A stretch of 64,000 bases of DNA from an uncultured Acidobacteriota bacterium (lineage in GTDB: Bacteria; Acidobacteriota; Thermoanaerobaculia; Gp7-AA8): assembly GCA_937870635.1 (NCBI GenBank), contig CALMZP010000110.1, positions 1 to 64,000 of the forward strand. The letters run 5' to 3'. Shown here piece by piece: positions 1-64,000 of the stretch (the stretch's first letter is position 1; each line of letters opens with the position of its first letter). Both the position numbers and the translations under genes were made by a program. A model generated the notes under the pieces. The model was not told where the DNA came from. It worked only from the letters and a program-made list of their open reading frames with translations, and did no database searches.

Positions 1-65
1 CGGAACCTGGAACCCTGGAACCTGGAACCCTGGAACCTGGAACCTGGAACCTGGAACCTGGAACG
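1..65. repeat. CCTGGAA heptamer-type tandem array
   Basis: About eight copies of a 7-8 base unit (CCTGGAA or CCCTGGAA) run from the left edge to just before the first gene. The array probably continues outside the window. It is one of several heptamer arrays here with unrelated unit sequences (see 9841, 28028, 48651, 56981 and 58534). Confidence 0.9.
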
Positions 66-83
66 TCATGATCCCTTGAGTTT

Positions 84-1574
84 GTGATCGGCGTCGATGA
101 AGATGCAGTCGAGGCCGAAGAGCCCCAGCCTCCCGCCGCGATGACCGCGGAGGTCCCGCAGCGACGCCGATTCTCGCCGGTGATGCTCGGCGCGGTCGCG
201 GCGGTATTCATACTCGTCATGGCCGCGGCAGCATTCATGCTGATGCGGTCCGGTGACGCTGAGCAGCCGGCGAAGAACCAGACCCCGAGGGCGGCCGCGG
301 TCGCTGTCCCTGAATCGCGGAAAGTCACAATGGGACCGATCAGCGTGGAAGGCCCCGCGCCCGATCCAGCGCTCGTCGCGAGAGCATCGGCAGTTCAGCT
401 GAGCGTGACCGAGATTCTGCGGAGTGTGCCGGGCATTCGCGTGGAGGCGCGTCCTGGCGTGGACGTCACGGCCTTCTCCGGCGCGATTCGTCCAGGCGTC
501 ACTGGTCCGGAGCTCGTCCCGGCCGGCGATTCGCAGGCACTGCCAATCGACGATGCCGCGGCCGGCATCCGCGGAATCATCGACTGGATCGCGCGCCGGG
601 CCGGCGTGCCGATCCGAGGGGTCTCGGTTTCTCCCGTGGCTCTGAATGCGTACGCGGAGGCGGTGACCGCGACGGCTGCGAATGATGATGTGAAGGCAGA
701 AGCAGCGATTCGCACCGCCGTCGAGGCGGATCAGAATTTCATGGCCGCTCAGGTGCTCGCACGGCGGTTCTTCGCGGCGCATGGCAAGGTGCCGGAAGCA
801 ATCGCGGCCGCGCAGCGGATTGTCCAGCTGGACCCGGAAAATGTCGACGCCTCCCGCGATCTCGCTCGCATGGCTCTCAGCCTCGGTGCCGTGGGCCCCG
901 CCTTCGAGGCATACGGAAAAGTACTGACGAAGCACCCGACGGACATCGAAGCGTTGACGCACCTGGCGCGTTACTCGGCGTCCGCGGGCGAGGGTGATCG
1001 ATTCACGAAGGCGCTCATCCGGCTGAACGGTGCACCGAAGGAAATCGTCGCGGTTCACGCGCCGGACATCCTCGTGGCCACCGGCAAGATGGAAAATGCC
1101 ATCGACCAGTACTACGACATCGAGGTCGACGTTCCAAACAATCCGCATCTTTCACTGAAGATCGGAAGGATCTCCGTGCTGCGCCGGGGCATGCCGATCG
1201 CCGAGCTCGAGCTGAAGAAACTCGAATCGAACGATCCGGCGTACGGCTTCCATCTGCTCAAGGCGTACATGGCCACGACGAAAAACGCCCGTGAGGAGGC
1301 TGAGCGGGAACTCGACCTGGCCGCGGCGGCCTCCGTTCCCGGGGACGATTTCTGGACGAGCGCCGCCGAGGTGTTCGCGATGCTCGGCGGGACGACGGAA
1401 GTCATCGATGCCCTGGAGAAAGCCGCGGCGCGCAAGGAGCCGACGGCGGAGTACATCCTCACGAACCCGCTCTTCGACTACCTGCGCAGCGACCCGCGGT
1501 TCCGCGCTTTGCGCTCTGCGCTGGCCGCACAGCAGTCCGAAGTCCGCTCTGCCGTAGCGCAGGTCCCGCTCTAG
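84..1574 (+). CDS. Membrane-anchored TPR-repeat protein
   Basis: Protein of 496 residues. A hydrophobic segment at about residues 33-54 is followed by a variable linker and, from about residue 185, helical TPR-like repeats (for example AIAAAQRIVQLDPENVDASR). It ends in a motif of the type FDYLRSDPRFRAL that is common at the C-terminus of TPR tails in bacterial kinase and cyclase proteins. The N-terminus is predicted cytoplasmic and the TPR part extracytoplasmic. The start is uncertain: GTG at 84 follows an in-frame stop at 69 and lacks a good ribosome site, and ATG at 141 is an alternative. The heptamer array directly upstream raises the possibility that an N-terminal domain such as a kinase has been lost; this is an inference. 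The specific function is unknown. Confidence 0.75.
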   Translation: MIGVDEDAVEAEEPQPPAAMTAEVPQRRRFSPVMLGAVAAVFILVMAAAAFMLMRSGDAEQPAKNQTPRAAAVAVPESRKVTMGPISVEGPAPDPALVARASAVQLSVTEILRSVPGIRVEARPGVDVTAFSGAIRPGVTGPELVPAGDSQALPIDDAAAGIRGIIDWIARRAGVPIRGVSVSPVALNAYAEAVTATAANDDVKAEAAIRTAVEADQNFMAAQVLARRFFAAHGKVPEAIAAAQRIVQLDPENVDASRDLARMALSLGAVGPAFEAYGKVLTKHPTDIEALTHLARYSASAGEGDRFTKALIRLNGAPKEIVAVHAPDILVATGKMENAIDQYYDIEVDVPNNPHLSLKIGRISVLRRGMPIAELELKKLESNDPAYGFHLLKAYMATTKNAREEAERELDLAAAASVPGDDFWTSAAEVFAMLGGTTEVIDALEKAAARKEPTAEYILTNPLFDYLRSDPRFRALRSALAAQQSEVRSAVAQVPL

Positions 1575-1590
1575 CACCATAATCCTACGC

Positions 1591-2004
1591 ATGATTGTTA
1601 CAGCCCGTCTCAGTTTTTCGGCCGCGCACCGCCTGCACAACCCATCGCGCGACGCCGAATGGAATCGCCGCATCTACGACAAGTGCGACAACCCGGCGGG
1701 TCACGGCCATAACTACGTGATCCAGGTGAGTGTCAAAGGTCCGATCAACGAAGAGACCGGTATGGTCATCGATCTGAAGAAGCTGAAGGACATTGTCCGG
1801 AGGCGCGTCATCGATCGAGTCGATCATCGCAATCTGAACGAGGATGTCGATTTTCTTCGAGGCATCGTTCCGACCGCCGAGAATCTGGCGCGTTGCTTCT
1901 GGCAGCAGCTCGCCCCTGCGATCGACGAAGGGAAGCTTCATGAGATCGTGATCCAGGAAACCGAAAAGAACTCCGTCGTGTATCGGGGAGAGGACGAATC
2001 GTGA
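1591..2004 (+). CDS. 6-pyruvoyl-tetrahydropterin synthase / QueD family protein
   Basis: Protein of 137 residues, normal length for the family. Zinc ligands are visible as His13 (in SAAHRLH), His38 and His40 (in HGHNY). The catalytic Cys32 stands five residues before HGH (CDNPAGHGHNY). This spacing resembles animal-type PTPS rather than the CxxxHGH of E. coli QueD. Asp78-His79 (VDHRNL) and the C-terminal ETEKNSVVY pterin-binding Glu are present. The family converts 7,8-dihydroneopterin triphosphate to 6-pyruvoyl-tetrahydropterin (biopterin route) or to 6-carboxy-tetrahydropterin (queuosine route). The motif spacing favours the first, but no other pterin or queuosine gene lies nearby to decide. 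The stop overlaps the next gene's GTG. Confidence 0.9.
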   Translation: MIVTARLSFSAAHRLHNPSRDAEWNRRIYDKCDNPAGHGHNYVIQVSVKGPINEETGMVIDLKKLKDIVRRRVIDRVDHRNLNEDVDFLRGIVPTAENLARCFWQQLAPAIDEGKLHEIVIQETEKNSVVYRGEDES

Positions 2005-2246
2005 GCTACGACCTGGCAATCATGGCGCTGGAAGGCCTCGCGAAATCTCCATTGCGTGTCAGCTCGACACCGGGCGAGGTCCTGTTCGAGGGCAGCCCTG
2101 CGTCGTTCAAGGAGCTGGCGCGGCTGTTTCTGCTTCTCGGCGGCGCGCACCTCGAAGAGGAGTTCGAGCTGCAGCCGGCGGTTCACATCACCGCGGAGTC
2201 GCCACGGGTCCGGCTGCGCATCGCCACGTTGCCGAGACCGTCGTAG
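2001..2246 (+). CDS. Small hypothetical protein translationally coupled to the pterin synthase gene
   Basis: Encodes 81 residues from a GTG whose last bases form the TGA stop of the preceding gene (GTGA overlap), which suggests coupled translation. The sequence is mixed alpha/beta in character with an acidic central part (HLEEEFEL) and no signal peptide or membrane segment. Its 3' end overlaps the 3' end of the convergent sthA gene by about 64 bases. I do not recognise the family. The overlap geometry and an acceptable amino-acid composition support it as real, but it could be a chance frame. Confidence 0.5.
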   Translation: MSYDLAIMALEGLAKSPLRVSSTPGEVLFEGSPASFKELARLFLLLGGAHLEEEFELQPAVHITAESPRVRLRIATLPRPS

Positions 2247-3604
2247 GCCGCGTACTTGTATGCTTCGCTGAGCGTCGGAAAGTTGAACACGCTCTCGATG
2301 AAGGCGTTGATCGTTCCGCCGAACTGCATGACCATCATCCCGATGTGCAGGAGCTCCGAGGCGTTCTCGCCCACGATGTGGACTCCGAGGAGCTTCAGGT
2401 CGGCGGCGTCGAAGACCAGCTTGATCATGCCGTTGGTATCGCCGACGATCTGGCCGCGGGCGTTCCCGCGAAAATAGGCGCGCCCGCACTCGAAGTCGAT
2501 GCCCTTCTCGAGGCACTGCTCTTCGGTGAGCCCGATCGTCGACAGCTCCGGGATCGTGTAGATGCCGTAGGGGAGCGTCGTGGCGACCTTCGTCTTGTAT
2601 TTGAGGTCGAACGCGTGGACCATCGCCACGCGCGCCTGCTCCATGGAGGTCGACGCCAGAGCCGGAAAGCCGATCACGTCGCCGGCCGCGTAGATGTTCG
2701 GCGTGCTCGTCTGATACCTGTCGTTGACGGTGATCAGCCCGCGTTTCCCGGTCTCTACGCCTGCGGCGGCGAGGTTCAGGTCCGCGGTGTTGCTGCTGCG
2801 CCCCGCGGCGTAAAGGACCTTCTCGATCTCGAGCGTCGCGCCGTCCTTCAGGCGAAGCAGAAGAGCTCTGCCGTGAGGCTCGATGATCTCGACATCAGCG
2901 CCGAGATGGAGGGTGACGCCGAGGCGGTGCTGCATCTCCTCGAGGAGCACCCGGACGATTTCGCGGTCCATGTGAGGGAGGAGGGATGTCCGGCCGTCGA
3001 CCAGGTGGACCTCGACCCCTAATGCGGCGAACATCGCGGCGTATTCACATCCGATGACGCCGGCGCCGATCACGGCGAGTGTACGCGGGATCTGCTTCAT
3101 CAGCAGGATCGTGTCGCTGTCGCAGACGGTCTCGTCGTCGAACGGGACGTCCGCGGGACGATGCGGCGCCGAGCCGGTTGCGATCAGGATGATGTCGCCT
3201 TCGAGCTCGATCGTTCCGGACGAGTTGCGGACTTCGATGCGGTTCGGCGAAAGGAATCGCCCGGTTCCGCTGTAACGATCAACATGATGTCGAGCCAGGT
3301 TTGCGTCGATACGCTCCCACTCCCGCTCGACGACGATGTCCTTGCGGTAGAGAAAATCGGCGACGCTGATATCGCTGCGGATCGTCAGCCCGACCGCATC
3401 GCGAAATCCTCGCTGCCGGAAGCCGGATAAATGCAGAGCCGATTCGCGCAGCGTTTTCGAAGGCACGGTGCCGGTATTGACGCAGGCGCCGCCGGGCACA
3501 GGTTCCCTCTCGATGAGCGCCACCCGCTTGCCGAACCAGGCAGCCTGGGCAGCCCCTTTCTCGCCGGCCGGCCCGGAGCCGAGGACGATGAGGTCGTATG
3601 TCAT
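2183..3604 (-). CDS. sthA: Soluble NAD(P) transhydrogenase (SthA-type flavoprotein)
   Basis: FAD/NAD-binding disulfide-reductase fold, about 473 residues. The FAD motif GSGPAGEKGAA lies at residues 9-19, followed by the active-site region GGACVNTGTVPSK. Only Cys41 is present and the second redox cysteine is Thr46, as in SthA rather than lipoamide dehydrogenase or glutathione reductase. A second Rossmann motif (VIGAGVIGCEYAA) binds the pyridine nucleotide. The C-terminal dimerisation domain ends in SEAYKYAAYDG, matching the SEAY(R/K) end of SthA. The enzyme equilibrates NADPH and NADH in the cytoplasm. The ATG chosen (complement of 3602-3604) lies inside the terminus of a palindromic element; an in-frame ATG at 3622 would translate more of that element and is less likely. 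Last gene of the leftward pdxA-surE-apt operon. Confidence 0.92.
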   Translation of the reverse strand: MTYDLIVLGSGPAGEKGAAQAAWFGKRVALIEREPVPGGACVNTGTVPSKTLRESALHLSGFRQRGFRDAVGLTIRSDISVADFLYRKDIVVEREWERIDANLARHHVDRYSGTGRFLSPNRIEVRNSSGTIELEGDIILIATGSAPHRPADVPFDDETVCDSDTILLMKQIPRTLAVIGAGVIGCEYAAMFAALGVEVHLVDGRTSLLPHMDREIVRVLLEEMQHRLGVTLHLGADVEIIEPHGRALLLRLKDGATLEIEKVLYAAGRSSNTADLNLAAAGVETGKRGLITVNDRYQTSTPNIYAAGDVIGFPALASTSMEQARVAMVHAFDLKYKTKVATTLPYGIYTIPELSTIGLTEEQCLEKGIDFECGRAYFRGNARGQIVGDTNGMIKLVFDAADLKLLGVHIVGENASELLHIGMMVMQFGGTINAFIESVFNFPTLSEAYKYAAYDGLGNVAMRSRTRGDSAVM

Positions 3605-3707
3605 GGTGTCAGGTCTGGACAAAGGACATTTCTTCCAAAACTAGTGCGTGCGTCGCACGCACTAGTTTTGGAAGAAATGTCCTTTGTCCAGACCTGACAC
3701 CATGACA
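3599..3707. mobile_element. Perfect 54-bp-arm palindrome (MITE/REP-like element)
   Basis: Positions 3599-3652 are the exact reverse complement of 3654-3707, around a single central base at 3653. The termini read TGTCATGGTGTCAGGTCTGG. The element fills the whole gap between the apt stop (3709-3711) and the sthA start (3602-3604), so its left end supplies the sthA start codon. A related element with the same termini is at 55383-55499. No open frame is inside. A non-autonomous element mobilised in trans by a REP-associated (Y1) transposase elsewhere in the genome is a plausible but unproven origin. As RNA it would form a very stable hairpin. Confidence 0.85.
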
Positions 3708-3708
3708 C

Positions 3709-4221
3709 CTAGTACTGGATCAACGTATGGACTTCGAGTCCCTGCAGTTTCGTCCTCGGATCGAGAAAGGTCAACTCGATCACGGTGGCCAACCCGACGA
3801 GCTGTGAGCCGAAACCGCGGATCAGCTGAGTGGCGGCGACCGCCGTTCCGCCGGTCGCCAGGACGTCGTCGATGATGAGCACGCGGTCGCCCGGGGCGAC
3901 GGCGTCATCGTGAATCTCCAGCGCGTCGCTGCCGTACTCGAGGACGTACTCGTGACGGCGCGTCGTCCATGGAAGCTTGCCAGGTTTGCGGATCGGGATG
4001 AAACCGGCACCGAGAGCCCGCGCAACGGCAGCACCGAAAATGAAGCCGCGCGACTCGATGCCGGCGACGGCCGTTACCCGATTGCCGCGGAATGGCTCCG
4101 CGAGCGAGTCGATTGTCCGTTGGAATGCCTCGGTGGACTTGAGCAGAGGTGTGATGTCTTTGAAGATGATTCCCGGCTTCGGGAAATCGGGCACATCGCG
4201 GATGAAGCTACGAAGGTCCAT
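3709..4221 (-). CDS. apt: Adenine phosphoribosyltransferase
   Basis: Encodes 170 residues, the standard length. It begins MDLRSFIRDVPDFPKPGI and carries the PRPP-binding signature VLIIDDVLATGGTA near residues 114-127 and the Apt-typical GIESRGFIFG region. It converts adenine and PRPP to AMP (purine salvage, cytoplasmic). The start ATG overlaps the acyP stop by one base (TGATG), so translation is probably coupled. An upstream in-frame ATG at 4329 lies inside acyP and is rejected because the extra residues are not Apt-like. The stop codon is one base away from the long palindrome. Confidence 0.96.
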   Translation of the reverse strand: MDLRSFIRDVPDFPKPGIIFKDITPLLKSTEAFQRTIDSLAEPFRGNRVTAVAGIESRGFIFGAAVARALGAGFIPIRKPGKLPWTTRRHEYVLEYGSDALEIHDDAVAPGDRVLIIDDVLATGGTAVAATQLIRGFGSQLVGLATVIELTFLDPRTKLQGLEVHTLIQY

Positions 4222-4499
4222 CAGAACTTCACGTCGAAGTCGGGGAGACGTCCCGTGAACTCCTTCGTCTCCTGGTCGATCCGGTTCACCTCGGCGTAGC
4301 GCGGACCTTCCTTCAACTCCTCGATCCACTGGTCGATGGTTTTCTTCTCCCCTTCGACCGTTGCTTCGACGGAGCCGTCCCGGAGATTCTGGATCGTGCC
4401 CTTGAGGCCGAGCCGCCGCGCGACGCGAGTCGCAAAGAAACGATATCCGACCCCCTGGACTTTGCCGTGGATGCGGAGAACTCGAAGTTCCTTTGCCAT
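4221..4499 (-). CDS. acyP: Acylphosphatase
   Basis: Encodes 92 residues. The diagnostic motif GKVQGVGYRFF contains the catalytic Arg20, and the second motif QNLRDGSVE contains the catalytic Asn38. The family hydrolyses the carboxyl-phosphate bond of acyl phosphates in the cytoplasm. It sits between the TPR/coiled-coil gene and apt in the leftward operon; the 22-base gap upstream and one-base overlap downstream support co-transcription. Confidence 0.95.
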   Translation of the reverse strand: MAKELRVLRIHGKVQGVGYRFFATRVARRLGLKGTIQNLRDGSVEATVEGEKKTIDQWIEELKEGPRYAEVNRIDQETKEFTGRLPDFDVKF

Positions 4500-4521
4500 G
4501 ACGCGCGATTCTATCCGACAG

Positions 4522-5007
4522 CTACCGCTTCCGGCGCTTCGTCGTCGTTTTCTTAGTCGGGGTCTTTTTGGCCGGCGCTTTCTTCGCGACCGTGGTTTTT
4601 GCCGGCGCGGGCGGCGCGGCTGTTGCCGTCACGACAGGGGCGGGCGGTGGTGTGTTGCGGATCGTTTCCACGCCGCTCTCCAGCGCGTCGATCTCTTTCG
4701 CCTGCATCTCGTGATCTTTGCGGAGCCGGTTGATCTCGGCGCGCATCTGCTCGCGCTCCTGCTCGTCGAGTTTGACGAGCGCGACCATCGCCGCGGCCGC
4801 GGCATCGGTGCGTGGGTACTGCTGGATAATCGCCGCGAGCGTGTCGTGTGCCTCCGCGTTCCTGCCATCGGCGATCTGCGCACGCGCTTCCTTGAGCAGC
4901 GAGCCAGCCTTCAAATCGTTCGGAACACTCAGCACGAGGTAGGCGACGATCGAGCCCAGGATCGCCGACACGATCGCCGTCAGGACGAGAATCGTGCGGA
5001 CCTTCAT
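4522..5007 (-). CDS. Inner-membrane anchored TPR/coiled-coil protein with lysine-rich tail
   Basis: Encodes 161 residues from ATG at 5007, only four bases after the pcm stop. One hydrophobic segment (about residues 5-25, ILVLTAIVSAILGSIVAYLV) is followed by a short TPR-like helical pair, a predicted coiled coil rich in E, R and K (EQEREQMRAEINRLRKDHEM) and a Pro/Ala linker. The last 30 or so residues are a low-complexity Lys/Thr/Ala/Pro tail resembling a histone H1-type tail. Such a tail could bind polyanions (nucleic acid, teichoic or lipid head groups), but this is inference. A longer frame starting at 5094 overlaps pcm and is rejected. No family is recognised. Confidence 0.8.
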   Translation of the reverse strand: MKVRTILVLTAIVSAILGSIVAYLVLSVPNDLKAGSLLKEARAQIADGRNAEAHDTLAAIIQQYPRTDAAAAAMVALVKLDEQEREQMRAEINRLRKDHEMQAKEIDALESGVETIRNTPPPAPVVTATAAPPAPAKTTVAKKAPAKKTPTKKTTTKRRKR

Positions 5008-5011
5008 GGCG

Positions 5012-5671
5012 TCACTCTTTCCAGCCGAACCGGCCGACGAGCGGAACGAAATCGGCCGCTCCGCAGTCCTCGATCTGGATTCCGGTGCCGACACGCGTCA
5101 CGCGCGCGAGCTTCTGGGACGAACCGCTGCCGATGGGGATGATCATTTTTCCGGTGCGCGTCAGCTGCTGGACGAGCGGCTCCGGAACCTCCGGCGCAGC
5201 GGCCGCGACGATGATCCGGTCGAACGGCGCCTGGTCGGACCATCCGTACGTCCCGTCGAATACCTTGACGGTGGCGTTGTAGATCTTCAGCTCGCGGAAA
5301 AGCTCCGACGCCCGCATGGCGAGCTCGTTGATTCGTTCGATTGAGAAGACCTTCGCGCACAGCTTTGACAGCACCACCGCCTGATATCCCGTTCCCGTGC
5401 CAATTTCGAGGACCTTCTCCTTGCCGGTCAGCTCCAGGAGCTCGATCATCCGCGCCACGATGTACGGCTGAGAAATGGTCTGTTTCGAACCGATCGGCAG
5501 CGCCCCGGGGCCGTAAGCCTTCGCCACGACCACCTGCGGCACGAACTTGTGGCGCGGAACTTCTTTCATCGCCTTGAGGATGCGCGGGTCTTTGATCCCA
5601 CGCGCGGCGATGTGCCGCTCCACCATGAGCGCCCGCTGATGTGCGAACTCACGCTCCTGCGCGGGGTCCAA
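5012..5671 (-). CDS. pcm: Protein-L-isoaspartate O-methyltransferase
   Basis: Encodes 219 residues. The SAM-binding motif I reads LEIGTGTGYQAV, preceded by the family motif for substrate binding (GSKQTISQPYIVARM). The enzyme methylates isoaspartyl residues of aged proteins using S-adenosylmethionine, in the cytoplasm. It overlaps the end of surE by 23 bases; surE-pcm is a classic conserved pair of stationary-phase repair genes. The start ATG inside the surE end is the only one that gives the normal N-terminus. Confidence 0.95.
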   Translation of the reverse strand: MDPAQEREFAHQRALMVERHIAARGIKDPRILKAMKEVPRHKFVPQVVVAKAYGPGALPIGSKQTISQPYIVARMIELLELTGKEKVLEIGTGTGYQAVVLSKLCAKVFSIERINELAMRASELFRELKIYNATVKVFDGTYGWSDQAPFDRIIVAAAAPEVPEPLVQQLTRTGKMIIPIGSGSSQKLARVTRVGTGIQIEDCGAADFVPLVGRFGWKE

Positions 5672-6410
5672 GGGTCTCCTCGAGATGTTTCAGGCGCGCG
5701 ATCGAAGCATGGTGGGTGAGATCGAGATGCAGCGGTGTGATCGAAACGAAGCCGCCCTGGATCGCCTCGAAGTCGGTCCCTTCTCCCGCATGCCACGTCG
5801 GCTGCTCGCCGCCGATCCAGTAGTACTTCCGTCCGCGGGGATCGAGGCGTTCGATCACCCCCTCCGTGTAGATGCGCTTGCCGAGGCGGGTGACGCGGAC
5901 GCCGTCGAAGGCGGAGGTGGGAAAGTTCACGTTGAGCACAATGTTCGGATCGCGATCGCCTTCGAGTACCAGCCTGGTGAGGCGCGCGGCGAACTCGGCG
6001 CACGGGTCGAAGGAGAAGCCTTCACCGACCAGAGCTGAGAAGGCGATCGATGGGATGTTCAGCAGCGCGCCCTCGAATGCGGCGCTGATCGTCCCCGAGT
6101 ACGTGACGTCGTCGCCCAGGTTGGGGCCGAAGTTGATGCCCGAGACGATGATGTCCGGCCGCGTCTCCTTCAGTAGTTTCAGGACGGCCAGGTTCACACA
6201 GTCGCTGGGCGTTCCATCCACGATCCACTCGTTTTTCTGCAGCTCGAGGACACGCAGCGGGCGGTTGAGCGTGAGCGCGTGCGAAGCCGCGCTCTGCTCG
6301 CGGTCCGGCGCGACGATGATCACATCACCGACGCCGCGGCACGCGTCCGCGAGCTTCCGGATTCCTTCGCTGTAGATGCCGTCATCGTTCGTGACGAGGA
6401 TGCGCGCCAT
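5649..6410 (-). CDS. surE: 5'/3'-nucleotidase SurE
   Basis: About 253 residues. The SurE N-terminus ARILVTNDDG carries the metal-binding Asn8-Asp9-Asp10. Later motifs are SAASHALTL and NFGPNLGDDVTYSGT, which complete the divalent-metal site. The enzyme dephosphorylates nucleoside monophosphates. The start is taken at ATG 6410 (MARILV); an ATG four codons upstream (6422) is also possible, and neither has a strong ribosome site. It is followed by pcm with overlap. Confidence 0.95.
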   Translation of the reverse strand: MARILVTNDDGIYSEGIRKLADACRGVGDVIIVAPDREQSAASHALTLNRPLRVLELQKNEWIVDGTPSDCVNLAVLKLLKETRPDIIVSGINFGPNLGDDVTYSGTISAAFEGALLNIPSIAFSALVGEGFSFDPCAEFAARLTRLVLEGDRDPNIVLNVNFPTSAFDGVRVTRLGKRIYTEGVIERLDPRGRKYYWIGGEQPTWHAGEGTDFEAIQGGFVSITPLHLDLTHHASIARLKHLEETLGPRAGA

Positions 6411-6434
6411 TCGATCGCGCATCGTAGCACCACA

Positions 6435-6569
6435 CTACCGCGTGGTCGTGTTCGCCGGCCGCTGTTGCTGCTGAAGCTGAACGAGACGTGTCTGCAGATG
6501 CGCGAACAGCAGCAGGAATCCGACGATCATCAGAATCCCGAGGAGGCGCACGATCCAGATCCTGCTCAT
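6435..6569 (-). CDS. 44-residue single-span membrane protein coupled to pdxA
   Basis: A short gene beginning with ATG at 6567-6569, which overlaps the pdxA stop in an ATGA arrangement. The product has one hydrophobic helix (about residues 5-23, WIVRLLGILMIVGFLLLF) and a polar C-terminus with a run of glutamines (QLQQQQ) and TTTR. It lies between pdxA and surE in the same orientation. The overlap and the clear membrane segment support it as a real gene. Function unknown; it could be a small membrane-protein modulator. Confidence 0.6.
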   Translation of the reverse strand: MSRIWIVRLLGILMIVGFLLLFAHLQTRLVQLQQQQRPANTTTR

Positions 6570-7474
6570 CGCAGGCACCTCGCACCATGGCGCGCGGCCC
6601 ATTCCAGCGCATAACGCATCGGCCGCGCATCCGCCATCCCTTTGCCCGCGATGTCGAAGGCTGTGCCGTGATCGACGGAGCATCGAAGATATGGAAGCCC
6701 AATCGTCACGTTGACGGACTGTTCGAACTCGAGTGTCTTGACCGGGATCAGCCCCTGGTCGTGGTACATCGCCATGACCACATCGTACTTGCCGCGGCGC
6801 GCCGCGAGAAAGACCGTGTCGGGCGGATGCGGCCCGGAGACGTTCTCTCCCGCCATCGCCACCCCCTTCGCGATCTCTTCCTCCTCGGAACCGAACCGCC
6901 CGCCCTCGCCGGCATGCGGATTCACGCCAGCCACGGCGACCCGCGGTTCTTTTCCATAAAGCCGCCGGTATTCGCGTTTGGTGAGATCGGCCAGATCGGC
7001 GACCCCGGCCGCCGTGATCGATTCGATCGCCTCCCGAAGCGGGACATGGACGGTGAGCAGGACCGTGCGGATCGATGGAGAGTCGAAGTACATCGCGTAA
7101 TCGCGCCCGTAATGGTTGAGCCCGGCGAGCGCCGCCAGCAGTTCCGTATGTCCCGGAAACTTCGAGCCTGCCGCGGCAATCGACTGCTTGTGAATCGGTG
7201 CGGTGACGAGCGCGCTGCAATCGCCGGCAGCGACTGCCTCGACGGCCAGGTCGATCGAGTCGAGGGCCACGCGGCCGTACTCCGCCGAAATCTCGCCGTA
7301 GCGAACGGCGCCCGAGCCACCGACATCGATGAAGCGGGCGCCGTCAGGGATGTCTCCCGACCAGGCGCGGCTGCCGAAAAGCCAGACCGGAACGTCGAGC
7401 CCTTCCAATGCCTTGAAAACGACCTCGGGACCAATCCCGGCCGGATCGCCAAGAGTCACAGCCAGCGGCTTCAC
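6566..7474 (-). CDS. pdxA: 4-hydroxythreonine-4-phosphate dehydrogenase
   Basis: About 302 residues from GTG at 7474; a longer frame from ATG 7525 extends toward the upstream repeat and adds residues not typical of PdxA. Family motifs are TLGDPAGIGPE at the N-terminus, PGHTELLA (metal-binding His), VNPHAGEGG and MYHDQGLIPVK. NAD-dependent oxidation of 4-phosphohydroxy-threonine supplies the substrate for PdxJ. The pdxJ gene is also in this window (32214-32948), so the DXP-dependent vitamin B6 route is supported. First gene of the leftward operon to sthA. Confidence 0.94.
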   Translation of the reverse strand: MKPLAVTLGDPAGIGPEVVFKALEGLDVPVWLFGSRAWSGDIPDGARFIDVGGSGAVRYGEISAEYGRVALDSIDLAVEAVAAGDCSALVTAPIHKQSIAAAGSKFPGHTELLAALAGLNHYGRDYAMYFDSPSIRTVLLTVHVPLREAIESITAAGVADLADLTKREYRRLYGKEPRVAVAGVNPHAGEGGRFGSEEEEIAKGVAMAGENVSGPHPPDTVFLAARRGKYDVVMAMYHDQGLIPVKTLEFEQSVNVTIGLPYLRCSVDHGTAFDIAGKGMADARPMRYALEWAARHGARCLR

Positions 7475-7533
7475 GAGGGGAGTGTAACGTGGAGGGATAG
7501 AGTGCGGCAGCTTGGAGGGCGTCACAAAAAGCG

Positions 7534-7663
7534 TGTCATCCCGAGCGTGAGCGAGGGACCTGGGGGATGGGCGGCACGAGGCATGATATTCGCGCCGCCC
7601 GCCCCCCAGGTCTCTCGCTCACGCTCGGGATGACAGAATGTTGCGGCAGCTTGCTGCCGCGCT
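7534..7663. repeat. Inverted repeat GAGCGTGAGCGAGGGACC plus GCGGCAGC hairpin
   Basis: Arms of about 33 bases at 7534-7566 and 7602-7635 are near-perfect reverse complements (TGTCATCCCGAGCGTGAGCG and its complement) around a spacer. A second hairpin, GCGGCAG-CTTG-CTGCCGC, sits at 7643-7660. The same long repeat recurs at 34920, 39775 and 58645. It lies between the pdxA and hfq-like genes and contains no coding sequence. Confidence 0.88.
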
Positions 7664-7674
7664 CCAAAGACGAC

Positions 7675-8022
7675 TCAGAGCTCGTCTTCCTTGAACAGAT
7701 ACTTGATCCAGTGTTTCTGGATCAGGAGATTCGGGGCGCCGTCGCGGTTCACCTTGAGGGAGGTGCGGTCGTACCACTCGATGCAGCCACGGATCTGCTC
7801 ACCGTCGTTCATGACGATGACCATCGGCGTCTTCGAGTTCATCTGCTTGAGATAGTAGAAGTTCTCGGCGTTGGTGGTCTCAGGCGGGGCGGGACGGGCA
7901 TTCCGCCCGTTGCCGCTGCCATTGCCGCGGGCGATGCGATTGAAGTTCGTCAGCGTCCGGAACGGACGCCGTTCGTCGGTCTGGCGGTGATCGTTTTCGT
8001 AGGGACGATTCGAGAATGGCAT
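7675..8022 (-). CDS. Divergent Hfq-like (Sm-fold) RNA-binding protein with N-terminal extension
   Basis: Encodes 115 residues. Residues 1-50 are a polar Arg/Asn/Gly-rich extension ([10 protein letters not shown]). Residues 52-112 align by eye with Hfq: a first helix (NFYYLKQM), Sm1-like strands ([19 protein letters not shown]) and an Sm2-like segment [12 protein letters not shown], in which KHWI (103-106) replaces the Hfq signature YKHAI. The usual LVNG appears as MNDG, and the distal-face Gln of the first helix is not conserved. Hfq is a hexameric RNA chaperone pairing small RNAs with mRNAs. The assignment rests on pattern matching; a different Sm-like role is possible. Divergent from etfB. 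Confidence 0.72.
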
Positions 8023-8168
8023 CTGTCCTCCGGCGCCTCTTATCTGTAGGGGAAAACCGCCTGATTGCTTGGTCTATATCCGTTTGCGAAGTGCGTGCCG
8101 CACGAGCGATCCGGCAGGCAGCCTGCTAGAATCCGCCCCGCTGCAGCGCCACACCTCGGAGGCCCCCC

Positions 8169-8942
8169 TTGAATTCAGTCGTCTGCATCAGCCACGTTCC
8201 AGATACCGAGGCCCGTATCAAAGTCGCCGGAAAAGGCGTCGACGAGACGGGCTTGAAATTCATCGTCTCCCCGTACGACGAGTACGCGCTCGAAGAAGCC
8301 ATCCGCATCAAGGATGCAAAAGGCGGTGACGTCACGGTCCTCACCTTCGGCCCGGACCGCGCCGCTCAGGCGCTGCGTGAGTGCCTCGCCCGGGGAGCGA
8401 CGAAGGCGATCCACATAAAGGGCGACGCTTCGACGGCCGACGCACTCGGGATCGCGAAGGTGCTCGCCGCCGCCATCAAAACCGTCCCTCACGACCTGGT
8501 GTTCTTCGGAAAGCAGGGCGTCGGAACTGACAACGGTCTCGTCGGACCGATGGTCGCGGAGCTCCTCGGATATCCACAGGTCAATGTGGTGACGAAGCTC
8601 GAGGTGGGCGAGGGCAAGATCACCGTCCATCGCGAGATCGAAGCGGCGGAAGAGATCATCGAGAGCAGCATGCCCGCGGTGATCACCGCGCAGAAGGGTC
8701 TCAACGAGCCGCGCTACGCGTCGCTCAAGGGGATCATGGCCGCGAAGAAGGTTCCCATCGATACGAAGTCGGTCGCCGATCTCGGCCTGCAGGATGCCGA
8801 CATCTTCCATCAGCGCGTCGTGATGGTCTCGCTCGAGCTGCCTCCGGAAAAGAGCGGCGGTCGAAAGATCGACGGCTCCGATCCGGTTGCAGCCGCGAAA
8901 GAAATTCTCAAGTACATCCGCGAGGAGGCGAAAGCACTCTGA
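8169..8942 (+). CDS. etfB: Electron transfer flavoprotein beta subunit
   Basis: Encodes 257 residues of the ETF-beta/FixA family. It begins NSVVCISHVPDTEARIKV and contains the conserved FGKQGVGTDNGLVGP motif and NEPRYASLKGIM near the end of the core. The start is TTG at 8169, set by a GGAGG at 8158-8162 six bases upstream. Together with EtfA it forms a soluble FAD/AMP heterodimer passing electrons from acyl-CoA and other dehydrogenases to ETF-quinone oxidoreductase (26314-28017). The stop overlaps the etfA ATG (TGATG). Confidence 0.95.
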   Translation: MNSVVCISHVPDTEARIKVAGKGVDETGLKFIVSPYDEYALEEAIRIKDAKGGDVTVLTFGPDRAAQALRECLARGATKAIHIKGDASTADALGIAKVLAAAIKTVPHDLVFFGKQGVGTDNGLVGPMVAELLGYPQVNVVTKLEVGEGKITVHREIEAAEEIIESSMPAVITAQKGLNEPRYASLKGIMAAKKVPIDTKSVADLGLQDADIFHQRVVMVSLELPPEKSGGRKIDGSDPVAAAKEILKYIREEAKAL

Positions 8943-9838
8943 TGCCTGGAATCCTGGTTTACTGCGAACTCAAAGACGGAAAACTGAAGAAGACCTCGCG
9001 CGAGGCGCTGTCGATCGCGCGCAAGCTGGCGGGAAGCGTCGGTGGCGACGTTGTTGCGGTAGCAGTCGATGCCGCGTACTCGACCGAGAAAAATGCCGCC
9101 GCCCTCGAAGCAAAGGTGAAAGAGGTCCAGCCGGCCGTTCTGCTTTTTCCCGGTACTTCCAACGGGCGCGACCTCGCGCCGCGGATCGCCGCGCGCCTTG
9201 GAGTAGGCGTTGCGTCCGACGTCGACCGCCTGGCGTGGACCGACGGCAAGCTGCGCGCGCGGCGTCCGGTTTACTCCGGCAAAGCCTTCGCGACCGTCGA
9301 GATCACGGGCACCCCGGCGATCGCGACCTGCCGCCCGAACGCATTCCCTGTTGAAGAGGGTGCGGCAGATCCGCGGGTCGTGAATCTTCCCGTCCCGGCC
9401 ATCGAGACGAAGGCGAAGACGATCGAGACGAAGACGCCTGAGGCCGGAGAGATCAGCATTGCCGAGGCGGACATCATCGTTTCGGGCGGCCGGGGATTGA
9501 AGGAAGCGGCGAACTATTCGTACATCCGCGATCTCGCGCACGCCATCGGCGGAGCGGTCGGCGCGTCCCGCGCGACGGTTGATGCGGGCTGGATCGATCA
9601 CCAGCATCAGGTCGGCCAGACCGGCCGCGTGGTGAGCCCGAGCCTCTACATCGCCGCGGGGATATCCGGCGCGATTCAGCATCTCGCCGGGATGTCGTCG
9701 TCGAAGCACATCATCGCCATCAACAAGGATCCCGAAGCAGCCATCTTCCGCGTCGCGGATCTCGGCGTCGTGGGCGATCTCTTTCAGATCCTGCCGGCGC
9801 TCACGGAAGAAGTGAAGAAGGCCAAAGGCGCGCACTAG
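8942..9838 (+). CDS. etfA: Electron transfer flavoprotein alpha subunit
   Basis: Encodes 298 residues. The N-terminal ETF domain is followed by the FAD-binding C-terminal domain with GGRGLKEAANY, the motif GASRATVDAGWIDHQHQVGQ and the ETF-alpha signature LYIAAGISGAIQHLAGM followed by AINKDPEAAIF. It binds FAD and shuttles electrons with EtfB. It is coupled to etfB by a one-base overlap. Short GTGACG repeats begin right after its stop. Confidence 0.96.
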   Translation: MPGILVYCELKDGKLKKTSREALSIARKLAGSVGGDVVAVAVDAAYSTEKNAAALEAKVKEVQPAVLLFPGTSNGRDLAPRIAARLGVGVASDVDRLAWTDGKLRARRPVYSGKAFATVEITGTPAIATCRPNAFPVEEGAADPRVVNLPVPAIETKAKTIETKTPEAGEISIAEADIIVSGGRGLKEAANYSYIRDLAHAIGGAVGASRATVDAGWIDHQHQVGQTGRVVSPSLYIAAGISGAIQHLAGMSSSKHIIAINKDPEAAIFRVADLGVVGDLFQILPALTEEVKKAKGAH

Positions 9839-9840
9839 CA

Positions 9841-9868
9841 GTGACGAGTGACGCGTGACGGGTGACGC
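9841..9868. repeat. GTGACGN heptamer array (four units)
   Basis: Four consecutive 7-base units GTGACGA, GTGACGC, GTGACGG and GTGACGC directly follow the etfA stop. A fifth related GTGACGC lies at about 10031. This matches the heptamer periodicity of the other tandem arrays in the window. Confidence 0.7.
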
Positions 9869-10231
9869 GCGAAGATTGGCGTCCGCGTCTCCGTGGTCTC
9901 CGTGGCAGTTCATCCATCACGGAGCAGACGCAGAGTACGGAGTCCGGAATCGTCAGACGGGACTCTTGAGGGTCCTGGCGGGCGCCACGGCGGACCTGGC
10001 GTCACCCATCTGGGGGATTTCATAAGGCCGCGTGACGCGCGAGAATGAGCGCACTCCAACCATTTGAAGCGTTCATCTCCGGTTCACCGGGAGGGGGGCT
10101 CCGTGTCTTCGGCCGACGATTGATCGGGCCGCAGCGCCGGAATCGATCGAGCGGACCCGTGATTCACAACGAGTAGTGGAGACGCGAGTGATCTCTCTTG
10201 CCAAAGGTTCGGCGCAAGCCGGGCCTTTTTT
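9869..10231 (+). ncRNA. Candidate non-coding RNA or leader ending at an intrinsic terminator
   Basis: About 360 bases after etfA contain no supported gene but hold several GC-rich inverted segments (for example CCGGTTCACCGG near 10078) and end at a strong Rho-independent terminator. The terminator lies upstream of the LuxR-type gene start at 10285, so a transcript that initiates in this stretch would stop before that gene. An independent small RNA, a terminating leader (attenuator) or simply the etfBA 3' untranslated region are all possible. I could not assign a known RNA family. Confidence 0.3.
10206..10231 (+). terminator. Rho-independent terminator
   Basis: An 8-bp stem (GGTTCGGC with GCCGGGCC, two G-U pairs) closed by a GCAA tetraloop is followed directly by six T residues, and AAA upstream can extend the stem. 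It lies between the etfA end and the LuxR-type gene. Confidence 0.75.
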
Positions 10232-10284
10232 CTTCGCTGCGTGACCTAAAATGCTTTCGTCTCACCCATGCCTGTTCCTCTCGT

Positions 10285-10848
10285 ATGACGGCGCAATCAC
10301 GAATCGATCCGAACGAAGCGTTGAAGTCGGCCTTTCGGCGGCTCCCGATCGCCGTCGTCGTCCTCGACTCGGAACGTGCGCTGCGCCCGTTCAACGACAA
10401 GGCGACGGAATTCTTCGAACGCGAGGGGCTCTCATCGACGCTGTTGTCGCTGCGACCGTCGCATCCGCTGTCGCGGATGCTCCTTCGGTTGATCGGGGCG
10501 GACGATGCGCCGGGGACCGAGATCGTGGAGTTTCCCAGCGGCGCTGTTTACACGATCGAGCCGTCGAAACGGTCGTCGAAGGGCCGGGACCGCTGGATCA
10601 TTCTTCTCATCGAACCGGCCGAGGAACAGGCAGCGCCCGAGCATTCGGATCTTTCCGGATGGGGATTCACCGCTCGCGAAGAGGATGTGATGCGCCTTCT
10701 CCTCGCCGGCAGTACGACGAAGGCTATCAGCGAACGGCTGGCAATTGCGGAGAACACGCTGCGCACTCACATCAAGCGACTGTTCGAGAAGACGGGCGCG
10801 CGAACGCGCACGGAGCTGATGGCGCGAGTCCTTCGGCGGAAGAAATAG
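10285..10848 (+). CDS. LuxR-type HTH transcriptional regulator with PAS-like sensor region
   Basis: About 187 residues. The N-terminal two thirds resemble a small PAS-like domain (LPIAVVVLDSERALRPFN). The C-terminal 60 residues are a LuxR/GerE helix-turn-helix: WGFTAREEDVMRLLLAG, then TTKAISERLAIAENTLRTHI with the typical KRLFEKTGARTRTEL end. No phospho-receiver is present. ATG at 10285 is chosen because the longer frame from 10198 would begin upstream of and read through the terminator hairpin. The signal sensed is unknown. It sits next to the secretion loci but nothing in the sequence proves it controls them. Confidence 0.85.
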   Translation: MTAQSRIDPNEALKSAFRRLPIAVVVLDSERALRPFNDKATEFFEREGLSSTLLSLRPSHPLSRMLLRLIGADDAPGTEIVEFPSGAVYTIEPSKRSSKGRDRWIILLIEPAEEQAAPEHSDLSGWGFTAREEDVMRLLLAGSTTKAISERLAIAENTLRTHIKRLFEKTGARTRTELMARVLRRKK

Positions 10849-10860
10849 CAACAGAACAAA

Positions 10861-11406
10861 TCAGCGGGTCTCGCTGACGGGAATCCCCACGCGCCTGACC
10901 AGTTCGGCGTACCGCCGGTCTCCGGACTTTCTTCGCGACCTCGTCGGGCAGCGATCTTTGAAAGGCGGCCACTGAATCGTCGACGCGGCCCTGTGCCAGA
11001 TAGATCGACGCCAGCTGATCCCACGAATTCTTGTTGCCAGGCTCTAGCTCGATGGCGCGTTTGATCATCATCTCGGCCTCGCTGTAACGGCGCGCGGCGA
11101 ACAGAACACGCCCTTCAGCGGCGATGAACCGTGAGGTCGAGGGCTCGAGCTGCTGGGCGATGCGCATCTGGGCAATCGCTTCGTCATGGCGACCATGATC
11201 GAGAGGTACGACCCGTACCAGTGCCGCGCCGTGACGTAGTGCGGGTTCAGCTCGATGGCGCGCTCGAAGTGGCGCTCCGCTCCGTCCCAGTCCCACAGAT
11301 GGTACAGGTGAAGATCTCCAAGAAGGGTGTGCACCTCGGCGCTGTACGGATCGAGCGATTCCGCGCGTCTGGCAGCCGCGATCGCCTTCGGATATTCCAA
11401 CTTTTA
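10861..11406 (-). pseudogene. Decayed TPR protein fragment (two frameshifts, 5' truncated)
   Basis: Three reading frames on the minus strand together spell one TPR tail of the type found in CadC-like regulators and TPR kinases. The first is EYPKAIAAARRAESLDPYSA to GSYLSIM. A one-base loss at about 11195 leads to GRHDEAIAQMRIAQQLEPST and onward to LPDEVAKK. An extra A at about 10935 leads to SGDRRYAELVRRVGIPVSET and a stop at 10861. Just upstream of the fragment is an in-frame TAA, so the N-terminal part is missing. Both indels are in short homopolymers, so assembly error could account for the frameshifts but not for the truncation. Confidence 0.8.
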
Positions 11407-11463
11407 GCGGCCCGCAGTTGTATGGAGGGATGACTAATGGGACTGGCACCGGAGGCGTTTGAC

Positions 11464-11479
11464 TGTGATATACATCACA
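11464..11479. promoter_or_regulatory. CRP/FNR-family operator-like palindrome
   Basis: TGTGATATACATCACA has perfect TGTGA-N6-TCACA symmetry, the consensus for CRP-family regulators. It lies in the intergenic stretch 11407-11764 upstream of the first secreted-subunit gene, about 285 bases before its start codon. No promoter between them could be assigned with certainty. Confidence 0.5.
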
Positions 11480-11734
11480 CTTCCCTCGAAAACCGGCGAT
11501 GTGGCGTGGCGTGCGGGAGTGTGCCGCCGTGAGTTCGGTCATACCGTGTCGGACCCTGTCTTTCGTTCCGCCCCCGTGATCTTTGCACCTGAACTGCTCA
11601 GGCGTGATCGGGAATCGGACGCCGCCACTCGCCTGGCTGAAAACTGGACGGATGTTCGTTTCGGAGACGCACAGGGTGCATCTGGCGGTTTAGCTAAGTG
11701 TCATCGAATCTGCAGCTTGGCCACAGTTCAGGAA

Positions 11735-11750
11735 CTGGACTTCGGTTTGC
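11735..11750 (+). promoter_or_regulatory. Possible sigma-54 -24/-12 promoter
   Basis: CTGGACTTCGGTTTGC has GG and GC at the required 12-base offset and a TTTGC -12 box. It ends 15 bases before the ATG at 11765, so the transcript would have almost no leader. An equally placed match precedes the paralogous gene at 12483. A sigma-54 activator gene is nearby (18648). The match is short and could be chance or shared ancestry of the two upstream regions. Confidence 0.3.
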
Positions 11751-11764
11751 GAAATGGTCTGGTC

Positions 11765-12205
11765 ATGCGAACGGTCCTGGCCACTCTCACCGCAGCCCTT
11801 CTTCTCTCGTCGGCGCCCGTGCTCGCCGACACGTCGGCGCAGATGAACGTCAGCGTGCGGGTTCTCGCGCGCGCGACCGTGACGGTCGAAGACCAGCCGG
11901 AAATCGAGATCACGGCGGTGGATGTGGAGCGCGGGTATGTGGATCTTCCGGCAGTCCAGGTCCGCCTGCGCTCCAACAGCCTCAATGGCAGCCTCCTCCA
12001 GGCGACCAAAACCAGCGAGACGTTCTCGAGCCTCGAGCTGGCCTTCGGGAATACGACCATGGTCATCGCCCCGGAGAGTTGGGTGCGGATGCCCTACACG
12101 CGGGGTGGTGAGATCCTGAGCGTCCGCGGGCGGGCACGCCTGGCTCCGGGAGCATCCACTGGCCGCCATCCGCTCCCTGTGCACTTCTCCGCCTCGGCAC
12201 TCTGA
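11765..12205 (+). CDS. Secreted subunit protein of the first chaperone locus (paralogue 1)
   Basis: Encodes 146 residues with a clear signal peptide (MRTVLATLTAALLLSSAPVLA). The mature part is beta-strand rich with no cysteine: VRVLARATVTV, IEITAVDVERGYVDLPAVQV. It is paralogous to the next gene (12483-12953): both share an EIT.(V/A)D(V/I).RG(Y/F)(V/I)(D/E)(L/V)P motif and a G.(H/Y)P.P ending. Its place ahead of a PapD-like chaperone and an outer-membrane barrel suggests a pilus or surface-fibre subunit; this is inferred from context. The frame extends upstream to 11459 but the signal peptide fixes the start. Confidence 0.75.
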   Translation: MRTVLATLTAALLLSSAPVLADTSAQMNVSVRVLARATVTVEDQPEIEITAVDVERGYVDLPAVQVRLRSNSLNGSLLQATKTSETFSSLELAFGNTTMVIAPESWVRMPYTRGGEILSVRGRARLAPGASTGRHPLPVHFSASAL

Positions 12206-12215
12206 ACTACTAATC

Positions 12216-12345
12216 TGGAGTGCGGCAACTCAAGCTGCCGCTGCTGTCCGTTCCCCCCGGCAGCTTGCTGCTCGGCTGGTGCGAGGAACCGCCGCACCAA
12301 CCTGCGGCAAGCCAGAGTGGCGGCAAGCTGCCGCACGCCGCGTTC
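12216..12345. repeat. Copies of the GCGGCAGCTTGCTGCCGC hairpin family
   Basis: The 277-base gap between the two paralogues holds several overlapping inverted copies of GTGCGGCAA/GCTTGCTGC/GGCAAGCTGCCGCAC motifs. The same family appears at 7643, 18625 and, as a near-perfect palindrome, at 28168. The remaining part (12346-12450) is relatively AT-rich and shows no gene. Confidence 0.65.
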
Positions 12346-12453
12346 GCGATGTTCTGTCCGGATCTCGGACGCCCTTGCATTTCTGGACAGTCATTTTCTG
12401 ACGTCGTTGTGCATAAGTCACTCTTTAAAAGCCACTTAACTCGCTTCTGTTGA

Positions 12454-12468
12454 TGGTTTGACCGTTGC
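12454..12468 (+). promoter_or_regulatory. Possible sigma-54 -24/-12 promoter
   Basis: TGGTTTGACCGTTGC has the GG-N10-GC spacing and a TTGC -12 box and ends 15 bases before the ATG at 12483. That is exactly the distance seen upstream of the paralogue at 11765. Initiation would give a near-leaderless mRNA. Confidence 0.3.
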
Positions 12469-12482
12469 GCTGGTAGCCGGGT

Positions 12483-12953
12483 ATGCGACTCCCGGTCACC
12501 GCGCTCGTACTGCTCATCATTCTTCTCTCGGGACCTGCCGTGATGGGCGAGTCGGGTTCCGGACAGATCGTGGTGGGCGCCCGGGTCGCGCCGCATGTTC
12601 GATGGGAAGTGCGGGACGAGCCAGTCCGGCTCGAAATCACTCCGGCGGACATCGCGCGCGGTTTCATCGAAGTACCGGTGGCGCGGCTGCAAGTACAGAC
12701 GAACGATGAGGCGGGTTTCATTGTCGCCACAGCGGTGTCCGGCGATCAGTTCGCGTCGGGTGCCTTGATGGGCCTCGATGAGCCAATCGCCATCGGCGCT
12801 GGCGGCGGATTTCTGCATTTGCCGTTTCGCGGCACCTCTGTGATGGACGCGGAGTTGCGCTGGCGTCTGCCTCTGTCCGAGCGATCGAAGGCTGGTTCGT
12901 ATCCGTGGCCACTTCGTGTCACGGTGCATCCGATCGGCCGCCAAAATCCGTGA
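12483..12953 (+). CDS. Secreted subunit protein of the first chaperone locus (paralogue 2)
   Basis: Encodes 156 residues with a signal peptide (MRLPVTALVLLIILLSGPAV, cleavage near GES). The mature region is beta-rich and paralogous to the product of 11765-12205 (LEITPADIARGFIEVPVARL corresponds to the paralogue's EIT...LPAVQV segment). No cysteines occur in the mature part. Probably an exported structural subunit. The next gene follows closely, so it may be co-transcribed. Confidence 0.75.
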   Translation: MRLPVTALVLLIILLSGPAVMGESGSGQIVVGARVAPHVRWEVRDEPVRLEITPADIARGFIEVPVARLQVQTNDEAGFIVATAVSGDQFASGALMGLDEPIAIGAGGGFLHLPFRGTSVMDAELRWRLPLSERSKAGSYPWPLRVTVHPIGRQNP

Positions 12954-12987
12954 CCGTTTTCTGGAACCTGGGCGACAATGCCGCTGC

Positions 12988-13536
12988 TTGCGGATCAGCG
13001 TCTGTTGCGCCGTGTTTGCGATCGCCTGCCAGGTCATGGCCGGGGCCGAAGGGCGTCATTCGCGGGATGTCGATGATCGGGCGGTGAACGCGCCCCCTGC
13101 CGCGGCCGACCAGGGAATCCGGTCCCCTCTCCGGATCGCGGCAACGAACCCGGCTTCCTCGTCCATCACCTATCGCATCGAGTCAGTTCAGGCCGACTTC
13201 GGAGCGGTATCGCCCGGAGCCCCGAAGGAGATTCTCGGCGCCGCGGTGATCAGGGTTTTCAGCACGGAGCCGTGGACCTTGAAATTCGCCCCCGAGGGTC
13301 CATCCAGCCTGACAACCAGCGGGACAGAATTTCTTCCGATGTCGAGGCTCGCGTGGCGGGCCAACGGCGGAAGCTATCAACCGTTCCGGAGCGCGCAGCC
13401 CGTGACGTTCTCCGCCGGGGGACCGACGGCTGCCGTCGGAACTGAGATCCGCGTCGACTTCCGTCTCGAGGTCGAGGATAACGACCCGTTGAGTCCGCTT
13501 GCTCTCGTGCTGAACATCCTGGCCGAGACCCGCTGA
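12988..13536 (+). CDS. Secreted protein of the first chaperone locus
   Basis: About 182 residues if translation starts at TTG 12988, which gives a signal-like hydrophobic segment (RISVCCAVFAIACQVMAGA). An in-frame ATG at 12916 overlaps the preceding gene and would bury this segment. The mature part is beta-rich with a motif EFLPMSRLAWR, then PVTFSAGG and EIRVDFRLEVEDNDP near the end. This resembles extracellular domains that accompany pilus or S-layer-type proteins, but I cannot name the family. The start codon is the weakest point. Confidence 0.6.
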   Translation: MRISVCCAVFAIACQVMAGAEGRHSRDVDDRAVNAPPAAADQGIRSPLRIAATNPASSSITYRIESVQADFGAVSPGAPKEILGAAVIRVFSTEPWTLKFAPEGPSSLTTSGTEFLPMSRLAWRANGGSYQPFRSAQPVTFSAGGPTAAVGTEIRVDFRLEVEDNDPLSPLALVLNILAETR

Positions 13537-13627
13537 CATCTTGCGGGCCGCCGTTGAGCAGTTTAAACTCGCTCGGGCAGAGAGAGCCCCCCACAATTCA
13601 GGTAACCCGAATGGAGGAGCGGTAGCT

Positions 13628-14212
13628 ATGCGTGTCCGGATTTATTCATTCTTTACCACTCTTGTGCTTGCAGCAATGCCCGTGGCAGCGCAGGTCGGTT
13701 CTGCTGATTCGATCAACGTCAACGCCCAGAACGTCGGCGCGTTCGTTTTCAATATCGCCCAGCCGACTTACAGCTTCGGGCAGATCAGTTCATTGGGCGG
13801 CGACAATGTCGGTGGGACCGAGGTTCTCACGCCATCGACGACAGCGACGAGCGCCACCTACACTTCGAACGCGGCTGCGGTGACGTTCAACGTTGGAAGC
13901 GCGCCTCAGCGGACGGTGTACTTCTACAACTCCTCGGGTGCACAGACCCTCAACTGGGGCACGGCAAACGACCTCGAAGTGCAGGTGGCCGGCGTTGCAG
14001 TGGGAGCCAACTGTGGCTTCAAGGGCGTTGGGGTTACGGGTGACGGTCTTGCCGGAACGTGCGCCAGCGGCAACCTTCATCACAGTCTCACCGGTGTAGG
14101 TCGCGGCGCGAATTCCGTGAACGGAAATCTGCAGTTCCGCGTAACGGTCGATGACGCTGACGTGACCGGAACCAATACCTGGGTCGTGCAGATCACGGCC
14201 GCAGCCCCCTGA
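13628..14212 (+). CDS. Secreted putative major subunit of the first chaperone locus
   Basis: Encodes 194 residues. The ATG at 13628 follows a good ribosome site (GGAGGAG) and starts a signal peptide (MRVRIYSFFTTLVLAAMPVA, cleavage before QVGSA). The mature protein is rich in Asn, Thr, Gly and Ala with predicted strands and a single Cys pair (GANCGFKG ... GTCASG) that may form a disulfide. The strong ribosome site suggests high expression, as expected for a major fibre subunit. It is not a recognisable SCPU domain. Its stop overlaps the chaperone start (TGATG). Confidence 0.75.
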   Translation: MRVRIYSFFTTLVLAAMPVAAQVGSADSINVNAQNVGAFVFNIAQPTYSFGQISSLGGDNVGGTEVLTPSTTATSATYTSNAAAVTFNVGSAPQRTVYFYNSSGAQTLNWGTANDLEVQVAGVAVGANCGFKGVGVTGDGLAGTCASGNLHHSLTGVGRGANSVNGNLQFRVTVDDADVTGTNTWVVQITAAAP

Positions 14213-15030
14213 TGTCCGAAGCGTTGCCCATCCCGATGAGGAGAGCCGCGCAAGCGGCTCTCTTGGTTTTCGCTCTCATCTGCGCGATCCCTGCGAACGC
14301 TGCCATCAGTATCGCCGTCGCTCCGCCACTCGTCGAAAAAGTGGCGCGGCCGGGATCGACGATCCGTGACGTGATTCTGTTCCGCAACGGCGGCACGGAG
14401 ACGCTCGACGTCTCGGTGACGTTCGTCGATTTCAGCGTCAACGTGGACGGCTCGGTCGCGGAGCGCCCGCCCGGGCTCGATCCGACGTCCATTCTCCCGT
14501 ACGCGCAGGTCACGCCGCTTCGTGCGCGAGTCGAGCCGAATCAGCAGGTGAACTTCCGCTACACCATCCGCACGCCTCACGATTTCAAGCAGCTGCGCAC
14601 CATGGTGATGTTCGCAGGGACCCCCCAGGTTGCCACGACAGGCAATCAGGTCGTCTTCGCTCCGCGGGTCGGTGTGCCGCTGTATGTGGAGAGCACCGAG
14701 GCGCGGCCGGCGCAACTCGAAGTGAGCGACGTGCAATGGACCCGATCCAGCGAAACGCCGGAGAAACTCGTCCTTTCCATGGTTGTGAGGAACACGGGCG
14801 ACCGCAACATCCGTCCGACGGGAACGGTGCAGGTGCGTTCCGCTGCCGAGCGGTTCAACCAGACGTTCCCGTTCAACGAAGGACGGGAACCGCTGTTGCC
14901 GGGTCAGAAGCGTGTCTGGAGGATGACGTTCGGACCCGTGCCGGGAGGCGAGCTATCGGTCAGCCTGCGTTTCGCGAAGTCGTTCCGCGACACGTTCGTC
15001 AAAGACGACCGCGTGCCGGCCGCGCAGTAA
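14212..15030 (+). CDS. PapD-like periplasmic chaperone
   Basis: Encodes 272 residues with a signal peptide (RRAAQAALLVFALICAIPANA). Two Ig-like domains are apparent: an N-terminal one beginning AISIAVAPPLVEKVARPGST and a C-terminal one (LEVSDVQWTR, VRNTGDRNIRPTGTV). This is the architecture of pilus chaperones and related DUF-type surface-protein chaperones. It would hold exported subunits in the periplasm and deliver them to an outer-membrane partner. The start overlaps the previous stop by one base. The frame of the following barrel gene is open across the last 300 bases of this gene (see findings). Confidence 0.78.
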   Translation: MSEALPIPMRRAAQAALLVFALICAIPANAAISIAVAPPLVEKVARPGSTIRDVILFRNGGTETLDVSVTFVDFSVNVDGSVAERPPGLDPTSILPYAQVTPLRARVEPNQQVNFRYTIRTPHDFKQLRTMVMFAGTPQVATTGNQVVFAPRVGVPLYVESTEARPAQLEVSDVQWTRSSETPEKLVLSMVVRNTGDRNIRPTGTVQVRSAAERFNQTFPFNEGREPLLPGQKRVWRMTFGPVPGGELSVSLRFAKSFRDTFVKDDRVPAAQ

Positions 15031-15044
15031 CCGCAGCGCTTCTT

Positions 15045-17078
15045 GTGTTCGCGGCAGCGCCGGCGCGATCGCAGGAAGTGACGCAAGGCCCGCAGCGGCC
15101 GCCTACGTCGGGCTACGTGAGCTTTGCGTTACACACTCGCGCCTTCGATGCGCCCGTTTTCGGCAGCAGTATCTCGACCACTCTCTACCTCCACGCAGGC
15201 CAGCGGTTCCAGGACGGCAGTTACTGGACCACGTCCTTCTACCGGGGGTTTCCGCTCGTGCAATCGCTCTTCACGATCGAGGGAGACCATATTCCCTGGC
15301 GCGGCGGTCTCGCAGGAATACGGGCCGGCGAGGTCACACTGCAGCCCATCGGTGATGCCGGTGCCATCGATGCTTACACGATCGAGGGCCTCGCGGCCCG
15401 CTGGCGACGGAAAAACGAAGAATGGATGGTATACGCGGGCGACAGCCGGTATCCAACGGTGCTTCCAGGCTTTCGTGAAAGCGCGCCGCGACTCGGCGGT
15501 GTCGAATACCGCCGGCACTTCGCGAATGCCAGCGCCGGAGGCGCCGTCATCGCGCTCGCAGACGCGACTACACCAGACGGCGATCCGGTTCGCGCCGTCA
15601 TCCGCGGCGACTACGACTACGCGGTTTCTACTGCCACTCAACTCTTCACACGAGGCTATGCAGCCGGTAATGGTTCCACCGCGTTCCGGGTCGGCGCCCG
15701 GTTCGCCGATCTCCGTCGCGAGCTCACAGCATCGATCTTCAGCTTCGACGAGAACTTTCCTCTCGTCTATCCGCTCTTTCGTCCCGGTGAGCGAGGCGGC
15801 GAGCTTTACGGCTCCTACCGTCTCACCGAGCGCTCGCGCGCCTACGGAGTGGTGACTTATCTCTCCAGCGATCGTCTCCTCGGCCGCAGCAATCTTCGCG
15901 GACATCTCGGATATGCGTTCGCCACAGGGTCGGATGGCCCGCGTTTCGACGTTTCTTATCACCGCGACGAGCTCACGCATGACGTGCTCACGGCGACGCG
16001 GCAGGACATCATCGCCGACCGTTTTTCGTTTGGCGTCACTCGCTCGTCGCTGGCCGAATCGCTCGCGGTCCGCCTGGACCATGTGGTCAGAAACGAACAT
16101 CCTCAGCGCACGCAGCTGCTGGCATCTTACGCACGTCTCGTGGGACTCGACTCGACAGCCGACGGCTCGCTCGTCGTCCAGAAAGAGGATGCGACGCTCG
16201 GCGTGACCGCCGAGGGGATGTACGAGAAACCGATCCGATGGCCGTATTCGGTGCGGATCGGCATCGGCGCCGCGTTGATCCATTTCGACGTCGAGGATCG
16301 TGGAGAAGGCGTTGCCCGGATCGGGCTCAGCCGCCGCTTCGTGGGGCAGCTGAGCGGGTGGTACGCGCAGGTCGAAGCGCGCACGAGTTTCGGAATCGGG
16401 CTGCCGCGCAGCAATCTCTCCTCGAACACGATCACGATCGGCTTCGGCAACCGCCTCGGCTGGAACGACCTTGACCATGCTCGCAGCATCTTTGCGTCGC
16501 TCGTGTCGCCGTCGGACTTCGGAGCGGTGGAAGGTCATGTACGCTTCGATGAGAAAGGCCTCGCGAACGTCCCGATCCTCATCGAGGGACGGCGCGTCGC
16601 GGTGACAAGCGGAGACGGCCGATATCGCATCAGCCGTGTGCCGGCCGGAATCGTCTCGGTCACCATCGACACCTCGGTCCTCGAGCAGGGCTTCGTCGTC
16701 AGTGGGCCTGCATCGCGAAGCGTTCTCGTCCCACCTCGCGGAGTCGCGCAGGCGGATTTTGAGATCACCCGCCGTGTTGCTCTCGCCGGGTCACTCTCGC
16801 GATGCGAGGACGGGCAGTTCCTTCCGCTGCGAGGAGCACGGATCGCGATGATTGGCGATCAATTCGTACAGACGGCGACAACTTCTTCGTCGGGTGGTTT
16901 CGAGTTCGATGCTGTCCCTCCCGGTACTTACGAGCTCGTGATCGACCCCGCCTCGGTGCCGGAGGTATCGGCGGAAAACATTCCCCGGCGGCGGGTGGAG
17001 CTCACCGCGGACATGCTCGGTTACGTGATCCTGCTGGAGTGCGATCCGGAAGGCCCGCGGACTCCGCCGTCACCGTAA
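15045..17078 (+). CDS. Outer-membrane beta-barrel with two C-terminal carboxypeptidase-regulatory-like domains (usher-like)
   Basis: About 677 residues. After a signal-like AAAPARSQ the first 480 or so residues show alternating amphipathic strands (YVSFALHTRAF, GGELYGSYRLTERSRAYGVV, SVRIGIGAAL) as in a large outer-membrane barrel. The last 180 or so residues form two carboxypeptidase-regulatory-like/CnaB-type modules (GAVEGHVRFDEKGLANVPIL ... SGDGRYRISRVPAG; GGFEFDAVPPGTYELVIDP). Usher C-terminal domains look similar, but no FimD/PapC barrel motifs are visible. Placed after subunits and a PapD-like chaperone, it may be the translocation pore. No standard start codon precedes the hydrophobic segment, so the start at GTG 15045 is provisional. 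Confidence 0.7.
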   Translation: MFAAAPARSQEVTQGPQRPPTSGYVSFALHTRAFDAPVFGSSISTTLYLHAGQRFQDGSYWTTSFYRGFPLVQSLFTIEGDHIPWRGGLAGIRAGEVTLQPIGDAGAIDAYTIEGLAARWRRKNEEWMVYAGDSRYPTVLPGFRESAPRLGGVEYRRHFANASAGGAVIALADATTPDGDPVRAVIRGDYDYAVSTATQLFTRGYAAGNGSTAFRVGARFADLRRELTASIFSFDENFPLVYPLFRPGERGGELYGSYRLTERSRAYGVVTYLSSDRLLGRSNLRGHLGYAFATGSDGPRFDVSYHRDELTHDVLTATRQDIIADRFSFGVTRSSLAESLAVRLDHVVRNEHPQRTQLLASYARLVGLDSTADGSLVVQKEDATLGVTAEGMYEKPIRWPYSVRIGIGAALIHFDVEDRGEGVARIGLSRRFVGQLSGWYAQVEARTSFGIGLPRSNLSSNTITIGFGNRLGWNDLDHARSIFASLVSPSDFGAVEGHVRFDEKGLANVPILIEGRRVAVTSGDGRYRISRVPAGIVSVTIDTSVLEQGFVVSGPASRSVLVPPRGVAQADFEITRRVALAGSLSRCEDGQFLPLRGARIAMIGDQFVQTATTSSSGGFEFDAVPPGTYELVIDPASVPEVSAENIPRRRVELTADMLGYVILLECDPEGPRTPPSP

Positions 17079-17219
17079 GCCCAGCCGGTCTGCGCAAGGC
17101 TGTCAATCTGACGTGCGATCGGACCATCGAAATCCGATCGGGATGCGGGCGATAGACGCGTTACAATCCAACGACTGGCTTCGCGCACGATCAAGGCTGC
17201 CCCTGGCGATGAGGCTGCG

Positions 17220-18596
17220 GTGCATGGCGCTCTGCTGCCCGCGGCGCTCCTGTCGAACGAATTCGCCTTTCTTTCTGCCAATCAACCCCTTCTCGATCTT
17301 CTCAGTCTGAGCATCGCTCAGATGCGACGGCGGACGCTGTTCGACATCGTTGCCGATCCCGACCGTGAAGGCGCCCGAAGCTTTGGCGACCAGGTCTCGC
17401 GGATGCGGACCGCGGCCCGCAGCCAGCGCGAAGTCCGTCTCACCAGCGGCCAGCATGTGCTGCTGGTCATCCAGCGTCTGACCCGGAAGTCGCTGCCGGA
17501 GTATCTGATCAACATCGTCGATCTCAGCGACTTGATCACGCCGAATCATGATCGCGCCGCTCTGCTCGAGCAGATCAAGGAGGCCGCATGGGAATGGCGG
17601 CGAACGTTCGACGCGGTCGAAATGCCGATCATCATCGTCGGCTCCGACCTCGAAGTCGTGCGCATCAACCGGGCGGCGCGAATGCTCGTCGGCAGGAGTT
17701 ACAGCGAGATCATCGGCACCTCGCTGCGCAACCTCCCGGCGGCCGAGCCGTGGCTCTCGGTGGCGGCGCTGACAGCGCAGGTCCAGGATGCTCGCGCGCC
17801 TGTTGCGCGGCAGGTGAAAGATCCCTCGGGCCGGACACTCGACCTGCTGGCAATGCTCTTCAACATCGAAGATGCTGCCGACCACCGAGTCATCGTGATC
17901 GTGTGGGACGTGTCCGCTCTGGTCGATCTTCAGTCGCGACTCGAACAGCAGCGGCAGATGGCGGCCATGGGCGCGCTCGTTGCCGGCGTCGCGCACGAGG
18001 TGCGTAACCCCCTCTTCGCCATCTCGGCGACCATCGATGCGATGGAGCAGACCGCAGCGCCGGAGCTCCGCGAGTATTTCGAGGTGCTGCGCGAAGAGAT
18101 CGATCGCATGACCAAGCTGATGCAGGATCTGCTTGCGTACGGCCGCCCGGCAGCGCCGGTCTTCGTCGATATTCTCGTGAGTGAAGTCGTGGATGTCGCC
18201 GTCCGCGCTGTCGCCGCGGCTGCCAGGAAAAACGACGTCGAGATCGAGGTCGAGCATCAGTCCGACGCGGTGATCGTCGCCGATCGTGACCGGCTGGCGC
18301 GAGCGATCGAGAATCTCGTCATGAACGCCATCCAGCATTCGCCGGCCGGAGCGGTCGTCAAGGTGAGATCGGGCCGAGGCGAAATCCGCGTCACGGATCG
18401 AGGCAGGGGCTTTACGACGGAAGATCTGCCCCGCGTGTTCGAGCCCTTTTTTTCCAGGCGAAAGGGTGGCACGGGTCTGGGCCTCGCCCTCGTGCATCAG
18501 ATCGTCACCGAGCATGGAGGCGAGATCGTCGCCAGGAACCGCCCCCGCGGCGGCGCCGAGGTCGTGATATCACTGCCGGCGAAGAGTGCGAAATGA
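17220..18596 (+). CDS. Soluble PAS-domain sensor histidine kinase
   Basis: Encodes 458 residues from a GTG. There is no membrane segment. An N-terminal PAS-like domain (1-105) is followed by a second PAS (about 125-235), then HisKA with the phospho-acceptor His259 in GVAHEVRNPL. The HATPase_c domain has an N box (ENLVMNAIQHS), G1 (DRGRGF), F box (FEPFFSRR) and G2 (GGTGLGLAL). It resembles NtrB-class kinases and is followed 51 bases later by an NtrC-class regulator, its likely partner. The signal is unknown. Its position between two pilus/secretion loci suggests it regulates them. Confidence 0.9.
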   Translation: MHGALLPAALLSNEFAFLSANQPLLDLLSLSIAQMRRRTLFDIVADPDREGARSFGDQVSRMRTAARSQREVRLTSGQHVLLVIQRLTRKSLPEYLINIVDLSDLITPNHDRAALLEQIKEAAWEWRRTFDAVEMPIIIVGSDLEVVRINRAARMLVGRSYSEIIGTSLRNLPAAEPWLSVAALTAQVQDARAPVARQVKDPSGRTLDLLAMLFNIEDAADHRVIVIVWDVSALVDLQSRLEQQRQMAAMGALVAGVAHEVRNPLFAISATIDAMEQTAAPELREYFEVLREEIDRMTKLMQDLLAYGRPAAPVFVDILVSEVVDVAVRAVAAAARKNDVEIEVEHQSDAVIVADRDRLARAIENLVMNAIQHSPAGAVVKVRSGRGEIRVTDRGRGFTTEDLPRVFEPFFSRRKGGTGLGLALVHQIVTEHGGEIVARNRPRGGAEVVISLPAKSAK

Positions 18597-18647
18597 GGAT
18601 GTTCAGGAACAGGAGTGCACAGCTTGCTGCCGCGCTGACCGCTCACC

Positions 18648-19991
18648 ATGCCCCGTAATCGCGTACTGCTCGTCGAGGATGACCGGGGCATCCGCTTCGG
18701 GATCCGCAATTTCCTGGTCGGCCGCGACTACGACGTCGAGGAAGCCGAAACCATCAAGCAGGGCGAGGAGCAGTTCCGTCAGAACCGTCCGGACATCGCC
18801 ATCCTCGACTACTCGCTCCCCGACGGCAATGCTCTCGAGGTCCTTCCGCGACTGAAAGCGAGCGATCCCTCGATTCCGGTCATCATCCTGACTGGGCACG
18901 GTTCAATCGATCTCGCCGTGCGCGCCATGAAAGAAGGCGCGGACCAGTTCCTGACGAAGCCCGTGCAGATGCAGGCGCTGCTCGTGATCATCGAGCGGCT
19001 GCTGGACAACCAGCGCATCCGCCAGCGCGAGCAGGCGCGCACCACCACGCAGGCGCGAACGGGCCCGGTCGATCCGTTCATCGGAGTCAGCGACTCGATC
19101 TCGGCGTTGCGCGAACAGGTCACCCGCATCGTGACCACCGACCGTCCCATCCTGATCCTCGGCGAAACCGGCACGGGAAAAAGCGTGCTGGCCTCCTGGA
19201 TCCACAAGAACGGACCGAGGGCCGAGGAGGCGTTCGTCGATTTGAATTGTGCGGGGCTGTCGCGCGAATTCGTCGAGACGGAGCTCTTCGGACACGAGAA
19301 GGGTGCGTTCACCGGCGCCGTGGCGGCCAAGACAGGGTTGCTCGAGGTTGCGCATCGCGGGGTGCTCTTTCTCGATGAGATTGGTGACGTCGACGTGCAG
19401 GTGCAGCCCAAGCTCCTCAAGGTTCTGGAAGAAAAGAAGTTCCGGCGGATGGGGGATGTGCGCGACCGGGTGTCGGATGTGCAGCTGATCGCCGCAACCC
19501 ATCAGGATCTGCACGAATCGATTCGCGAGAAGAAGTTCCGGAGCGACCTGTACTTCCGCATCAGCACGATCCCGTTGACAATTCCGCCGCTCCGGCAGCG
19601 ATCAGCGGACATCCCACTCCTGGCCGAGTTTCTGCTGAACCGCTTCCGGACCGAGATGGGAGCGCCGGGTGTCGAGATCGCCACTCCGGCGATGCGCGCT
19701 CTCCAGGAGTACAGCTGGCCGGGCAACGTCCGGGAGCTGAAGAACGTCATCGAGCGGGCCATCCTTCTTTCCGATCGCCACACGATCACGCCCCGTGACC
19801 TTCGCTTCGAGGCGGAAGGCGACACAGTGCCATCCGGTGTCGTGCCCACGGACATGACACTCGAAGAGATGGAGCGATGGTATGTCGAGCAGATTCTCCG
19901 CGAAGAAAACGGTCATGTTGATTCGGCGGCGAAACGACTCGACATTCCGCGCAGCTCGCTCTATAGCAAGTTGAAGAAGTGGCGTGTCTGA
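18648..19991 (+). CDS. NtrC-family sigma-54-activating response regulator
   Basis: Encodes 447 residues. The receiver domain has Asp11-Asp12, the phospho-acceptor Asp54 (AILDYSLPD) and Lys in LTKPV. The AAA+ domain has Walker A (GETGTGKS), the sigma-54 contact loop GAFTGA at about residue 220 and Walker B (VLFLDEIGD). A Fis-type helix-turn-helix ends the protein (SAAKRLDIPRSSLYSKLKKW). It should bind enhancer-like dyads and remodel RNA polymerase sigma-54 closed complexes. It is encoded directly after the histidine kinase. Candidate binding dyads are noted at 19993 and 20811. Confidence 0.95.
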   Translation: MPRNRVLLVEDDRGIRFGIRNFLVGRDYDVEEAETIKQGEEQFRQNRPDIAILDYSLPDGNALEVLPRLKASDPSIPVIILTGHGSIDLAVRAMKEGADQFLTKPVQMQALLVIIERLLDNQRIRQREQARTTTQARTGPVDPFIGVSDSISALREQVTRIVTTDRPILILGETGTGKSVLASWIHKNGPRAEEAFVDLNCAGLSREFVETELFGHEKGAFTGAVAAKTGLLEVAHRGVLFLDEIGDVDVQVQPKLLKVLEEKKFRRMGDVRDRVSDVQLIAATHQDLHESIREKKFRSDLYFRISTIPLTIPPLRQRSADIPLLAEFLLNRFRTEMGAPGVEIATPAMRALQEYSWPGNVRELKNVIERAILLSDRHTITPRDLRFEAEGDTVPSGVVPTDMTLEEMERWYVEQILREENGHVDSAAKRLDIPRSSLYSKLKKWRV

Positions 19992-19992
19992 C

Positions 19993-20021
19993 GTTTCCAG
20001 AAACGAGACGATTTCTGTCTC
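19993..20021. promoter_or_regulatory. Nested dyad symmetries upstream of the receiver gene
   Basis: GTTTC-CA-GAAAC at 19993-20004, CAGAAA...TTTCTG at 19998-20017 and GAGAC...GTCTC at 20005-20021 overlap one another. They lie about 70-100 bases upstream of a sigma-54-like -24/-12 match (20082-20096), a usual distance for NtrC-type activator sites. Confidence 0.35.
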
Positions 20022-20081
20022 TGATCTGGACACCGACAAATCGCCCCTCTGATTTTTCAATGACTTAACATTCGTCGGGCG

Positions 20082-20096
20082 CGGCTCGTCCTTTGC
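20082..20096 (+). promoter_or_regulatory. Possible sigma-54 -24/-12 promoter
   Basis: CGGCTCGTCCTTTGC carries GG and GC at the required 12-base offset and a TTTGC -12 box. It ends 15 bases before the ATG at 20112. The -25 T is replaced by C. Like the matches at 11735 and 12454 it implies a very short leader. Confidence 0.3.
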
Positions 20097-20111
20097 GATT
20101 GATGCCGTCCA

Positions 20112-20498
20112 ATGCAAAGAATCCTGCTCGTAGATGATGAGAAAAGCATCATGTTCGCGATGAGCCATTACTTCAAAGGATATGGCTACGACGTCGATTG
20201 CGCGGGGGACATGGAGGCGGCGCGTCTCTTTCTGAGCGAGCGGCTGTACGCGCTGGCGATCGTCGACATCCATCTCGCGGGTCGTGCGGGGAGTGACGGA
20301 CTCGATCTGGCCGAGCTGATCTGCCGTGAATTCGCGGCGACCGCCGTGATCGTGATGACCGCGCTCGACACCCCCGAGACCGAACAGCGCGCCGCAACGA
20401 TCGGCGTGCGCTCGTTCGTGAAGAAGCCGGCCCGTCTGGCGCACCTGGCGAACGTGGCCTTCGCCGCGATTGGCCAGGGTTCCGCCCAGGCGGTCTGA
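20112..20498 (+). CDS. Single-domain response regulator (receiver)
   Basis: Encodes 128 residues, all receiver: Asp8-Asp9 (LLVDDEK), phospho-acceptor Asp52 (AIVDIHLAG), Thr in VIVMTALD and Lys-Lys-Pro (SFVKKPARL). There is no output domain, as in CheY- or Spo0F-like phosphotransfer proteins. It follows the histidine kinase/NtrC pair by 120 bases and precedes the archaic pilus operon, so it could act as a phosphate sink or branch in that pathway. Confidence 0.9.
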   Translation: MQRILLVDDEKSIMFAMSHYFKGYGYDVDCAGDMEAARLFLSERLYALAIVDIHLAGRAGSDGLDLAELICREFAATAVIVMTALDTPETEQRAATIGVRSFVKKPARLAHLANVAFAAIGQGSAQAV

Positions 20499-20549
20499 CC
20501 CGGAAGCTGATCCAGAGCGAAACGAGGGGTCTCGGGAAGCACCCGGAAG

Positions 20550-20728
20550 TTCATCCCGAGCGCAGCGAGGGATCTCCGGAAGCACCGGCAGGGTCGGTCC
20601 GAGGAGGGCCTGACGTGGCGCCGGCTCTCAGGCCGGCGAGCACGCCCGAAGAGCCGCGGCTTGAAGAGCCGGCGCCCCGTAGCTCTTCGCCGGCACCGCT
20701 ACGAGGGCGGGATCGCCCGCGGCTCCAC
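20550..20728. repeat. Composite intergenic repeat region
   Basis: Holds one copy of the CCCGAGCGCAGCGAGGGATC repeat (20550-20585), an inverted pair built on GGCGCCGGCTCT / AGAGCCGGCGCC (about 20613-20675), and a GGCGGGATCGCCCGCGGCTC unit (20703-20728). The first and last belong to families scattered through the window. No gene is visible between 20499 and 21019. Confidence 0.75.
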
Positions 20729-20810
20729 GGATTCGTCCACACAACTGCGAATAACCTTTGACCCCCCTCGGTTACGGCGTGCGTTCAGAATCCAAACCCG
20801 AGACAGTTTT

Positions 20811-20844
20811 CGTCTGGAATCGAGACTTTTTCAGATTCCAGACG
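20811..20844. promoter_or_regulatory. 11-bp inverted repeat, candidate activator site for the archaic pilus operon
   Basis: CGTCTGGAATC (20811-20821) and GATTCCAGACG (20834-20844) are exact reverse complements with a 12-base spacer. A degenerate extra half-site GAATCCAAAC lies just upstream at about 20788. The dyad sits about 55 bases before a GG/GC-type promoter-like stretch (TGGCAGGCCTGCTTGC, 20901-20916, whose spacing is one base too long for a standard sigma-54 promoter). It lies about 175 bases before the first pilin gene. Confidence 0.45.
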
Positions 20845-20950
20845 CCTGCACATCGAGCGAGAAATCGGTCTAAGTCAGGCAAATTCAAATAGTTAACACC
20901 TGGCAGGCCTGCTTGCCAGAGAACGGTATACCCGCTGCACTAAGGCTCCT

Positions 20951-20973
20951 CGCGCTTGAATCGGTCGAGCGCG
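20951..20973 (+). promoter_or_regulatory. 5' untranslated hairpin ahead of the SCPU pilin gene
   Basis: CGCGCTTGA and TCGAGCGCG can form a 9-bp stem (one G-U pair) around an ATCGG loop, followed by an A-rich stretch and the strong ribosome site AGGAGA of the gene at 21020. A 5' stem of this kind could stabilise a highly expressed pilin mRNA; that role is inferred. Confidence 0.4.
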
Positions 20974-21019
20974 AAAAAACGAAAACGAAAGCAGCAAAAC
21001 AGTAAAACAGGAGAAAGTC

Positions 21020-21511
21020 ATGAAGCGCACCATCAAACTCACGGTTCTCACCCTCGCCCTCACGTTCGTTTCTGTCGCGGCATTCGCGCAGAGCGCGACG
21101 ACCACCAATGCGGCCAACAACATCTCGGCCACGGTCGTCAAGAACTGCCTGATCACCAACTTCGCCCTCGCGTTCGGCAACTATGACCCGACCGCGGCCG
21201 CTGCCACCGACGCGTCGACCACCTTCGACGTTCGCTGCACGAAGGGCACGGTTACTTCCATCCAGCTCGACCTCGGCGTCAACGACGGTGGCACTGGCGT
21301 CCGCAAGATGACGGACGGAACGGATCTTCTCAGCTATGGCCTGTTCACGGATGCGGCCCGCACGGTCGCGTGGACGGTCGCGGCTCCCAAGGCCTACACG
21401 GCTGCCAGCAACGCTCCGGTGACCCAGACGATCTACGGCCGCGTGACCGCGGGGCAGGACGTCCCGGTCGGCAGCTACTTCGACACGGTTCAGGCCACGA
21501 TCAACTTCTAA
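21020..21511 (+). CDS. SCPU (spore coat U)-domain pilin, probable major subunit
   Basis: Encodes 163 residues with a signal peptide ending in AFAQ. The SCPU domain shows the paired cysteines (NCLITNFALAFGNYDP ... VRCTKGT) and the C-terminal consensus YGRVTAGQDVPVGSYFDTV followed by ATINF. SCPU proteins are subunits of archaic chaperone-usher pili. A strong AGGAGA ribosome site and first place in the operon point to the major pilin. It is followed by chaperone, second SCPU protein, usher and tip protein. Confidence 0.92.
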   Translation: MKRTIKLTVLTLALTFVSVAAFAQSATTTNAANNISATVVKNCLITNFALAFGNYDPTAAAATDASTTFDVRCTKGTVTSIQLDLGVNDGGTGVRKMTDGTDLLSYGLFTDAARTVAWTVAAPKAYTAASNAPVTQTIYGRVTAGQDVPVGSYFDTVQATINF

Positions 21512-21546
21512 AAATGAGCCCGATGGAAACACGTTCGCGAGGCAAC

Positions 21547-22323
21547 ATGAATCGCATCACGCTGATGGCGCTTCTTCTCGGGCTGGTCTTCGGGCCAGCC
21601 CGATTCGCCGGCGCGGCCGCGTTCCGGGTCAACCCCATCCGCGTGTCGTTCGACGCGGCCAACACCTCGGCCCTGCTCACCCTCACCAACGAGAGCACGG
21701 AAGAGCTCCGGTTCCAGCTGACCGTATCCGAATGGAAGCAGGCCCCTGGCACGGGTGCGATGCAGCTGACACCGACCGACGACATCCGATTTTTTCCTGC
21801 GCTGCTGGCGCTGAAGGCGGGTGAAGAGCGGAAGGTGCGTGTCGCCTCGAACGCCACCCAAGGACCCGTGGAGAAGACCTATCGCATTTTCTTCGAGGAG
21901 CTGCCCGCGCTGAAGAAGGCGGATGCTGCCGGCGGAGCCAGCGTCAAGATCATCACGAAGATGGGAGTTCCGATCTTCGTCGCGCCCGAAAAGCGGAAAG
22001 CGCAGGCGGATCTCGCCAACGCTGCCGTGAAGGACGGAAAGCTCAGATTCGACGTCAGGAACAGTGGAAACGTTCACTTCGTCGTGCTCTCGGCACGGGC
22101 GACGGGACTCGACCGCGAAGGGAACGTCCTCTTCGACAAGCAGCGTGAGGGGTGGTACGTGCTCAACGGGGACACCCGGACGTACGAGCTGGATCTCGCC
22201 GGGAAGGAATGCTCCGATCTGGCGACGGTTCGTTTCGAGCTGCAGACGGATATCGGATCGAAGCCTGAAGAGTCACTGATCAAGCGGGAGTTCACACCGA
22301 TCACGGGGAGTGGCTGCAAGTAA
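21547..22323 (+). CDS. Archaic-type pilus assembly chaperone (PapD family)
   Basis: About 258 residues. The start is taken at ATG 21547, preceded by GAGG and opening a signal peptide (NRITLMALLLGLVFG); in-frame ATGs at 21514 and 21523 only add a charged leader. The N-terminal Ig domain reads FRVNPIRVSFDAANTSALLT with the family's YRIFFEELP strand, and a second Ig domain follows. It would stabilise SCPU subunits by donor-strand complementation in the periplasm and pass them to the usher at 22883. Confidence 0.9.
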   Translation: MNRITLMALLLGLVFGPARFAGAAAFRVNPIRVSFDAANTSALLTLTNESTEELRFQLTVSEWKQAPGTGAMQLTPTDDIRFFPALLALKAGEERKVRVASNATQGPVEKTYRIFFEELPALKKADAAGGASVKIITKMGVPIFVAPEKRKAQADLANAAVKDGKLRFDVRNSGNVHFVVLSARATGLDREGNVLFDKQREGWYVLNGDTRTYELDLAGKECSDLATVRFELQTDIGSKPEESLIKREFTPITGSGCK

Positions 22324-22356
22324 CGGTCGGACGTGATCGTGCGAGCGAAAGTCATC

Positions 22357-22872
22357 ATGAGAGGAATGGGGACAGCAGGACTTGCGATGATCATCGCGAT
22401 TGCGCTTTCCGCGCTTGCGGCAAGCCGCGTCGTGGCCTCGCAGGTGTCAGGCACGATGGAAGTGTCAGCTGTCGTCGTTCCCAATTGCCGGTTCACGCTC
22501 ACCGCGCTGAATTTCGGCTCTTATGATCCGCTCGGCGCGCACCAGACGACGGGCCTCGATGCCACCGCGACCGTCGTGCTGAGCTGTACGCGCAACTCGC
22601 AGGCCACGATCAGCATGGATCAGGGACGGAATCCAGTCGCCGGAACGGAGATGCGCGGACTGGTCCAGCTCGACCAGGTTCTCCGGTACCAGATTTTCCG
22701 GGACACGAGCCGCACGGAGGTGTGGTCGACCGGCGCGAACGCTGTGAGTTTTCAGGCCGACGGCAACAACGGGCCGCGCTACGAATTCACCGTCTACGGC
22801 AGGATTCCCGCCGCGCAGGAAGTCGCCGCCGGAATGTACACTGACGTCGTGACTGCGACAGTCGATTTCTGA
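22357..22872 (+). CDS. SCPU-domain pilin, minor subunit
   Basis: About 171 residues from ATG 22357 (a GTG at 22333 is an alternative), with a signal peptide ending VVAS. The SCPU signature is present: NCRFTLTALNFGSYDPLGAH, VVLSCTRNS and the end VYGRIPAAQEVAAGMYTDVV then TATVDF. Sits between chaperone and usher. Probably an adaptor or minor pilin. Confidence 0.88.
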   Translation: MRGMGTAGLAMIIAIALSALAASRVVASQVSGTMEVSAVVVPNCRFTLTALNFGSYDPLGAHQTTGLDATATVVLSCTRNSQATISMDQGRNPVAGTEMRGLVQLDQVLRYQIFRDTSRTEVWSTGANAVSFQADGNNGPRYEFTVYGRIPAAQEVAAGMYTDVVTATVDF

Positions 22873-22882
22873 GCGAACGAAT

Positions 22883-25228
22883 GTGCGCGAACGATCGATC
22901 CCGCTGTTCCTGCCCGGACGTTTCCTGAGCCTCGCGATCACGGTTCTCTTCTCGTTCAACCTCTCAGCTCAGGACGCCGACATCGTCCTGCCGCTCACAC
23001 TGAACGCGCAGCCTCGGGGCGAGGTTTTCGCGCGGGTGTCGGGCGATGACATTCTCCTGCGTGTCTCCGATCTTTCCAGGATGGGCCTCAGCGGAAAGCT
23101 CTGGGAAACTCTGGTGGAGCTGGAGAAAAATCGAGGGGCGCAGTCCGTCGATGGCGAAATGCTGATCTCGCTCTCCAACGCCGCGCCTCACCTGACCTTT
23201 CATTTCGACGAGGCGAATCTCGAGGTCGCCGTCACTGCCGATCCAGGGCTTCTGAAACCGACGGAGTTGAATCTCCGCGGGAGCAGGCCGCAGAACATCG
23301 CTTACTCACGGGACTCGAGCTTCTTCCTGAACTACGCGGCGTCGACACGGAACCTCGGCTCCATCTCAGCGTTCGTGGAGACGGGTGCGAGCTTCCGGGG
23401 AAATCTGCTCCTGAATACGCTCTCACGATCGCCATCGGGAGAGGTGATCCGCGGGATCACGAATCTCACGATCGATGACCGCCCCAACCTCCGGCGATGG
23501 ATCGCGGGTGACGCGACCGTCGTGACCGACGCTCTGGGAGGAAGCGCGCTGCTCGGCGGCGTGACCGTCTCCAAGTTCTACGGCCTCGATCCGTACTTCG
23601 TCAGGTTTCCGTCGCTCGCCGTGACTGGCGCGACCGTCACTCCGGCGGAAGTCGACGTCTACCTGAACGGACAGCTCGTGTCGCAGAGGAGCGTACCGCC
23701 GGGCTCCTTTCAGCTGAGCAACCTTCCGGCGACGGCCGGCGCGGGCGATCTTCGCGTCGTGATCCGCGACGTGTACGGCCGCGAACAGGTCATCACCAAC
23801 CCTTATTACTACTCGACCGCTGTCCTTGCAGAGGGATTGAACGAGTACACCTACTCGATCGGTGCGCTCCGCCGGGGATTCGGATCGACGAGTTTCGACT
23901 ACGGTGATCCCGCCCTCCTCGCTCATCACCGCAAAGGCATCACGCAGGCGTTGACCCTTGGGGGGCGGGTCGAGGCCAGCCGCGGTCTGCTGTCGATCGG
24001 ATCCACCGCGGGGCTGCGCACCCGCGCCGGCGACGTCGATCTCGGGCTCGCGGCGAGCGAGTCGAGCGGACGCAGCGGTTTTGCCGCGCAAGCCGGCTAT
24101 CAGTATCTGGCGAGGCGCTACAGCTTCGGCGGCCGGGTGAGAGTGTTTTCGGATCATTACGCCACGACATCGCTCACCGCGGACATCGACCGGCCTCTCG
24201 TCGACGGTTCGGTCTTTGCCGCGATTCCGATCCCTCGCGGAAGCGTGGGGGTCCAGTACTCCAGTACCGACAACCGCGACGGGGCCGACCTGAGCCGCGC
24301 CACGGTCTCGATGAATATCACCCTCGCCAGATCCGTCAGCTTCTTCATGTCCGCGGCCGGCATCGACGACGGCTCTCGTCGCTTCGGCGAATATTTTGCC
24401 GGCCTGTCGTTCTACCTGGGCGGCAGCACGACGGCGAACGCCGGCGTCCGCCAGATCGACGGCAGTCAGGAACTTTCCCTCGACGTCCAGCGCCCCCTGC
24501 CCGTGGGAACCGGATATGGTTACCGGCTCAGCGCGCGGACCGGCGACGACGAGGAGCGCGATGGCACGAGCGTCCTCCAGTACCAGACATCGTTCGGGCG
24601 CTATGAAGCGAGCCTCGACCCCTTCGCGGATGACCGTGATGTCTCCCTCTCTGCGACCGGAGGCTTGATCTATCAGCGCGGCGCGCTCCTCTTCTCACGG
24701 GCGGTTCAGGAAAGTTTTGCTCTGGTCCGTGTGCCCGGGGTTCCGAACGTCCGGGTCTACGCTTCGAACCAGGAGGTTGGACGCACCGACCGGAACGGCA
24801 ACCTTCTCGTCCCGAACCTGCTGCCGTACTACGGCAACCCCCTTCGCATCAACGATCGGGACATCCCTCTCACCTACGCGGTGCAGGAGGTGGAGAGGGT
24901 CGTCGCCCCTCCGAGCCGCGGCGGCGCTTATGTCGAATTCGCGGTGTCGGCGATCCGGACCATGACCGGGTCGGTCGTCGTAACCGGCAATTCGGCAGTG
25001 CGCACTCCGTCGTTTGGCCAGATCACTCTCACCAGGGAAGGTTCTGAACACGAATCTCCGCTTGGACGTCAAGGAGAGTTCTATTTTGAGGATGTTCCGA
25101 ATGGCCGCTACCGCGCCACCATTGAATCCGAAGAGGGTAGCTGTACGTTCGAACTGACGGTGCCATCCGGCACGGAACCGGTGATCGACCTTGGCCGGTT
25201 GACATGTTCCAATGAGGGTTTGCCATGA
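22883..25228 (+). CDS. Archaic chaperone-usher pathway outer-membrane usher
   Basis: Encodes 781 residues from GTG 22883 (an ATG two bases earlier is out of frame). Signal peptide, then an N-terminal domain (IVLPLTLNAQPRGEVFARV), the usher barrel, and motifs typical of FimD/PapC ushers: VDVYLNGQLVSQRSVPPGSF with NLPATAGAGDLRVVI, YYYSTAVLAEGLNEYTYSIG and FDYGDPALL. The C-terminal domain reads GQEFYF-like (GEFYFEDVPNGRYRATI). It forms the outer-membrane pore for pilus secretion. It overlaps the tip gene by four bases. Confidence 0.93.
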   Translation: MRERSIPLFLPGRFLSLAITVLFSFNLSAQDADIVLPLTLNAQPRGEVFARVSGDDILLRVSDLSRMGLSGKLWETLVELEKNRGAQSVDGEMLISLSNAAPHLTFHFDEANLEVAVTADPGLLKPTELNLRGSRPQNIAYSRDSSFFLNYAASTRNLGSISAFVETGASFRGNLLLNTLSRSPSGEVIRGITNLTIDDRPNLRRWIAGDATVVTDALGGSALLGGVTVSKFYGLDPYFVRFPSLAVTGATVTPAEVDVYLNGQLVSQRSVPPGSFQLSNLPATAGAGDLRVVIRDVYGREQVITNPYYYSTAVLAEGLNEYTYSIGALRRGFGSTSFDYGDPALLAHHRKGITQALTLGGRVEASRGLLSIGSTAGLRTRAGDVDLGLAASESSGRSGFAAQAGYQYLARRYSFGGRVRVFSDHYATTSLTADIDRPLVDGSVFAAIPIPRGSVGVQYSSTDNRDGADLSRATVSMNITLARSVSFFMSAAGIDDGSRRFGEYFAGLSFYLGGSTTANAGVRQIDGSQELSLDVQRPLPVGTGYGYRLSARTGDDEERDGTSVLQYQTSFGRYEASLDPFADDRDVSLSATGGLIYQRGALLFSRAVQESFALVRVPGVPNVRVYASNQEVGRTDRNGNLLVPNLLPYYGNPLRINDRDIPLTYAVQEVERVVAPPSRGGAYVEFAVSAIRTMTGSVVVTGNSAVRTPSFGQITLTREGSEHESPLGRQGEFYFEDVPNGRYRATIESEEGSCTFELTVPSGTEPVIDLGRLTCSNEGLP

Positions 25229-26130
25229 GAAAGACCGTAACACTGGGGCTGATGATGTTGGTTTGCGTCCCCGCCGCCTGGGCGAACTGCAACTGGAACC
25301 AGGCGCCGGCCGCTGTTGACTTCGGAATGTATCTGGCAATGAGCGGCGGAACTTTGACCGCCACGTCGCCATTTCGAGTGCGCTGCACTCCCAGCTCGCA
25401 GGGGCAAGTCGTCATCTCCGCGGGAACCCCTCCCGCAAGCTTCACACCGCGGACCCTCAAGGGACCCGGTGGCGCGACCCTGCCTTACAACCTCTTCCTG
25501 GATGCCACGTACACGGCGATCTGGGGGGACGGAACGGGGGGGTCCGCCGTGCCCGCGGCGTATATGACAGGGCCGGGAGGGGGGAACACCTACTTCGACG
25601 GCACCATCTACGCGGCACTTCCCTCGGGGGCGGACGTTCCCCCGGGCATCTACACCGATACGGTCGGCGTCGATATCGTCGATGGAAAGAGCAGAGATTC
25701 CACGACGATGACGATCACGACCATCGTCGGACGCGAATGCACGGTCTCCGCCTTTTCGATCAGCTTCGGCAACTACGACACGGTCGGCGCCAATGATGCG
25801 GCTCCGCTCGATGCAACCGCCCCGATCGATGTTCGATGCACCGCCGGCACCACCGCGACGGTGGCGCTCGGCACGGGGATGCATTTCAGTGGCGGAGTGC
25901 GCCGCCTGATGAGCGCCGCCGGCGTTTATCTCGGCTACAACGTGTTCACGGATGCGGCTCGCGGGGCCGTCTGGGACAACCTCATGGTGAAGTCCGGAAC
26001 CTCCGTCTCGATGAACACGCCCGTCACGCTCAATCCCGGGGGTTCGGTGCTGTTCGGCCGCGTCTTCGCCGGCCAGGATGTTCCGGCCGGAACCTATACG
26101 GACACGCTGCAGGCCACCGTCAATTACTGA
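25225..26130 (+). CDS. Two-domain SCPU protein, probable pilus tip adhesin
   Basis: Encodes 301 residues, starting in an ATGA overlap with the usher stop. After a signal peptide ending AWAN there are two SCPU modules. The first (about 20-150) has VRCTPSSQGQV and YAALPSGADVPPGIYTDTV. The second (about 160-301) has CTVSAFSISFGNYD and FGRVFAGQDVPAGTYTDTL followed by QATVNY. Two-domain subunits placed last in archaic pilus operons usually cap the fibre and bind the target. The duplication makes it the largest subunit here. Confidence 0.88.
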   Translation: MRKTVTLGLMMLVCVPAAWANCNWNQAPAAVDFGMYLAMSGGTLTATSPFRVRCTPSSQGQVVISAGTPPASFTPRTLKGPGGATLPYNLFLDATYTAIWGDGTGGSAVPAAYMTGPGGGNTYFDGTIYAALPSGADVPPGIYTDTVGVDIVDGKSRDSTTMTITTIVGRECTVSAFSISFGNYDTVGANDAAPLDATAPIDVRCTAGTTATVALGTGMHFSGGVRRLMSAAGVYLGYNVFTDAARGAVWDNLMVKSGTSVSMNTPVTLNPGGSVLFGRVFAGQDVPAGTYTDTLQATVNY

Positions 26131-26185
26131 GCGCAGTAGAGCGGCGGGCGATTCCGCACCGCCGTTTGACGGCAAAATCCAGATT

Positions 26186-26269
26186 GTGCGGGCGGGATCG
26201 CCCGCGGCTCCACATCGCGGCGGGGTCGCCCGCGGCTCCACTGTGCGGGCGAGGTCGCCCGCGCTCCAC
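26186..26269. repeat. Three tandem GGGCGACC/GGTCGCCC palindromes
   Basis: Three imperfect copies of GTGCGGGCGGGATCGCCCGC followed by GGCTCCAC or GCTCCAC stand head to tail. They occupy most of the 183 bases between the pilus tip gene and the ETF-quinone oxidoreductase gene. The family is the GTGGAGCGCGGGCGACCTCG palindrome also found at 39877, 48294, 50470, 54356 and 61992. Confidence 0.85.
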
Positions 26270-26313
26270 GCTATACAATGCGCCGCGACTTTTCTCATCG
26301 AGGAGCGGACTGA

Positions 26314-28017
26314 ATGGCTGAACTGCCCGGGGTGGAACGCGAAACGCTCGACGTAGACGTCGTCATCGTCGGTGCCGGACCGGCCGGCCTCGCCGCCGCC
26401 TATCAGCTCGCGAAGCTCGTCCAGGCCCACAACGCCTCCGGCGCCGAAAAGAAGCTCGAAGGCCTCTCCATCGCGCTTCTCGAGAAGGGGAAGGAAATCG
26501 GCGCGCACGGCATCTCCGGCGCCGTCATGGATCCCCGTGGCATCGCCGAGCTCATGCCCGACTGGCTCGAGCGCGGCTGTCCCGTCGAAGCGCCCGTCGC
26601 TGAAGACTCCTTCTGGTACCTCACCGAGAAGGCAAAGATCGCCGCGCCGATCATGCCTCCGCCTCTCCAGAACCACGGCAACTACGTCGTCTCCCTTGGG
26701 GAGCTCGTTCGATGGATGGCGCCGATCGTCGGCGAGATGGGCGTCGACCTTTTCCCCGAATTCCCCGCATCGCGCGTTCTCGTCGAGAACGGCCGCGTCG
26801 TGGGAGTCCGCACGGGCGACAAAGGTATCGATAAGAACGGTCAGCCGAAGCCGAACTTCGAGCCCGGCGTCGACATCCGCGCGAAGCTCGTCATCCTGGC
26901 CGAAGGGCCACGCGGAACGCTGACGAAACAGCTGGCCACGATGTTCGATCTCTACAAGGATCGCAACCCGCAGGTCTACTCGGTCGGCGTCAAGGAGCTG
27001 TGGCAGCTCCCCGACGATCGCTATCCGGCCGGCAAAGTCGTTCATACGCTCGGCTGGCCGCTCGACATGGACACGTTCGGCGGAGCCTTCGTGTACGGGA
27101 TGAAGGACCGCATCGTCGACGTCGGTCTCGTCGTCGGCCTCGACTACCGCAATCCCACGCTCGACCCGCATCACGAGTTCCAGCGCTTCAAGCTCCATCC
27201 CGCCATCCGCAACATTCTCCAGGGCGGCAAGATGATCGCCGCCGGCGCGAAGGCGATCCCCGAGGGCGGCTACTTCTCCATGCCTCGGATGTATGGCGAT
27301 GGATTTCTCATCGCCGGCGATTCCGCCGGTTACCTCAACGGCGCCCGCCTCAAAGGCATCCACCTCGGCATCAAGTCGGGGATGCTCGCAGCTGAGGCTG
27401 CGTTCAGTGCGCTGCTTGACGAGGACTATTCGGCGACGCGCCTCTCCGAATACAACGACCTGTTCGAGAATTCATGGGCGAAGGACGAGCTGTGGTCGCA
27501 GCGCAATTTCCATCAGGCCTTCGAGCATGGACAGATCGCCGGTCTCGCCAATGCCGGCCTCGGGATGATCACCGGCGGACGAGGGTTCGGTTTCATGAAC
27601 CGGCTGGAAGGTAAAGCGGGGCACGAGCACATGGAGCGCATCCAGCGCTACTTCGGCTCCGAAGACCCGCATCCGCCGGAGAAGATGAAGTTCGACAACA
27701 GCTACACGTTCGACAAGGTCAGCGACGTGTACTACGGCGGTGTCGTACACGAAGAGAATCAGCCGGCGCATCTCCTGATCCACGACACCGAGGTGTGCAT
27801 CACGCGCTGTACGGTGGAGTACGGAAACCCCTGCCAGCATTTCTGTCCGGCGAATGTGTACGAGCCTCAGCCCACCGCCGACGGCCGCGGAAAGGTGCCG
27901 TTCCTCAATTTCACGAACTGCTTCCACTGCAAGACGTGCGACATCATGGATCCCTATCAGGTGATCACATGGGTCCCACCCGAGGGTGGGGGCGGGCCGG
28001 ACTACAAGAAGTTGTAG
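26314..28017 (+). CDS. Electron transfer flavoprotein-ubiquinone oxidoreductase
   Basis: Encodes 567 residues, matching the family. The FAD motif VVIVGAGPAGLAAA lies at residues 17-30 and ISGAVMDPRGIAELMPDW follows. The C-terminal ferredoxin-like domain supplies the 4Fe-4S ligands: Cys511 (HFCPANVYEP), Cys536, Cys539 and Cys542 (CFHCKTC), ending with DPYQVITWVPPEGGGGPDY. It is a membrane-associated enzyme that takes electrons from EtfAB (8169-9838) and reduces quinone, linking acyl-CoA or amino-acid oxidation to respiration. Start ATG 26314 follows GAGGAG. Confidence 0.96.
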   Translation: MAELPGVERETLDVDVVIVGAGPAGLAAAYQLAKLVQAHNASGAEKKLEGLSIALLEKGKEIGAHGISGAVMDPRGIAELMPDWLERGCPVEAPVAEDSFWYLTEKAKIAAPIMPPPLQNHGNYVVSLGELVRWMAPIVGEMGVDLFPEFPASRVLVENGRVVGVRTGDKGIDKNGQPKPNFEPGVDIRAKLVILAEGPRGTLTKQLATMFDLYKDRNPQVYSVGVKELWQLPDDRYPAGKVVHTLGWPLDMDTFGGAFVYGMKDRIVDVGLVVGLDYRNPTLDPHHEFQRFKLHPAIRNILQGGKMIAAGAKAIPEGGYFSMPRMYGDGFLIAGDSAGYLNGARLKGIHLGIKSGMLAAEAAFSALLDEDYSATRLSEYNDLFENSWAKDELWSQRNFHQAFEHGQIAGLANAGLGMITGGRGFGFMNRLEGKAGHEHMERIQRYFGSEDPHPPEKMKFDNSYTFDKVSDVYYGGVVHEENQPAHLLIHDTEVCITRCTVEYGNPCQHFCPANVYEPQPTADGRGKVPFLNFTNCFHCKTCDIMDPYQVITWVPPEGGGGPDYKKL

Positions 28018-28027
28018 GGATTCGCTT

Positions 28028-28194
28028 CATTCACCATTCACCATTCACCATTCACCATTCAACATTCACCATTCTCGTGCCCCCATGAGAGACGCGGAAT
28101 GGTGAATTTTGAATTTTGAATTTTGAATGTTGAATGTTGAATGTTGAATGGTGAATGCGCCGCTTTTGGAGTGCGGCAGCAGCTGCCGCACTCC
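28028..28194. repeat. Heptamer arrays CCATTCA / TTGAATG plus GGAGTGCGGCAG palindrome
   Basis: 28028-28074 is a TTCACCA/CCATTCA array. 28098-28156 carries GAATTTT and GAATGTT heptamers in the complementary sense, so the two arrays can fold on each other. A 27-base palindrome (GGAGTGCGGCAGC and its complement) is at 28168-28194. This fills the gap before the moxR gene. Confidence 0.85.
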
Positions 28195-28271
28195 CTCCAG
28201 AATGCCCGGCGGCGTCGCCCTGTTCTGGTGAGGCCCGAACCCTGCACTGTTCCGGGCCGTAGAAGGAACGA

Positions 28272-29234
28272 ATGGCAAGAGAACCGGTCGCCCTGAATCG
28301 CTCCCTGGAGCGGATCGCTTTGCTCCAGGAGAACGTCGAAAAGGTCATTCGCGGAAAGTCGGATGTGGTGCAGCTTTGCATCGCCGCTCTCCTGGCGAAG
28401 GGTCACATCCTCCTCGAAGATGTCCCGGGCGTCGGCAAGACGACCTTGGCGCATGCCCTGGCGCGCTCTCTCTCGCTTTCGTTTCAGCGCATTCAGTTCA
28501 CGAGTGATCTTCTGCCGGCGGACATCGTCGGTGTGACTGTGTACAAGCAGGACATGCAGGAGTTTGAGTTCATGTCCGGTCCGATCTTCACCAACGTGCT
28601 GCTTGCGGACGAAATCAATCGCGCGACGCCGAAGTCGCAGTCGGCCCTGCTCGAGGCGATGAGCGAGGGGATGATCTCGATCGAGAAGCGGCGGCTGCCG
28701 CTGCCGGATCCCTTCCTCGTCATCGCCACGCAGAATCCGGTAGAGCACGTCGGAACGTTTCCGCTGCCCGAATCGCAGCTCGATCGTTTTCTGATGAAAC
28801 TGACGATTGGCTATCCGAACGTCATCGACGAGAAGAAGCTCCTTCGCGCCGGCGGTGCGCAGGTCGCTCTCGAGCATCTCGAGCCGATCCTCGACGAGCG
28901 CGAAGTGCGCGAGCTTCAGGCGCAGGTGAGCAACGTCCACGTCAGCGAATCACTGGTCGAGTATCTGATGACCATCGTCACCACCACGAGGAGCCACGCC
29001 GAGGTGGCGCTCGGCGTTTCGACGCGAGGGGCGCTGACGTACTTCAAGGCCTGCCAGGCGCTGGCGATGGTCAACGGGCGCGATTTCGTGATCCCGGAAG
29101 ACGTCAAGCGGCTCGCCGGCCCGGTGCTGTCGCACCGTATCCTCATGAAGGACCGCCGGCTCCTGCGCGGTGATTTTTCACCCGAGGGACGATTCATCAA
29201 CCGAGTGGTGTCCGAGATCGCCGTCCCGCGATAA
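28272..29234 (+). CDS. MoxR-type AAA+ ATPase
   Basis: Encodes 320 residues. Walker A reads EDVPGVGKTTLA, Walker B LLADEINR, sensor 1 VIATQNPVE, and arginine-finger region SQLDRFLMKL. Start ATG 28272 follows GAAGGAA. MoxR ATPases act as chaperones for maturation of VWA, DUF58 or metal-containing partners. The next genes (DUF58, transglutaminase-like) form the standard MoxR/DUF58/TgpA operon, with adjacent or overlapping ends. Confidence 0.94.
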   Translation: MAREPVALNRSLERIALLQENVEKVIRGKSDVVQLCIAALLAKGHILLEDVPGVGKTTLAHALARSLSLSFQRIQFTSDLLPADIVGVTVYKQDMQEFEFMSGPIFTNVLLADEINRATPKSQSALLEAMSEGMISIEKRRLPLPDPFLVIATQNPVEHVGTFPLPESQLDRFLMKLTIGYPNVIDEKKLLRAGGAQVALEHLEPILDEREVRELQAQVSNVHVSESLVEYLMTIVTTTRSHAEVALGVSTRGALTYFKACQALAMVNGRDFVIPEDVKRLAGPVLSHRILMKDRRLLRGDFSPEGRFINRVVSEIAVPR

Positions 29235-30248
29235 GTGGCCGAGGCCATGACCGCGATCCCGGCGCAGACATCATCGGCAACGTTCTCCTTCGAGGGCGTG
29301 GTACGCCTGACGAGAATCGGGACGACGTTCATCATCTTCACCGTCGTCATCGGTTTCGCCGCGTTGAACACCGGCAACAACGCGCTCTACATCGGCCTCA
29401 CGTTCATGCTTGGCGCGCTCCTCCTGTCCGGGCTGGCATCCAAGGGAGGGCTCAAGAAGCTCGAGGTTTCGCTCGACGACGCAGGGGAGGCCTGGGCCGG
29501 GCGTCCGGCCGACGCGATCCTGCGCATCAGGAACCGATCGCGGCTTTGGAACGTTCGCGATGTCGTCGTCGTGTCCGATGACATCGCCGCGCCGATCCTG
29601 GTGCCGCTCATTCAGAAGCGGAATGAGGAGCGGGTTCACGCCGCGCTCGTGTTTCGCCGGCGTGGGCGCGTCGAGCTGAACACCATCGATCTTTACACGC
29701 GATATCCCTTCGGGTTCTTCCTCAAGAAGCGGCGGGTGAAGATCGGCGGGGAGATGATCGTGTTTCCGCGGCTTCTCGACGACGAGTCGCAGCGCGAACG
29801 GCTCCGGCCCACGACCGGCGAGCAAGCCTCGGCCAATCGTCCGGGGATGGGCAGCGAGATTCACTCGTTTCGTGATTTCGTGGAAGGCGATTCGTTCCGG
29901 CACGTGAACTGGAAGAAAACAGCGAGCGTCGGGCGGATGATCGTGAAGCAGACCGATCTCGACGCGGCCCGCGCGGTGCACATCGTGGTCGATCCTTACC
30001 GTCCTCCCGGCGCGACCGACGATGAGTTCGAGCACATGGTGAGCGAAGCGGCGACGTTCATTCACCAGGTGCTGCAGCGCAACGTGGACATCGTTCTGCA
30101 GATGCCGCGCGTCACGTTGCGCTCGAAGGAAGGGCAGGGCGGGCACTCCATGTTCCGCGCGCTCGCTCTGATCGAGGCATCGCACGAGGCGGTGACCCAG
30201 ACCGTCGATCGCAATACGATCATCTTCGCGCTGAGGGAGCGGTCGTGA
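29235..30248 (+). CDS. DUF58 family protein
   Basis: Encodes 337 residues, starting at GTG immediately after the moxR stop. Two N-terminal membrane segments (about 25-45 and 50-65: FIIFTVVIGFAAL, LTFMLGALLLSGLA) precede a soluble domain with the DUF58 signature SFRDFVEGDSFRHVNWKKTA. The C-terminal half resembles a degenerate VWA fold. It functions with MoxR in an unresolved envelope or metalloprotein pathway. It overlaps the next gene by four bases. Confidence 0.92.
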   Translation: MAEAMTAIPAQTSSATFSFEGVVRLTRIGTTFIIFTVVIGFAALNTGNNALYIGLTFMLGALLLSGLASKGGLKKLEVSLDDAGEAWAGRPADAILRIRNRSRLWNVRDVVVVSDDIAAPILVPLIQKRNEERVHAALVFRRRGRVELNTIDLYTRYPFGFFLKKRRVKIGGEMIVFPRLLDDESQRERLRPTTGEQASANRPGMGSEIHSFRDFVEGDSFRHVNWKKTASVGRMIVKQTDLDAARAVHIVVDPYRPPGATDDEFEHMVSEAATFIHQVLQRNVDIVLQMPRVTLRSKEGQGGHSMFRALALIEASHEAVTQTVDRNTIIFALRERS

Positions 30249-32206
30249 CGCGGCGCGCGCGCGAAGTGGAGATGCTGCTGCTGGCGATGTTCGCCGCTGT
30301 CCCGCTCTACATGACGCACGCCATCGGCGTCGTTCCCGTCCTCTTCTTCCATGCAGTCATGGCCGGTATCACGATCCGGGTCGCGACCGGACGCGGGCCC
30401 GATCTCGTGCCGCCCGTGCTCATGCGCGTACTCGCCTTCGCTTACGTCGGTTTCTACGTCGTGGACGCGGCGATGATTTCGCGCAGCGCCATCGCGGCCT
30501 CGACGCACCTCGTTCTCTTCATCGCGGCGTATCAGCCGATCGAGTCGTTGCAGCGGAACAACCTTGCGCAGCGCCTGCTCACCACGGGACTGATCTTCAT
30601 CGCCAGCCTCGCCACCTCGACGCATATCGCCATCGTCCTGTTCGTGATCGTCTTCGGGTTCTTCATGTTCCGCCAGATGATTTACGTGAGCCACATGGAG
30701 ACGATCCGGTCGATCGGACGCCCGTATGCGCTGGCGCCGGCATCGCGCTCGGCCGCGTTTTACATCGCCGGCACGGTCGTCATCGGCGCCATGCTTTTCC
30801 CGCTGTTGCCGCGGCTTCGCAACCCGATGGTCCAGGGGTTTGCCGGAGCGCTGCAGAACGCTGCGACCGGCCTTTCCGACTCGATCAACTTCAACGAGTC
30901 GCGCACGAGCGAGCCCGATCCGGCCGTGGTGGCGCGAGTTTGGATGGGACAGGAGGCGATCCCGTTCTTCACTCCGGTCCGCCTGCGCGGCGCCGTCTAC
31001 GATTCCTACTCCGATAATCGGTGGCTCCAGACGTCCGGCGACCTGAAAGGCATCGCCGCGCGCCGCGGAGTCTTCCGGATCGCGCGTCCGCTTGGGTTCA
31101 CGCGTGGCGCGCGCGTCCAGCAGGTGCTTCCGCGAGCCGGCGGCCGTCTTTTCTTCCCGGCGGGTACCTACGCCGTACGGGGACTCCCGCAGCTGTTTCA
31201 GGGAAGCACCCGCGAGTCGTATCAGACCATCGCCAGGACGGATCTCGTCACGTACGAGGCTTCCATGGCCCGTGCGGTCGAGCCGTTGCACGCGGAGAGC
31301 GCGCGCATACCTGCCTACCCGCGCAGCCCGGAAATCATGGCACTGGCGACCCGCATCATCGGCAATACGACGGGCATCGAAGAGCGCGCGCAGCTCGTCG
31401 AGTCGTACCTGCTGCAGAACTACCAGTACGTCCAGCGTCCCGAACAGATCGGCCGCAGGTCCATGACCGTCGACGAGTTCCTGTTGCGGGTCCGCCGCGG
31501 GCATTGCGAGTATTTCGCTGCCGGGATGGTCGCCCTGCTCTCGACCGTGGATGTGCCTTCACGAATCGTCGGGGGGTTCTACGGCGGCCGCCTGAATCCT
31601 CTCACCGGCTATCTGATCATCCGCCGCGAAGACGCGCATGCGTGGGTCGAGGTGTGGAACGGGAACCGCTGGGTGACGTACGACCCGACGCCGCCGGCGC
31701 TCCGGCCGGGCAACGTGCAGGCGGGACTGCTTCGTTCCTACGCGGCGGCTCTGACGGAGTCGCTCACGTACTTCTGGGACCGGTATGTTCTGACCTTCGG
31801 GCTTGGCGACCAGGTCGCGCTCGCCGTCGAAGCCATCACTCGCGCACGCCGCGCCATCATGGGTGGACGAGCCGGCTTGCGCGAAGCGCGCGAGTTCCTC
31901 ACTTCGCCATCGTCCTTGGTGCTTTACGCAGGTCTGCTCGGTGTTGCGGTGCTGTGGTGGATCGTCTCGATGGCCAGGCGTCCGGCGTTCGATCTGATGG
32001 TGCGGCACCTGCGCGCGAGAGGGATCGAGGTGGGCCCGTCGATGACGATCGAGGAAGCGCTGGCCGAACTGCGCGCGCATCAGCCCGAAGAAGCGGTGAA
32101 GTTCGAGCCGCTGATCGCGTTGTATGAGGAAGAGCAGTTCGGGGCACGTCCGGACCCCGCGCGACGCCGCCTGCTGCGCAGGCGGCTCGCGGAGTTGCGG
32201 GCATGA
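30245..32206 (+). CDS. TgpA-type membrane transglutaminase-like protein
   Basis: Encodes 653 residues from GTG in a GTGA overlap with the DUF58 gene. Several membrane helices occupy about residues 10-200. A periplasmic transglutaminase/cysteine-protease-fold domain carries the catalytic triad Cys421 (GHCEYFAAGM), His465 (DAHAWVEV) and Asp480 (TYDPTPP). One more membrane helix (about 555-575) precedes a cytoplasmic helical tail. The partner genes are moxR and DUF58. The natural substrate of such proteins is unknown; roles in peptidoglycan or envelope protein processing have been suggested. Confidence 0.92.
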   Translation: MTRRAREVEMLLLAMFAAVPLYMTHAIGVVPVLFFHAVMAGITIRVATGRGPDLVPPVLMRVLAFAYVGFYVVDAAMISRSAIAASTHLVLFIAAYQPIESLQRNNLAQRLLTTGLIFIASLATSTHIAIVLFVIVFGFFMFRQMIYVSHMETIRSIGRPYALAPASRSAAFYIAGTVVIGAMLFPLLPRLRNPMVQGFAGALQNAATGLSDSINFNESRTSEPDPAVVARVWMGQEAIPFFTPVRLRGAVYDSYSDNRWLQTSGDLKGIAARRGVFRIARPLGFTRGARVQQVLPRAGGRLFFPAGTYAVRGLPQLFQGSTRESYQTIARTDLVTYEASMARAVEPLHAESARIPAYPRSPEIMALATRIIGNTTGIEERAQLVESYLLQNYQYVQRPEQIGRRSMTVDEFLLRVRRGHCEYFAAGMVALLSTVDVPSRIVGGFYGGRLNPLTGYLIIRREDAHAWVEVWNGNRWVTYDPTPPALRPGNVQAGLLRSYAAALTESLTYFWDRYVLTFGLGDQVALAVEAITRARRAIMGGRAGLREAREFLTSPSSLVLYAGLLGVAVLWWIVSMARRPAFDLMVRHLRARGIEVGPSMTIEEALAELRAHQPEEAVKFEPLIALYEEEQFGARPDPARRRLLRRRLAELRA

Positions 32207-32213
32207 CGTTGCG

Positions 32214-32948
32214 TTACTTCGGCAACCGTCGCGGGTTGCGCATCAGCGCGGCCATCTCCCGGACGGCGGCGTCCAGGCCGACGAGCGAGGCGCGGGCGAT
32301 GATGGAGTGGCCGATGTTGAGCTCCTCGATCTCGGGGATGCCCGCGATCGCATCGATGTTGCGGTACGTGATCCCATGACCTGCCAGGACGACCAGCCCG
32401 AGCTTCCGGGCGGCGCGCGCGGCCGTGGCGATCTTCTCGATATCGGGCTGCCACGGTGCGCGGCTGTTCCAGGCGTCGGCAAATTTGCCGGTATTGATCT
32501 CGATCCGCGGGGCCCCGATCTTGTGGCACTGCCGGACCTGCTCGAGATCGGGGTCGACGAAGATCGATACGTCGATGCGCGCATCGAGCAGCTGCCGCGC
32601 GACTTTCTCGACGTTCCCAGAGTGGAGAACGACGTCGAGCCCTCCCTCGGTCGTGACCTCGTCCTTGCGTTCCGGGACGAGCGTGACCCGATCGGGTTTG
32701 ATCGTCTGGGCGATCCGGACCATCTCCGTCGTGGCCGCCATTTCGATGTTGAGATGGGTTATGACGGTGCGTCGGAGGATCTCGACGTCGCGGTCCTGGA
32801 TGTGGCGCCGGTCGCCTCGCAGGTGAACCGTGATGCCTTGAGCTCCGGCGAGCTCGCAGATTATCGCGGCCGCGACGGGGTCCGGCTCATCGGTTTTTCG
32901 GGCTTCGCGAATAGTGGCGATGTGATCGATGTTGACGGCTAACCGCAT
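32214..32948 (-). CDS. pdxJ: Pyridoxine 5'-phosphate synthase
   Basis: Encodes 244 residues. The PdxJ N-terminus RLAVNIDHIATIREAR is followed by TVHLRGDRRHIQDRDV with phosphate- and substrate-binding Arg and His, then LNIEMAATTEM and EINTGKFADA. It condenses 1-deoxyxylulose 5-phosphate with the PdxA product to give pyridoxine phosphate. The start is only 23 bases from the divergent ABC-F gene, so promoters overlap. Convergent with the transglutaminase-like gene, with a seven-base gap. Confidence 0.96.
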   Translation of the reverse strand: MRLAVNIDHIATIREARKTDEPDPVAAAIICELAGAQGITVHLRGDRRHIQDRDVEILRRTVITHLNIEMAATTEMVRIAQTIKPDRVTLVPERKDEVTTEGGLDVVLHSGNVEKVARQLLDARIDVSIFVDPDLEQVRQCHKIGAPRIEINTGKFADAWNSRAPWQPDIEKIATAARAARKLGLVVLAGHGITYRNIDAIAGIPEIEELNIGHSIIARASLVGLDAAVREMAALMRNPRRLPK

Positions 32949-32971
32949 CTGTGTAGGGTATCAGGCCAGCA

Positions 32972-34912
32972 ATGCTCTATCGCTTCGACAATATCGAAAA
33001 GTCTTACGGACCCCACGACGTCCTTCAGGGCGCCACCTGGCAGCACAACCCCGGCGAGCACGTCGGCCTGGTGGGCCGCAACGGCGCCGGCAAGACCACG
33101 CTTTTCCGCCTCCTGCTCAAACAGGAGGAGCCCGACCACGGGACGATCCTGCGCGCCTCCGGCCTTACCATCGGTCACGTCGGCCAGCATCTCGATGCCG
33201 AGCCGGGGATGTCGCTCTTCGACTACGTCGAGACGGCCTTTGCCGACGTCCTGAAAATCGACCGCAAGATGCGCGCGATCGAGCACGATCTCGCTGACCC
33301 TTCCCGCCCCGACCACGATCGCCTCCTCGAAAAGTACGCGGAGCTCCAGCACGACTACGAGCACGCCGACGGCTACAAGCTCCACGCGGAGGTCGAGCGC
33401 GTGCTGACCGGAGTCGGTTTCTCCGACAAGGCCGAGTGGCAGCGTCCCATCGCCGAGTTCAGCGGCGGCCAGCAGAACCGCGCCATGCTGGCCCGTGTTC
33501 TCTTGACGAGAGTGGACCTGCTTCTTCTCGACGAGCCGACGAACCACCTCGATCTCAAGGGAATCGAGTTTCTCGAGGAGTTCCTGCAGTCGTTTCCCGG
33601 CAGCTATCTGCTCATCTCACACGACCGTACCTTTCTGAACCGTACCGTCGCGAAAATCATCGAGCTCGCTCACGGAAAGCTCATCGAATACAACGGCAAT
33701 TACGAACGATTCGTCGAGCTGCGGGCTGAGCGGATGGAAAAGATGGCGATCGATTACGAGCGCCAGCAGGAGATGATCGAGAAAACCGAGGAATTCATTC
33801 GCCGAAACATCGCCGGGCAGAAGACCAAGCAGGCGAAGTCCCGCCGGAAAATGCTCGGAAGGCTCGATGAGCTGGAGCGGCCGGAGACGGACGAGACCCT
33901 CGCGAAGTTCAACCTCGACGCCGGTCCTCGTTCGGGGGCCGTGGCGATGACGGTCGATCGACTGGCCGCCGGCTACGATGCGAAGAAGATCGTCGATCAC
34001 TTCAGCCTCACGATCCGCCGCGGTGAGCGCTACGCGATCATGGGTCCCAACGGCTCCGGAAAATCGACTCTCCTCAAGACATTCGCAGGGCGTCTCCCGC
34101 CCCTCGCCGGCACCGTCACCTACGGCCACAACGTCCACCTCGGCTACTACGACCAGACTCTCGGCGATCTCGATCCGAAAGGCTCGGTCCTAGACGAGAT
34201 CTGGAATCTCGACCATTCGCAGACCGAAGAGCAGGTTCGAAAGTACCTGGCGCGCTTTTCGTTCTTCGATGACGACGTCTTCAAGAAGACTCACGCTCTC
34301 TCGGGTGGAGAAAAGGGACGTCTTGCGCTCGCCAAGATCATGTATGCGGGAGGCAACCTGATGCTCCTCGACGAGCCGACGAACCACCTCGACGTCTACA
34401 CGCGCGAAGCACTCGAGGAGGCGCTGGAGAAATTCACCGGTGCGCTGGTGGTCGTCTCGCACGACCGCTATTTCGTCGATCGCGTCGCTGAGAACATCAT
34501 CCTCGTCGAGGATGGCGATGCCGAGGTGTACGCGGGCGGGTACTCCGAGCTCGTGGAGCGTATGAAGGCCGGGCTGGCGACGCCGAAGAAAATCGAGGTC
34601 GTCGCGCCCGCGCCCCCACCGCAGCCCAGGGCCGGCGACCCGCCACCCAGAGTCGATCGGACCGAACAGAAGAAACGCGACAAGCAGCTCAAGAAGATCG
34701 ACGAGGAGCTCGCGCGGCTCGAGCAGCGGATCGCCTCAGCCGAAGCGGAGCGCGAGCGCAACGACCTGCTGCTCTGTTCGGAAGAAGTCTTCAAAGACGG
34801 CGATCGCGTGAAAAAGATCCAGGCCCGAAACGCCGATCTCAAGGCGATGATCGAGCTGCTCTCCCGCAAGTGGGAAGAGCTGGAGACGCAGAAGGAAGAG
34901 CTGGCGTCGTGA
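32972..34912 (+). CDS. ABC-F family ATPase (Uup/EttA-like)
   Basis: Encodes 646 residues with two ABC domains and no membrane segment. The first site has GRNGAGKTTLF, FSGGQQNRAML and LLLDEPTNHLDL; the second has GPNGSGKSTLL, LSGGEKGRLAL and LLDEPTNHLDV. The inter-domain linker is charged and helical (ERQQEMIEKTEEFIRRNIAG), as in ribosome-binding ABC-F proteins. The C-terminal 80 or so residues form a Lys/Glu-rich coiled coil as in Uup. These proteins act on the ribosomal E site or on branched DNA (Uup). The subfamily is not certain. Confidence 0.93.
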   Translation: MLYRFDNIEKSYGPHDVLQGATWQHNPGEHVGLVGRNGAGKTTLFRLLLKQEEPDHGTILRASGLTIGHVGQHLDAEPGMSLFDYVETAFADVLKIDRKMRAIEHDLADPSRPDHDRLLEKYAELQHDYEHADGYKLHAEVERVLTGVGFSDKAEWQRPIAEFSGGQQNRAMLARVLLTRVDLLLLDEPTNHLDLKGIEFLEEFLQSFPGSYLLISHDRTFLNRTVAKIIELAHGKLIEYNGNYERFVELRAERMEKMAIDYERQQEMIEKTEEFIRRNIAGQKTKQAKSRRKMLGRLDELERPETDETLAKFNLDAGPRSGAVAMTVDRLAAGYDAKKIVDHFSLTIRRGERYAIMGPNGSGKSTLLKTFAGRLPPLAGTVTYGHNVHLGYYDQTLGDLDPKGSVLDEIWNLDHSQTEEQVRKYLARFSFFDDDVFKKTHALSGGEKGRLALAKIMYAGGNLMLLDEPTNHLDVYTREALEEALEKFTGALVVVSHDRYFVDRVAENIILVEDGDAEVYAGGYSELVERMKAGLATPKKIEVVAPAPPPQPRAGDPPPRVDRTEQKKRDKQLKKIDEELARLEQRIASAEAERERNDLLLCSEEVFKDGDRVKKIQARNADLKAMIELLSRKWEELETQKEELAS

Positions 34913-34919
34913 TGGGGGG

Positions 34920-35021
34920 TGTCACCCCGAGCGTGAGCGAGGGACCGGGGGGGCGGGCGGCACGAGGCATGCGTTGCGTGCCACCCATCCCCCAGGTCCC
35001 TCGTTCACGCTCGAGATGACA
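34920..35021. repeat. Inverted repeat GAGCGTGAGCGAGGGACC
   Basis: Near-complementary arms beginning TGTCACCCCGAGCGTGAGCG and ending in GCTCGAGATGACA enclose a spacer containing GGCGGCACGAGGCATGCGTT. This is the same family and spacer type as at 7534 and 58645. It sits between two convergent genes and may also act as a bidirectional hairpin. Confidence 0.85.
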
Positions 35022-35035
35022 GCGTGGGAACGGCC

Positions 35036-36106
35036 TCACAACAACGTTGGTCCCTCGATGAGCTGTCCTTCCTCGAATCTCGACGGACGTAAATCGCTGA
35101 CGTCGACGCTCGTCGTGCCGTCGAGGATCATCTCCGCGATCAGCTGACCGATGGCCGGCGAATGCATCACGCCATGGCCCGATGAGCCGTTGGCCAGGTA
35201 GACATTCGGCATCCGCGGATGGCGTCCCACGATGGCGTGGCGGTCGGGAGACATCTCGTAGAGTCCAGACCAGCAGTGGTCGGTATCGATCGCCGCATTC
35301 CGCAGCAGAGGAATCCGTTTCTTCGCCCGGTCGACGACCTCGTCCATCCAGATTTCGTCGTCCGGAGGAGTGTCGGGCCAGAGAAGGAGTACCCGGCCCT
35401 CGCGCACGCGCGTATGAAACCCATCGTCAGCCCATATGGTCATCGGCATGTCGGGCGGCAGCGCATCGGTGGTGAACGTACACGCGACTCGCCGGCGCAG
35501 AGGAGTGACCGGCACATCGCAGAACTCCGCCGCCCAGGCGCCCGCGGCATTCACGTACGTCACGGCGGGGTCGAGCGGGCGGGCGTCGTGACCGAACTCG
35601 AAACGCACACCCAGCCGCTGCGCCGCCTCGGCGTAACCGCGGAGAATCTCCATCGGTCGGATGAACCCGTCGGTCGGGCAGAATGAGCCGCCGATGATAT
35701 CGCTGCCCTCGATGTACGGGTTCAGCGCGAGCGCCTCGTCACGGCCGACCATGCGCGTCTCGGTGAAGCCGCAGGCCCGCTGCACGTCTCGCGCGGAGCG
35801 GAGCTCCGCCAACGCGTTCTGAGTGTTCGCAAGGAAGAGATAGCCGGATGGCTGATACCCCGGATCGACACCCACTTCCTCGCGGAAATGCAGAAGCTTC
35901 TGCCGGGAGAGCATGGACAGCCGGACGTTCACCGCGGTCCCGAACTGAGTCCTGAAGCCGCCGGTTGCCTGCGCTGTGCTGCCGCCGCCGAGGCTCTGGT
36001 GACGGTCGATGACGACGATGTCGTCGCGGCCCCGCACCGCGAGATGCCAGGCGACACTGCATCCGATCACACCGGCGCCGGCGATCACGATGCGTCCATC
36101 GGGCAT
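35036..36106 (-). CDS. FAD-dependent amino-acid/sarcosine oxidase family protein
   Basis: Encodes 356 residues from ATG 36106. The dinucleotide-binding motif IVIAGAGVIGCSVAWHLA is at the N-terminus, followed by LGGGSTAQATGGFR, where the Gly/Ser-rich loop contacts FAD. The C-terminus has the DAO-family closing motif (YLANGSSGHGVMHSPAIG). It probably oxidises an amine or N-methyl amino acid using FAD (glycine oxidase / sarcosine oxidase beta-like). Substrate not deducible. An upstream frame extension overlaps the divergent cinA gene and is rejected. It starts 34 bases from cinA. Confidence 0.9.
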   Translation of the reverse strand: MPDGRIVIAGAGVIGCSVAWHLAVRGRDDIVVIDRHQSLGGGSTAQATGGFRTQFGTAVNVRLSMLSRQKLLHFREEVGVDPGYQPSGYLFLANTQNALAELRSARDVQRACGFTETRMVGRDEALALNPYIEGSDIIGGSFCPTDGFIRPMEILRGYAEAAQRLGVRFEFGHDARPLDPAVTYVNAAGAWAAEFCDVPVTPLRRRVACTFTTDALPPDMPMTIWADDGFHTRVREGRVLLLWPDTPPDDEIWMDEVVDRAKKRIPLLRNAAIDTDHCWSGLYEMSPDRHAIVGRHPRMPNVYLANGSSGHGVMHSPAIGQLIAEMILDGTTSVDVSDLRPSRFEEGQLIEGPTLL

Positions 36107-36140
36107 ACGGCGCACGGTACCATGTGCCCTCAGGTCGTGA

Positions 36141-37370
36141 ATGAAAGCGTCCATCATCGCCATCGGTTCTGAAATGCTCGGCCCCACGAGGGTCGATACG
36201 AACTCGCTGAAGATCACCTCGGCGCTCGAAGATTTCGGCGTGGAGTTGGTTCGAAAGGTCGTCGTCGGTGACACTCTGCAGCACATCGTCGACGAGATTC
36301 GACACCTCCTCGACGGCAGCGACCTCCTCGCCATCACTGGCGGCCTGGGCCCGACGGAAGACGACCTGACTCGCGACGCTCTCGCGAAGGCCTTCGGCCT
36401 GGAAATGGAGGTCGACCAGTCGATCATCGACTGGATCGAGGCGCGCTTCGCGCGACGTGGGTGGAAGATGCCCGAGGTCAACAAGCGCCAGGCAAATGTC
36501 TTTCGCGGACAGACCACGCTGCGGAACGAGCGTGGCACCGCGCCAGGTTTCCGGCTGTCCGTGGAAGGCAAGGTGGTTTGGGTCTTTCCCGGAGTGCCAA
36601 ATGAGCTCGAATGGATGATCGCGACGTATCTGCGGCCCTGGCTCGAGAAAGAGTCGGCCGGCGAGCGCCGGTATCGTCGCGTGCTGAAGGTCGCCGGTCT
36701 TTCCGAATCGGCGGTCGAGGAACGGTTGAAGCCGTACTACGACGCGCGGCCCGGCGAGCCGCTGACGGTCCTCGCCAGCGGCGGTCAGATCGAGCTGCAT
36801 CTTCAGCAGCCATCCCGCGAGGAGATCGAAAAGAGGGAGAAGGAGTTGCTCTCGATCTTCGCGGAACGCGTCTTCGGATTCGACGAGGACAGCCTCGAGT
36901 CGGTCGTTGGGAGCATGCTCCGCGACCGCGGCGAGACTCTGGCCACCGCGGAATCGTGCACGGGGGGACTTCTGGGGTCGCGGATTACCGACGTGCCGGG
37001 CAGTTCGGCGTATTACATGGGGGGTCTGATCAGCTACACGGGCGCTGCGAAGATCGACCTTGCGAATGTCGACCCGGACCTGATCCGCGCGCATGGCGAG
37101 GTCTCCGAGGAAGTGGCGGTGGCGCTGGCTCGCGGCGTACGCGCGCGTTTCGGCACGACCTACGGCGTGGGGATCACGGGGATCGCTGGTCCGGGCGGGG
37201 GGTCGGAGGCGAAGCCGGTCGGGACCGTCCACATCGCCGTCGCCCAGGAAAATCGATACGAGCATAGGAAGATGTTCTGGCAGGGGCCGCGGACGATCAT
37301 CAAGTGGTTCTCGACGCAGTTCGCGCTCGACCTGCTGCGTCTTTTCATCATCCGGCCACCTCTGAACTAA
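36141..37370 (+). CDS. cinA: CinA-family nicotinamide-nucleotide amidase
   Basis: Encodes 409 residues, the normal two-domain size. The N-terminal MoCF-like domain starts KASIIAIGSEML and has the family motif LLAITGGLGPTEDDLTRDA. The C-terminal deamidase domain has ATAESCTGGLLGSRIT, with the catalytic Ser/Cys region, and GITGIAGPGGGSEAKPVG. It hydrolyses nicotinamide mononucleotide to nicotinate mononucleotide in pyridine nucleotide recycling; some homologues are competence-induced. Divergent from the FAD oxidase gene. Confidence 0.95.
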   Translation: MKASIIAIGSEMLGPTRVDTNSLKITSALEDFGVELVRKVVVGDTLQHIVDEIRHLLDGSDLLAITGGLGPTEDDLTRDALAKAFGLEMEVDQSIIDWIEARFARRGWKMPEVNKRQANVFRGQTTLRNERGTAPGFRLSVEGKVVWVFPGVPNELEWMIATYLRPWLEKESAGERRYRRVLKVAGLSESAVEERLKPYYDARPGEPLTVLASGGQIELHLQQPSREEIEKREKELLSIFAERVFGFDEDSLESVVGSMLRDRGETLATAESCTGGLLGSRITDVPGSSAYYMGGLISYTGAAKIDLANVDPDLIRAHGEVSEEVAVALARGVRARFGTTYGVGITGIAGPGGGSEAKPVGTVHIAVAQENRYEHRKMFWQGPRTIIKWFSTQFALDLLRLFIIRPPLN

Positions 37371-37384
37371 AATTCCGCGCCCTC

Positions 37385-39751
37385 ATGCTCGAACGCCTGA
37401 ATGCCGCGATCGTGAAGTACGCGCGCTGGCACGACGTGTCCGCTCTGTCGGTCATCGTCGTGTCGATCTCGGCGTGGTTCTGGGACGTGCTGTTCGCGGG
37501 GAGGGCGTTCTACGCCCGCGACATCTTTCACTATCACTATCCGATGAAGAAGATCGTGCGCGACACGATCCTCTCCGGTGAATTTCCGATGTGGAGCACC
37601 CACTTCGCGGCCGGACAGCCGATGGCTGCGAATCCAGCCTACGAGGTGTTCTATCCGCCGCAGCTGCTCGTCCTGCTTCCCGATCTGCAATTCGGCCTGA
37701 CGCTGCACATCGTCATTCACTTCTACATCTGCGGCATCGGCCTTTTCTACTTTCTGCGCTCGCTGGGAACGGGACCTGCCGCCGCGCTGCTCGGATCGCT
37801 CGCCTACACCCTCGGTGGACCTTTTCTGTCGCTCGTGCGAACGCTCCCTTTTCTCTTCTCGATGGCGTGGGTGCCGCTCATCTTTCTCTTCGCGCGCCGC
37901 TTTTTTATCGGACGGCGCCGGCGCGATCTCTGCCTCGCCGCGATCTTCGGCGGAATGCAGGCCCTGGTCGCCGAGCCGACGACGATCGTGCAGACCTGGC
38001 TCGTCGTTGCTGCTTATGGCGTGTACCGGATTTATCGCGACTCGTCGCCGCTGAAGAGCATCGCCATCGGATATTTCGGAATGGGTGCAGCGAGCGCCGT
38101 CATCGCGGCGGCGCAGCTCGTACCGCTGCTTGACTTCGTTCCCGATTCGGTCCGGTCCCGGCCAATGGACTGGAACTCAGGGGTCTCGATGTGGAGTCTT
38201 GCGCCGGCGCGAGTGCTCGAGCTCTTCTATCCGCTCGTCTTTCAGTCGCTGTTCGACTTCCACGGCAAGCAGTGGATCACCACCATGTACGACGTCGGCG
38301 AGCCGTTCATCTCAAATTTTTATCCGGGGATAGCCATTGGACTGCTGTTCGTCACGGGGTTCGTGGCGTGGCGGCGCGGCAGCGCATTCGTGCTCGCCTT
38401 GTGCGCAGGCCTCTACGTTCTGGCGATCGGGTCGCACACGCCGCTTCTGCGAATCCTGTACGACCTGGGGATTTTCTCCACCATGAGGTTCCCCGAGAAG
38501 TTCGCGATGGGCGCGACTTTCATCGTGGTCGTCTGGGCGGCGCTGACTGCCGATCTTCTATTTCGAGGCGACGAGCGTGTGCGCAGCGCGCTGCTCTGGA
38601 CGATCGGCGGATGGGTCGTCATCGGCTTTTTTCTCATCCTTGCGGCGGAGCGCGTATGGCAGCTGTTCTGGGTGGTGACGTTCGCTCGCGGTGTGATCCT
38701 TCTTCTGATTCTCTTCGGTATGCGGCGGTGGCGGACGCCCTTGTGGGCGGGGCTGGTCGTCCTCGTGACCATCTTCGACGTCGTTCATCTCCGCACCATC
38801 AACCCGACGATCGGCCCGTCCTACTTCGAGCCGCCCCCGGTGACCCGGCAACTCAGCCCGGAGAAGGACCGCTACAGGGTCTTTCACAACGCGGAATGGG
38901 ACTGGATGGCGGCACTGCCGAACGCGGATGCGTACTTCTTCCATCCGACAGGGCGATCGTGGACGCTGCGCAATTCGTTGATGACCCGCAATGCGGCGTG
39001 GTGGGACTATCGGTACGTCCTCGACCGCGATTACGACCAGACTCTGCTCAGGACTTCCGATCGATTTGTCTATGCAATGCTCGAGATGAATCGCAGCGGC
39101 CGTACCGGCTGGGAAGAACAGATGATGGCGATGTCCAACGCCTGGTATCGCGGCCGGTTCCGGCCCGCGGCGGAGGAGATCAAGCGCGTCAGCGCGGACT
39201 GGCAAGCGATGATGCCGGTGGATTTCCTTCCGGCCGCGGAGCGGTACCCGCGGTTCTATTTCGCGGATCAGATGATCGCCATCTCCGATGTGAATGATTT
39301 TGCGGCCAAGGTCCTTGCCGGCAACACCAGCCGCCGCGCGGCTTTCGTCGAGGGCCCGACTTTCACGCCGGCCGGGGGGACGGTGCGATCGGCGAAGCAG
39401 ACCTCGCGAACGATCCGCGTCGAGGCCGAGGCGACCGGACGATCGCTGCTGATGTTGAGCGTCACTCCGCACAAATACTGGCGCGCTCGTGTCAATGGCC
39501 AGCCGGTGAAACCGCGCGTCGTGAACATCGCTTATCAGGCGATCGAGCTCCCGGCCGGGCGCCATGTCGTCGAGATGAACTACTGGAATCCGCTCGTCGT
39601 GCCGTCGCTGGTGGTCTCCCTGCTCGCTCTGCTGGCCGCGATCGTGGTCGCGATCATGAGCCCGGGCGGCGTTGTGGCGCTCCAGGAAGAAGCGGCGCCG
39701 GCCGCGGCGGAGGCGCCCGTGAGAAGAAACAAGAGAAAAATCCGGAAGTGA
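37385..39751 (+). CDS. YfhO-like multi-spanning membrane protein
   Basis: Encodes 788 residues from ATG 37385, 14 bases after the cinA stop. It has about 12 membrane helices in the first 480 residues. An acidic/aromatic first loop (DIFHYHYPM) and the following SGEFPMWSTHFAAGQPMAAN resemble GT-C/YfhO family proteins. A soluble C-terminal beta domain ends with the YfhO-like stretch VTPHKYWRARVNGQPVKP. YfhO proteins decorate envelope polymers with sugars in other bacteria. The exact substrate is unknown. The last residues are a basic tail (RRNKRKIRK). Confidence 0.85.
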   Translation: MLERLNAAIVKYARWHDVSALSVIVVSISAWFWDVLFAGRAFYARDIFHYHYPMKKIVRDTILSGEFPMWSTHFAAGQPMAANPAYEVFYPPQLLVLLPDLQFGLTLHIVIHFYICGIGLFYFLRSLGTGPAAALLGSLAYTLGGPFLSLVRTLPFLFSMAWVPLIFLFARRFFIGRRRRDLCLAAIFGGMQALVAEPTTIVQTWLVVAAYGVYRIYRDSSPLKSIAIGYFGMGAASAVIAAAQLVPLLDFVPDSVRSRPMDWNSGVSMWSLAPARVLELFYPLVFQSLFDFHGKQWITTMYDVGEPFISNFYPGIAIGLLFVTGFVAWRRGSAFVLALCAGLYVLAIGSHTPLLRILYDLGIFSTMRFPEKFAMGATFIVVVWAALTADLLFRGDERVRSALLWTIGGWVVIGFFLILAAERVWQLFWVVTFARGVILLLILFGMRRWRTPLWAGLVVLVTIFDVVHLRTINPTIGPSYFEPPPVTRQLSPEKDRYRVFHNAEWDWMAALPNADAYFFHPTGRSWTLRNSLMTRNAAWWDYRYVLDRDYDQTLLRTSDRFVYAMLEMNRSGRTGWEEQMMAMSNAWYRGRFRPAAEEIKRVSADWQAMMPVDFLPAAERYPRFYFADQMIAISDVNDFAAKVLAGNTSRRAAFVEGPTFTPAGGTVRSAKQTSRTIRVEAEATGRSLLMLSVTPHKYWRARVNGQPVKPRVVNIAYQAIELPAGRHVVEMNYWNPLVVPSLVVSLLALLAAIVVAIMSPGGVVALQEEAAPAAAEAPVRRNKRKIRK

Positions 39752-39774
39752 AGAGAGCGCGGATCTAAAGGCGC

Positions 39775-39985
39775 TGTCATCCCGAGCGTGAGCGAGGGAC
39801 CTGGGGGCGGTGTGGTACGCAACTCACGCCTCGCGCCGCCCATCCCCCAGGTCCCTCGCTACGCTCGGGATGACAGGTGGAGCCGCGGGCGATCTCGCCC
39901 GCGCCGTCCTCGCGCCGCCCATCCCCCAAGTCCCTCGCTCACGCTCGCGATGACAGGTGGAGCGCGGGCGACCTCGCCCGCGTCG
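39775..39985. repeat. Cluster of GAGCGTGAGCGAGGGACC and GGGCGACC repeats
   Basis: A full GAGCGTGAGCGAGGGACC inverted repeat (39775-39875) is followed by a GTGGAGCCGCGGGCGATCTC unit (39877-39905), a half copy of the first repeat (about 39909-39955) and another GTGGAGCGCGGGCGACCTCG unit (39956-39985). Two repeat families are therefore interleaved. No gene lies in this 249-base gap. Confidence 0.88.
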
Positions 39986-40000
39986 TCCTGCCGCACTCCA

Positions 40001-41314
40001 TCACCCCTTGCGCATCAGCAGCACGTTCGAGATCACGTCGTTGTAGAGAACGACGATCATCAGTGCGGCGAGCGCGGCGAAGCCTACCTGCTGGATCCGC
40101 TCCTTGACTCGCAGTGACAGATCGCGGCGCGCGACGCCCTCGATCAGCAGGATCATGATGTGGCCGCCGTCGAGTACGGGGATCGGCAGCAGATTCATCA
40201 CTCCGAGCTGAAGCGAGATCATCGCCATGAGCGCGATCACTTCCATCCAGCCACGGCGGAGCATGTCGCCGGAGATTCGCGCGATCGAGATCGGGCCGCT
40301 CAGCTCCTTCATGCTTCCTTCGGGACGGAACATGCGCGCAATCGCGGCACCGGCGTAGCGCAGCATCTTCCAGTTCTGCTGGACGCTGTCCTGGAGTGCC
40401 GGCAGAAGCGAGAGCCGCTTCGTCTCCGTCGGGGGCAGGAAACCGCGATAGGGATCGCGGGGATTGAACTCGACCTTCGGGAACCGCGCGATGTAAGACT
40501 GAGCACCGCGCCTCATGCCGAGAATGAGCGGTGCCCCGGGCTCTTTGGCGAGCACTTCATTCAACCGCTCGAGGTTGTCGATCGGCTTTCCGTTAACGCT
40601 GACGATACGGTCGCCGGTCCTGATGCCGGCCTGATCGGCGAGCGATCCGGGAGTGACGCGACCCACGACGGGGTCGAGCAGCGGCCGGATGCCGGCGCGG
40701 CCGACGGGGCCGTATTCACTCTGCTCGCGATCGGGAGTGATGAAGGTCTGGCGCGTCTGTCCGTTGCGGATGTATTGGATCGGCAGTCGCGTGCCCGCAT
40801 TCATGGTGATCGCAAGGCGGAGGTCGTTGAAGTCACCGATCGTCTCGTTGCCGACCTTGATGATGTGGTCGCCCGGCTGCAGCCCGGCGCGAGCGGCGGG
40901 GCTGTCGGGAAGGACTTCGCCGATGACCGAACGCACGACGGCGTATTCGGTTCCTACCATCACGATGCCGGCCATGAAGACGATCGCGATGAGGATGTTC
41001 ATCGCCGGGCCGGCGACCAGGATCAGGAAACGCTGCCACTTCGGCTTCGAGAGAAACTCGTCCGGCGCGCCCTGCTGGTTCTCTTCGGGTGAGTCGCCGG
41101 CCATTCGGACATAACCGCCGAGAGGGATCAGCGAAACACGATAATCGGTATCGCCGCGGCGGAAACCGAAGAGCCGTTTGCCGAAGCCGAACGAGAACAC
41201 GAGCACGCGCACCCGGAAAAGCTTGGCAAACATGAAGTGCCCGGCCTCGTGCGCGAAGATGAGGAAGCCGAGGACGAGGATGAAGGCGAGAAGGTTCGTC
41301 GGGATGTTGGACAT
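40001..41314 (-). CDS. rseP: RseP-type site-2 metalloprotease
   Basis: Encodes 437 residues. The zinc-binding HEAGH (His22-Glu23-His26) lies in the first membrane helix and the third zinc ligand in the LDGGH motif near the C-terminus. Two PDZ domains lie between (for example GLQPGDHIIKVGN and GIRTGDRIVSVNG). It cleaves anti-sigma factors and signal-peptide remnants in the inner membrane. It follows dxr by eight bases in the conserved truA-uppS-cdsA-dxr-rseP order, so co-transcription is likely. Confidence 0.95.
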   Translation of the reverse strand: MSNIPTNLLAFILVLGFLIFAHEAGHFMFAKLFRVRVLVFSFGFGKRLFGFRRGDTDYRVSLIPLGGYVRMAGDSPEENQQGAPDEFLSKPKWQRFLILVAGPAMNILIAIVFMAGIVMVGTEYAVVRSVIGEVLPDSPAARAGLQPGDHIIKVGNETIGDFNDLRLAITMNAGTRLPIQYIRNGQTRQTFITPDREQSEYGPVGRAGIRPLLDPVVGRVTPGSLADQAGIRTGDRIVSVNGKPIDNLERLNEVLAKEPGAPLILGMRRGAQSYIARFPKVEFNPRDPYRGFLPPTETKRLSLLPALQDSVQQNWKMLRYAGAAIARMFRPEGSMKELSGPISIARISGDMLRRGWMEVIALMAMISLQLGVMNLLPIPVLDGGHIMILLIEGVARRDLSLRVKERIQQVGFAALAALMIVVLYNDVISNVLLMRKG

Positions 41315-41322
41315 GAGCGGGC

Positions 41323-42486
41323 TCAGCGACTTACTGCAACATCAGTTCCGCGGGCTTCATTGCGTGCCCACCGGTCCCACTCGAGGGCGTCCTCGACCGA
41401 GGCGATGGGGGCGACCTTGCCCGCGTGCCGTTCCAGGACGCGGCTTACGATTTCTACGATTGCCGGGAAGGAAAGTTCCCCGGCGAGGAAACGTTCCACC
41501 GCGATCTCGTTGGCAGCGTTGAGGACGGCCGGCATCGATCCTCCGGTGCGGCAGGCCTCGTAGGCGAGTTCCACGGCCGGGAAGCGGCGGGGATCGACGG
41601 GGAGGAAGTCGAGCGTCCGGATTTTCGCCAGGTCGAGCCGCGCGAAGGGAGCCTGCACACGCTCCGGGTAGAGGAGCGCGTACTGGATCGGGAACTTCAT
41701 GTCGGTCGTCGAAAGCTGCGCGATGATCGAGCCATCGATGTATTCGACCATGGAGTGAACGATCGACTGCGGGTGAATCAGGATGTCGATCCGGTCGGCC
41801 GGCAGGCTGAAGAGGTGATGGGCTTCGATGACCTCGAGGCCCTTGTTCATCATGGTTGCGGAGTCGATGGAGATCTTGCTGCCCATTTTCCACGTGGGAT
41901 GGGCGAGCGCCGCCTCGATGCTGATTTCGTCGAATGTGTCGAGTTCGCGGCGCAGGAAGGGGCCTCCCGACGCGGTGAGGATGATTCGCTGGATCTCCTG
42001 GTGCGTACCGCACCGGATCGCCTGATGGACGGCGTTGTGCTCCGAATCGACGGGGAGAATCTCTCCGCCGTGCTCGCGCGCCGTGCTCGTCATGACATCG
42101 CCTGCCGCGACGAGCACTTCTTTGTTCGCGATGCCGACGCGCTTCCCCGCCCGGAGCGCGGCGTAGACCGGAGGGATGCCGGCGGCGCCGACGATTGCCG
42201 CGATGACCGCGTTGGCGGAAGGCATCGACGCGACGTCGGAGGCGCCTTTCGATCCGGAGACGATCGCCACGGCGTCGCCGATCACCGCTCTCAGCTTCGG
42301 CACATCCGAGTCGGTTCGGACCGATACCAGCTCGGGGCGATACTTCTTCACCTGCGCCGCGAGGAGCTCGATGTTGGCACCGGCAGCCAGCCCGACGACA
42401 CGAAGGTCGTCCGGAAAGGCGTCGACGACCGCGAGTGTGCTGCGGCCGACCGAACCGGTGCTGCCGAGGATGGAGACGGTGCGCAT
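41323..42486 (-). CDS. dxr: 1-deoxy-D-xylulose 5-phosphate reductoisomerase
   Basis: Encodes 387 residues. The NADPH-binding motif reads VSILGSTGSVGRSTL at residues 4-18. Active-site motifs are LPVDSEHNAVHQ, ILTASGGPF and HPTWKMGSKISIDSATMMNK. It makes 2-C-methyl-D-erythritol 4-phosphate, the committed step of the non-mevalonate isoprenoid pathway that feeds UppS. It lies between cdsA and rseP; a repeat-filled gap of 220 bases separates it from cdsA. Confidence 0.97.
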   Translation of the reverse strand: MRTVSILGSTGSVGRSTLAVVDAFPDDLRVVGLAAGANIELLAAQVKKYRPELVSVRTDSDVPKLRAVIGDAVAIVSGSKGASDVASMPSANAVIAAIVGAAGIPPVYAALRAGKRVGIANKEVLVAAGDVMTSTAREHGGEILPVDSEHNAVHQAIRCGTHQEIQRIILTASGGPFLRRELDTFDEISIEAALAHPTWKMGSKISIDSATMMNKGLEVIEAHHLFSLPADRIDILIHPQSIVHSMVEYIDGSIIAQLSTTDMKFPIQYALLYPERVQAPFARLDLAKIRTLDFLPVDPRRFPAVELAYEACRTGGSMPAVLNAANEIAVERFLAGELSFPAIVEIVSRVLERHAGKVAPIASVEDALEWDRWARNEARGTDVAVSR

Positions 42487-42500
42487 TGGTTTTGTGGGAG

Positions 42501-42679
42501 TTTATCCCGAGCGCAGTTGCTTGATCCCGAGCGAAGCAGTTGCTTGATCCCGAGCGAAGCGAGGGATCTCCGGAAGCACCGCGAGAGTCGTGCCTACGAA
42601 GGGCGATCCTGCCGGTGGTACCGGAGATCCCTCGCTTCGCTCGGGATGAAATCAGCTCCCTCGCTTCGCTCGGGATGAA
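42501..42679. repeat. GATCCCGAGCGAAGCGAGGG repeat cluster
   Basis: Three direct partial units (TCCCGAGCGAAGCAGTTGCT type) lead into a full arm CGAGCGAAGCGAGGGATCTC. Complementary copies follow at 42622-42650 (GGAGATCCCTCGCTTCGCTC) and 42657-42679. It sits between cdsA and dxr within the leftward operon, so it would be transcribed as a large hairpin. Confidence 0.85.
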
Positions 42680-42706
42680 ATCAGCTAGCGCCGGGATAAA
42701 CCGTTT

Positions 42707-43588
42707 TTACCCCGTAATGATGTTCAAACTCGTTGCTCCGTGTCTGGCAAAAGCCCAGTAGATATACAGGATCGGGGCCGTAAAGAGGATCGAGTCGAGG
42801 CGGTCGAGGAACCCCCCGTGGCCGGGAATGAGGGTACCCGAGTCCTTCACCGCGGCGGAGCGCTTCCACATCGACTCGGCCAGGTCCCCGATCACGCCGG
42901 CGATCGAGAGGATCGCGCCGACGATGACGGCGTGGACGATCGGGAACTCGTTGAAGAACGTCATCTGGATGACGATCGCCGTGATGATCGACGTGGCCAC
43001 GCCGCCGGCGAGTCCTTCGATCGTCTTCTTCGGGCTGATGCGAGGGGAGAGCTTGTGCTTCCCGAACTTCTTGCCGGTGTAATACGCGCCCGCGTCTCCG
43101 AGCCACACCACCAGCAGATTGAAGTACACCAGATCCGGTCCCTCGGGGAAATCGCCGCGGAGGCGGATGAGCGAACCGCCGAGCATTCCGACATACATCG
43201 TGGCCATGACGGCGACCGCGCTGCCGGGCAGAGCCTCGTCCAGATCCTTCTTCCCGAACACGTACGAAGCAGGGATGACGAGGAGCGTCAGGTACATTCC
43301 GATCTCGACGGACAGCTCGTCGAGGACGAACGCAGCGAGGATGACCGTGGCGACCAGCAGGCAGAGGACGACGGGAATCTCGTATCCCTTGCGGCGGCCG
43401 AACGCCAGGAATTCATACAGCGCAAGGAGCGACACGAGGGCGACCGCGGCGTTGAAGACGTAGGGGTGCGACCAGCCGACGATCCAGATCGTGATGGGGC
43501 CGAGGATGAGGGCAGTCATCTCGCGGGCATAGCGCGAGTAGAACGGCGCCCGGCCGGCGGCACTGGAGGGTTGCGGTTCAGTCGTCAC
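42707..43588 (-). CDS. cdsA: Phosphatidate cytidylyltransferase
   Basis: About 293 residues starting at GTG in a GTGA overlap with the uppS stop. Multiple membrane helices are followed by the CdsA signature region: KKTIEGLAGGVATS, GVIGDLAESMWKR and the hallmark IPGHGGFLDRLDS. It makes CDP-diacylglycerol from phosphatidate and CTP at the inner membrane, the branch point to all phospholipids. The N-terminal extension of the open frame to 43756 overlaps uppS and is rejected. Confidence 0.95.
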   Translation of the reverse strand: MTTEPQPSSAAGRAPFYSRYAREMTALILGPITIWIVGWSHPYVFNAAVALVSLLALYEFLAFGRRKGYEIPVVLCLLVATVILAAFVLDELSVEIGMYLTLLVIPASYVFGKKDLDEALPGSAVAVMATMYVGMLGGSLIRLRGDFPEGPDLVYFNLLVVWLGDAGAYYTGKKFGKHKLSPRISPKKTIEGLAGGVATSIITAIVIQMTFFNEFPIVHAVIVGAILSIAGVIGDLAESMWKRSAAVKDSGTLIPGHGGFLDRLDSILFTAPILYIYWAFARHGATSLNIITG

Positions 43589-44400
43589 GCGCGATTTTCG
43601 TCCGCCTCGATGAACATCTGGGCGTCGGCCTCCTCGACTCCTCCATAGCGCCGGTCGCGTGCCTGGAAATCGATGATGGCCTCGAAAAGATGACGGCGGC
43701 GGAAATCGGGCCAGAGAACCTTCGTGACGTGAATCTCCGCGTACGCAATCTGCCATAGCAGAAAGTTGGAGACGCGAAGCTCTCCGCTGGTCCGGATCAG
43801 GAGATCCGGATCATCGACGTTTGCAGTGTAGAGATGATCGGAGAAAAAGGCCTCGTCGATGACGGCATCGCTCATCTCGCGCTCGCGCAGCAGAGCCATG
43901 ATCCGATTGACGGTGTCCACGATCTCCGCGCGGCCTCCGTAATTGAGCGCGATCTGGAACAGCAGCCCGGTGTTGCGCGCCGTCTGCTCCTGCGCGTAGC
44001 GCAATTCGCGCTGAACGGTCTCGTCGAGACCATCCACGCGGCCGATGGGGACGAAGCGGATGTTGTTGTCCATCAGCGTCGCCAGCTCCTTGCGCAGGTA
44101 CTCCTTGAGCAGGAGCATGAGCGTCGCCACCTCGTAGCGTGGCCGCTTCCAGTTCTCGACGGAGAATGCGTAGAGCGTGATCACGCCGAGCTCGAGCCGC
44201 GCCGCGGTCTCCACGATCTCGCGCACCGACGCGATTCCGGCGCGATGTCCTTCGACGCGCGGCAGGTTCCGGGACTTCGCCCAGCGCCCGTTGCCGTCCA
44301 TGATCACGGCGATGTGACGGGGCATCCGCTTGAAGTCGATCCGCTCGAGGAGACTTTCCTCGATCGAGCCCGGTTCGGCCAGCTTCGATAGGTCGATCAT
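43585..44400 (-). CDS. uppS: Undecaprenyl (isoprenyl) diphosphate synthase
   Basis: About 271 residues from ATG 44400 (an earlier in-frame ATG at 44472 overlaps truA and is not needed). The cis-prenyltransferase motif HIAVIMDGNGRWAK has the metal-binding Asp35, followed by GHRAGIASVREIVE and, near the end, RTSGELRVSNFLLWQ and AYAEIHVTKVLWPDF. It elongates farnesyl diphosphate to the C55 lipid carrier used for peptidoglycan and polysaccharide synthesis. Lies between truA and cdsA. Confidence 0.96.
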   Translation of the reverse strand: MIDLSKLAEPGSIEESLLERIDFKRMPRHIAVIMDGNGRWAKSRNLPRVEGHRAGIASVREIVETAARLELGVITLYAFSVENWKRPRYEVATLMLLLKEYLRKELATLMDNNIRFVPIGRVDGLDETVQRELRYAQEQTARNTGLLFQIALNYGGRAEIVDTVNRIMALLREREMSDAVIDEAFFSDHLYTANVDDPDLLIRTSGELRVSNFLLWQIAYAEIHVTKVLWPDFRRRHLFEAIIDFQARDRRYGGVEEADAQMFIEADENRA

Positions 44401-44423
44401 GGTCGAAGCGGGGATGTTAGCAC

Positions 44424-45152
44424 TCAATAATGGACGTCGAGCAGCGTCAATCCTTTGGCCGGAGCCGTCCATCGAGCCGGCGCGAACTCCGGCTCCAGCG
44501 ACCGGGCCACGTCCTCCACGCTGAGCTTGCCTCGTCCCGTTTCAATGAGCGATCCGGCGATCCTGCGGACCATGTAGCGGAGGAAGCCGTCGGCCCGGAC
44601 GTGGATACAAATCGATTCATCCTCGCGCTCGACCCGGAGCATCTCGATCGTCCGTTTCGTCGAGCTCACCTCGGGGGCGATCACGGTGAACGCCGCGAAG
44701 TCGTGCGAACCGACCAGGGGCGCCGCAGCGCGGCTCATCATCTCGACATCGAGCGCCTGACCGACGTGGGCGTGCGTCTCAGCGTGGAAGACGCTCGCAA
44801 CCTCGGAATTCCAGACCCGGTAAACGTACGTCTTGCCCTTCGCATCGAAGCGGCAGTGGAAGTCATCGGCGACGTTCTCAACCGCCGTGACCCGGATGTC
44901 GCCGGGCAGGAGGTCGTTGAGGCCTCGCAGCATGCCTCTGCCGGCGATCTCGAACGGCACATCGGCGTGGGCGCGCTGGGCCACGGCATGGACCCCCGAG
45001 TCCGTCCGCCCCGCACCCTCAATCTTGATTGGCGCCGCGTACATCTTCGAAAGCGCCGCCTCGATGACCTGCTGCACGCCGGTGGCGTTCGACTGGGTCT
45101 GCCATCCGGCGTAATTGGTTCCGAGATACTGGATGGTGAAGAGGAGGCGCAT
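44424..45152 (-). CDS. truA: tRNA pseudouridine synthase A
   Basis: Encodes 242 residues. The N-terminus RLLFTIQYLGTNYAGWQ and the catalytic motif EGAGRTDSGVHA with Asp51 identify TruA. GFLRYMVRRIAGSLIETGRG is the conserved C-terminal part. It isomerises uridines 38-40 of the tRNA anticodon arm. First gene of the operon that continues through uppS, cdsA, dxr and rseP. Confidence 0.96.
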   Translation of the reverse strand: MRLLFTIQYLGTNYAGWQTQSNATGVQQVIEAALSKMYAAPIKIEGAGRTDSGVHAVAQRAHADVPFEIAGRGMLRGLNDLLPGDIRVTAVENVADDFHCRFDAKGKTYVYRVWNSEVASVFHAETHAHVGQALDVEMMSRAAAPLVGSHDFAAFTVIAPEVSSTKRTIEMLRVEREDESICIHVRADGFLRYMVRRIAGSLIETGRGKLSVEDVARSLEPEFAPARWTAPAKGLTLLDVHY

Positions 45153-45162
45153 GTCTAACTCT

Positions 45163-45284
45163 ATCCTGAGCGAAGCGAAGGATCTCTCCGTGCACGAACG
45201 CGAATCGCGCGCCGAGCGCCGCTTGTCAACGAGTGCTGCGTCAGTGCACCGGAGATCCTTCGCCGTCTTTGCGGCTCAGGATGA
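45163..45284. repeat. ATCCTGAGCGAAGCGAAGGA inverted repeat
   Basis: Left arm at 45163-45200 (ATCCTGAGCGAAGCGAAGGA then TCTCTCCGTGCAC) is complementary to 45245-45284 (GTGCACCGGAGATCCTTCGC ... CTCAGGAT) with mismatches. It is a diverged member of the CGAGCGAAGCGAGGGATC family. Lies between truA and the VWA protein gene. Confidence 0.78.
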
Positions 45285-45290
45285 ACTTTG

Positions 45291-46985
45291 CTACCGCAGA
45301 TCCTGCGCGATCACCTGTTCCCTTGCGAAGCCGCTTACGTTCGAGATCTGATCGGCGACGCCGACCGAGATCCGGTTCAGGCCCTTCTCCATCAGGAGGT
45401 CGAGGGTGTACGAGTAGTACTTGCCTTTTGCCCGCTCTCGCTCGGATACCGGCACGCGCAACGGATGCGATTTGCGCGCGACGTCCGACATGTCGCCGTT
45501 CTTGTCCGCGACGGCGACGAAAACCTCGAAGCCGCCCGCGTACTCTTCATCGCCCTGCGGAAGCAGCGTGAGGTTGTCCATGGGGATCTGCACCTCGAGC
45601 GGTACCTGGAACAGACCATCCTCCATCGGAACGGGACGGCCTGTGCGCACGAGGATGCCGAGGTCGTTTGCGCGGCTCTTGTAATGGAGGTTGGCGATGA
45701 CGCGATCACTCATCTCCGCGTACATCGACTTCTCGACGAAGGTCTGGCGGTTGCGGACGGTGTGTCGGTTGGGGTTGTTCTTCAGCCGGACGCGGACATA
45801 GCGCTGGCGATCGACGCGCTCGGTGCTGGCGCGGTAGCCGAGGGAGTAGTAGTAGTCCATGTCGCGCTGGATGCGCGCGAAGGCCGCGGCGAAGTTGTTC
45901 GTGTTGACGGAGGCCTGGCCGCCGGTCATGTCGGCCATGAGCTGCACGGACTCCGTCGTGTTCGTGGAGAAGGAATGAGCGACGCTGACGGAAGTCGGCG
46001 CCCGGTGTTCGGCGCTGAATTCCTCGCCGCCGGTCATGCCTGCGGCGTGAATCGGGTAGAGGGTGATCCCGTTCGCGTTGGCCGAACGAGCCACGGACTG
46101 GATGACCGAGGTCGCGTCGAAGTGCATGCCTTCGAGGAGGCTGCCGGTGCCCTGCCACTGCTTCTCACGGCTGACTTCCTCGATGTAGATGAACATCTCG
46201 CGACCGGGCTGGATCGGAAAACCTTCGGTCGTCAGAACGAGGATCTTCTTTCCCTCGACGCCGGCCAGGGTGCTCATGAGCGCGTTGATCGACGAAGCGC
46301 TCTGGCGGAGATCATGTTCGATGGACGACGCGTAAGCGCGTGCAGTGGCGACGGCTTCCTGGTACGACCGCGCCTCGCGAATGCGCTCCTCGGTTGTCTT
46401 GCGCTCGCTGCGGTTCGCGGTTCCCATTGCCGACTCGCCGGCGATGATGTCGAGTGTCTGCGCGATCAACCCCTGATCGCGCGTGAATGGAACCCGGACC
46501 TTCATGCTCCGGTTGAAGGTGGCGATCATCGCCTCGTCCCCGGGACGCATCGACTTCTGGAGAAACTCCTTCATCTCCTTGAAGACGCGGTTGCGGTTGA
46601 ACGGGGCCAGCGAAAGGTTGTCGATATAGAAAATGATGCGACGCCGCATGTTGTCGGGGATGTCTTCCGCGCGGACCGGCGCGGCCGGCTTCGGGGCGTC
46701 GACGATCTGCCCTTCGCCCTCGGCGCCTTTGGGGATGCTTCCCTCGACCTCGTAAAAGTTCGAGATCGGTTTCGGGACGTTGTTCTCGAAGATCTCGAAG
46801 TCTTCGCGCTTCAGGCCCGTGACGGGATCGCCGCGGCGGTCGGTGACGACCACGTCGATGTTGATGACCCGGACGTCGATGTTCTCGACGAGCTTCGGCA
46901 CCTCTTCCTGCTTCTGCTGAGCGACTGCAGGAGGGACGGCGGCGAGTGCCGCGGCGACGAGTGCGATTCCGATTCCGTATCTCAA
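45291..46985 (-). CDS. Secreted VWA-domain protein of the Acidobacteria-associated type
   Basis: Encodes 564 residues from TTG 46985, with a GGAGG about ten bases upstream. A signal peptide (RYGIGIALVAAALAAVPPAV) is followed by a beta domain with the hallmark VVVTDRRGDPVTGLKREDFE, which occurs in VWFA-related proteins abundant in Acidobacteria. A von Willebrand-like domain follows (IIFYIDNLSLAPFNRNRV), in which the MIDAS DxSxS is altered to DNLSL. The C-terminal part is a beta-rich domain. Exported; partner and ligand unknown. Divergent from dapF. Confidence 0.85.
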   Translation of the reverse strand: MRYGIGIALVAAALAAVPPAVAQQKQEEVPKLVENIDVRVINIDVVVTDRRGDPVTGLKREDFEIFENNVPKPISNFYEVEGSIPKGAEGEGQIVDAPKPAAPVRAEDIPDNMRRRIIFYIDNLSLAPFNRNRVFKEMKEFLQKSMRPGDEAMIATFNRSMKVRVPFTRDQGLIAQTLDIIAGESAMGTANRSERKTTEERIREARSYQEAVATARAYASSIEHDLRQSASSINALMSTLAGVEGKKILVLTTEGFPIQPGREMFIYIEEVSREKQWQGTGSLLEGMHFDATSVIQSVARSANANGITLYPIHAAGMTGGEEFSAEHRAPTSVSVAHSFSTNTTESVQLMADMTGGQASVNTNNFAAAFARIQRDMDYYYSLGYRASTERVDRQRYVRVRLKNNPNRHTVRNRQTFVEKSMYAEMSDRVIANLHYKSRANDLGILVRTGRPVPMEDGLFQVPLEVQIPMDNLTLLPQGDEEYAGGFEVFVAVADKNGDMSDVARKSHPLRVPVSERERAKGKYYSYTLDLLMEKGLNRISVGVADQISNVSGFAREQVIAQDLR

Positions 46986-47128
46986 ATTGACATGGCCTCC
47001 GCTGGGTACGGTCTTCCTGGCGTTCTCTTTGACGGGTTGTGGGCCGCGGGCGTTTCACGGCCGGTGGCGTGCTCCGTGCGAGAATACAGGACCGCCGGTG
47101 GAAACCGGGTGACACATTGAAAATTCCG

Positions 47129-48034
47129 ATGAGCACGACGAGTCAAATCCAAGAGGGTCAACGAGATCCGCTCGCGTTCATGAAGATGGCCGGAGCCGGG
47201 AACGACTTCGTCGTCATCGACAACCGCGCCGGGCGGATCGCTGACGGGACCGCTCTGGCGCTTCGGGTCTGCACGCGGCGGCTCTCCGTCGGCGCAGACG
47301 GGCTCATCCTGGTCGAGCCTTCGACCCGCGCCACCTTCCGCATCCGCTACTTCAACGCCGACGGATCCCTTGGCGAATTCTGCGGGAACGGCACGCGCTG
47401 CGCGGCGCGATTCGCCTTCCTGCATGGAATCGCCGAGCGGCAGATGACGATCGAGACGGATGCTGGGATCGTGAACGCCGAAGTGGATGAACGGGGGAGT
47501 GTGACGATCTCGTTGCCGCCGCCGGCTTCGTTTCGGGCCGACCGGCCGGTGCAGGTGGGAAGCTCGACAGTCCGAGGAAGCTCCATCGTCGTCGGCGTTC
47601 CGCACTACGTCGTCTTTCTCACCGGCGACCTGTGGGAACAGGAGATCGAATCCCTGGGGCGCGCCATTCGTCACCATCCGGAGATGCAGCCGGCCGGGAC
47701 CAACGTGAACTTCGTGGTGGTGCGCGACGACCATTCCCTCGAAGTGCGCACGTATGAACGTGGTGTCGAAGCGGAGACGCTGGCGTGTGGGTCCGGCGTC
47801 GTGGCGTCCGTGAGTGTCAGCACTTTGTCCGGCAAGGTCGAGCCTCCGGTGAAAGTCCTGACGAGAAGCGGCATCACTCTCGAAGTAACGATGTCGAAGC
47901 ACGGGACAGAGCTTCGCGACGTCAGGCTGAAGGGCGATGCCCGCGCGATTTATCGGGCGTCGATGACGCCGGAGACGCTCGAAGGGTTCGACCCTGAGTT
48001 CCTTCGCGTGCCGTCGAAAGCAATCGCGACGTGA
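47129..48034 (+). CDS. dapF: Diaminopimelate epimerase
   Basis: About 301 residues from ATG 47129; the frame upstream to 47039 is not DapF-like. Motifs: KMAGAGNDFVVIDN, the first catalytic Cys85 in GEFCGNGTRC and the second Cys220 in LACGSGVVAS. It interconverts LL- and meso-diaminopimelate for lysine and peptidoglycan. The stop overlaps the following membrane-protein gene (GTGA). Confidence 0.95.
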   Translation: MSTTSQIQEGQRDPLAFMKMAGAGNDFVVIDNRAGRIADGTALALRVCTRRLSVGADGLILVEPSTRATFRIRYFNADGSLGEFCGNGTRCAARFAFLHGIAERQMTIETDAGIVNAEVDERGSVTISLPPPASFRADRPVQVGSSTVRGSSIVVGVPHYVVFLTGDLWEQEIESLGRAIRHHPEMQPAGTNVNFVVVRDDHSLEVRTYERGVEAETLACGSGVVASVSVSTLSGKVEPPVKVLTRSGITLEVTMSKHGTELRDVRLKGDARAIYRASMTPETLEGFDPEFLRVPSKAIAT

Positions 48035-49239
48035 AGTTCGCTGTCATCCGGTGGGCCGTCGCGGCCGCGGCCTCTGCCTGGGCGGCCGCGTTGATCGTTA
48101 GGCATCCGACACCCATTGATGGTGCGCTGCCGTTCATCGTGGTCGTGATGACGGTCGTTGCCGCGGTCACACATCCGGCCATTCAGCTTTCCGTTCCATT
48201 GCTCCTCCTCGGCGAGATCGTCTTTCCGGACGAGCACCTCCGGCTTCTCTGGTTCGGGATCGTGCTCGCGGTGTCGTTCGCAGGCGCAGTCCAGTGGAGC
48301 GCGGGCGACGCCACTCGCGAAGATCAGTGGAGCGCGGGCGACCCCGCCCGCGTCCGTCATGAAGCCCAGACTTCCCGAGCGCACGCGGGCGAGGTCGCCC
48401 GCGCTCCACTCATCATCGCGATTGCCGCGATCCTTCTTCTCCGGTGGATCCCCCTCGAACCGGTGCTATTCGGCCGGGAGATCTTCATCCTTGTTGTCGC
48501 CGCGGCGACGGTGATGATTCTCGGGCGGACGCCCGTCGCGATCGCCGTCGCCGTGGCCGCGGCGCTTTTCACGCCCGCCGTTCCGCTGCGGACGCTCATC
48601 GTTCCGATCGGCGTGCTGGTGTTGTCCATCGGCGCGCGCCTGTTGGCTGAATTTTGGATTTTGGATTTTGGATTTTGGATTGAGAAGCAAAATCCAAAAT
48701 CCAAAATCCAAAATCCAAAATCTGTGGCATCACAGGTGGTTCTGTCCACGATAGGGGCTCTTGCCGTCGCGCTTCCCATGATGTTCTTCGCCTGGAGCGG
48801 GGCTTTCGCGCGGGCTCTCCCGGTCATGCTCCGCGGTGGCCCGCCGAGGATCGAACGCGTTCCGGTGCGGATCGCGCTCGCCGCCGGACAGTCGGCGGAG
48901 GTCGACGTTCCGCGCGAGGGGCGGGGTGTGATCCTCTCCGGTGCGAACGTGCCGAAGCTGCGGCGGGGAACGATCGTGGGGACGGTCGAGCCGGGGCACA
49001 TCGTCGTTCGCATCGGCGATGTGGCCGACTGGGGCGTGCTCCGCCGCGATCACTACTACGCTTCGCGCAATCCTCTGCCGCGGCGCCCGGGCGGCATCCT
49101 CCGCGGTTGGGGGCAAACTGCCTGGATCGACGCGTCGGGGCGCATTGCGGTACGTCCCGGTACGGTCGTCGTTACGGCGGACCGTGGCCTGCCTTCGGGC
49201 GCGAGCCTGCAGATCGATGCGATCGAGCTGGCGCGATGA
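48031..49239 (+). CDS. Membrane protein of the polysaccharide locus carrying in-frame repeat insertions
   Basis: Encodes 402 residues from GTG 48031 in a GTGA overlap with dapF. Hydrophobic helices cover about residues 5-80, 127-200 and 235-260, followed by a soluble beta-rich domain (PVRIALAAGQSAEVDV, GTIVGTVEPGHIVVRIGD). Two stretches are translated dispersed repeats. Residues 88-127 (QWSAGDATRED... AHAGEVARAP) come from GGGCGACC palindromes. Residues 207-231 (FWILDFGFWIEKQNPKSKI) come from an ATTTTGG heptamer inverted array. Both keep the frame open. Probably a polymer-assembly or glycan-processing membrane protein; function not known. Confidence 0.75.
   Translation: MKFAVIRWAVAAAASAWAAALIVRHPTPIDGALPFIVVVMTVVAAVTHPAIQLSVPLLLLGEIVFPDEHLRLLWFGIVLAVSFAGAVQWSAGDATREDQWSAGDPARVRHEAQTSRAHAGEVARAPLIIAIAAILLLRWIPLEPVLFGREIFILVVAAATVMILGRTPVAIAVAVAAALFTPAVPLRTLIVPIGVLVLSIGARLLAEFWILDFGFWIEKQNPKSKIQNPKSVASQVVLSTIGALAVALPMMFFAWSGAFARALPVMLRGGPPRIERVPVRIALAAGQSAEVDVPREGRGVILSGANVPKLRRGTIVGTVEPGHIVVRIGDVADWGVLRRDHYYASRNPLPRRPGGILRGWGQTAWIDASGRIAVRPGTVVVTADRGLPSGASLQIDAIELAR
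48294..48409. repeat. GTGGAGCGCGGGCGAC palindrome units inside a coding region
   Basis: Two direct GTGGAGCGCGGGCGACSCC units and one complementary CGGGCGAGGTCGCCCGCGCT-type unit lie within the membrane-protein gene and are translated in frame. The family also appears in intergenic regions (26186, 39877, 61992) and in two other genes (50470 and 54356). Confidence 0.85.
48651..48722. repeat. ATTTTGG heptamer inverted array inside a coding region
   Basis: Four ATTTTGG units (48651-48680) face five AATCCAA units (48688-48722) around a short loop, giving a near-perfect hairpin of about 30 bp. It is wholly inside the 402-residue membrane-protein gene and does not break its frame. Confidence 0.9.
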
Positions 49240-51182
49240 TGACGGCGCCGATCGTTCACGCCGTCGTCGTTCTCACGCTTCTGCCCCTGCTCACTCTCCG
49301 CGGCACGTGGCTATGGCGGTATCTGGCGATCGATCTGGCGACGTACGGGCTTGCATGGGTGGCGTGGGGCCATGCGGCGGCGATTGACGGCTACGCGGCG
49401 TCGGTCGGATTCGTCGTCGTGAAGATCGCACTCTTCTCGCTGTCTCTGGCGGCGGCTCCGGACGTGAGGTGGTCTGCCAATCGCGCCGCGATCCTGGCGA
49501 TCCTCGTCTACTCGCTCCTGATTCCGGCGATGCAGCGCGTCCCGATCGATGGGGACGAGCCTTTCTATCTGCTCGTCACGGAGTCGATCGTCCGCGATTT
49601 CGACCTCGATCTCGCAAATCAGTATCGCGATCTTTCGTCCACCGCGTCGGGACGGCTCGACCTGAAACCACAGCCGGGCGATCCGGTCGGCGCGAACGGC
49701 GAGCAGTATTCGCGGCATGAACCGCTGCTCCCGATTCTCTTGATCCCCGGCTATCTGGCGGCGGGGCTGCCGGGAGCGCTGGCGACGATCGCGATCTTCG
49801 CGGCATTGCTCGTTCGCTCGACGGTCCGCCTTTTCGAAGACGAAGGATTCGACGACGCGACGACCCGGGCCATCTTTCCCTTCTTTGCCTTCGGCCCGCC
49901 GGTCGTCTTCTACGCGGCGCGAATCTGGGCGGAAGTACCCGCCGCCTTCTTTTTCGTCGAGGCCATTCGCGGCGTGCGCCAGAAGCGTCCGAAGCGGTGG
50001 GCGTCGGCGCTCCTCTTTCTCTCACTGCTCAAATTGCGGTTCGTGCTGGTGGCGATTCCGCTCGTCGTTAAAGCGGTCGCAAGGTCGCGCCGTCACGCCG
50101 CGATTGCCATCGCGATTGTCGGCGTCCCTCTGATCGTTCTCTGGCTCATCACAGGAAGCGCCACGAATGTGCATTCGATCCGTGATCTGGTGGCACCGAC
50201 GGCAGGAGGACCGTTGCACGGCGCCTTCGGGCTCGTTCTCGACGGCGCCGCCGGTATCGCGTTCCAGGCGCCGTTCTACCTTCTGGCGATCTTCGCGCTC
50301 GTTCGCTGGCGCCATCTCCCCGAATCGGCCCGGCTCGGTCTGATTGCTGCGCTGCCGTATCTCATCCTGCTCATCCCGCGATCCGAGTGGCACGGCGGGT
50401 GGTCGCCTCCGCTTCGATACATCGTCTTCCTGATGCCGGTGCTGGCGTTGTGTGGAGGAGCGATGCTGTGTGGAGCGCGGGCGACCTCGCCCGCGTCTGA
50501 CGGCGGGAGTGATGGCGGGCGAGGTCGCCCGCCCTCCACTGCTCTCCGGTTGATAGCTCTGTACACGGTTGGACTTGTCATCCACGGCGTGGCTTATCCC
50601 TGGCGGCTGTTTCACATCGCGAACGGCGAGAACGTGGCCGGCGAATATCTTTCGCGTCTGTACGGAACTGATTTCTCGCGGCTCTTTCCGAGCTTCATCC
50701 GGCTGAACGATGCGGCGATTGCCGGTTCGGTCCTCCTGATCCTCGCGATGATCCTCTCCGCACGCCGGCGTTGGGCGACGATTCCCGCTCCGTTCGCGAT
50801 CGCTCTGCTGTCGATCGTTCTGGCCGCCGGATTTCTGTCCGGCCTGCAACCCGCGGAGCGCGTCGAGTTCGAAGATGCGCACGTGACCCATGAAGGCGGG
50901 GAGCTCTTTCCGCACGAGTTCACCGTCGCCCGTTTCGCGTATCGCGGGGGCTGGATCCTGCATCAGGGGCAGTCCCTGTCGTTCGTCGCCCGTCCGGGCG
51001 CAGCCACCCTCCACTATGCGAGTGGCCACCCGGCGGCGATTCAGGTGGGCAGGAATGTCTACGAGCTTCCCGCGGCGGCGTCCGGGTATCGAAGCGTCCG
51101 CGTCCGCATCGGAAGTCCGGAGCGGGTGGTCCTGAAGTGTTTGCGGGGCAGCGTGAACCTCGACCGGCTCGACTCCGACTGA
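49236..51182 (+). CDS. GT-C-like multi-spanning membrane glycosyltransferase
   Basis: About 648 residues from ATG 49236 in an ATGA overlap with the previous gene. About ten membrane helices. The long first periplasmic loop has the acidic stretch IDGDEPFYLLVTESI with Asp-Glu, typical of GT-C enzymes using polyprenyl-phosphate sugars. The helices continue to about residue 530 and a soluble beta-type tail follows. Residues 412-435 are a translated GGGCGACC repeat (CGARATSPASDGGSDGGRGR). It probably transfers a sugar to a surface polymer. Precedes four glycosyltransferases. Confidence 0.8.
   Translation: MMTAPIVHAVVVLTLLPLLTLRGTWLWRYLAIDLATYGLAWVAWGHAAAIDGYAASVGFVVVKIALFSLSLAAAPDVRWSANRAAILAILVYSLLIPAMQRVPIDGDEPFYLLVTESIVRDFDLDLANQYRDLSSTASGRLDLKPQPGDPVGANGEQYSRHEPLLPILLIPGYLAAGLPGALATIAIFAALLVRSTVRLFEDEGFDDATTRAIFPFFAFGPPVVFYAARIWAEVPAAFFFVEAIRGVRQKRPKRWASALLFLSLLKLRFVLVAIPLVVKAVARSRRHAAIAIAIVGVPLIVLWLITGSATNVHSIRDLVAPTAGGPLHGAFGLVLDGAAGIAFQAPFYLLAIFALVRWRHLPESARLGLIAALPYLILLIPRSEWHGGWSPPLRYIVFLMPVLALCGGAMLCGARATSPASDGGSDGGRGRPPSTALRLIALYTVGLVIHGVAYPWRLFHIANGENVAGEYLSRLYGTDFSRLFPSFIRLNDAAIAGSVLLILAMILSARRRWATIPAPFAIALLSIVLAAGFLSGLQPAERVEFEDAHVTHEGGELFPHEFTVARFAYRGGWILHQGQSLSFVARPGAATLHYASGHPAAIQVGRNVYELPAAASGYRSVRVRIGSPERVVLKCLRGSVNLDRLDSD
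50470..50539. repeat. GTGGAGCGCGGGCGACC unit pair inside a coding region
   Basis: GTGGAGCGCGGGCGACCTCG at the left and GGCGGGCGAGGTCGCCCGCC ... CTCCAC at the right form an inverted pair within the GT-C-like gene. It is translated in frame as an Arg/Gly/Ser-rich loop between membrane helices. Confidence 0.85.
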
Positions 51183-51196
51183 TACCCTCCGCGCCG

Positions 51197-52303
51197 ATGT
51201 CGACCATCGTCGTCGAGACGCCGGATGTCGTGGGAGAGCGGATGGCCGGACCGGCGATCCGGGCGTGGCATCTTGCCCACGAGCTGGCCGCGGTCGCGCC
51301 GACGTCCCTCGTTGCCAAACTCGAGGGAACGCCGTTGCACGCCGGAGCGGTGACATTGATCCCGCGAGGATCATCCGACGCCGCGCGTGCCATGCGGAAT
51401 GCCGAAGTGCTCGTCGGTCAGCCCGCTCGCGGATTCCGCAAGTGGCGCCGCGCGCAGCACGTGGCATTCGACATGTTCGATCCGACGGTGCTCGAGCTTC
51501 GCGAGCTTTACGGCGGCGCTCCATCCCTTCGCCAGCGCGTCCATCTCGCCGCGGAGTGGTCGCGCCTCTGTTACGCGCTCGAGATGGCCGATCTCCTCAT
51601 CTGCGCTGCGCCGCAGCAGAAGAAGTTTTACGCGCAGCTGCAGAGCAGCGACGCGCCGTGGATCGAAGTTCCGTTCGGAGTCGACCTCGCGGAGACACGG
51701 GCCTGCGAAAAGCCGAAGGACAACGTCGTGATCTGGGGCGGCGGCGTATGGGCATGGCTCGACCCGAACACGGCCATCGAAGCCGTGCACCGGGTCAACG
51801 CGTCCGGCATCCGCTGCAAGCTCCTCTTTCTGGGGCGGGCCAGGCCGAACCGCGATCTGATCGACCGCCGCCGCGACGACCGGTTCGAGCAGCTGCTCGA
51901 TGCTTCCGGACCCGACGTCAGTGCGAATCCCGAGTGGGTTCCCTACCGCGAACGGCTATCGTGGCTTCGTTCCGGCAAGGTCGCCATCATGCTGCACCGT
52001 CCGACGCCGGAGGCGGAGTTCTCGATCCGGACCCGGCTGTTTGACGCGATTGCCGCCGGAGTTCCCGTGGTAGCCACGGAAAAAGGCTTCGCCGCCGACC
52101 TGGTCGCCCGTGAGGGACTGGGAATCGTCGTCCCTCCAGGCGACGCGGCGGCGGTCGCGGCCGCCCTCCGGCGTCTCCTGACAGACGACGTTTTTCATGC
52201 GAGCTGCGTACAAAGTCTCGAGCGACTGCGCCCGCGATACTCCTGGGAGGTCGTGGCGCGCCCGCTCGTCGAGGCCGTCCGTCGATGGTTGAAGCAGTCA
52301 TGA
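51197..52303 (+). CDS. Glycosyltransferase family 4 protein
   Basis: About 368 residues from ATG 51197. GT-B fold: N-terminal Rossmann part (STIVVETPDVVGERMAGPAI), C-terminal donor-binding part (VVIWGGGVWAWLDPNTAIEA, RTRLFDAIAAGVPVVATEKG and DLVAREGLGIVVPPGDA). This matches GT4-type retaining transferases. The acceptor is probably an exopolysaccharide or O-antigen-like repeat unit. Overlaps the next gene by ATGA. Confidence 0.88.
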   Translation: MSTIVVETPDVVGERMAGPAIRAWHLAHELAAVAPTSLVAKLEGTPLHAGAVTLIPRGSSDAARAMRNAEVLVGQPARGFRKWRRAQHVAFDMFDPTVLELRELYGGAPSLRQRVHLAAEWSRLCYALEMADLLICAAPQQKKFYAQLQSSDAPWIEVPFGVDLAETRACEKPKDNVVIWGGGVWAWLDPNTAIEAVHRVNASGIRCKLLFLGRARPNRDLIDRRRDDRFEQLLDASGPDVSANPEWVPYRERLSWLRSGKVAIMLHRPTPEAEFSIRTRLFDAIAAGVPVVATEKGFAADLVAREGLGIVVPPGDAAAVAAALRRLLTDDVFHASCVQSLERLRPRYSWEVVARPLVEAVRRWLKQS

Positions 52304-53307
52304 CCGGTATCGATCCGGCGCCGGGCGCCGCGGCGCTCCTGCGCGAGGTTCCTTCACCGGCGCCTCTCGACCTCTCTGTTCTCATCGTCACCTGGAACAG
52401 CGAGCGATGGATCGAGCGCTGCCTCAAGTCGATCCCGGCCGCCTGCAGAGGCCTTCGCTACGAGACCATCATTTTCGACAACGCCTCCTCCGACGGGACG
52501 CTCCAGCATCTCCCAGAAGATGGGTCGCGGGTGTTCAGGTCCCCGCGGAACGAGGGATTCGCGGCCGGCACGAACCGCGCGTTTCGCGAATCGAGCGGCC
52601 GGCATGTCTTCCTGCTGAATCCCGACTGCGAGCTCGAGCCTGGCGTCCTCACCACCCTCTGCGCGTTTCTCGATGAGCATCCCGAAGCCTCGGGGGCGGC
52701 GCCGCTTCTCGTCGACGACAGCGGTGGCTCACAGCGCTACTTTCAGCTGCGGAGACTTCCGACGCTTCGCGGACTGGCCACCGAGGCGTTGCTGCTCAAT
52801 AAGTTGTTCCCGAGGAATCGGGCGACGGCGCATTACCGGTATAGCGATCTCGATCTCGAGGTGACCTCGCCGCAGCGAGTCGAACAGCCTGCCGCCGCGG
52901 CCCTTCTCATCCGTCGAAGGGTCTTCGAAGAAGTCGGTTCGTTCGACGAACGATTCTCGCCGGCATGGTTCGAAGACGTCGATTACTGCAAACGTCTGCG
53001 CGACGCGGGCAAGGACGTGTTCGTCGTTCCATCCGCGATCGCCCGCCACCACGGCGGGGCGAGCCTCGAGCACATGACCTATCGCCGTTTCATCGAGCTC
53101 TGGTATCGCAACATGTGGCTCTACGCGCGCAAGTGGTTCTCGCGTGGTGAAGCGGAAGCGTTGCGGTGGGCGATCATCGCCGGCATGATCCTCCGCTTCG
53201 GCGCCGCGATCCTCGGCCGCAAAAACGGATTCAAGTCGCGCGGCGATGCGCTGCGGTCGTACTCCGCGGTTCTGCGCAGCGCATTGAACCGATGGGAGAG
53301 CGGCTGA
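52300..53307 (+). CDS. Glycosyltransferase family 2 protein
   Basis: About 335 residues from ATG 52300, overlapping the previous stop (an in-frame ATG at 52285 is an alternative). GT-A motifs: LSVLIVTWNSERWIERCLKS, IIFDNASSDGT and the DxD-like LLNPDCELEPG. The C-terminal half contains ARHHGGASLEHM typical of rhamnosyl-type GT2. Cytoplasmic enzyme of the polysaccharide locus. It overlaps the next GT2 by 16 bases. Confidence 0.92.
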   Translation: MTGIDPAPGAAALLREVPSPAPLDLSVLIVTWNSERWIERCLKSIPAACRGLRYETIIFDNASSDGTLQHLPEDGSRVFRSPRNEGFAAGTNRAFRESSGRHVFLLNPDCELEPGVLTTLCAFLDEHPEASGAAPLLVDDSGGSQRYFQLRRLPTLRGLATEALLLNKLFPRNRATAHYRYSDLDLEVTSPQRVEQPAAAALLIRRRVFEEVGSFDERFSPAWFEDVDYCKRLRDAGKDVFVVPSAIARHHGGASLEHMTYRRFIELWYRNMWLYARKWFSRGEAEALRWAIIAGMILRFGAAILGRKNGFKSRGDALRSYSAVLRSALNRWESG

Positions 53308-54236
53308 TCGTCACCGCGATCGTCGTCACATGGAACAGCGCCGGGGATCTGGAGCGGTGCCTGCAGGGAATCGCGGCGCAGACGGTTCGCTGTGAATTGA
53401 TCGTCGTCGACAACGCGTCGGCTGACGAATCGGTCGCGGTCGCGGCCCCATACGCCACGAAACTCATTCGAAACGCGACCAATCTCGGGTTTGCGGCTGC
53501 GGTGAATCAGGGGATTGCGGCCTCGTCCGGGAAATTCGTGCAGCTCGTGAATCCGGATTGTTTTCTCGCTCCTGATTACTGCGACAAGCTGATGCGGGCT
53601 TTCGATTCCGACCGCGTGGGCATGGCGACAGGGAAGCTCCTGCTCGCCGATACACCGGTGCTGGTCGACTCGAAAGGCATTCGCATGACGCGCAGCGGAA
53701 GACACTTCGACATCGATCAGGGCGAGCCGGACCAGAGAAATCCTGAGAACACAGAAGTCTTTGGTGTTTCCGGCGCCGCGGCGATGTACAGCCGCGAGTT
53801 TCTCGACGATGTGGCAATCGACGGCGAGATTTTCGATGAGGACTTCTTCGCCTACCGTGAGGATGCCGACCTTTCCTGGCGGGGAAGGGTCCTCGGATGG
53901 CGCGCGATGTACGTGCCCGCCGCCGTCGCGCATCATGTTCGCCGCGTGACTCCCGAGCGTCGCCGCTCGTTGCCGCCGTCGATCAACATGCACTCGGTCA
54001 AGAACCGGTTTCTGCTCAGGCTGAAGAACGAGGGCGCTTATCTCGCGCTGCGCAACCTCCCGTTCGAGCTGAGCCGTGACCTCATTACGATCGCGGCCGT
54101 GCTCACGATCGAACGGACCTCGCTGCCTGCGCTCGGCTGGCTCTGGCGGAATCGGAAGCGAATCGCCTCGAAACGCCGTGCCGTGCAGAGTCGGCGGCGC
54201 GTGTCCGACCGCACCCTCGCCGGATGGTTCCGATGA
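53292..54236 (+). CDS. Glycosyltransferase family 2 protein
   Basis: About 314 residues from ATG 53292, which overlaps the end of the preceding GT2. Motifs: VTAIVVTWNSAGDLERCLQG, ELIVVDNASADES and LVNPDCFLAPDY with the DxD-like Asp. AYREDADLSWRGR is the usual acceptor/base region. Related to the upstream gene, so a tandem duplication is possible. ATGA overlap with the next gene. Confidence 0.92.
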   Translation: MGERLIVTAIVVTWNSAGDLERCLQGIAAQTVRCELIVVDNASADESVAVAAPYATKLIRNATNLGFAAAVNQGIAASSGKFVQLVNPDCFLAPDYCDKLMRAFDSDRVGMATGKLLLADTPVLVDSKGIRMTRSGRHFDIDQGEPDQRNPENTEVFGVSGAAAMYSREFLDDVAIDGEIFDEDFFAYREDADLSWRGRVLGWRAMYVPAAVAHHVRRVTPERRRSLPPSINMHSVKNRFLLRLKNEGAYLALRNLPFELSRDLITIAAVLTIERTSLPALGWLWRNRKRIASKRRAVQSRRRVSDRTLAGWFR

Positions 54237-55339
54237 AGATCGGCATCCTCGGCACCCGCGGTGTGCCGCCGGCCTACGGTGGATTCGAGACCTTCGTCGC
54301 CGAGCTGGGCACACGCCTCGTGCAGCGAGGCCACGAAGTAACGATCTACAGCCGAGTGGAGCGCGGGCGACCTCGCCCGCGCCCCGAATCCGACTGGAAC
54401 GGGATCCACCGCATCGTCCTCCCCGCGCTCGGAACGAAATATCTCGAAACCGTTTCCCACACATTCCTCTCAGCGCTCGACTCACTGCGCCGCGATTTCG
54501 ACGTCATCCTCCTCTGCAACGCCGCGAACGCCTTCACGCTCCCGCTCCAGCGCGCGGCCCGGATTCCCGTGGCAATCAACGTCGACGGCATCGAGCGCAA
54601 ACGCCGCAAGTGGAACGCCCTCGGCCGCGCTGTGTATCTGACGGGGGAGGCCTTCTCGGCGTCATTCGCCAGCGCCGTCGTGGCCGATGCCGAGGTGATT
54701 GCCGACTACTATCGGGATACCTTCGGGATCGAGCCGGCCGTGATCCCCTACGGCGCCGAATTCCCACCTGAGGCCGACACGGATGTCCTGGAACGATTGA
54801 GTCTTCAGCCCCGCGGCTACATTCTCTATGTGAGCCGGTTCGAGCCCGAGAACAACCCGCTCGAGGTTGTGCGGGCCTACGAGAAGCTGACCGATGGACC
54901 GCCGCTGCTGATGGTCGGCGCCGGCCTTTACGCGAAAGACCTCGTCGCCGAGCTGATGCAGCACGCCAGCGAGCGCGTCCGTTTCCCAGGCGCCATTTAT
55001 GGGCCCGATTACCGGACCCTCCAGAGAAATGCGCTCTTTTACATCCAGGCAACCGAGGTGGGGGGGACGCATCCGGCGCTGATCGAGGCGATGGGGTCGG
55101 GAGGGGCGGTCCTGGCCAACGAAACTCCTGAAAATCGGGAAGTTGGGGGCGATGCCGTCGGTTACTTCCGACTCGGAGCCGCCCAGTCGCTCACGTCCCG
55201 GATGCAGGAATGGCTCGAGCATCCGGACCGGCGGGAGGCTTACCGCGCCCGGGCCCGAGCCCGAGCAGCGGAGCGGTATACCTGGGAGGGGGTCACGGAT
55301 GCGTACGAGCAATTGTTCCTGTCACTTAGCCAGGGATAG
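54233..55339 (+). CDS. DUF1972-containing glycosyltransferase family 4 protein
   Basis: About 368 residues from ATG 54233 (a second ATG at 54224 is possible). The DUF1972 N-terminus reads KIGILGTRGVPPAYGGFETF, as in rhamnosyltransferase-like enzymes. The GT4 C-terminal domain has ILYVSRFEPENNPLEVVRAY and ATEVGGTHPALIEAMGSGGA. Residues 42-51 (VERGRPRPRP) are a short translated GGGCGACC repeat that lengthens the loop after the VTIYSR strand. Follows two GT2 genes in the same overlapping operon. Confidence 0.9.
   Translation: MKIGILGTRGVPPAYGGFETFVAELGTRLVQRGHEVTIYSRVERGRPRPRPESDWNGIHRIVLPALGTKYLETVSHTFLSALDSLRRDFDVILLCNAANAFTLPLQRAARIPVAINVDGIERKRRKWNALGRAVYLTGEAFSASFASAVVADAEVIADYYRDTFGIEPAVIPYGAEFPPEADTDVLERLSLQPRGYILYVSRFEPENNPLEVVRAYEKLTDGPPLLMVGAGLYAKDLVAELMQHASERVRFPGAIYGPDYRTLQRNALFYIQATEVGGTHPALIEAMGSGGAVLANETPENREVGGDAVGYFRLGAAQSLTSRMQEWLEHPDRREAYRARARARAAERYTWEGVTDAYEQLFLSLSQG
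54356..54385. repeat. GTGGAGCGCGGGCGACC unit inside a coding region
   Basis: A single 30-base palindromic unit (GTGGAGCGCGGGCGACCTCG then CCCGCGCC) lies in the DUF1972 glycosyltransferase gene and adds ten residues without breaking the frame. Confidence 0.8.
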
Positions 55340-55382
55340 ACGTTCCGGCGCCACGCCCCGTATACCGATCGAGCGCGTGGAC

Positions 55383-55499
55383 TGTCATGGTGTCAGGTCT
55401 GGAAAAACAACCTTTCTTCCAATAATGACTGTTGCTTGCTCGAGTCAATTCAGACATTTTTGGAAGAAAAGTTGTTTTTCCAGACCTGACACCATGACA
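55383..55499. mobile_element. MITE-like palindromic element, second copy
   Basis: The terminal 45 bases on each side (55383-55427 and 55455-55499) are reverse complements with two mismatches around a 27-base centre. The termini (TGTCATGGTGTCAGGTCTGG) match those of the element at 3599-3707, while the centre differs. It sits between the DUF1972 glycosyltransferase and the polyprenyl sugar transferase, which have the same orientation. No coding sequence inside. Confidence 0.85.
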
Positions 55500-55528
55500 T
55501 CGCGCTACATTCCGGAACGAAGGATCTG

Positions 55529-56968
55529 ATGCTCAAACAGCAGGCGCGGCTGATTGCGCGAGTCGTCTATTTTCTCGATCTCGCCCTGACCTCGGCGGCG
55601 TTCTTTGCTGCGTTTTTCATCCGCGATCTGCTGCTTCCGCAGATCGCGCCGGACCGGTTTCCGACCGGTCTTTTCCCCCTTCGCGAGTACCTGAGGATCT
55701 ACCCGCTCGTCCTCATCATCTGGTCCTTCCTCCTCTTCACGTACCACAGCTACCACAGCCACCGCACGATCTCGCTGGTCAAGGAAGCGCTGACGATCCT
55801 TCGCGTCGTCCTGGTGGGCAACGCCATCCTGGCGACGTTCGCCTACCTCTGGCCGCTGCCGTTCCTGTCGCGCACGTGGTTCATCCTGTTTGCGGTCCTG
55901 TCCGCGGTGCTGCTGCTGGCGGAAAAGATCATGGTCCGCGTGCTGGCGCGCTACGTCCGGTCGAAGGGCCTCAATTACCGGACGATCCTCATCGTCGGGA
56001 CGGGCCGTCGTGCGCTCGAGATCGCGCGGATGATCGCCGGCCACAAATACTGGGGCTACAAGCTCCTCGGATTCGTCAGCGATGGCCACCGGCTCTCGAA
56101 CGGGTGGGCGAGCTATCGCGTGTGGGGCAACGTTCCGGACCTGAAGAAGATCCTGGAGGGCCCGAAGACGGAGCCGATCGACGAGATCGTGTTCGCGGTC
56201 ACCCGGAAGAAGCTCGACGAGATGAAGCAGATCTTCCTCATGTGCGAGGAGCTCGGCATCCGCACGCGGGTGGCGATGAACTTCTTCCAGAATCGCGTCG
56301 CCCGTCTCGAGGTCGAAGAGCTGGAAGGCGTGCCGTTCCTGACCTTCACGACCACGCCGTCCAACGAGACGCACCTGGCGATGAAGCGTCTGCTCGACGT
56401 CTCCGTTTCGATGTTGATCCTCGCGCTCTCGCTGCCGATCATCCTCTTTGCCGCGATCGCGATCCGCCTGACCTCCCCCGGTTCGGTCTTCTTCAAGCAG
56501 GAACGCCTCGGCCTCAACGGCCGCATCTTCACGCTCTACAAGTTCCGCACGATGATCGCGGACGCGCATCGCCGCCGCGAAGAGGTCAGCCATCTCAATG
56601 AGATGAACGGACCGGTGTTCAAATCGAAGGCCGATCCGCGCGTCACGCCGGTGGGCAGGTTCCTGCGCAAGTTCTCGCTCGACGAGCTGCCGCAGCTCTG
56701 GAACGTGCTGAAAGGCGACATGAGCCTCGTCGGCCCGCGTCCGCCGATTCCCGAAGAAGTGGAGTCTTATCACCGGTGGCATCGGCGCCGTCTCTCGATG
56801 AAGCCGGGACTCACGTGCCTGTGGCAGGTGAGCGGGCGGAACAACGTCGACTTCGACCGCTGGATGGAGCTCGACCTCCAGTACATCGACAACTGGTCGC
56901 CCACGCTCGACCTGAAGATCCTCTTGCGCACCATCCCCGCCGTGCTGTCAGGGAAGGGCGCCTCTTAG
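55529..56968 (+). CDS. Polyprenyl-phosphate sugar-1-phosphate transferase (WbaP/EpsE type)
   Basis: Encodes 479 residues. Four or five N-terminal membrane helices (about 10-130) are followed by a Rossmann-like CoA-binding domain (RTILIVGTGRRALEIARM). A further membrane segment (LDVSVSMLILALSLPIILF) precedes the bacterial sugar transferase domain with FKQERLGLNGRIFTLYKFRT, DELPQLWNVLKGDMSLVGPR and PGLTCLWQVSGRN. It starts glycan assembly by loading the first sugar-1-phosphate onto undecaprenyl phosphate (made by UppS, 43585). Last gene of the polysaccharide locus. Confidence 0.95.
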   Translation: MLKQQARLIARVVYFLDLALTSAAFFAAFFIRDLLLPQIAPDRFPTGLFPLREYLRIYPLVLIIWSFLLFTYHSYHSHRTISLVKEALTILRVVLVGNAILATFAYLWPLPFLSRTWFILFAVLSAVLLLAEKIMVRVLARYVRSKGLNYRTILIVGTGRRALEIARMIAGHKYWGYKLLGFVSDGHRLSNGWASYRVWGNVPDLKKILEGPKTEPIDEIVFAVTRKKLDEMKQIFLMCEELGIRTRVAMNFFQNRVARLEVEELEGVPFLTFTTTPSNETHLAMKRLLDVSVSMLILALSLPIILFAAIAIRLTSPGSVFFKQERLGLNGRIFTLYKFRTMIADAHRRREEVSHLNEMNGPVFKSKADPRVTPVGRFLRKFSLDELPQLWNVLKGDMSLVGPRPPIPEEVESYHRWHRRRLSMKPGLTCLWQVSGRNNVDFDRWMELDLQYIDNWSPTLDLKILLRTIPAVLSGKGAS

Positions 56969-56980
56969 AGCGGAGAAACG

Positions 56981-57075
56981 GGAATGTTGAATGTTCAATG
57001 TTCAATGTTGAATGTTGAAAGGGTGTTTTCCTTCAACACTCAACATTCAACATTGAACATTCAGCATTGAACATT
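56981..57075. repeat. AATGTTG / CAACATT heptamer inverted array
   Basis: GAATGTT/CAATGTT units (56981-57019) face CAACATT/GAACATT units (57033-57075) and can form a long hairpin. It lies between the sugar transferase and decarboxylase genes. Same unit family as 28098 and 58534. Confidence 0.88.
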
Positions 57076-57115
57076 ACGCCTCCCTCAGTCGAATTCCTGA
57101 TGTAGATTCCCAGCC

Positions 57116-58492
57116 ATGAAGCTGGATCCGTCCTCCCAGGAGTTCCGTTCTGCCGGCCACCGTCTCGTCGACTGGATCGCCGATTACCTCGACAACATCG
57201 ATTCGCGCCGGGTGCTATCGAACGTTCAGCCGGGAGAGATCGCACAACAGTTTGCGTCTGGTCCTTCTGCGAACGGCAAGTCGTACGACGAGCTGTTCGC
57301 GGAGTTCGAGTCGAAGATCCTTCCCGGAATCACGCACTGGAATCACCCGTCGTTCTTCGCCTACTTCTCGATCACTGGGTCGCAGGCTGGGATTCTCGGC
57401 GAGATGCTATCCGCAGCTCTCAACACGAACGGGATGCTGTGGAAGACATCGCCGGCCGTGACGGAGCTGGAGACGGTCGCGCTGCGCTGGCTGCGCGATT
57501 CGCTGGGACTGCCATCGAATCTGTTCGGCATCATCAACGACACCGCGTCGATCAACTCGTTTCTCGCTCTTGCCGCCGGACGCGAGGCCATGGGGCTGAA
57601 CGTCCGCCGCGAGGGACTCGCTGACCTGCCTCAGTTTCGAATCTACTGCTCGGAACACGCTCACTCCTCCATCGACAAAGCCGCCCTGGCCCTTGGATTC
57701 GGTGCCCGGGGGATCGTGAAGATTCCCTCGGACGACGCCTTCCGCATGCGGCCGGACGCGCTGGAGAAAGCGGTCGCCGCCGACCGCGCGGAAGGGATGC
57801 TCCCGTGCGCAGTGGTTGCAACCGTCGGCACCACGTCGACTGCATCCGTCGATCCCGTTCGCGCGATCGCCCATATCGCGGAGCGCGAGCACATGTGGCT
57901 CCACGTCGATGCGTCGTATGCCGGTTCGGCGACGATCGATCCGTCGTTTCGCTGGCTTTGGGACGGGATCGAAGGCGCCGACTCCATCGTCGTGAATCCG
58001 CACAAATGGCTCTTCACCCAGGTCGACTGCAGCGTCCTGTACACGCGCAAGCCCGAAGTCCTTCGCGAGACGTTCTCGCTCGTCCCCGAATACCTGAAGA
58101 CCACGGACACGGCGGAAGTGAACTACATGGACTACGGCCTGCAGCTGGGACGCCGCTTCCGCGCTCTCAAGCTGTGGCTCGTCCTCGAGCACTACGGGAT
58201 CGAGCGCCTCCGAACCGTGATCCGCGATCACGTCGAGTTCGCAAAGCGGCTCGCCGCCGAGCTCGAGAACCGCGACGACATCGAGCTACTGGCGCCGCAG
58301 TCGATGAGCGTCGTCGTCTTCCGCAAGAAGGGGAGCGAGGAGGAGAATGCGGCGCTCCTCGAACGTCTCAACGCCAGCGGAAAGATCTTCGTCTCCCACA
58401 CGAAGCTCCGCGACCGTTACGGAATCCGGGTAGCTATAGGAAACGGCGCGACCGAGTGGCGGCACGTGCAGCAGATCCTCCATCTGATTTGA
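57116..58492 (+). CDS. PLP-dependent group II amino-acid decarboxylase (aromatic-L-amino-acid decarboxylase-like)
   Basis: Encodes 458 residues. The N-terminus (SSQEFRSAGHRLVDWIADYL) and the region with WNHPSFFAYFSITGSQAGIL are typical of aromatic amino-acid decarboxylases. The PLP site is Lys297 in SIVVNPHKWLF; His in the YCSEHAHSS segment would stack on PLP. It probably decarboxylates an aromatic L-amino acid (tryptophan, tyrosine or phenylalanine). The PdxA/PdxJ genes in the window make its cofactor. No transporter or pathway partner is adjacent. Confidence 0.93.
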   Translation: MKLDPSSQEFRSAGHRLVDWIADYLDNIDSRRVLSNVQPGEIAQQFASGPSANGKSYDELFAEFESKILPGITHWNHPSFFAYFSITGSQAGILGEMLSAALNTNGMLWKTSPAVTELETVALRWLRDSLGLPSNLFGIINDTASINSFLALAAGREAMGLNVRREGLADLPQFRIYCSEHAHSSIDKAALALGFGARGIVKIPSDDAFRMRPDALEKAVAADRAEGMLPCAVVATVGTTSTASVDPVRAIAHIAEREHMWLHVDASYAGSATIDPSFRWLWDGIEGADSIVVNPHKWLFTQVDCSVLYTRKPEVLRETFSLVPEYLKTTDTAEVNYMDYGLQLGRRFRALKLWLVLEHYGIERLRTVIRDHVEFAKRLAAELENRDDIELLAPQSMSVVVFRKKGSEEENAALLERLNASGKIFVSHTKLRDRYGIRVAIGNGATEWRHVQQILHLI

Positions 58493-58533
58493 AGGTGCCG
58501 CGAAGCGGCGGATGAGGGGGCCGGGGCGAAGCG

Positions 58534-58746
58534 AAATGTTGAATGTTGAATGTTGAATGGTTAATGGTGAATGAGCCACCTTTCAACATTCACCATTTCG
58601 CTGCCTTCCCCGCCCCCTCATCCGGCCTTCGGGTTCTTATCTTCTGTCATCCCGGGCGTGAGCGAGGGACTTGGGGGACGGGCGGCACGAGGCACGATGT
58701 TCGCGCCCCCTTCACACCCAGGTCCCTCGCTACGCTCGGGATGACA
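58534..58746. repeat. AATGTTG heptamers followed by a GAGCGTGAGCGAGGGACT inverted repeat
   Basis: 58534-58600 holds AATGTTG/GGTTAAT heptamers with complementary copies (TCAACATTCACCATT). 58645-58746 is a full GGGCGTGAGCGAGGGACTTG-type inverted repeat, near identical to those at 7534 and 39775. Together they fill the 273-base gap before the M1 peptidase gene. Confidence 0.88.
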
Positions 58747-58765
58747 GATGCTTAGAGCACTCCGG

Positions 58766-61372
58766 CTATTCGTTCATTTGCCGCGGCTCCCCTCCCTGCC
58801 TCCGCAGCCATTCGCTGAGGCTGGCCTGTTGCAGGTCGCGCAGCGCGACGCAGTTGGCGACGCTCTCCAGTGCCATGCGTGTGGCCCGTTCCGCCTGCGG
58901 CAGCGGATGTTCGGTCGTGAACTGGCGGATGCGTTCGGCCCAGAACGGGTCGCACGACGCGCTCGCCATCGAACCGACGACGCGCCCGAGGTGGTTGGTG
59001 GGGATCTTCTTCGCGAGGGCGTCCCAGTTCTCATTCAGAAACTTCCAGGCCGCCTCTCCCGCCGCCGGATTCGTGATCATGGAGCCGAGCACTCCAGCGA
59101 TGTCCTGCGAGCGGACATCGTCGGTGAGCGTCCACTCGAGCGTGCGCTGGACCAGCGCAGGATTCCGGAACGCGCTCAGGAGGCTCAGGAAGCGCGACTT
59201 CTCAGCTGGGGTGGTCGCTGTCCGATATCCCTTCAGGAACGTTTCGTAGAGTCGGGAGTCTCCCCCGATCGCCGCGAGCCGCGTGACCTCGGAGACGACT
59301 TCCGGAGCGATGGCGTTGCGATCGCGAAGCCACCGGTGGGTGAGTTCCCGCGCGCGCCGCTGTGTGGCGGGATCGGCCGCCTCGTCGCCGAGGATGCCGA
59401 GGGCGAGATTGCGGAGCTCACGCTGCTCGGGCGTGTCCGTTGGCCGCGACGTCCAGCCCAGATCACGAAGAACGGGTGTGGCCTGGCGGCGCAGCAACGC
59501 CTGCAGAAGTGGCCGGTCCGCGTCGGCCACCAGATACCTCGCCGCGTACTTCAGATGCGACAGAACATCATGAGCCAGCTCAGGATCGTCCTCGAACGAT
59601 GAAGCCAGGTCGAGATACGCGTCGAGCCTGCGCTCGCCGGTGCGTACGAGCAGCCACTCGTCGCGCATCAGAGCCATACGCTCCGAAGCGGACAGCGCCT
59701 TCGGGGCCGTGAAGTCTTGATGAACGGAAGGTTCGTACGCGGTGATGTAGTAGCCGAACCCCTCATCGTTGGCAAACAGCGGCTGGCCGCATCCCGAGAG
59801 GCGGAAGGTCTGCCGCCGTTCGCGCAGAACGACGCACGATCCTTTTCCGAAGCAGACGGGAATCGACCACAAACCTTCTTCGACCTTTCTGTTCGCATCG
59901 AGAACGAAGCGGCTCTGGCTCAGCGCCACGATCGTGTCGCCGCCTTCGCAGCGGCTGCTCTCCACGCGGACGAGGGGCACACCGGGTTGTGACACGTAGG
60001 AGGCGAGGATTTCGGTGACCGCGCCGCCGGTCGCGTCATCGATCGCGCCCGCGAAGTCGCCCGACGACGCGTTGCTGAACGCGTTGCGCTGCATGTACAG
60101 GTTGATGCCTTCGCGGAACTTTTCCTCGCCGACGTAGGCCTCGAGCATGCGCAAGAGCGCGGCAGTCTTCCCGTAGGCGATCCCGTCGAAGAGCTGGTCG
60201 ATCTCGTCAGGAGTCTCGGCGCTCTTGCGGATCGGACGCGTCGCGACGAGAACGTCGGATGCCATCGGCCGCCCGACTGAGCCGGCGGCTGCCGTTCCAC
60301 TCGTCCATTGCGGCCGGACTCGCTCGATCGTGCGTGAGCCGAGCCAGCTCGCGAAGCCTTCGTTGAGCCAGATATCATCCCACCAGCGCATCGTGACGAG
60401 ATCGCCGAACCACATGTGCGCAAGCTCGTGCGCGATCGTTCCGATGCTTCGTCGCTGCGATCCGATCGGGGCCGTTTTCGGATCGACGAGCAGGACCGTC
60501 TCGCGATAGGTGACGGCGCCCGGATTCTCCATCGCGCCGGCGCTGAAGTCGGTCAACGCGATCTGATCGAGTTTCGTGAAGGGGTAATCGATGTCGAAGT
60601 AGCGGTTGAGATCGCGGATGACGTCCTTCGTCGCGTCGAGCGCGAAGCGCCCCAGCTCGACTCTGTCGGGCTGCGAGCAGACCCGAAGCGCGAGACCATC
60701 CACGCTGTCACTCAGACATGCAAAGTCGCCGACGACGAGCGCGATGTGGTACGTGGAGAGGCGGGGCGTCGTGGCGAAGCGGACTGTCTTCTTCCCGGCG
60801 ACCGGTCCCGCGGTCTCCGATTCAGCGGGCGCGTTCGAGATCACCATGTGCTTCTCGTTCGCGATGACGTTGATCTGGAACGTCGCTTTGAGATCCGGCT
60901 CGTCGAACGAAGGGAAGGCACGGCGGGCGTCGGTCGCCTCCATCTGGCTGGCCAGGTACTTCTTCCCGCTGGCGATGCCGAGGTAGAACCCGCGAAGCTG
61001 GCGGTTGAGGATGCCGTCGTAGGCGATGCGGATCGTGGCCGGACCGACCGGCAGCGGTCGATCGACTCTCAGGGTCGCCCGCTCGGCCTTCTCATCGACG
61101 GTGACCCTTGCCGTCTGAGTCTGGCCTCCCGCGGTGACCTCCGCGGACCGGAACTGGATCTCGGCGGAATTGAGCTCGACCGTGTCGGTGGGCAGCTGCA
61201 CACCGGCCTCGATCGTCACCTCGCCGCTGAATCGTTCGGCTTCAATGTCGGGGGTGATCGTCAGCACATAGTGTTCGGGGATGACGACGCGAGGCAGCCG
61301 TGCCGCGAGGAGCGCGGGAGCGGTCAGAATGGCGAGCAGAAGGAATCCCAGCCGTTTACACATGCGTGACAT
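58766..61372 (-). CDS. M1 family aminopeptidase, exported
   Basis: About 868 residues from ATG 61372, which opens a signal peptide (SRMCKRLGFLLLAILTAPAL). The exopeptidase motif reads GAMENPGAVTYRE and the zinc motif HELAHMWFGDLVTMRWWDDI with Glu in WLNEGFASWLG. An ERAP-like C-terminal helical domain follows. It removes N-terminal residues from peptides outside the cytoplasm. An upstream extension of the frame overlaps the divergent YdeI-like gene and is rejected. Starts are 30 bases apart. Confidence 0.95.
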   Translation of the reverse strand: MSRMCKRLGFLLLAILTAPALLAARLPRVVIPEHYVLTITPDIEAERFSGEVTIEAGVQLPTDTVELNSAEIQFRSAEVTAGGQTQTARVTVDEKAERATLRVDRPLPVGPATIRIAYDGILNRQLRGFYLGIASGKKYLASQMEATDARRAFPSFDEPDLKATFQINVIANEKHMVISNAPAESETAGPVAGKKTVRFATTPRLSTYHIALVVGDFACLSDSVDGLALRVCSQPDRVELGRFALDATKDVIRDLNRYFDIDYPFTKLDQIALTDFSAGAMENPGAVTYRETVLLVDPKTAPIGSQRRSIGTIAHELAHMWFGDLVTMRWWDDIWLNEGFASWLGSRTIERVRPQWTSGTAAAGSVGRPMASDVLVATRPIRKSAETPDEIDQLFDGIAYGKTAALLRMLEAYVGEEKFREGINLYMQRNAFSNASSGDFAGAIDDATGGAVTEILASYVSQPGVPLVRVESSRCEGGDTIVALSQSRFVLDANRKVEEGLWSIPVCFGKGSCVVLRERRQTFRLSGCGQPLFANDEGFGYYITAYEPSVHQDFTAPKALSASERMALMRDEWLLVRTGERRLDAYLDLASSFEDDPELAHDVLSHLKYAARYLVADADRPLLQALLRRQATPVLRDLGWTSRPTDTPEQRELRNLALGILGDEAADPATQRRARELTHRWLRDRNAIAPEVVSEVTRLAAIGGDSRLYETFLKGYRTATTPAEKSRFLSLLSAFRNPALVQRTLEWTLTDDVRSQDIAGVLGSMITNPAAGEAAWKFLNENWDALAKKIPTNHLGRVVGSMASASCDPFWAERIRQFTTEHPLPQAERATRMALESVANCVALRDLQQASLSEWLRRQGGEPRQMNE

Positions 61373-61402
61373 TATCGTTGACAGATCCATGACGAGGTAG
61401 CG

Positions 61403-61978
61403 ATGGAACCGATATTTTTTCCAACCCCGGCCGCGTTCCGGCGCTGGCTGAAAAAGAACCACAAGACTGCCAAAGAGTTGCTGGTCGGTTTCTACAAGAA
61501 AGGATCTGGCCGCCCGAGCATCACATGGCCGGAGTCAGTGGACGAGGCGCTCTGCTTCGCGTGGATCGACGGCGTGCGGCGCTCACTCGATGACGACAGT
61601 TACGTCATCCGCTTCACGCCGAGGCGGCCGGGCAGCAACTGGAGCCTGGTCAACATCCGGAAGGCGGAGGCGCTCATCCGCGATGGCCGCATGGAACGGG
61701 CGGGACTGGCGGCGTTCGAAGCACGCAAAGGCGAAAGGTCGGGCGTCTACTCATTCGAACAGCGCGAGCAAGCGAAACTCGATCGCGAGGCCGAGGCGAA
61801 GTTCAGGGCGAACAAGGCGGCGTGGAAGTTCTTTCAGTCGCAGCCGCCGGGATACCGGAAGGTGGCCGTCTTCTACGTCATGAGCGCGAAGCGGGCAGAG
61901 ACCCGCGCGAAACGCCTGCAGACGCTCATCGACGATTCAGCGGCCGGCCGAAGGATCGGGTTGCTGCGGCGGGAGTGA
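61403..61978 (+). CDS. YdeI/OmpD-associated family protein
   Basis: Encodes 191 residues. The start (PIFFPTPAAFRRWLKKNH) and the core LLVGFYKKGSGRPSITWPES, DEALCFAWIDGVRRSLDD and YVIRFTPRRPGSNWSLVN are diagnostic of the YdeI family. The C-terminal helical region has KFFQSQPPGYRKVAVFYVMS. The biochemical role is not firmly known; E. coli YdeI relatives are linked to stress tolerance. Divergent from the M1 peptidase gene. Confidence 0.92.
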   Translation: MEPIFFPTPAAFRRWLKKNHKTAKELLVGFYKKGSGRPSITWPESVDEALCFAWIDGVRRSLDDDSYVIRFTPRRPGSNWSLVNIRKAEALIRDGRMERAGLAAFEARKGERSGVYSFEQREQAKLDREAEAKFRANKAAWKFFQSQPPGYRKVAVFYVMSAKRAETRAKRLQTLIDDSAAGRRIGLLRRE

Positions 61979-61991
61979 TTACTTCGTCACG

Positions 61992-62078
61992 CCGGGCGGG
62001 CGGGGTCGCCCGCCCTCCACTGGACAGGCATTCTGGCGCGACTGAGTGGAGCGCGGGCGACCTCGCCCGCGGCTCCAC
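61992..62078. repeat. Two GGGCGACC palindrome units
   Basis: GGCGGGCGGGGTCGCCCGCC then CTCCAC at 61992-62020 and GTGGAGCGCGGGCGACCTCG then CCGCGGCTCCAC at 62046-62078 stand in direct succession. The rest of the 205-base gap up to 62183 shows no feature. Confidence 0.82.
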
Positions 62079-62183
62079 AACGGACACCCCCCTCATCCGG
62101 CCTTCGGCTCGCGAATCCGGTTTCTCCCGTTTGAGCACGTCGCCGGATGACATGCTTTCCCGATCCCCCTAAACTCCTATGCA

Positions 62184-62765
62184 GTGCACCGTCTGGAGCC
62201 GGTCGTCCGCCAGTTTCTCGACGACGCCGCCGAGTGGGCGCGCGGAAAGATGTGGATCCCGCGCGCGATTCTTCTCGCGTATCTCGTCTACGCCGACATC
62301 CGCTTCCTGCGCGATCCGATGAGCAGCACGATGTTCTCCGGAATCACGCTGGCCTTCCACGAGATGGGGCATCTCCTCTTCTCGTTCGCCGGACACTTCA
62401 TCGGATCGCTGATGGGAAGCGGCATGCAGATCCTCATCCCCCTCATCGTGATCGTCGTGTTCTACCGGCAGGACGACTATTTCGGCATGGCCGTGGGCGG
62501 CTTCTGGCTGTCGTTCGCGATGTTCGAGCTGGCGACGTACGTCGGCGACGCCAGGGCGATGGAGCTGCCGCTCGTCGGATTCACGGACGACCCGGAGCAC
62601 GACTGGTACTACCTGCTCTCCACCACGGGCCTGCTGAACTTCGACACGACGTTCGCGTTCCTGCTCCGCGCGGGCGCCACGCTGATCGGCCTGGCCTCGC
62701 TCGCGTTCGCGGTCTGGCTGCTGCTGATCATGGCGCGCCGTGTACCGCGTACCGCCCGAGTGTGA
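62184..62765 (+). CDS. Membrane protein with HExxH-type motif (M50B-like)
   Basis: Encodes 193 residues from GTG 62184. About four membrane helices. The segment TLAFHEMGHLLFSFAGHFIG carries an HExxH motif (HEMGH) as in site-2-protease-like membrane metallopeptidases, followed by SLMGSGMQILIPLIVIVVFY. A conserved acidic loop (TDDPEHDWYYLLSTTGLL) may supply the third ligand. The protease assignment is by motif only and catalysis is unproven. No partner gene is evident. The start codon is weakly supported. Confidence 0.65.
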   Translation: MHRLEPVVRQFLDDAAEWARGKMWIPRAILLAYLVYADIRFLRDPMSSTMFSGITLAFHEMGHLLFSFAGHFIGSLMGSGMQILIPLIVIVVFYRQDDYFGMAVGGFWLSFAMFELATYVGDARAMELPLVGFTDDPEHDWYYLLSTTGLLNFDTTFAFLLRAGATLIGLASLAFAVWLLLIMARRVPRTARV

Positions 62766-62803
62766 AATCCGACACGAATGGGTCTGGATCCGTACTGAAA
62801 CGC

Positions 62804-64000
62804 ATGCGAAGGCATTTCATTGCCGCGATCCTGTTCTTGGCGGCCGCCGTTGTCATGACCTGGCCCATGGCCAGGTTGATGGATCGTGCGGTCGCAGACC
62901 CGGGCGACCCGTTCATCAACATCTGGATTCTCGACTGGGACCACCACGCGACCTTGCGTTCGCCCCTTTCGCTCTTTCATGCGAACGCGTTTCATCCTGC
63001 CCGGTACTCGCTGGCATTCAGCGAGAACCTGTACGGCATCGCTCTGTTCCTGATCCCTTTCCGACTCGCAGGCGTACCGCCCATCGCCGCCTACAACATC
63101 GCCATGCTGGCTGGCTTCGCATTCTCAGGATTCGGTGCGTACCTGCTGACGCAACGCCTGACGGCATCGTTTCCGGCGTCGCTCGCGGCCGGGATGTTCT
63201 ACGCATTCGTTCCGTTTCGATTCACGCATCTCGCACATCTGCAGCACGTGTGGGGCGGGTGGATGCCACTGTTGCTGGCGGCGTTGATCGCGTATGTCGA
63301 TCGGCCGGGCTGGCGGCGCGGCGCAGTTTTCGGAGCAGTGTTTCTCCTCAACGGCCTCACGAACATCCATTGGTTTCTTTTCGGGTCGTTTGCAACAGCG
63401 GCAGCCGCGAGCGTCTTCTGGTGGTCGGGAGTGCGCCGCTGGCGTGAGCTCGTCGTGTGCACGGCGATTGCCCTGGCTGCATTTGCGCCGTTTCTGTACC
63501 CGTATGCGGCGGCTGCGAAGCTCTACGGGATGGTGCGGTCGGCCGCCGAGGCCAAGTTCTTTTCGGCGACTCTCACGGATTGGCTTGTCAGCAGCGACCG
63601 CATTCATCAATACGCATTCCTGCGCAACGGCGACCTCGATCCCGAGAGATGGTTGTTTCCCGGCTTGTTGGCACTGCTCCTGAGCACTGCCGGCATTTTC
63701 GCGGTCCGGCGCAGTCCGCGGCCTGTGGTCTTCGGATTGCTGTGGGTCGCGATTGGCGTCGCAGGTTCCCTCGGCCTGAACTTCTATTTTCATGACTTTC
63801 TCTACGAGGCGGTTCCTGGTTTCAAGGCTGTCCGGTCACCCGCCCGCTGGGCGGCCGTTGCCTATATCGGGATGTCGATGCTCATGGCCGTGGCGGTGTC
63901 TTGGCTCGGGAGCCGTTGGCGATGGATGGCCTGGGCCGTCGTCCCTTTGTTACTGGTCGAGCTGCGGGCAGCTCCAATCCGCTGGTACCTCACGGCATCC
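62804..64000 (+). CDS. Multi-spanning membrane glycosyltransferase-like protein (partial, runs off the edge)
   Basis: Open from ATG 62804 to the end of the window (399 codons, no stop). It starts with a membrane helix (FIAAILFLAAAVVMTWPM) followed by a periplasmic loop with the Asp/His-rich stretch GDPFINIWILDWDHHA. About ten further helices follow, with a conserved-type NLYGIALFLIPFRLAGVPP and an aromatic RSPARW motif. This resembles GT-C family polyprenyl-sugar-dependent transferases and YfhO-like proteins. The C-terminal part lies outside the window. Confidence 0.75.
   Translation, partial: MRRHFIAAILFLAAAVVMTWPMARLMDRAVADPGDPFINIWILDWDHHATLRSPLSLFHANAFHPARYSLAFSENLYGIALFLIPFRLAGVPPIAAYNIAMLAGFAFSGFGAYLLTQRLTASFPASLAAGMFYAFVPFRFTHLAHLQHVWGGWMPLLLAALIAYVDRPGWRRGAVFGAVFLLNGLTNIHWFLFGSFATAAAASVFWWSGVRRWRELVVCTAIALAAFAPFLYPYAAAAKLYGMVRSAAEAKFFSATLTDWLVSSDRIHQYAFLRNGDLDPERWLFPGLLALLLSTAGIFAVRRSPRPVVFGLLWVAIGVAGSLGLNFYFHDFLYEAVPGFKAVRSPARWAAVAYIGMSMLMAVAVSWLGSRWRWMAWAVVPLLLVELRAAPIRWYLTAS

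Follow-up and report, generated by a model that had tools for sequence, protein, structure and literature searches.

Organization of the locus

The window, that is, the whole stretch of 64,000 nucleotides analysed here, belongs to contig C110 of an uncultured Acidobacteriota genome assembled into 171 contigs (4.5 Mb); its named relatives point to the class Thermoanaerobaculia. Six genes on its forward strand form the locus under study, and a check of the open reading frames returned for each of them the position and strand given by the first-pass annotation. The first two genes code for secreted subunits with signal peptides, A (146 aa, 11765..12205) and B (156 aa, 12483..12953), and the proposal that they are paralogues was borne out by pairwise BLASTP (26% identity, E 7e-13); the gap between them contains a repeat element found in ~20 copies genome-wide. 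They are followed by a secreted protein, P3 (12916..13536), whose GTG start, overlapping B, is uncertain, and by P4, a secreted pilin-like subunit of 194 aa that starts at ATG 13628 (13628..14212). The start codon of the next gene, which codes for a PapD-like periplasmic chaperone of 272 aa (14212..15030), overlaps the P4 stop (TGATG). The last gene, for a large outer-membrane usher-like barrel (14955..17078; 707 aa if read from a candidate AUC codon), has the core of its signal peptide at about 15024-15068 and ends in two beta-sandwich modules of the CarboxypepD_reg type (16518..17036), located at the place of CTD1 and CTD2 in ushers. These modules had been noticed before, and Pfam recovers them in two stretches (PF13620, E 1.9e-12), while no Pfam family matches A, B, P3, P4 or the chaperone. 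The ordinary archaic chaperone-usher operon reported nearby is indeed found 4 kb away (21020-26130), with SCPU, PapD_N and Usher matches (PF00577, E 8.6e-32).

Conservation of the operon in Acidobacteriota

Within the phylum, full-length homologues of the barrel were recovered from four more genomes, with 29-38% identity and all from different genera: G013 (Thermoanaerobaculia bacterium Chersky.31_28, same family), G018 (same order), G055 (Acidobacteria bacterium ALJrbin.24, same class) and G227 (same phylum). The barrel is rare, being found in 3 of 396 sampled genomes of the phylum, and the window chaperone, when used as a contig query, matched only two loci. In all four relatives the chaperone (37-50% identity to that of the window) lies directly 5' of the barrel and is preceded by P3 and P4, and in the five species the genes for chaperone and barrel either adjoin or overlap. 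The order P3-P4-chaperone-barrel is thus kept in three of the four relatives, P4 standing before P3 in G055. P4 is retained in all five systems and duplicated in G018; subunits of the A/B type occur, among the four relatives, in G013 only, where a homologue of A precedes P3. The joint presence of chaperone and barrel, at 29-51% identity, in genomes from four other genera shows that the arrangement is not due to chance, and the operon is genuine rather than an artefact.

A candidate AUC start for the barrel gene

In the window, G013 and G055, three of the five species, no ATG, GTG or TTG of the barrel frame lies where it would yield a complete signal peptide. The only codons of this kind are within the hydrophobic core or past it and, in the window, also far upstream, at 14736; this mechanically assigned start is very unlikely to be the real one. 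Within the chaperone gene, the 14-mer GGAGGCGAGCTATC (14944..14957, forward strand) carries a Shine-Dalgarno-like GGAGG and the candidate AUC (14955), and it is identical in G013, G018 and G055 except for one wobble base. In these four species the chaperone residues GGELS are encoded by GGA GGN GAG CTA TCS (S = C or G), which places an AUC of the barrel frame six bases behind the GGAGG (GGAGG-N6-AUC). The codon CTA accounts for 1.5-2.2% of the Leu codons in the open reading frames of these loci; given this usage, the chance of finding it in all four species is about 1e-7, a clear outlier among 56 invariant columns. Read from the AUC, the proteins of the window, G013 and G055 gain an Arg-rich n-region of 22-23 residues, followed at equal distance by the hydrophobic core. 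In the case of G055, an in-frame stop six bases upstream of the AUC rules out a start further up.

The 14-mer is present as a single copy in each of the four genomes, at the barrel start, but 38 of 147 genomes of the class contain it, for the most part at other places, and it is therefore too common to serve as proof by itself. Nor is the AUC signal universal, since G018 has an additional GTG further down in the barrel frame, and in G227 the motif is missing and TTG codons are present. A conserved weak AUC start preceded by a strong ribosome-binding site is the likeliest reading of the barrel start and quite a probable one. Such a start may serve to keep synthesis of the pore low relative to that of the chaperone and, if true, would be a second, independent surprise of this locus. 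A programmed -1 frameshift from chaperone to barrel was set aside, as no slippery heptamer was seen near the junction and the signal peptide would sit inside a fusion.

The chaperone belongs to a clade of its own

A profile of the chaperone matches that of nine archaic chaperones (96%, E 4.8e-9, 217 columns) and retrieves the archaic chaperone of its own genome (E 6.8e-4). NCBIfam yields a single weak match, to a fimbrial chaperone (PRK09918, E 0.0024), and Pfam PapD_N remains below cut-off for the window chaperone, a sister chaperone (L058) giving E 3.9e-4. In a maximum-likelihood tree, the nine archaic chaperones are set apart from all 18 others, Deinococcus included, by a branch with support 100/99. 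Both main non-archaic groups carry an EPxLP motif at the (W)YVL site of archaic chaperones, the Tyr of archaic GWYVL being replaced by Pro in the alignment. In CsuC, the C-terminal carboxylate anchor is formed by Arg89, Tyr196 and Arg174 (PMC4654587); an invariant Arg of our alignment falls no more than two columns from the Arg of strand F1 in archaic chaperones, with the CsuC residues placed by inference and CsuC itself outside the alignment. Sequence searches of the PDB with the chaperone and barrel profiles returned no informative relative. Taken together, the profile match, the tree split, the EPxLP motif and the operon neighbourhoods identify the chaperone as a member of the PapD family in a clade separate from the archaic one.

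The subunits

The subunits had been described as neither SCPU nor classical pilins, and Pfam scans together with comparisons free of signal peptides agree: they match neither SCPU nor any Pfam pilin. Among the subunits of a sister system, L056, both P4 and P3 have matches (94 and 79%), and these persist when the signal peptides are removed (83 and 81%). An SCPU similarity of P4 and of subunits A and B (87-89%) had its source in the signal peptides and was gone once these were removed. P4 is likely to be the main subunit. A structure model of P4, built from three sequences, reached a pLDDT of 31, too poor to show an incomplete Ig fold, and the case for donor-strand exchange is thus drawn from the chaperone only.

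A barrel that, in its model, resembles ushers in fold

The absence of a recognizable usher signature, noted at first for the window barrel, holds for every scanned barrel of the group; in the window, only the neighbouring archaic usher matches PF00577, and the barrel gives no usher match in Pfam at E up to 5. Its sole Pfam matches are the C-terminal CarboxypepD_reg-type modules, and these line up in co-linear order with the C-terminal domains found in archaic ushers (94%, 129 columns). The alignment is confined to these two modules, the barrel part having no sequence similarity to ushers, and the C-terminal similarity is not usher-specific, the PDB sequence matches being NOMO2 and SdrD. The archaic usher of the same window has a CarboxypepD_reg match of its own at the corresponding C-terminal place, which, together with the co-linearity, suggests that Pfam may see usher C-terminal domains as such modules.

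An AlphaFold2 model of the barrel, built from three sequences, has a mean pLDDT of 59.5, with the C-terminal blocks at about 67-89 (mostly 80 or more) and some parts of the barrel under 50. Antiparallel strands run from residue 29 to 479; 23 are built, and the unmodelled residues 76-117 leave room for one to three more, so that a total of 24-26 is likely according to the model. There is no plug-size insertion in the model or in the alignments, and an N-terminal usher domain is absent, the strands starting right after the signal peptide, in a stretch modelled at low confidence. Two C-terminal beta-sandwich domains are present by Pfam, model and alignment. The first-pass annotation had proposed that 24 strands with a plug would mark a divergent usher; in the model, the count of about 24 strands is usher-like, whereas the missing plug is not.

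When the model was compared with the PDB using Foldseek, FimD occupied ranks 1-9 (E 3e-13 to 2.5e-11) and PapC came soon after; the best non-usher barrel was LptD (E 4.4e-3), and OmpU was likewise weak. TM-scores were low (0.29). The C-terminal modules alone retrieve pilins as well as Gram-positive surface proteins, at about 1e-8 to 1e-4; when ushers are cut down to their barrel, they match the model at about 5e-3 to 1e-2. Neither half is by itself specific for ushers. The term usher-like therefore refers to a barrel and two sandwiches in that order, plus the adjoining chaperone. We do not claim membership of the usher family, because the usher signature, the plug and the N-terminal domain were each looked for and found absent.

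Related operons in the phylum and in Deinococcus

A search of the phylum with the chaperone profile found the clade in 20 of 396 sampled genomes, compared with Pfam ushers in 10 of 297 sampled Acidobacteriota genomes. Surveys based on PF00577 would thus miss much of the chaperone-dependent surface assembly in the phylum. In the clade neighbourhoods that were fetched, between one and four secreted proteins, about 170-230 aa long, mostly accompany a large outer-membrane-type protein (700-1050 aa) with two C-terminal CarboxypepD_reg/SdrD_B modules; all eight of the large proteins scanned have such modules near the C-terminus and none has an Usher match. These unnamed operons, which come from other Acidobacteriota and from Deinococcus plasmids (L055-L060, L064-L066, L068, L069, L102, L103), resemble that of the window in having a chaperone of the same clade, secreted subunits, which are P3-like in the case of Deinococcus, and the two C-terminal modules. 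They differ from it in barrels that are barely alignable outside these modules, and some of their large proteins have extra N-terminal domains (Cu_amine_oxidN1 or Ig-like).

In the case of Deinococcus, a tblastn search of plasmids with a distant barrel found operons in Deinococcus sp. NW-56 and D7000. The window chaperone, used as a query, gave no match on plasmids. Besides a secreted protein, the Deinococcus operons encode a chaperone matching that of the window family (97.7%, 222 columns), a P3-like protein (82.5% match to P3) and a protein of 1013-1018 aa, all annotated as hypothetical. The 1013-1018 aa proteins are without an Usher match and end in two modules that match the window family at 73.9% over 130 columns. 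With relatives of the operon both in other Acidobacteriota and in Deinococcus, the system looks like an overlooked branch of surface-fibre machinery.

Discussion

A number of features relate this operon to the archaic (sigma) pathway, represented by the Csu pili (PMC4654587): a PapD-type chaperone homologous over its full length, small secreted subunits, a large barrel that ends in two beta-sandwich domains, and the operon layout. The window system differs from that pathway in its separate chaperone clade, in EPxLP replacing (W)YVL and in having no SCPU subunits, and its barrel differs from an archaic usher in lacking the Usher signature, the N-terminal domain and the plug. Over barrel and C-terminal domains, the model of the barrel finds its closest folds in the solved structures of FimD and PapC, but identity is about 11% and both plug and N-terminal domain are missing from the window protein. 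The initial suggestion of a system outside the chaperone-usher world is not borne out as it was worded, in view of the FimD and PapC fold matches and of the co-linearity of the C-terminal modules with those of archaic ushers, and the barrel is probably not a wholly new pore. We consider it probable, on the joint weight of chaperone, domain order and fold, that the operon encodes a divergent chaperone-usher pathway with a usher-like pore devoid of plug and N-terminal domain.

The alternative that fares best is a chaperone-dependent secretion system whose pore has a separate origin, having gained CarboxypepD-like modules independently, and which exports single subunits or surface-layer proteins without building a fibre. 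The lack of Usher HMM signal in any scanned member, the absence of plug and N-terminal domain in the model, the quite different N-terminal domains (Cu_amine_oxidN1, Ig-like) of other members, and barrel halves of solved ushers that match no better than LptD or OmpU would all fit with it; the domain order, the kinship of the chaperones and the ranking of the fold matches all favour ushers, and we regard this alternative as unlikely. It is considerably harder to accept that the barrel is an unrelated outer-membrane protein, the subunits leaving through the archaic usher of the genome: LptD and OmpU do appear as fold matches, but ten orders of magnitude weaker than FimD, the barrel gene adjoins or overlaps that of the chaperone in each of the five species, and G018 has the operon in a genome without any PF00577 usher. 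Finally, that this is an ordinary archaic operon, diverged or decayed, as the normal operon 4 kb away and the relatedness of the chaperones might suggest, is most improbable given the 100/99 split of the chaperone tree, the absence of SCPU subunits and the reading frames kept intact in four other genera, and the original proposal of a separate chaperone-dependent system rather than a decayed copy stands.

For a divergent chaperone-usher pathway, the following course can be proposed. A, B, P3 and P4 would cross the inner membrane by means of their signal peptides and be captured by the PapD-like chaperone, which presumably lends them a strand. The chaperone-subunit complexes would then dock at the two C-terminal domains of the barrel, seemingly its only periplasmic domains, and the subunits would leave by way of the pore, donor-strand exchange being a probable step and a thin fibre or linear polymer the most likely surface product.

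Ushers are held to require a plug for gating of the pore and an N-terminal domain for catching chaperone-subunit complexes. A natural usher-like barrel without either would make the essential parts of the mechanism directly testable. A search of a limited literature library found no paper on a plug-less usher and none linking chaperone-usher systems with carboxypeptidase regulatory-like domains. A broader proposal, which we put forward only tentatively as a less than even prospect, is that of a further branch of chaperone-dependent assembly beside the classical, alternative and archaic ones, present in Acidobacteriota and Deinococcota, unseen by family libraries, and characterized by a pore without plug and N-terminal domain whose gene, in the clade of the window, is nested and AUC-started.

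As for expression, matches to a sigma-54 promoter upstream of the operon were fewer than in shuffled sequences and none was convincing. Directly downstream lie genes for a histidine kinase and for a response regulator of the sigma-54 type, and sigma-54 activators also adjoin distant systems (L055, L059), so that the operon is likely to be under regulated expression.

Genomic context and variants of the operon

Comparison of the window with G009, a genome of the same family, suggests that the chaperone/barrel system has been replaced at a single site, since the syntenic site in G009 (L067, G009:C75:91500-106500), likewise bounded by Etf genes on one side and by this sensor kinase on the other, holds a different gene set. 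It encodes subunits and chaperone-like proteins together with a beta-helix protein and a protein of 1136 aa whose C-terminus is of the CarboxypepD/SdrD_B type. In the window, a PAS histidine kinase and a sigma-54 response regulator (17220-19991) separate the chaperone/barrel operon from the archaic pilus operon; distant operons of the chaperone/barrel type (L055 and L059) are likewise flanked by sigma-54 activators.

The large proteins of the sister loci L068 and L069 (genomes G203 and G243) carry an N-terminal Cu_amine_oxidN1 domain, at the position that is occupied in ushers by their own N-terminal domain, and the L069 protein also ends in a SPOR domain. The barrel of the relative G013 (L027, 5484-7898, minus strand) extends beyond the second C-terminal module by an additional Pro-rich linker and a tail of ~120 aa, helical-looking and possibly TPR-like. 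An analogous operon is found on the Deinococcus plasmids NZ_CP026517 and CP058536 (L102, 1291-6864; L103, 1241-6843), encoding a secreted protein, a chaperone, a P3-like protein and a barrel-type protein of 1000 aa that begins with Ig-like domains, all annotated as 'hypothetical proteins'.

Sequence elements within the operon

Within the chaperone gene, GGAGGNGAGCTATC recurs in four species (window 14944-14957; L070, 2622-2635; L028, 7534-7547; L071, 1952-1965), and the rare codon CTA is retained there all four times (P about 1e-7 under codon usage). It is a candidate for a conserved AUC start codon, preceded by a Shine-Dalgarno sequence, from which the barrel gene that overlaps the chaperone gene would be translated. 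Between subunits A and B lies a G+C-rich, REP/MITE-like inverted-repeat element (12215-12345), of which the genome holds about 20 full or partial copies and whose RNA fold is strong (z -2.7).
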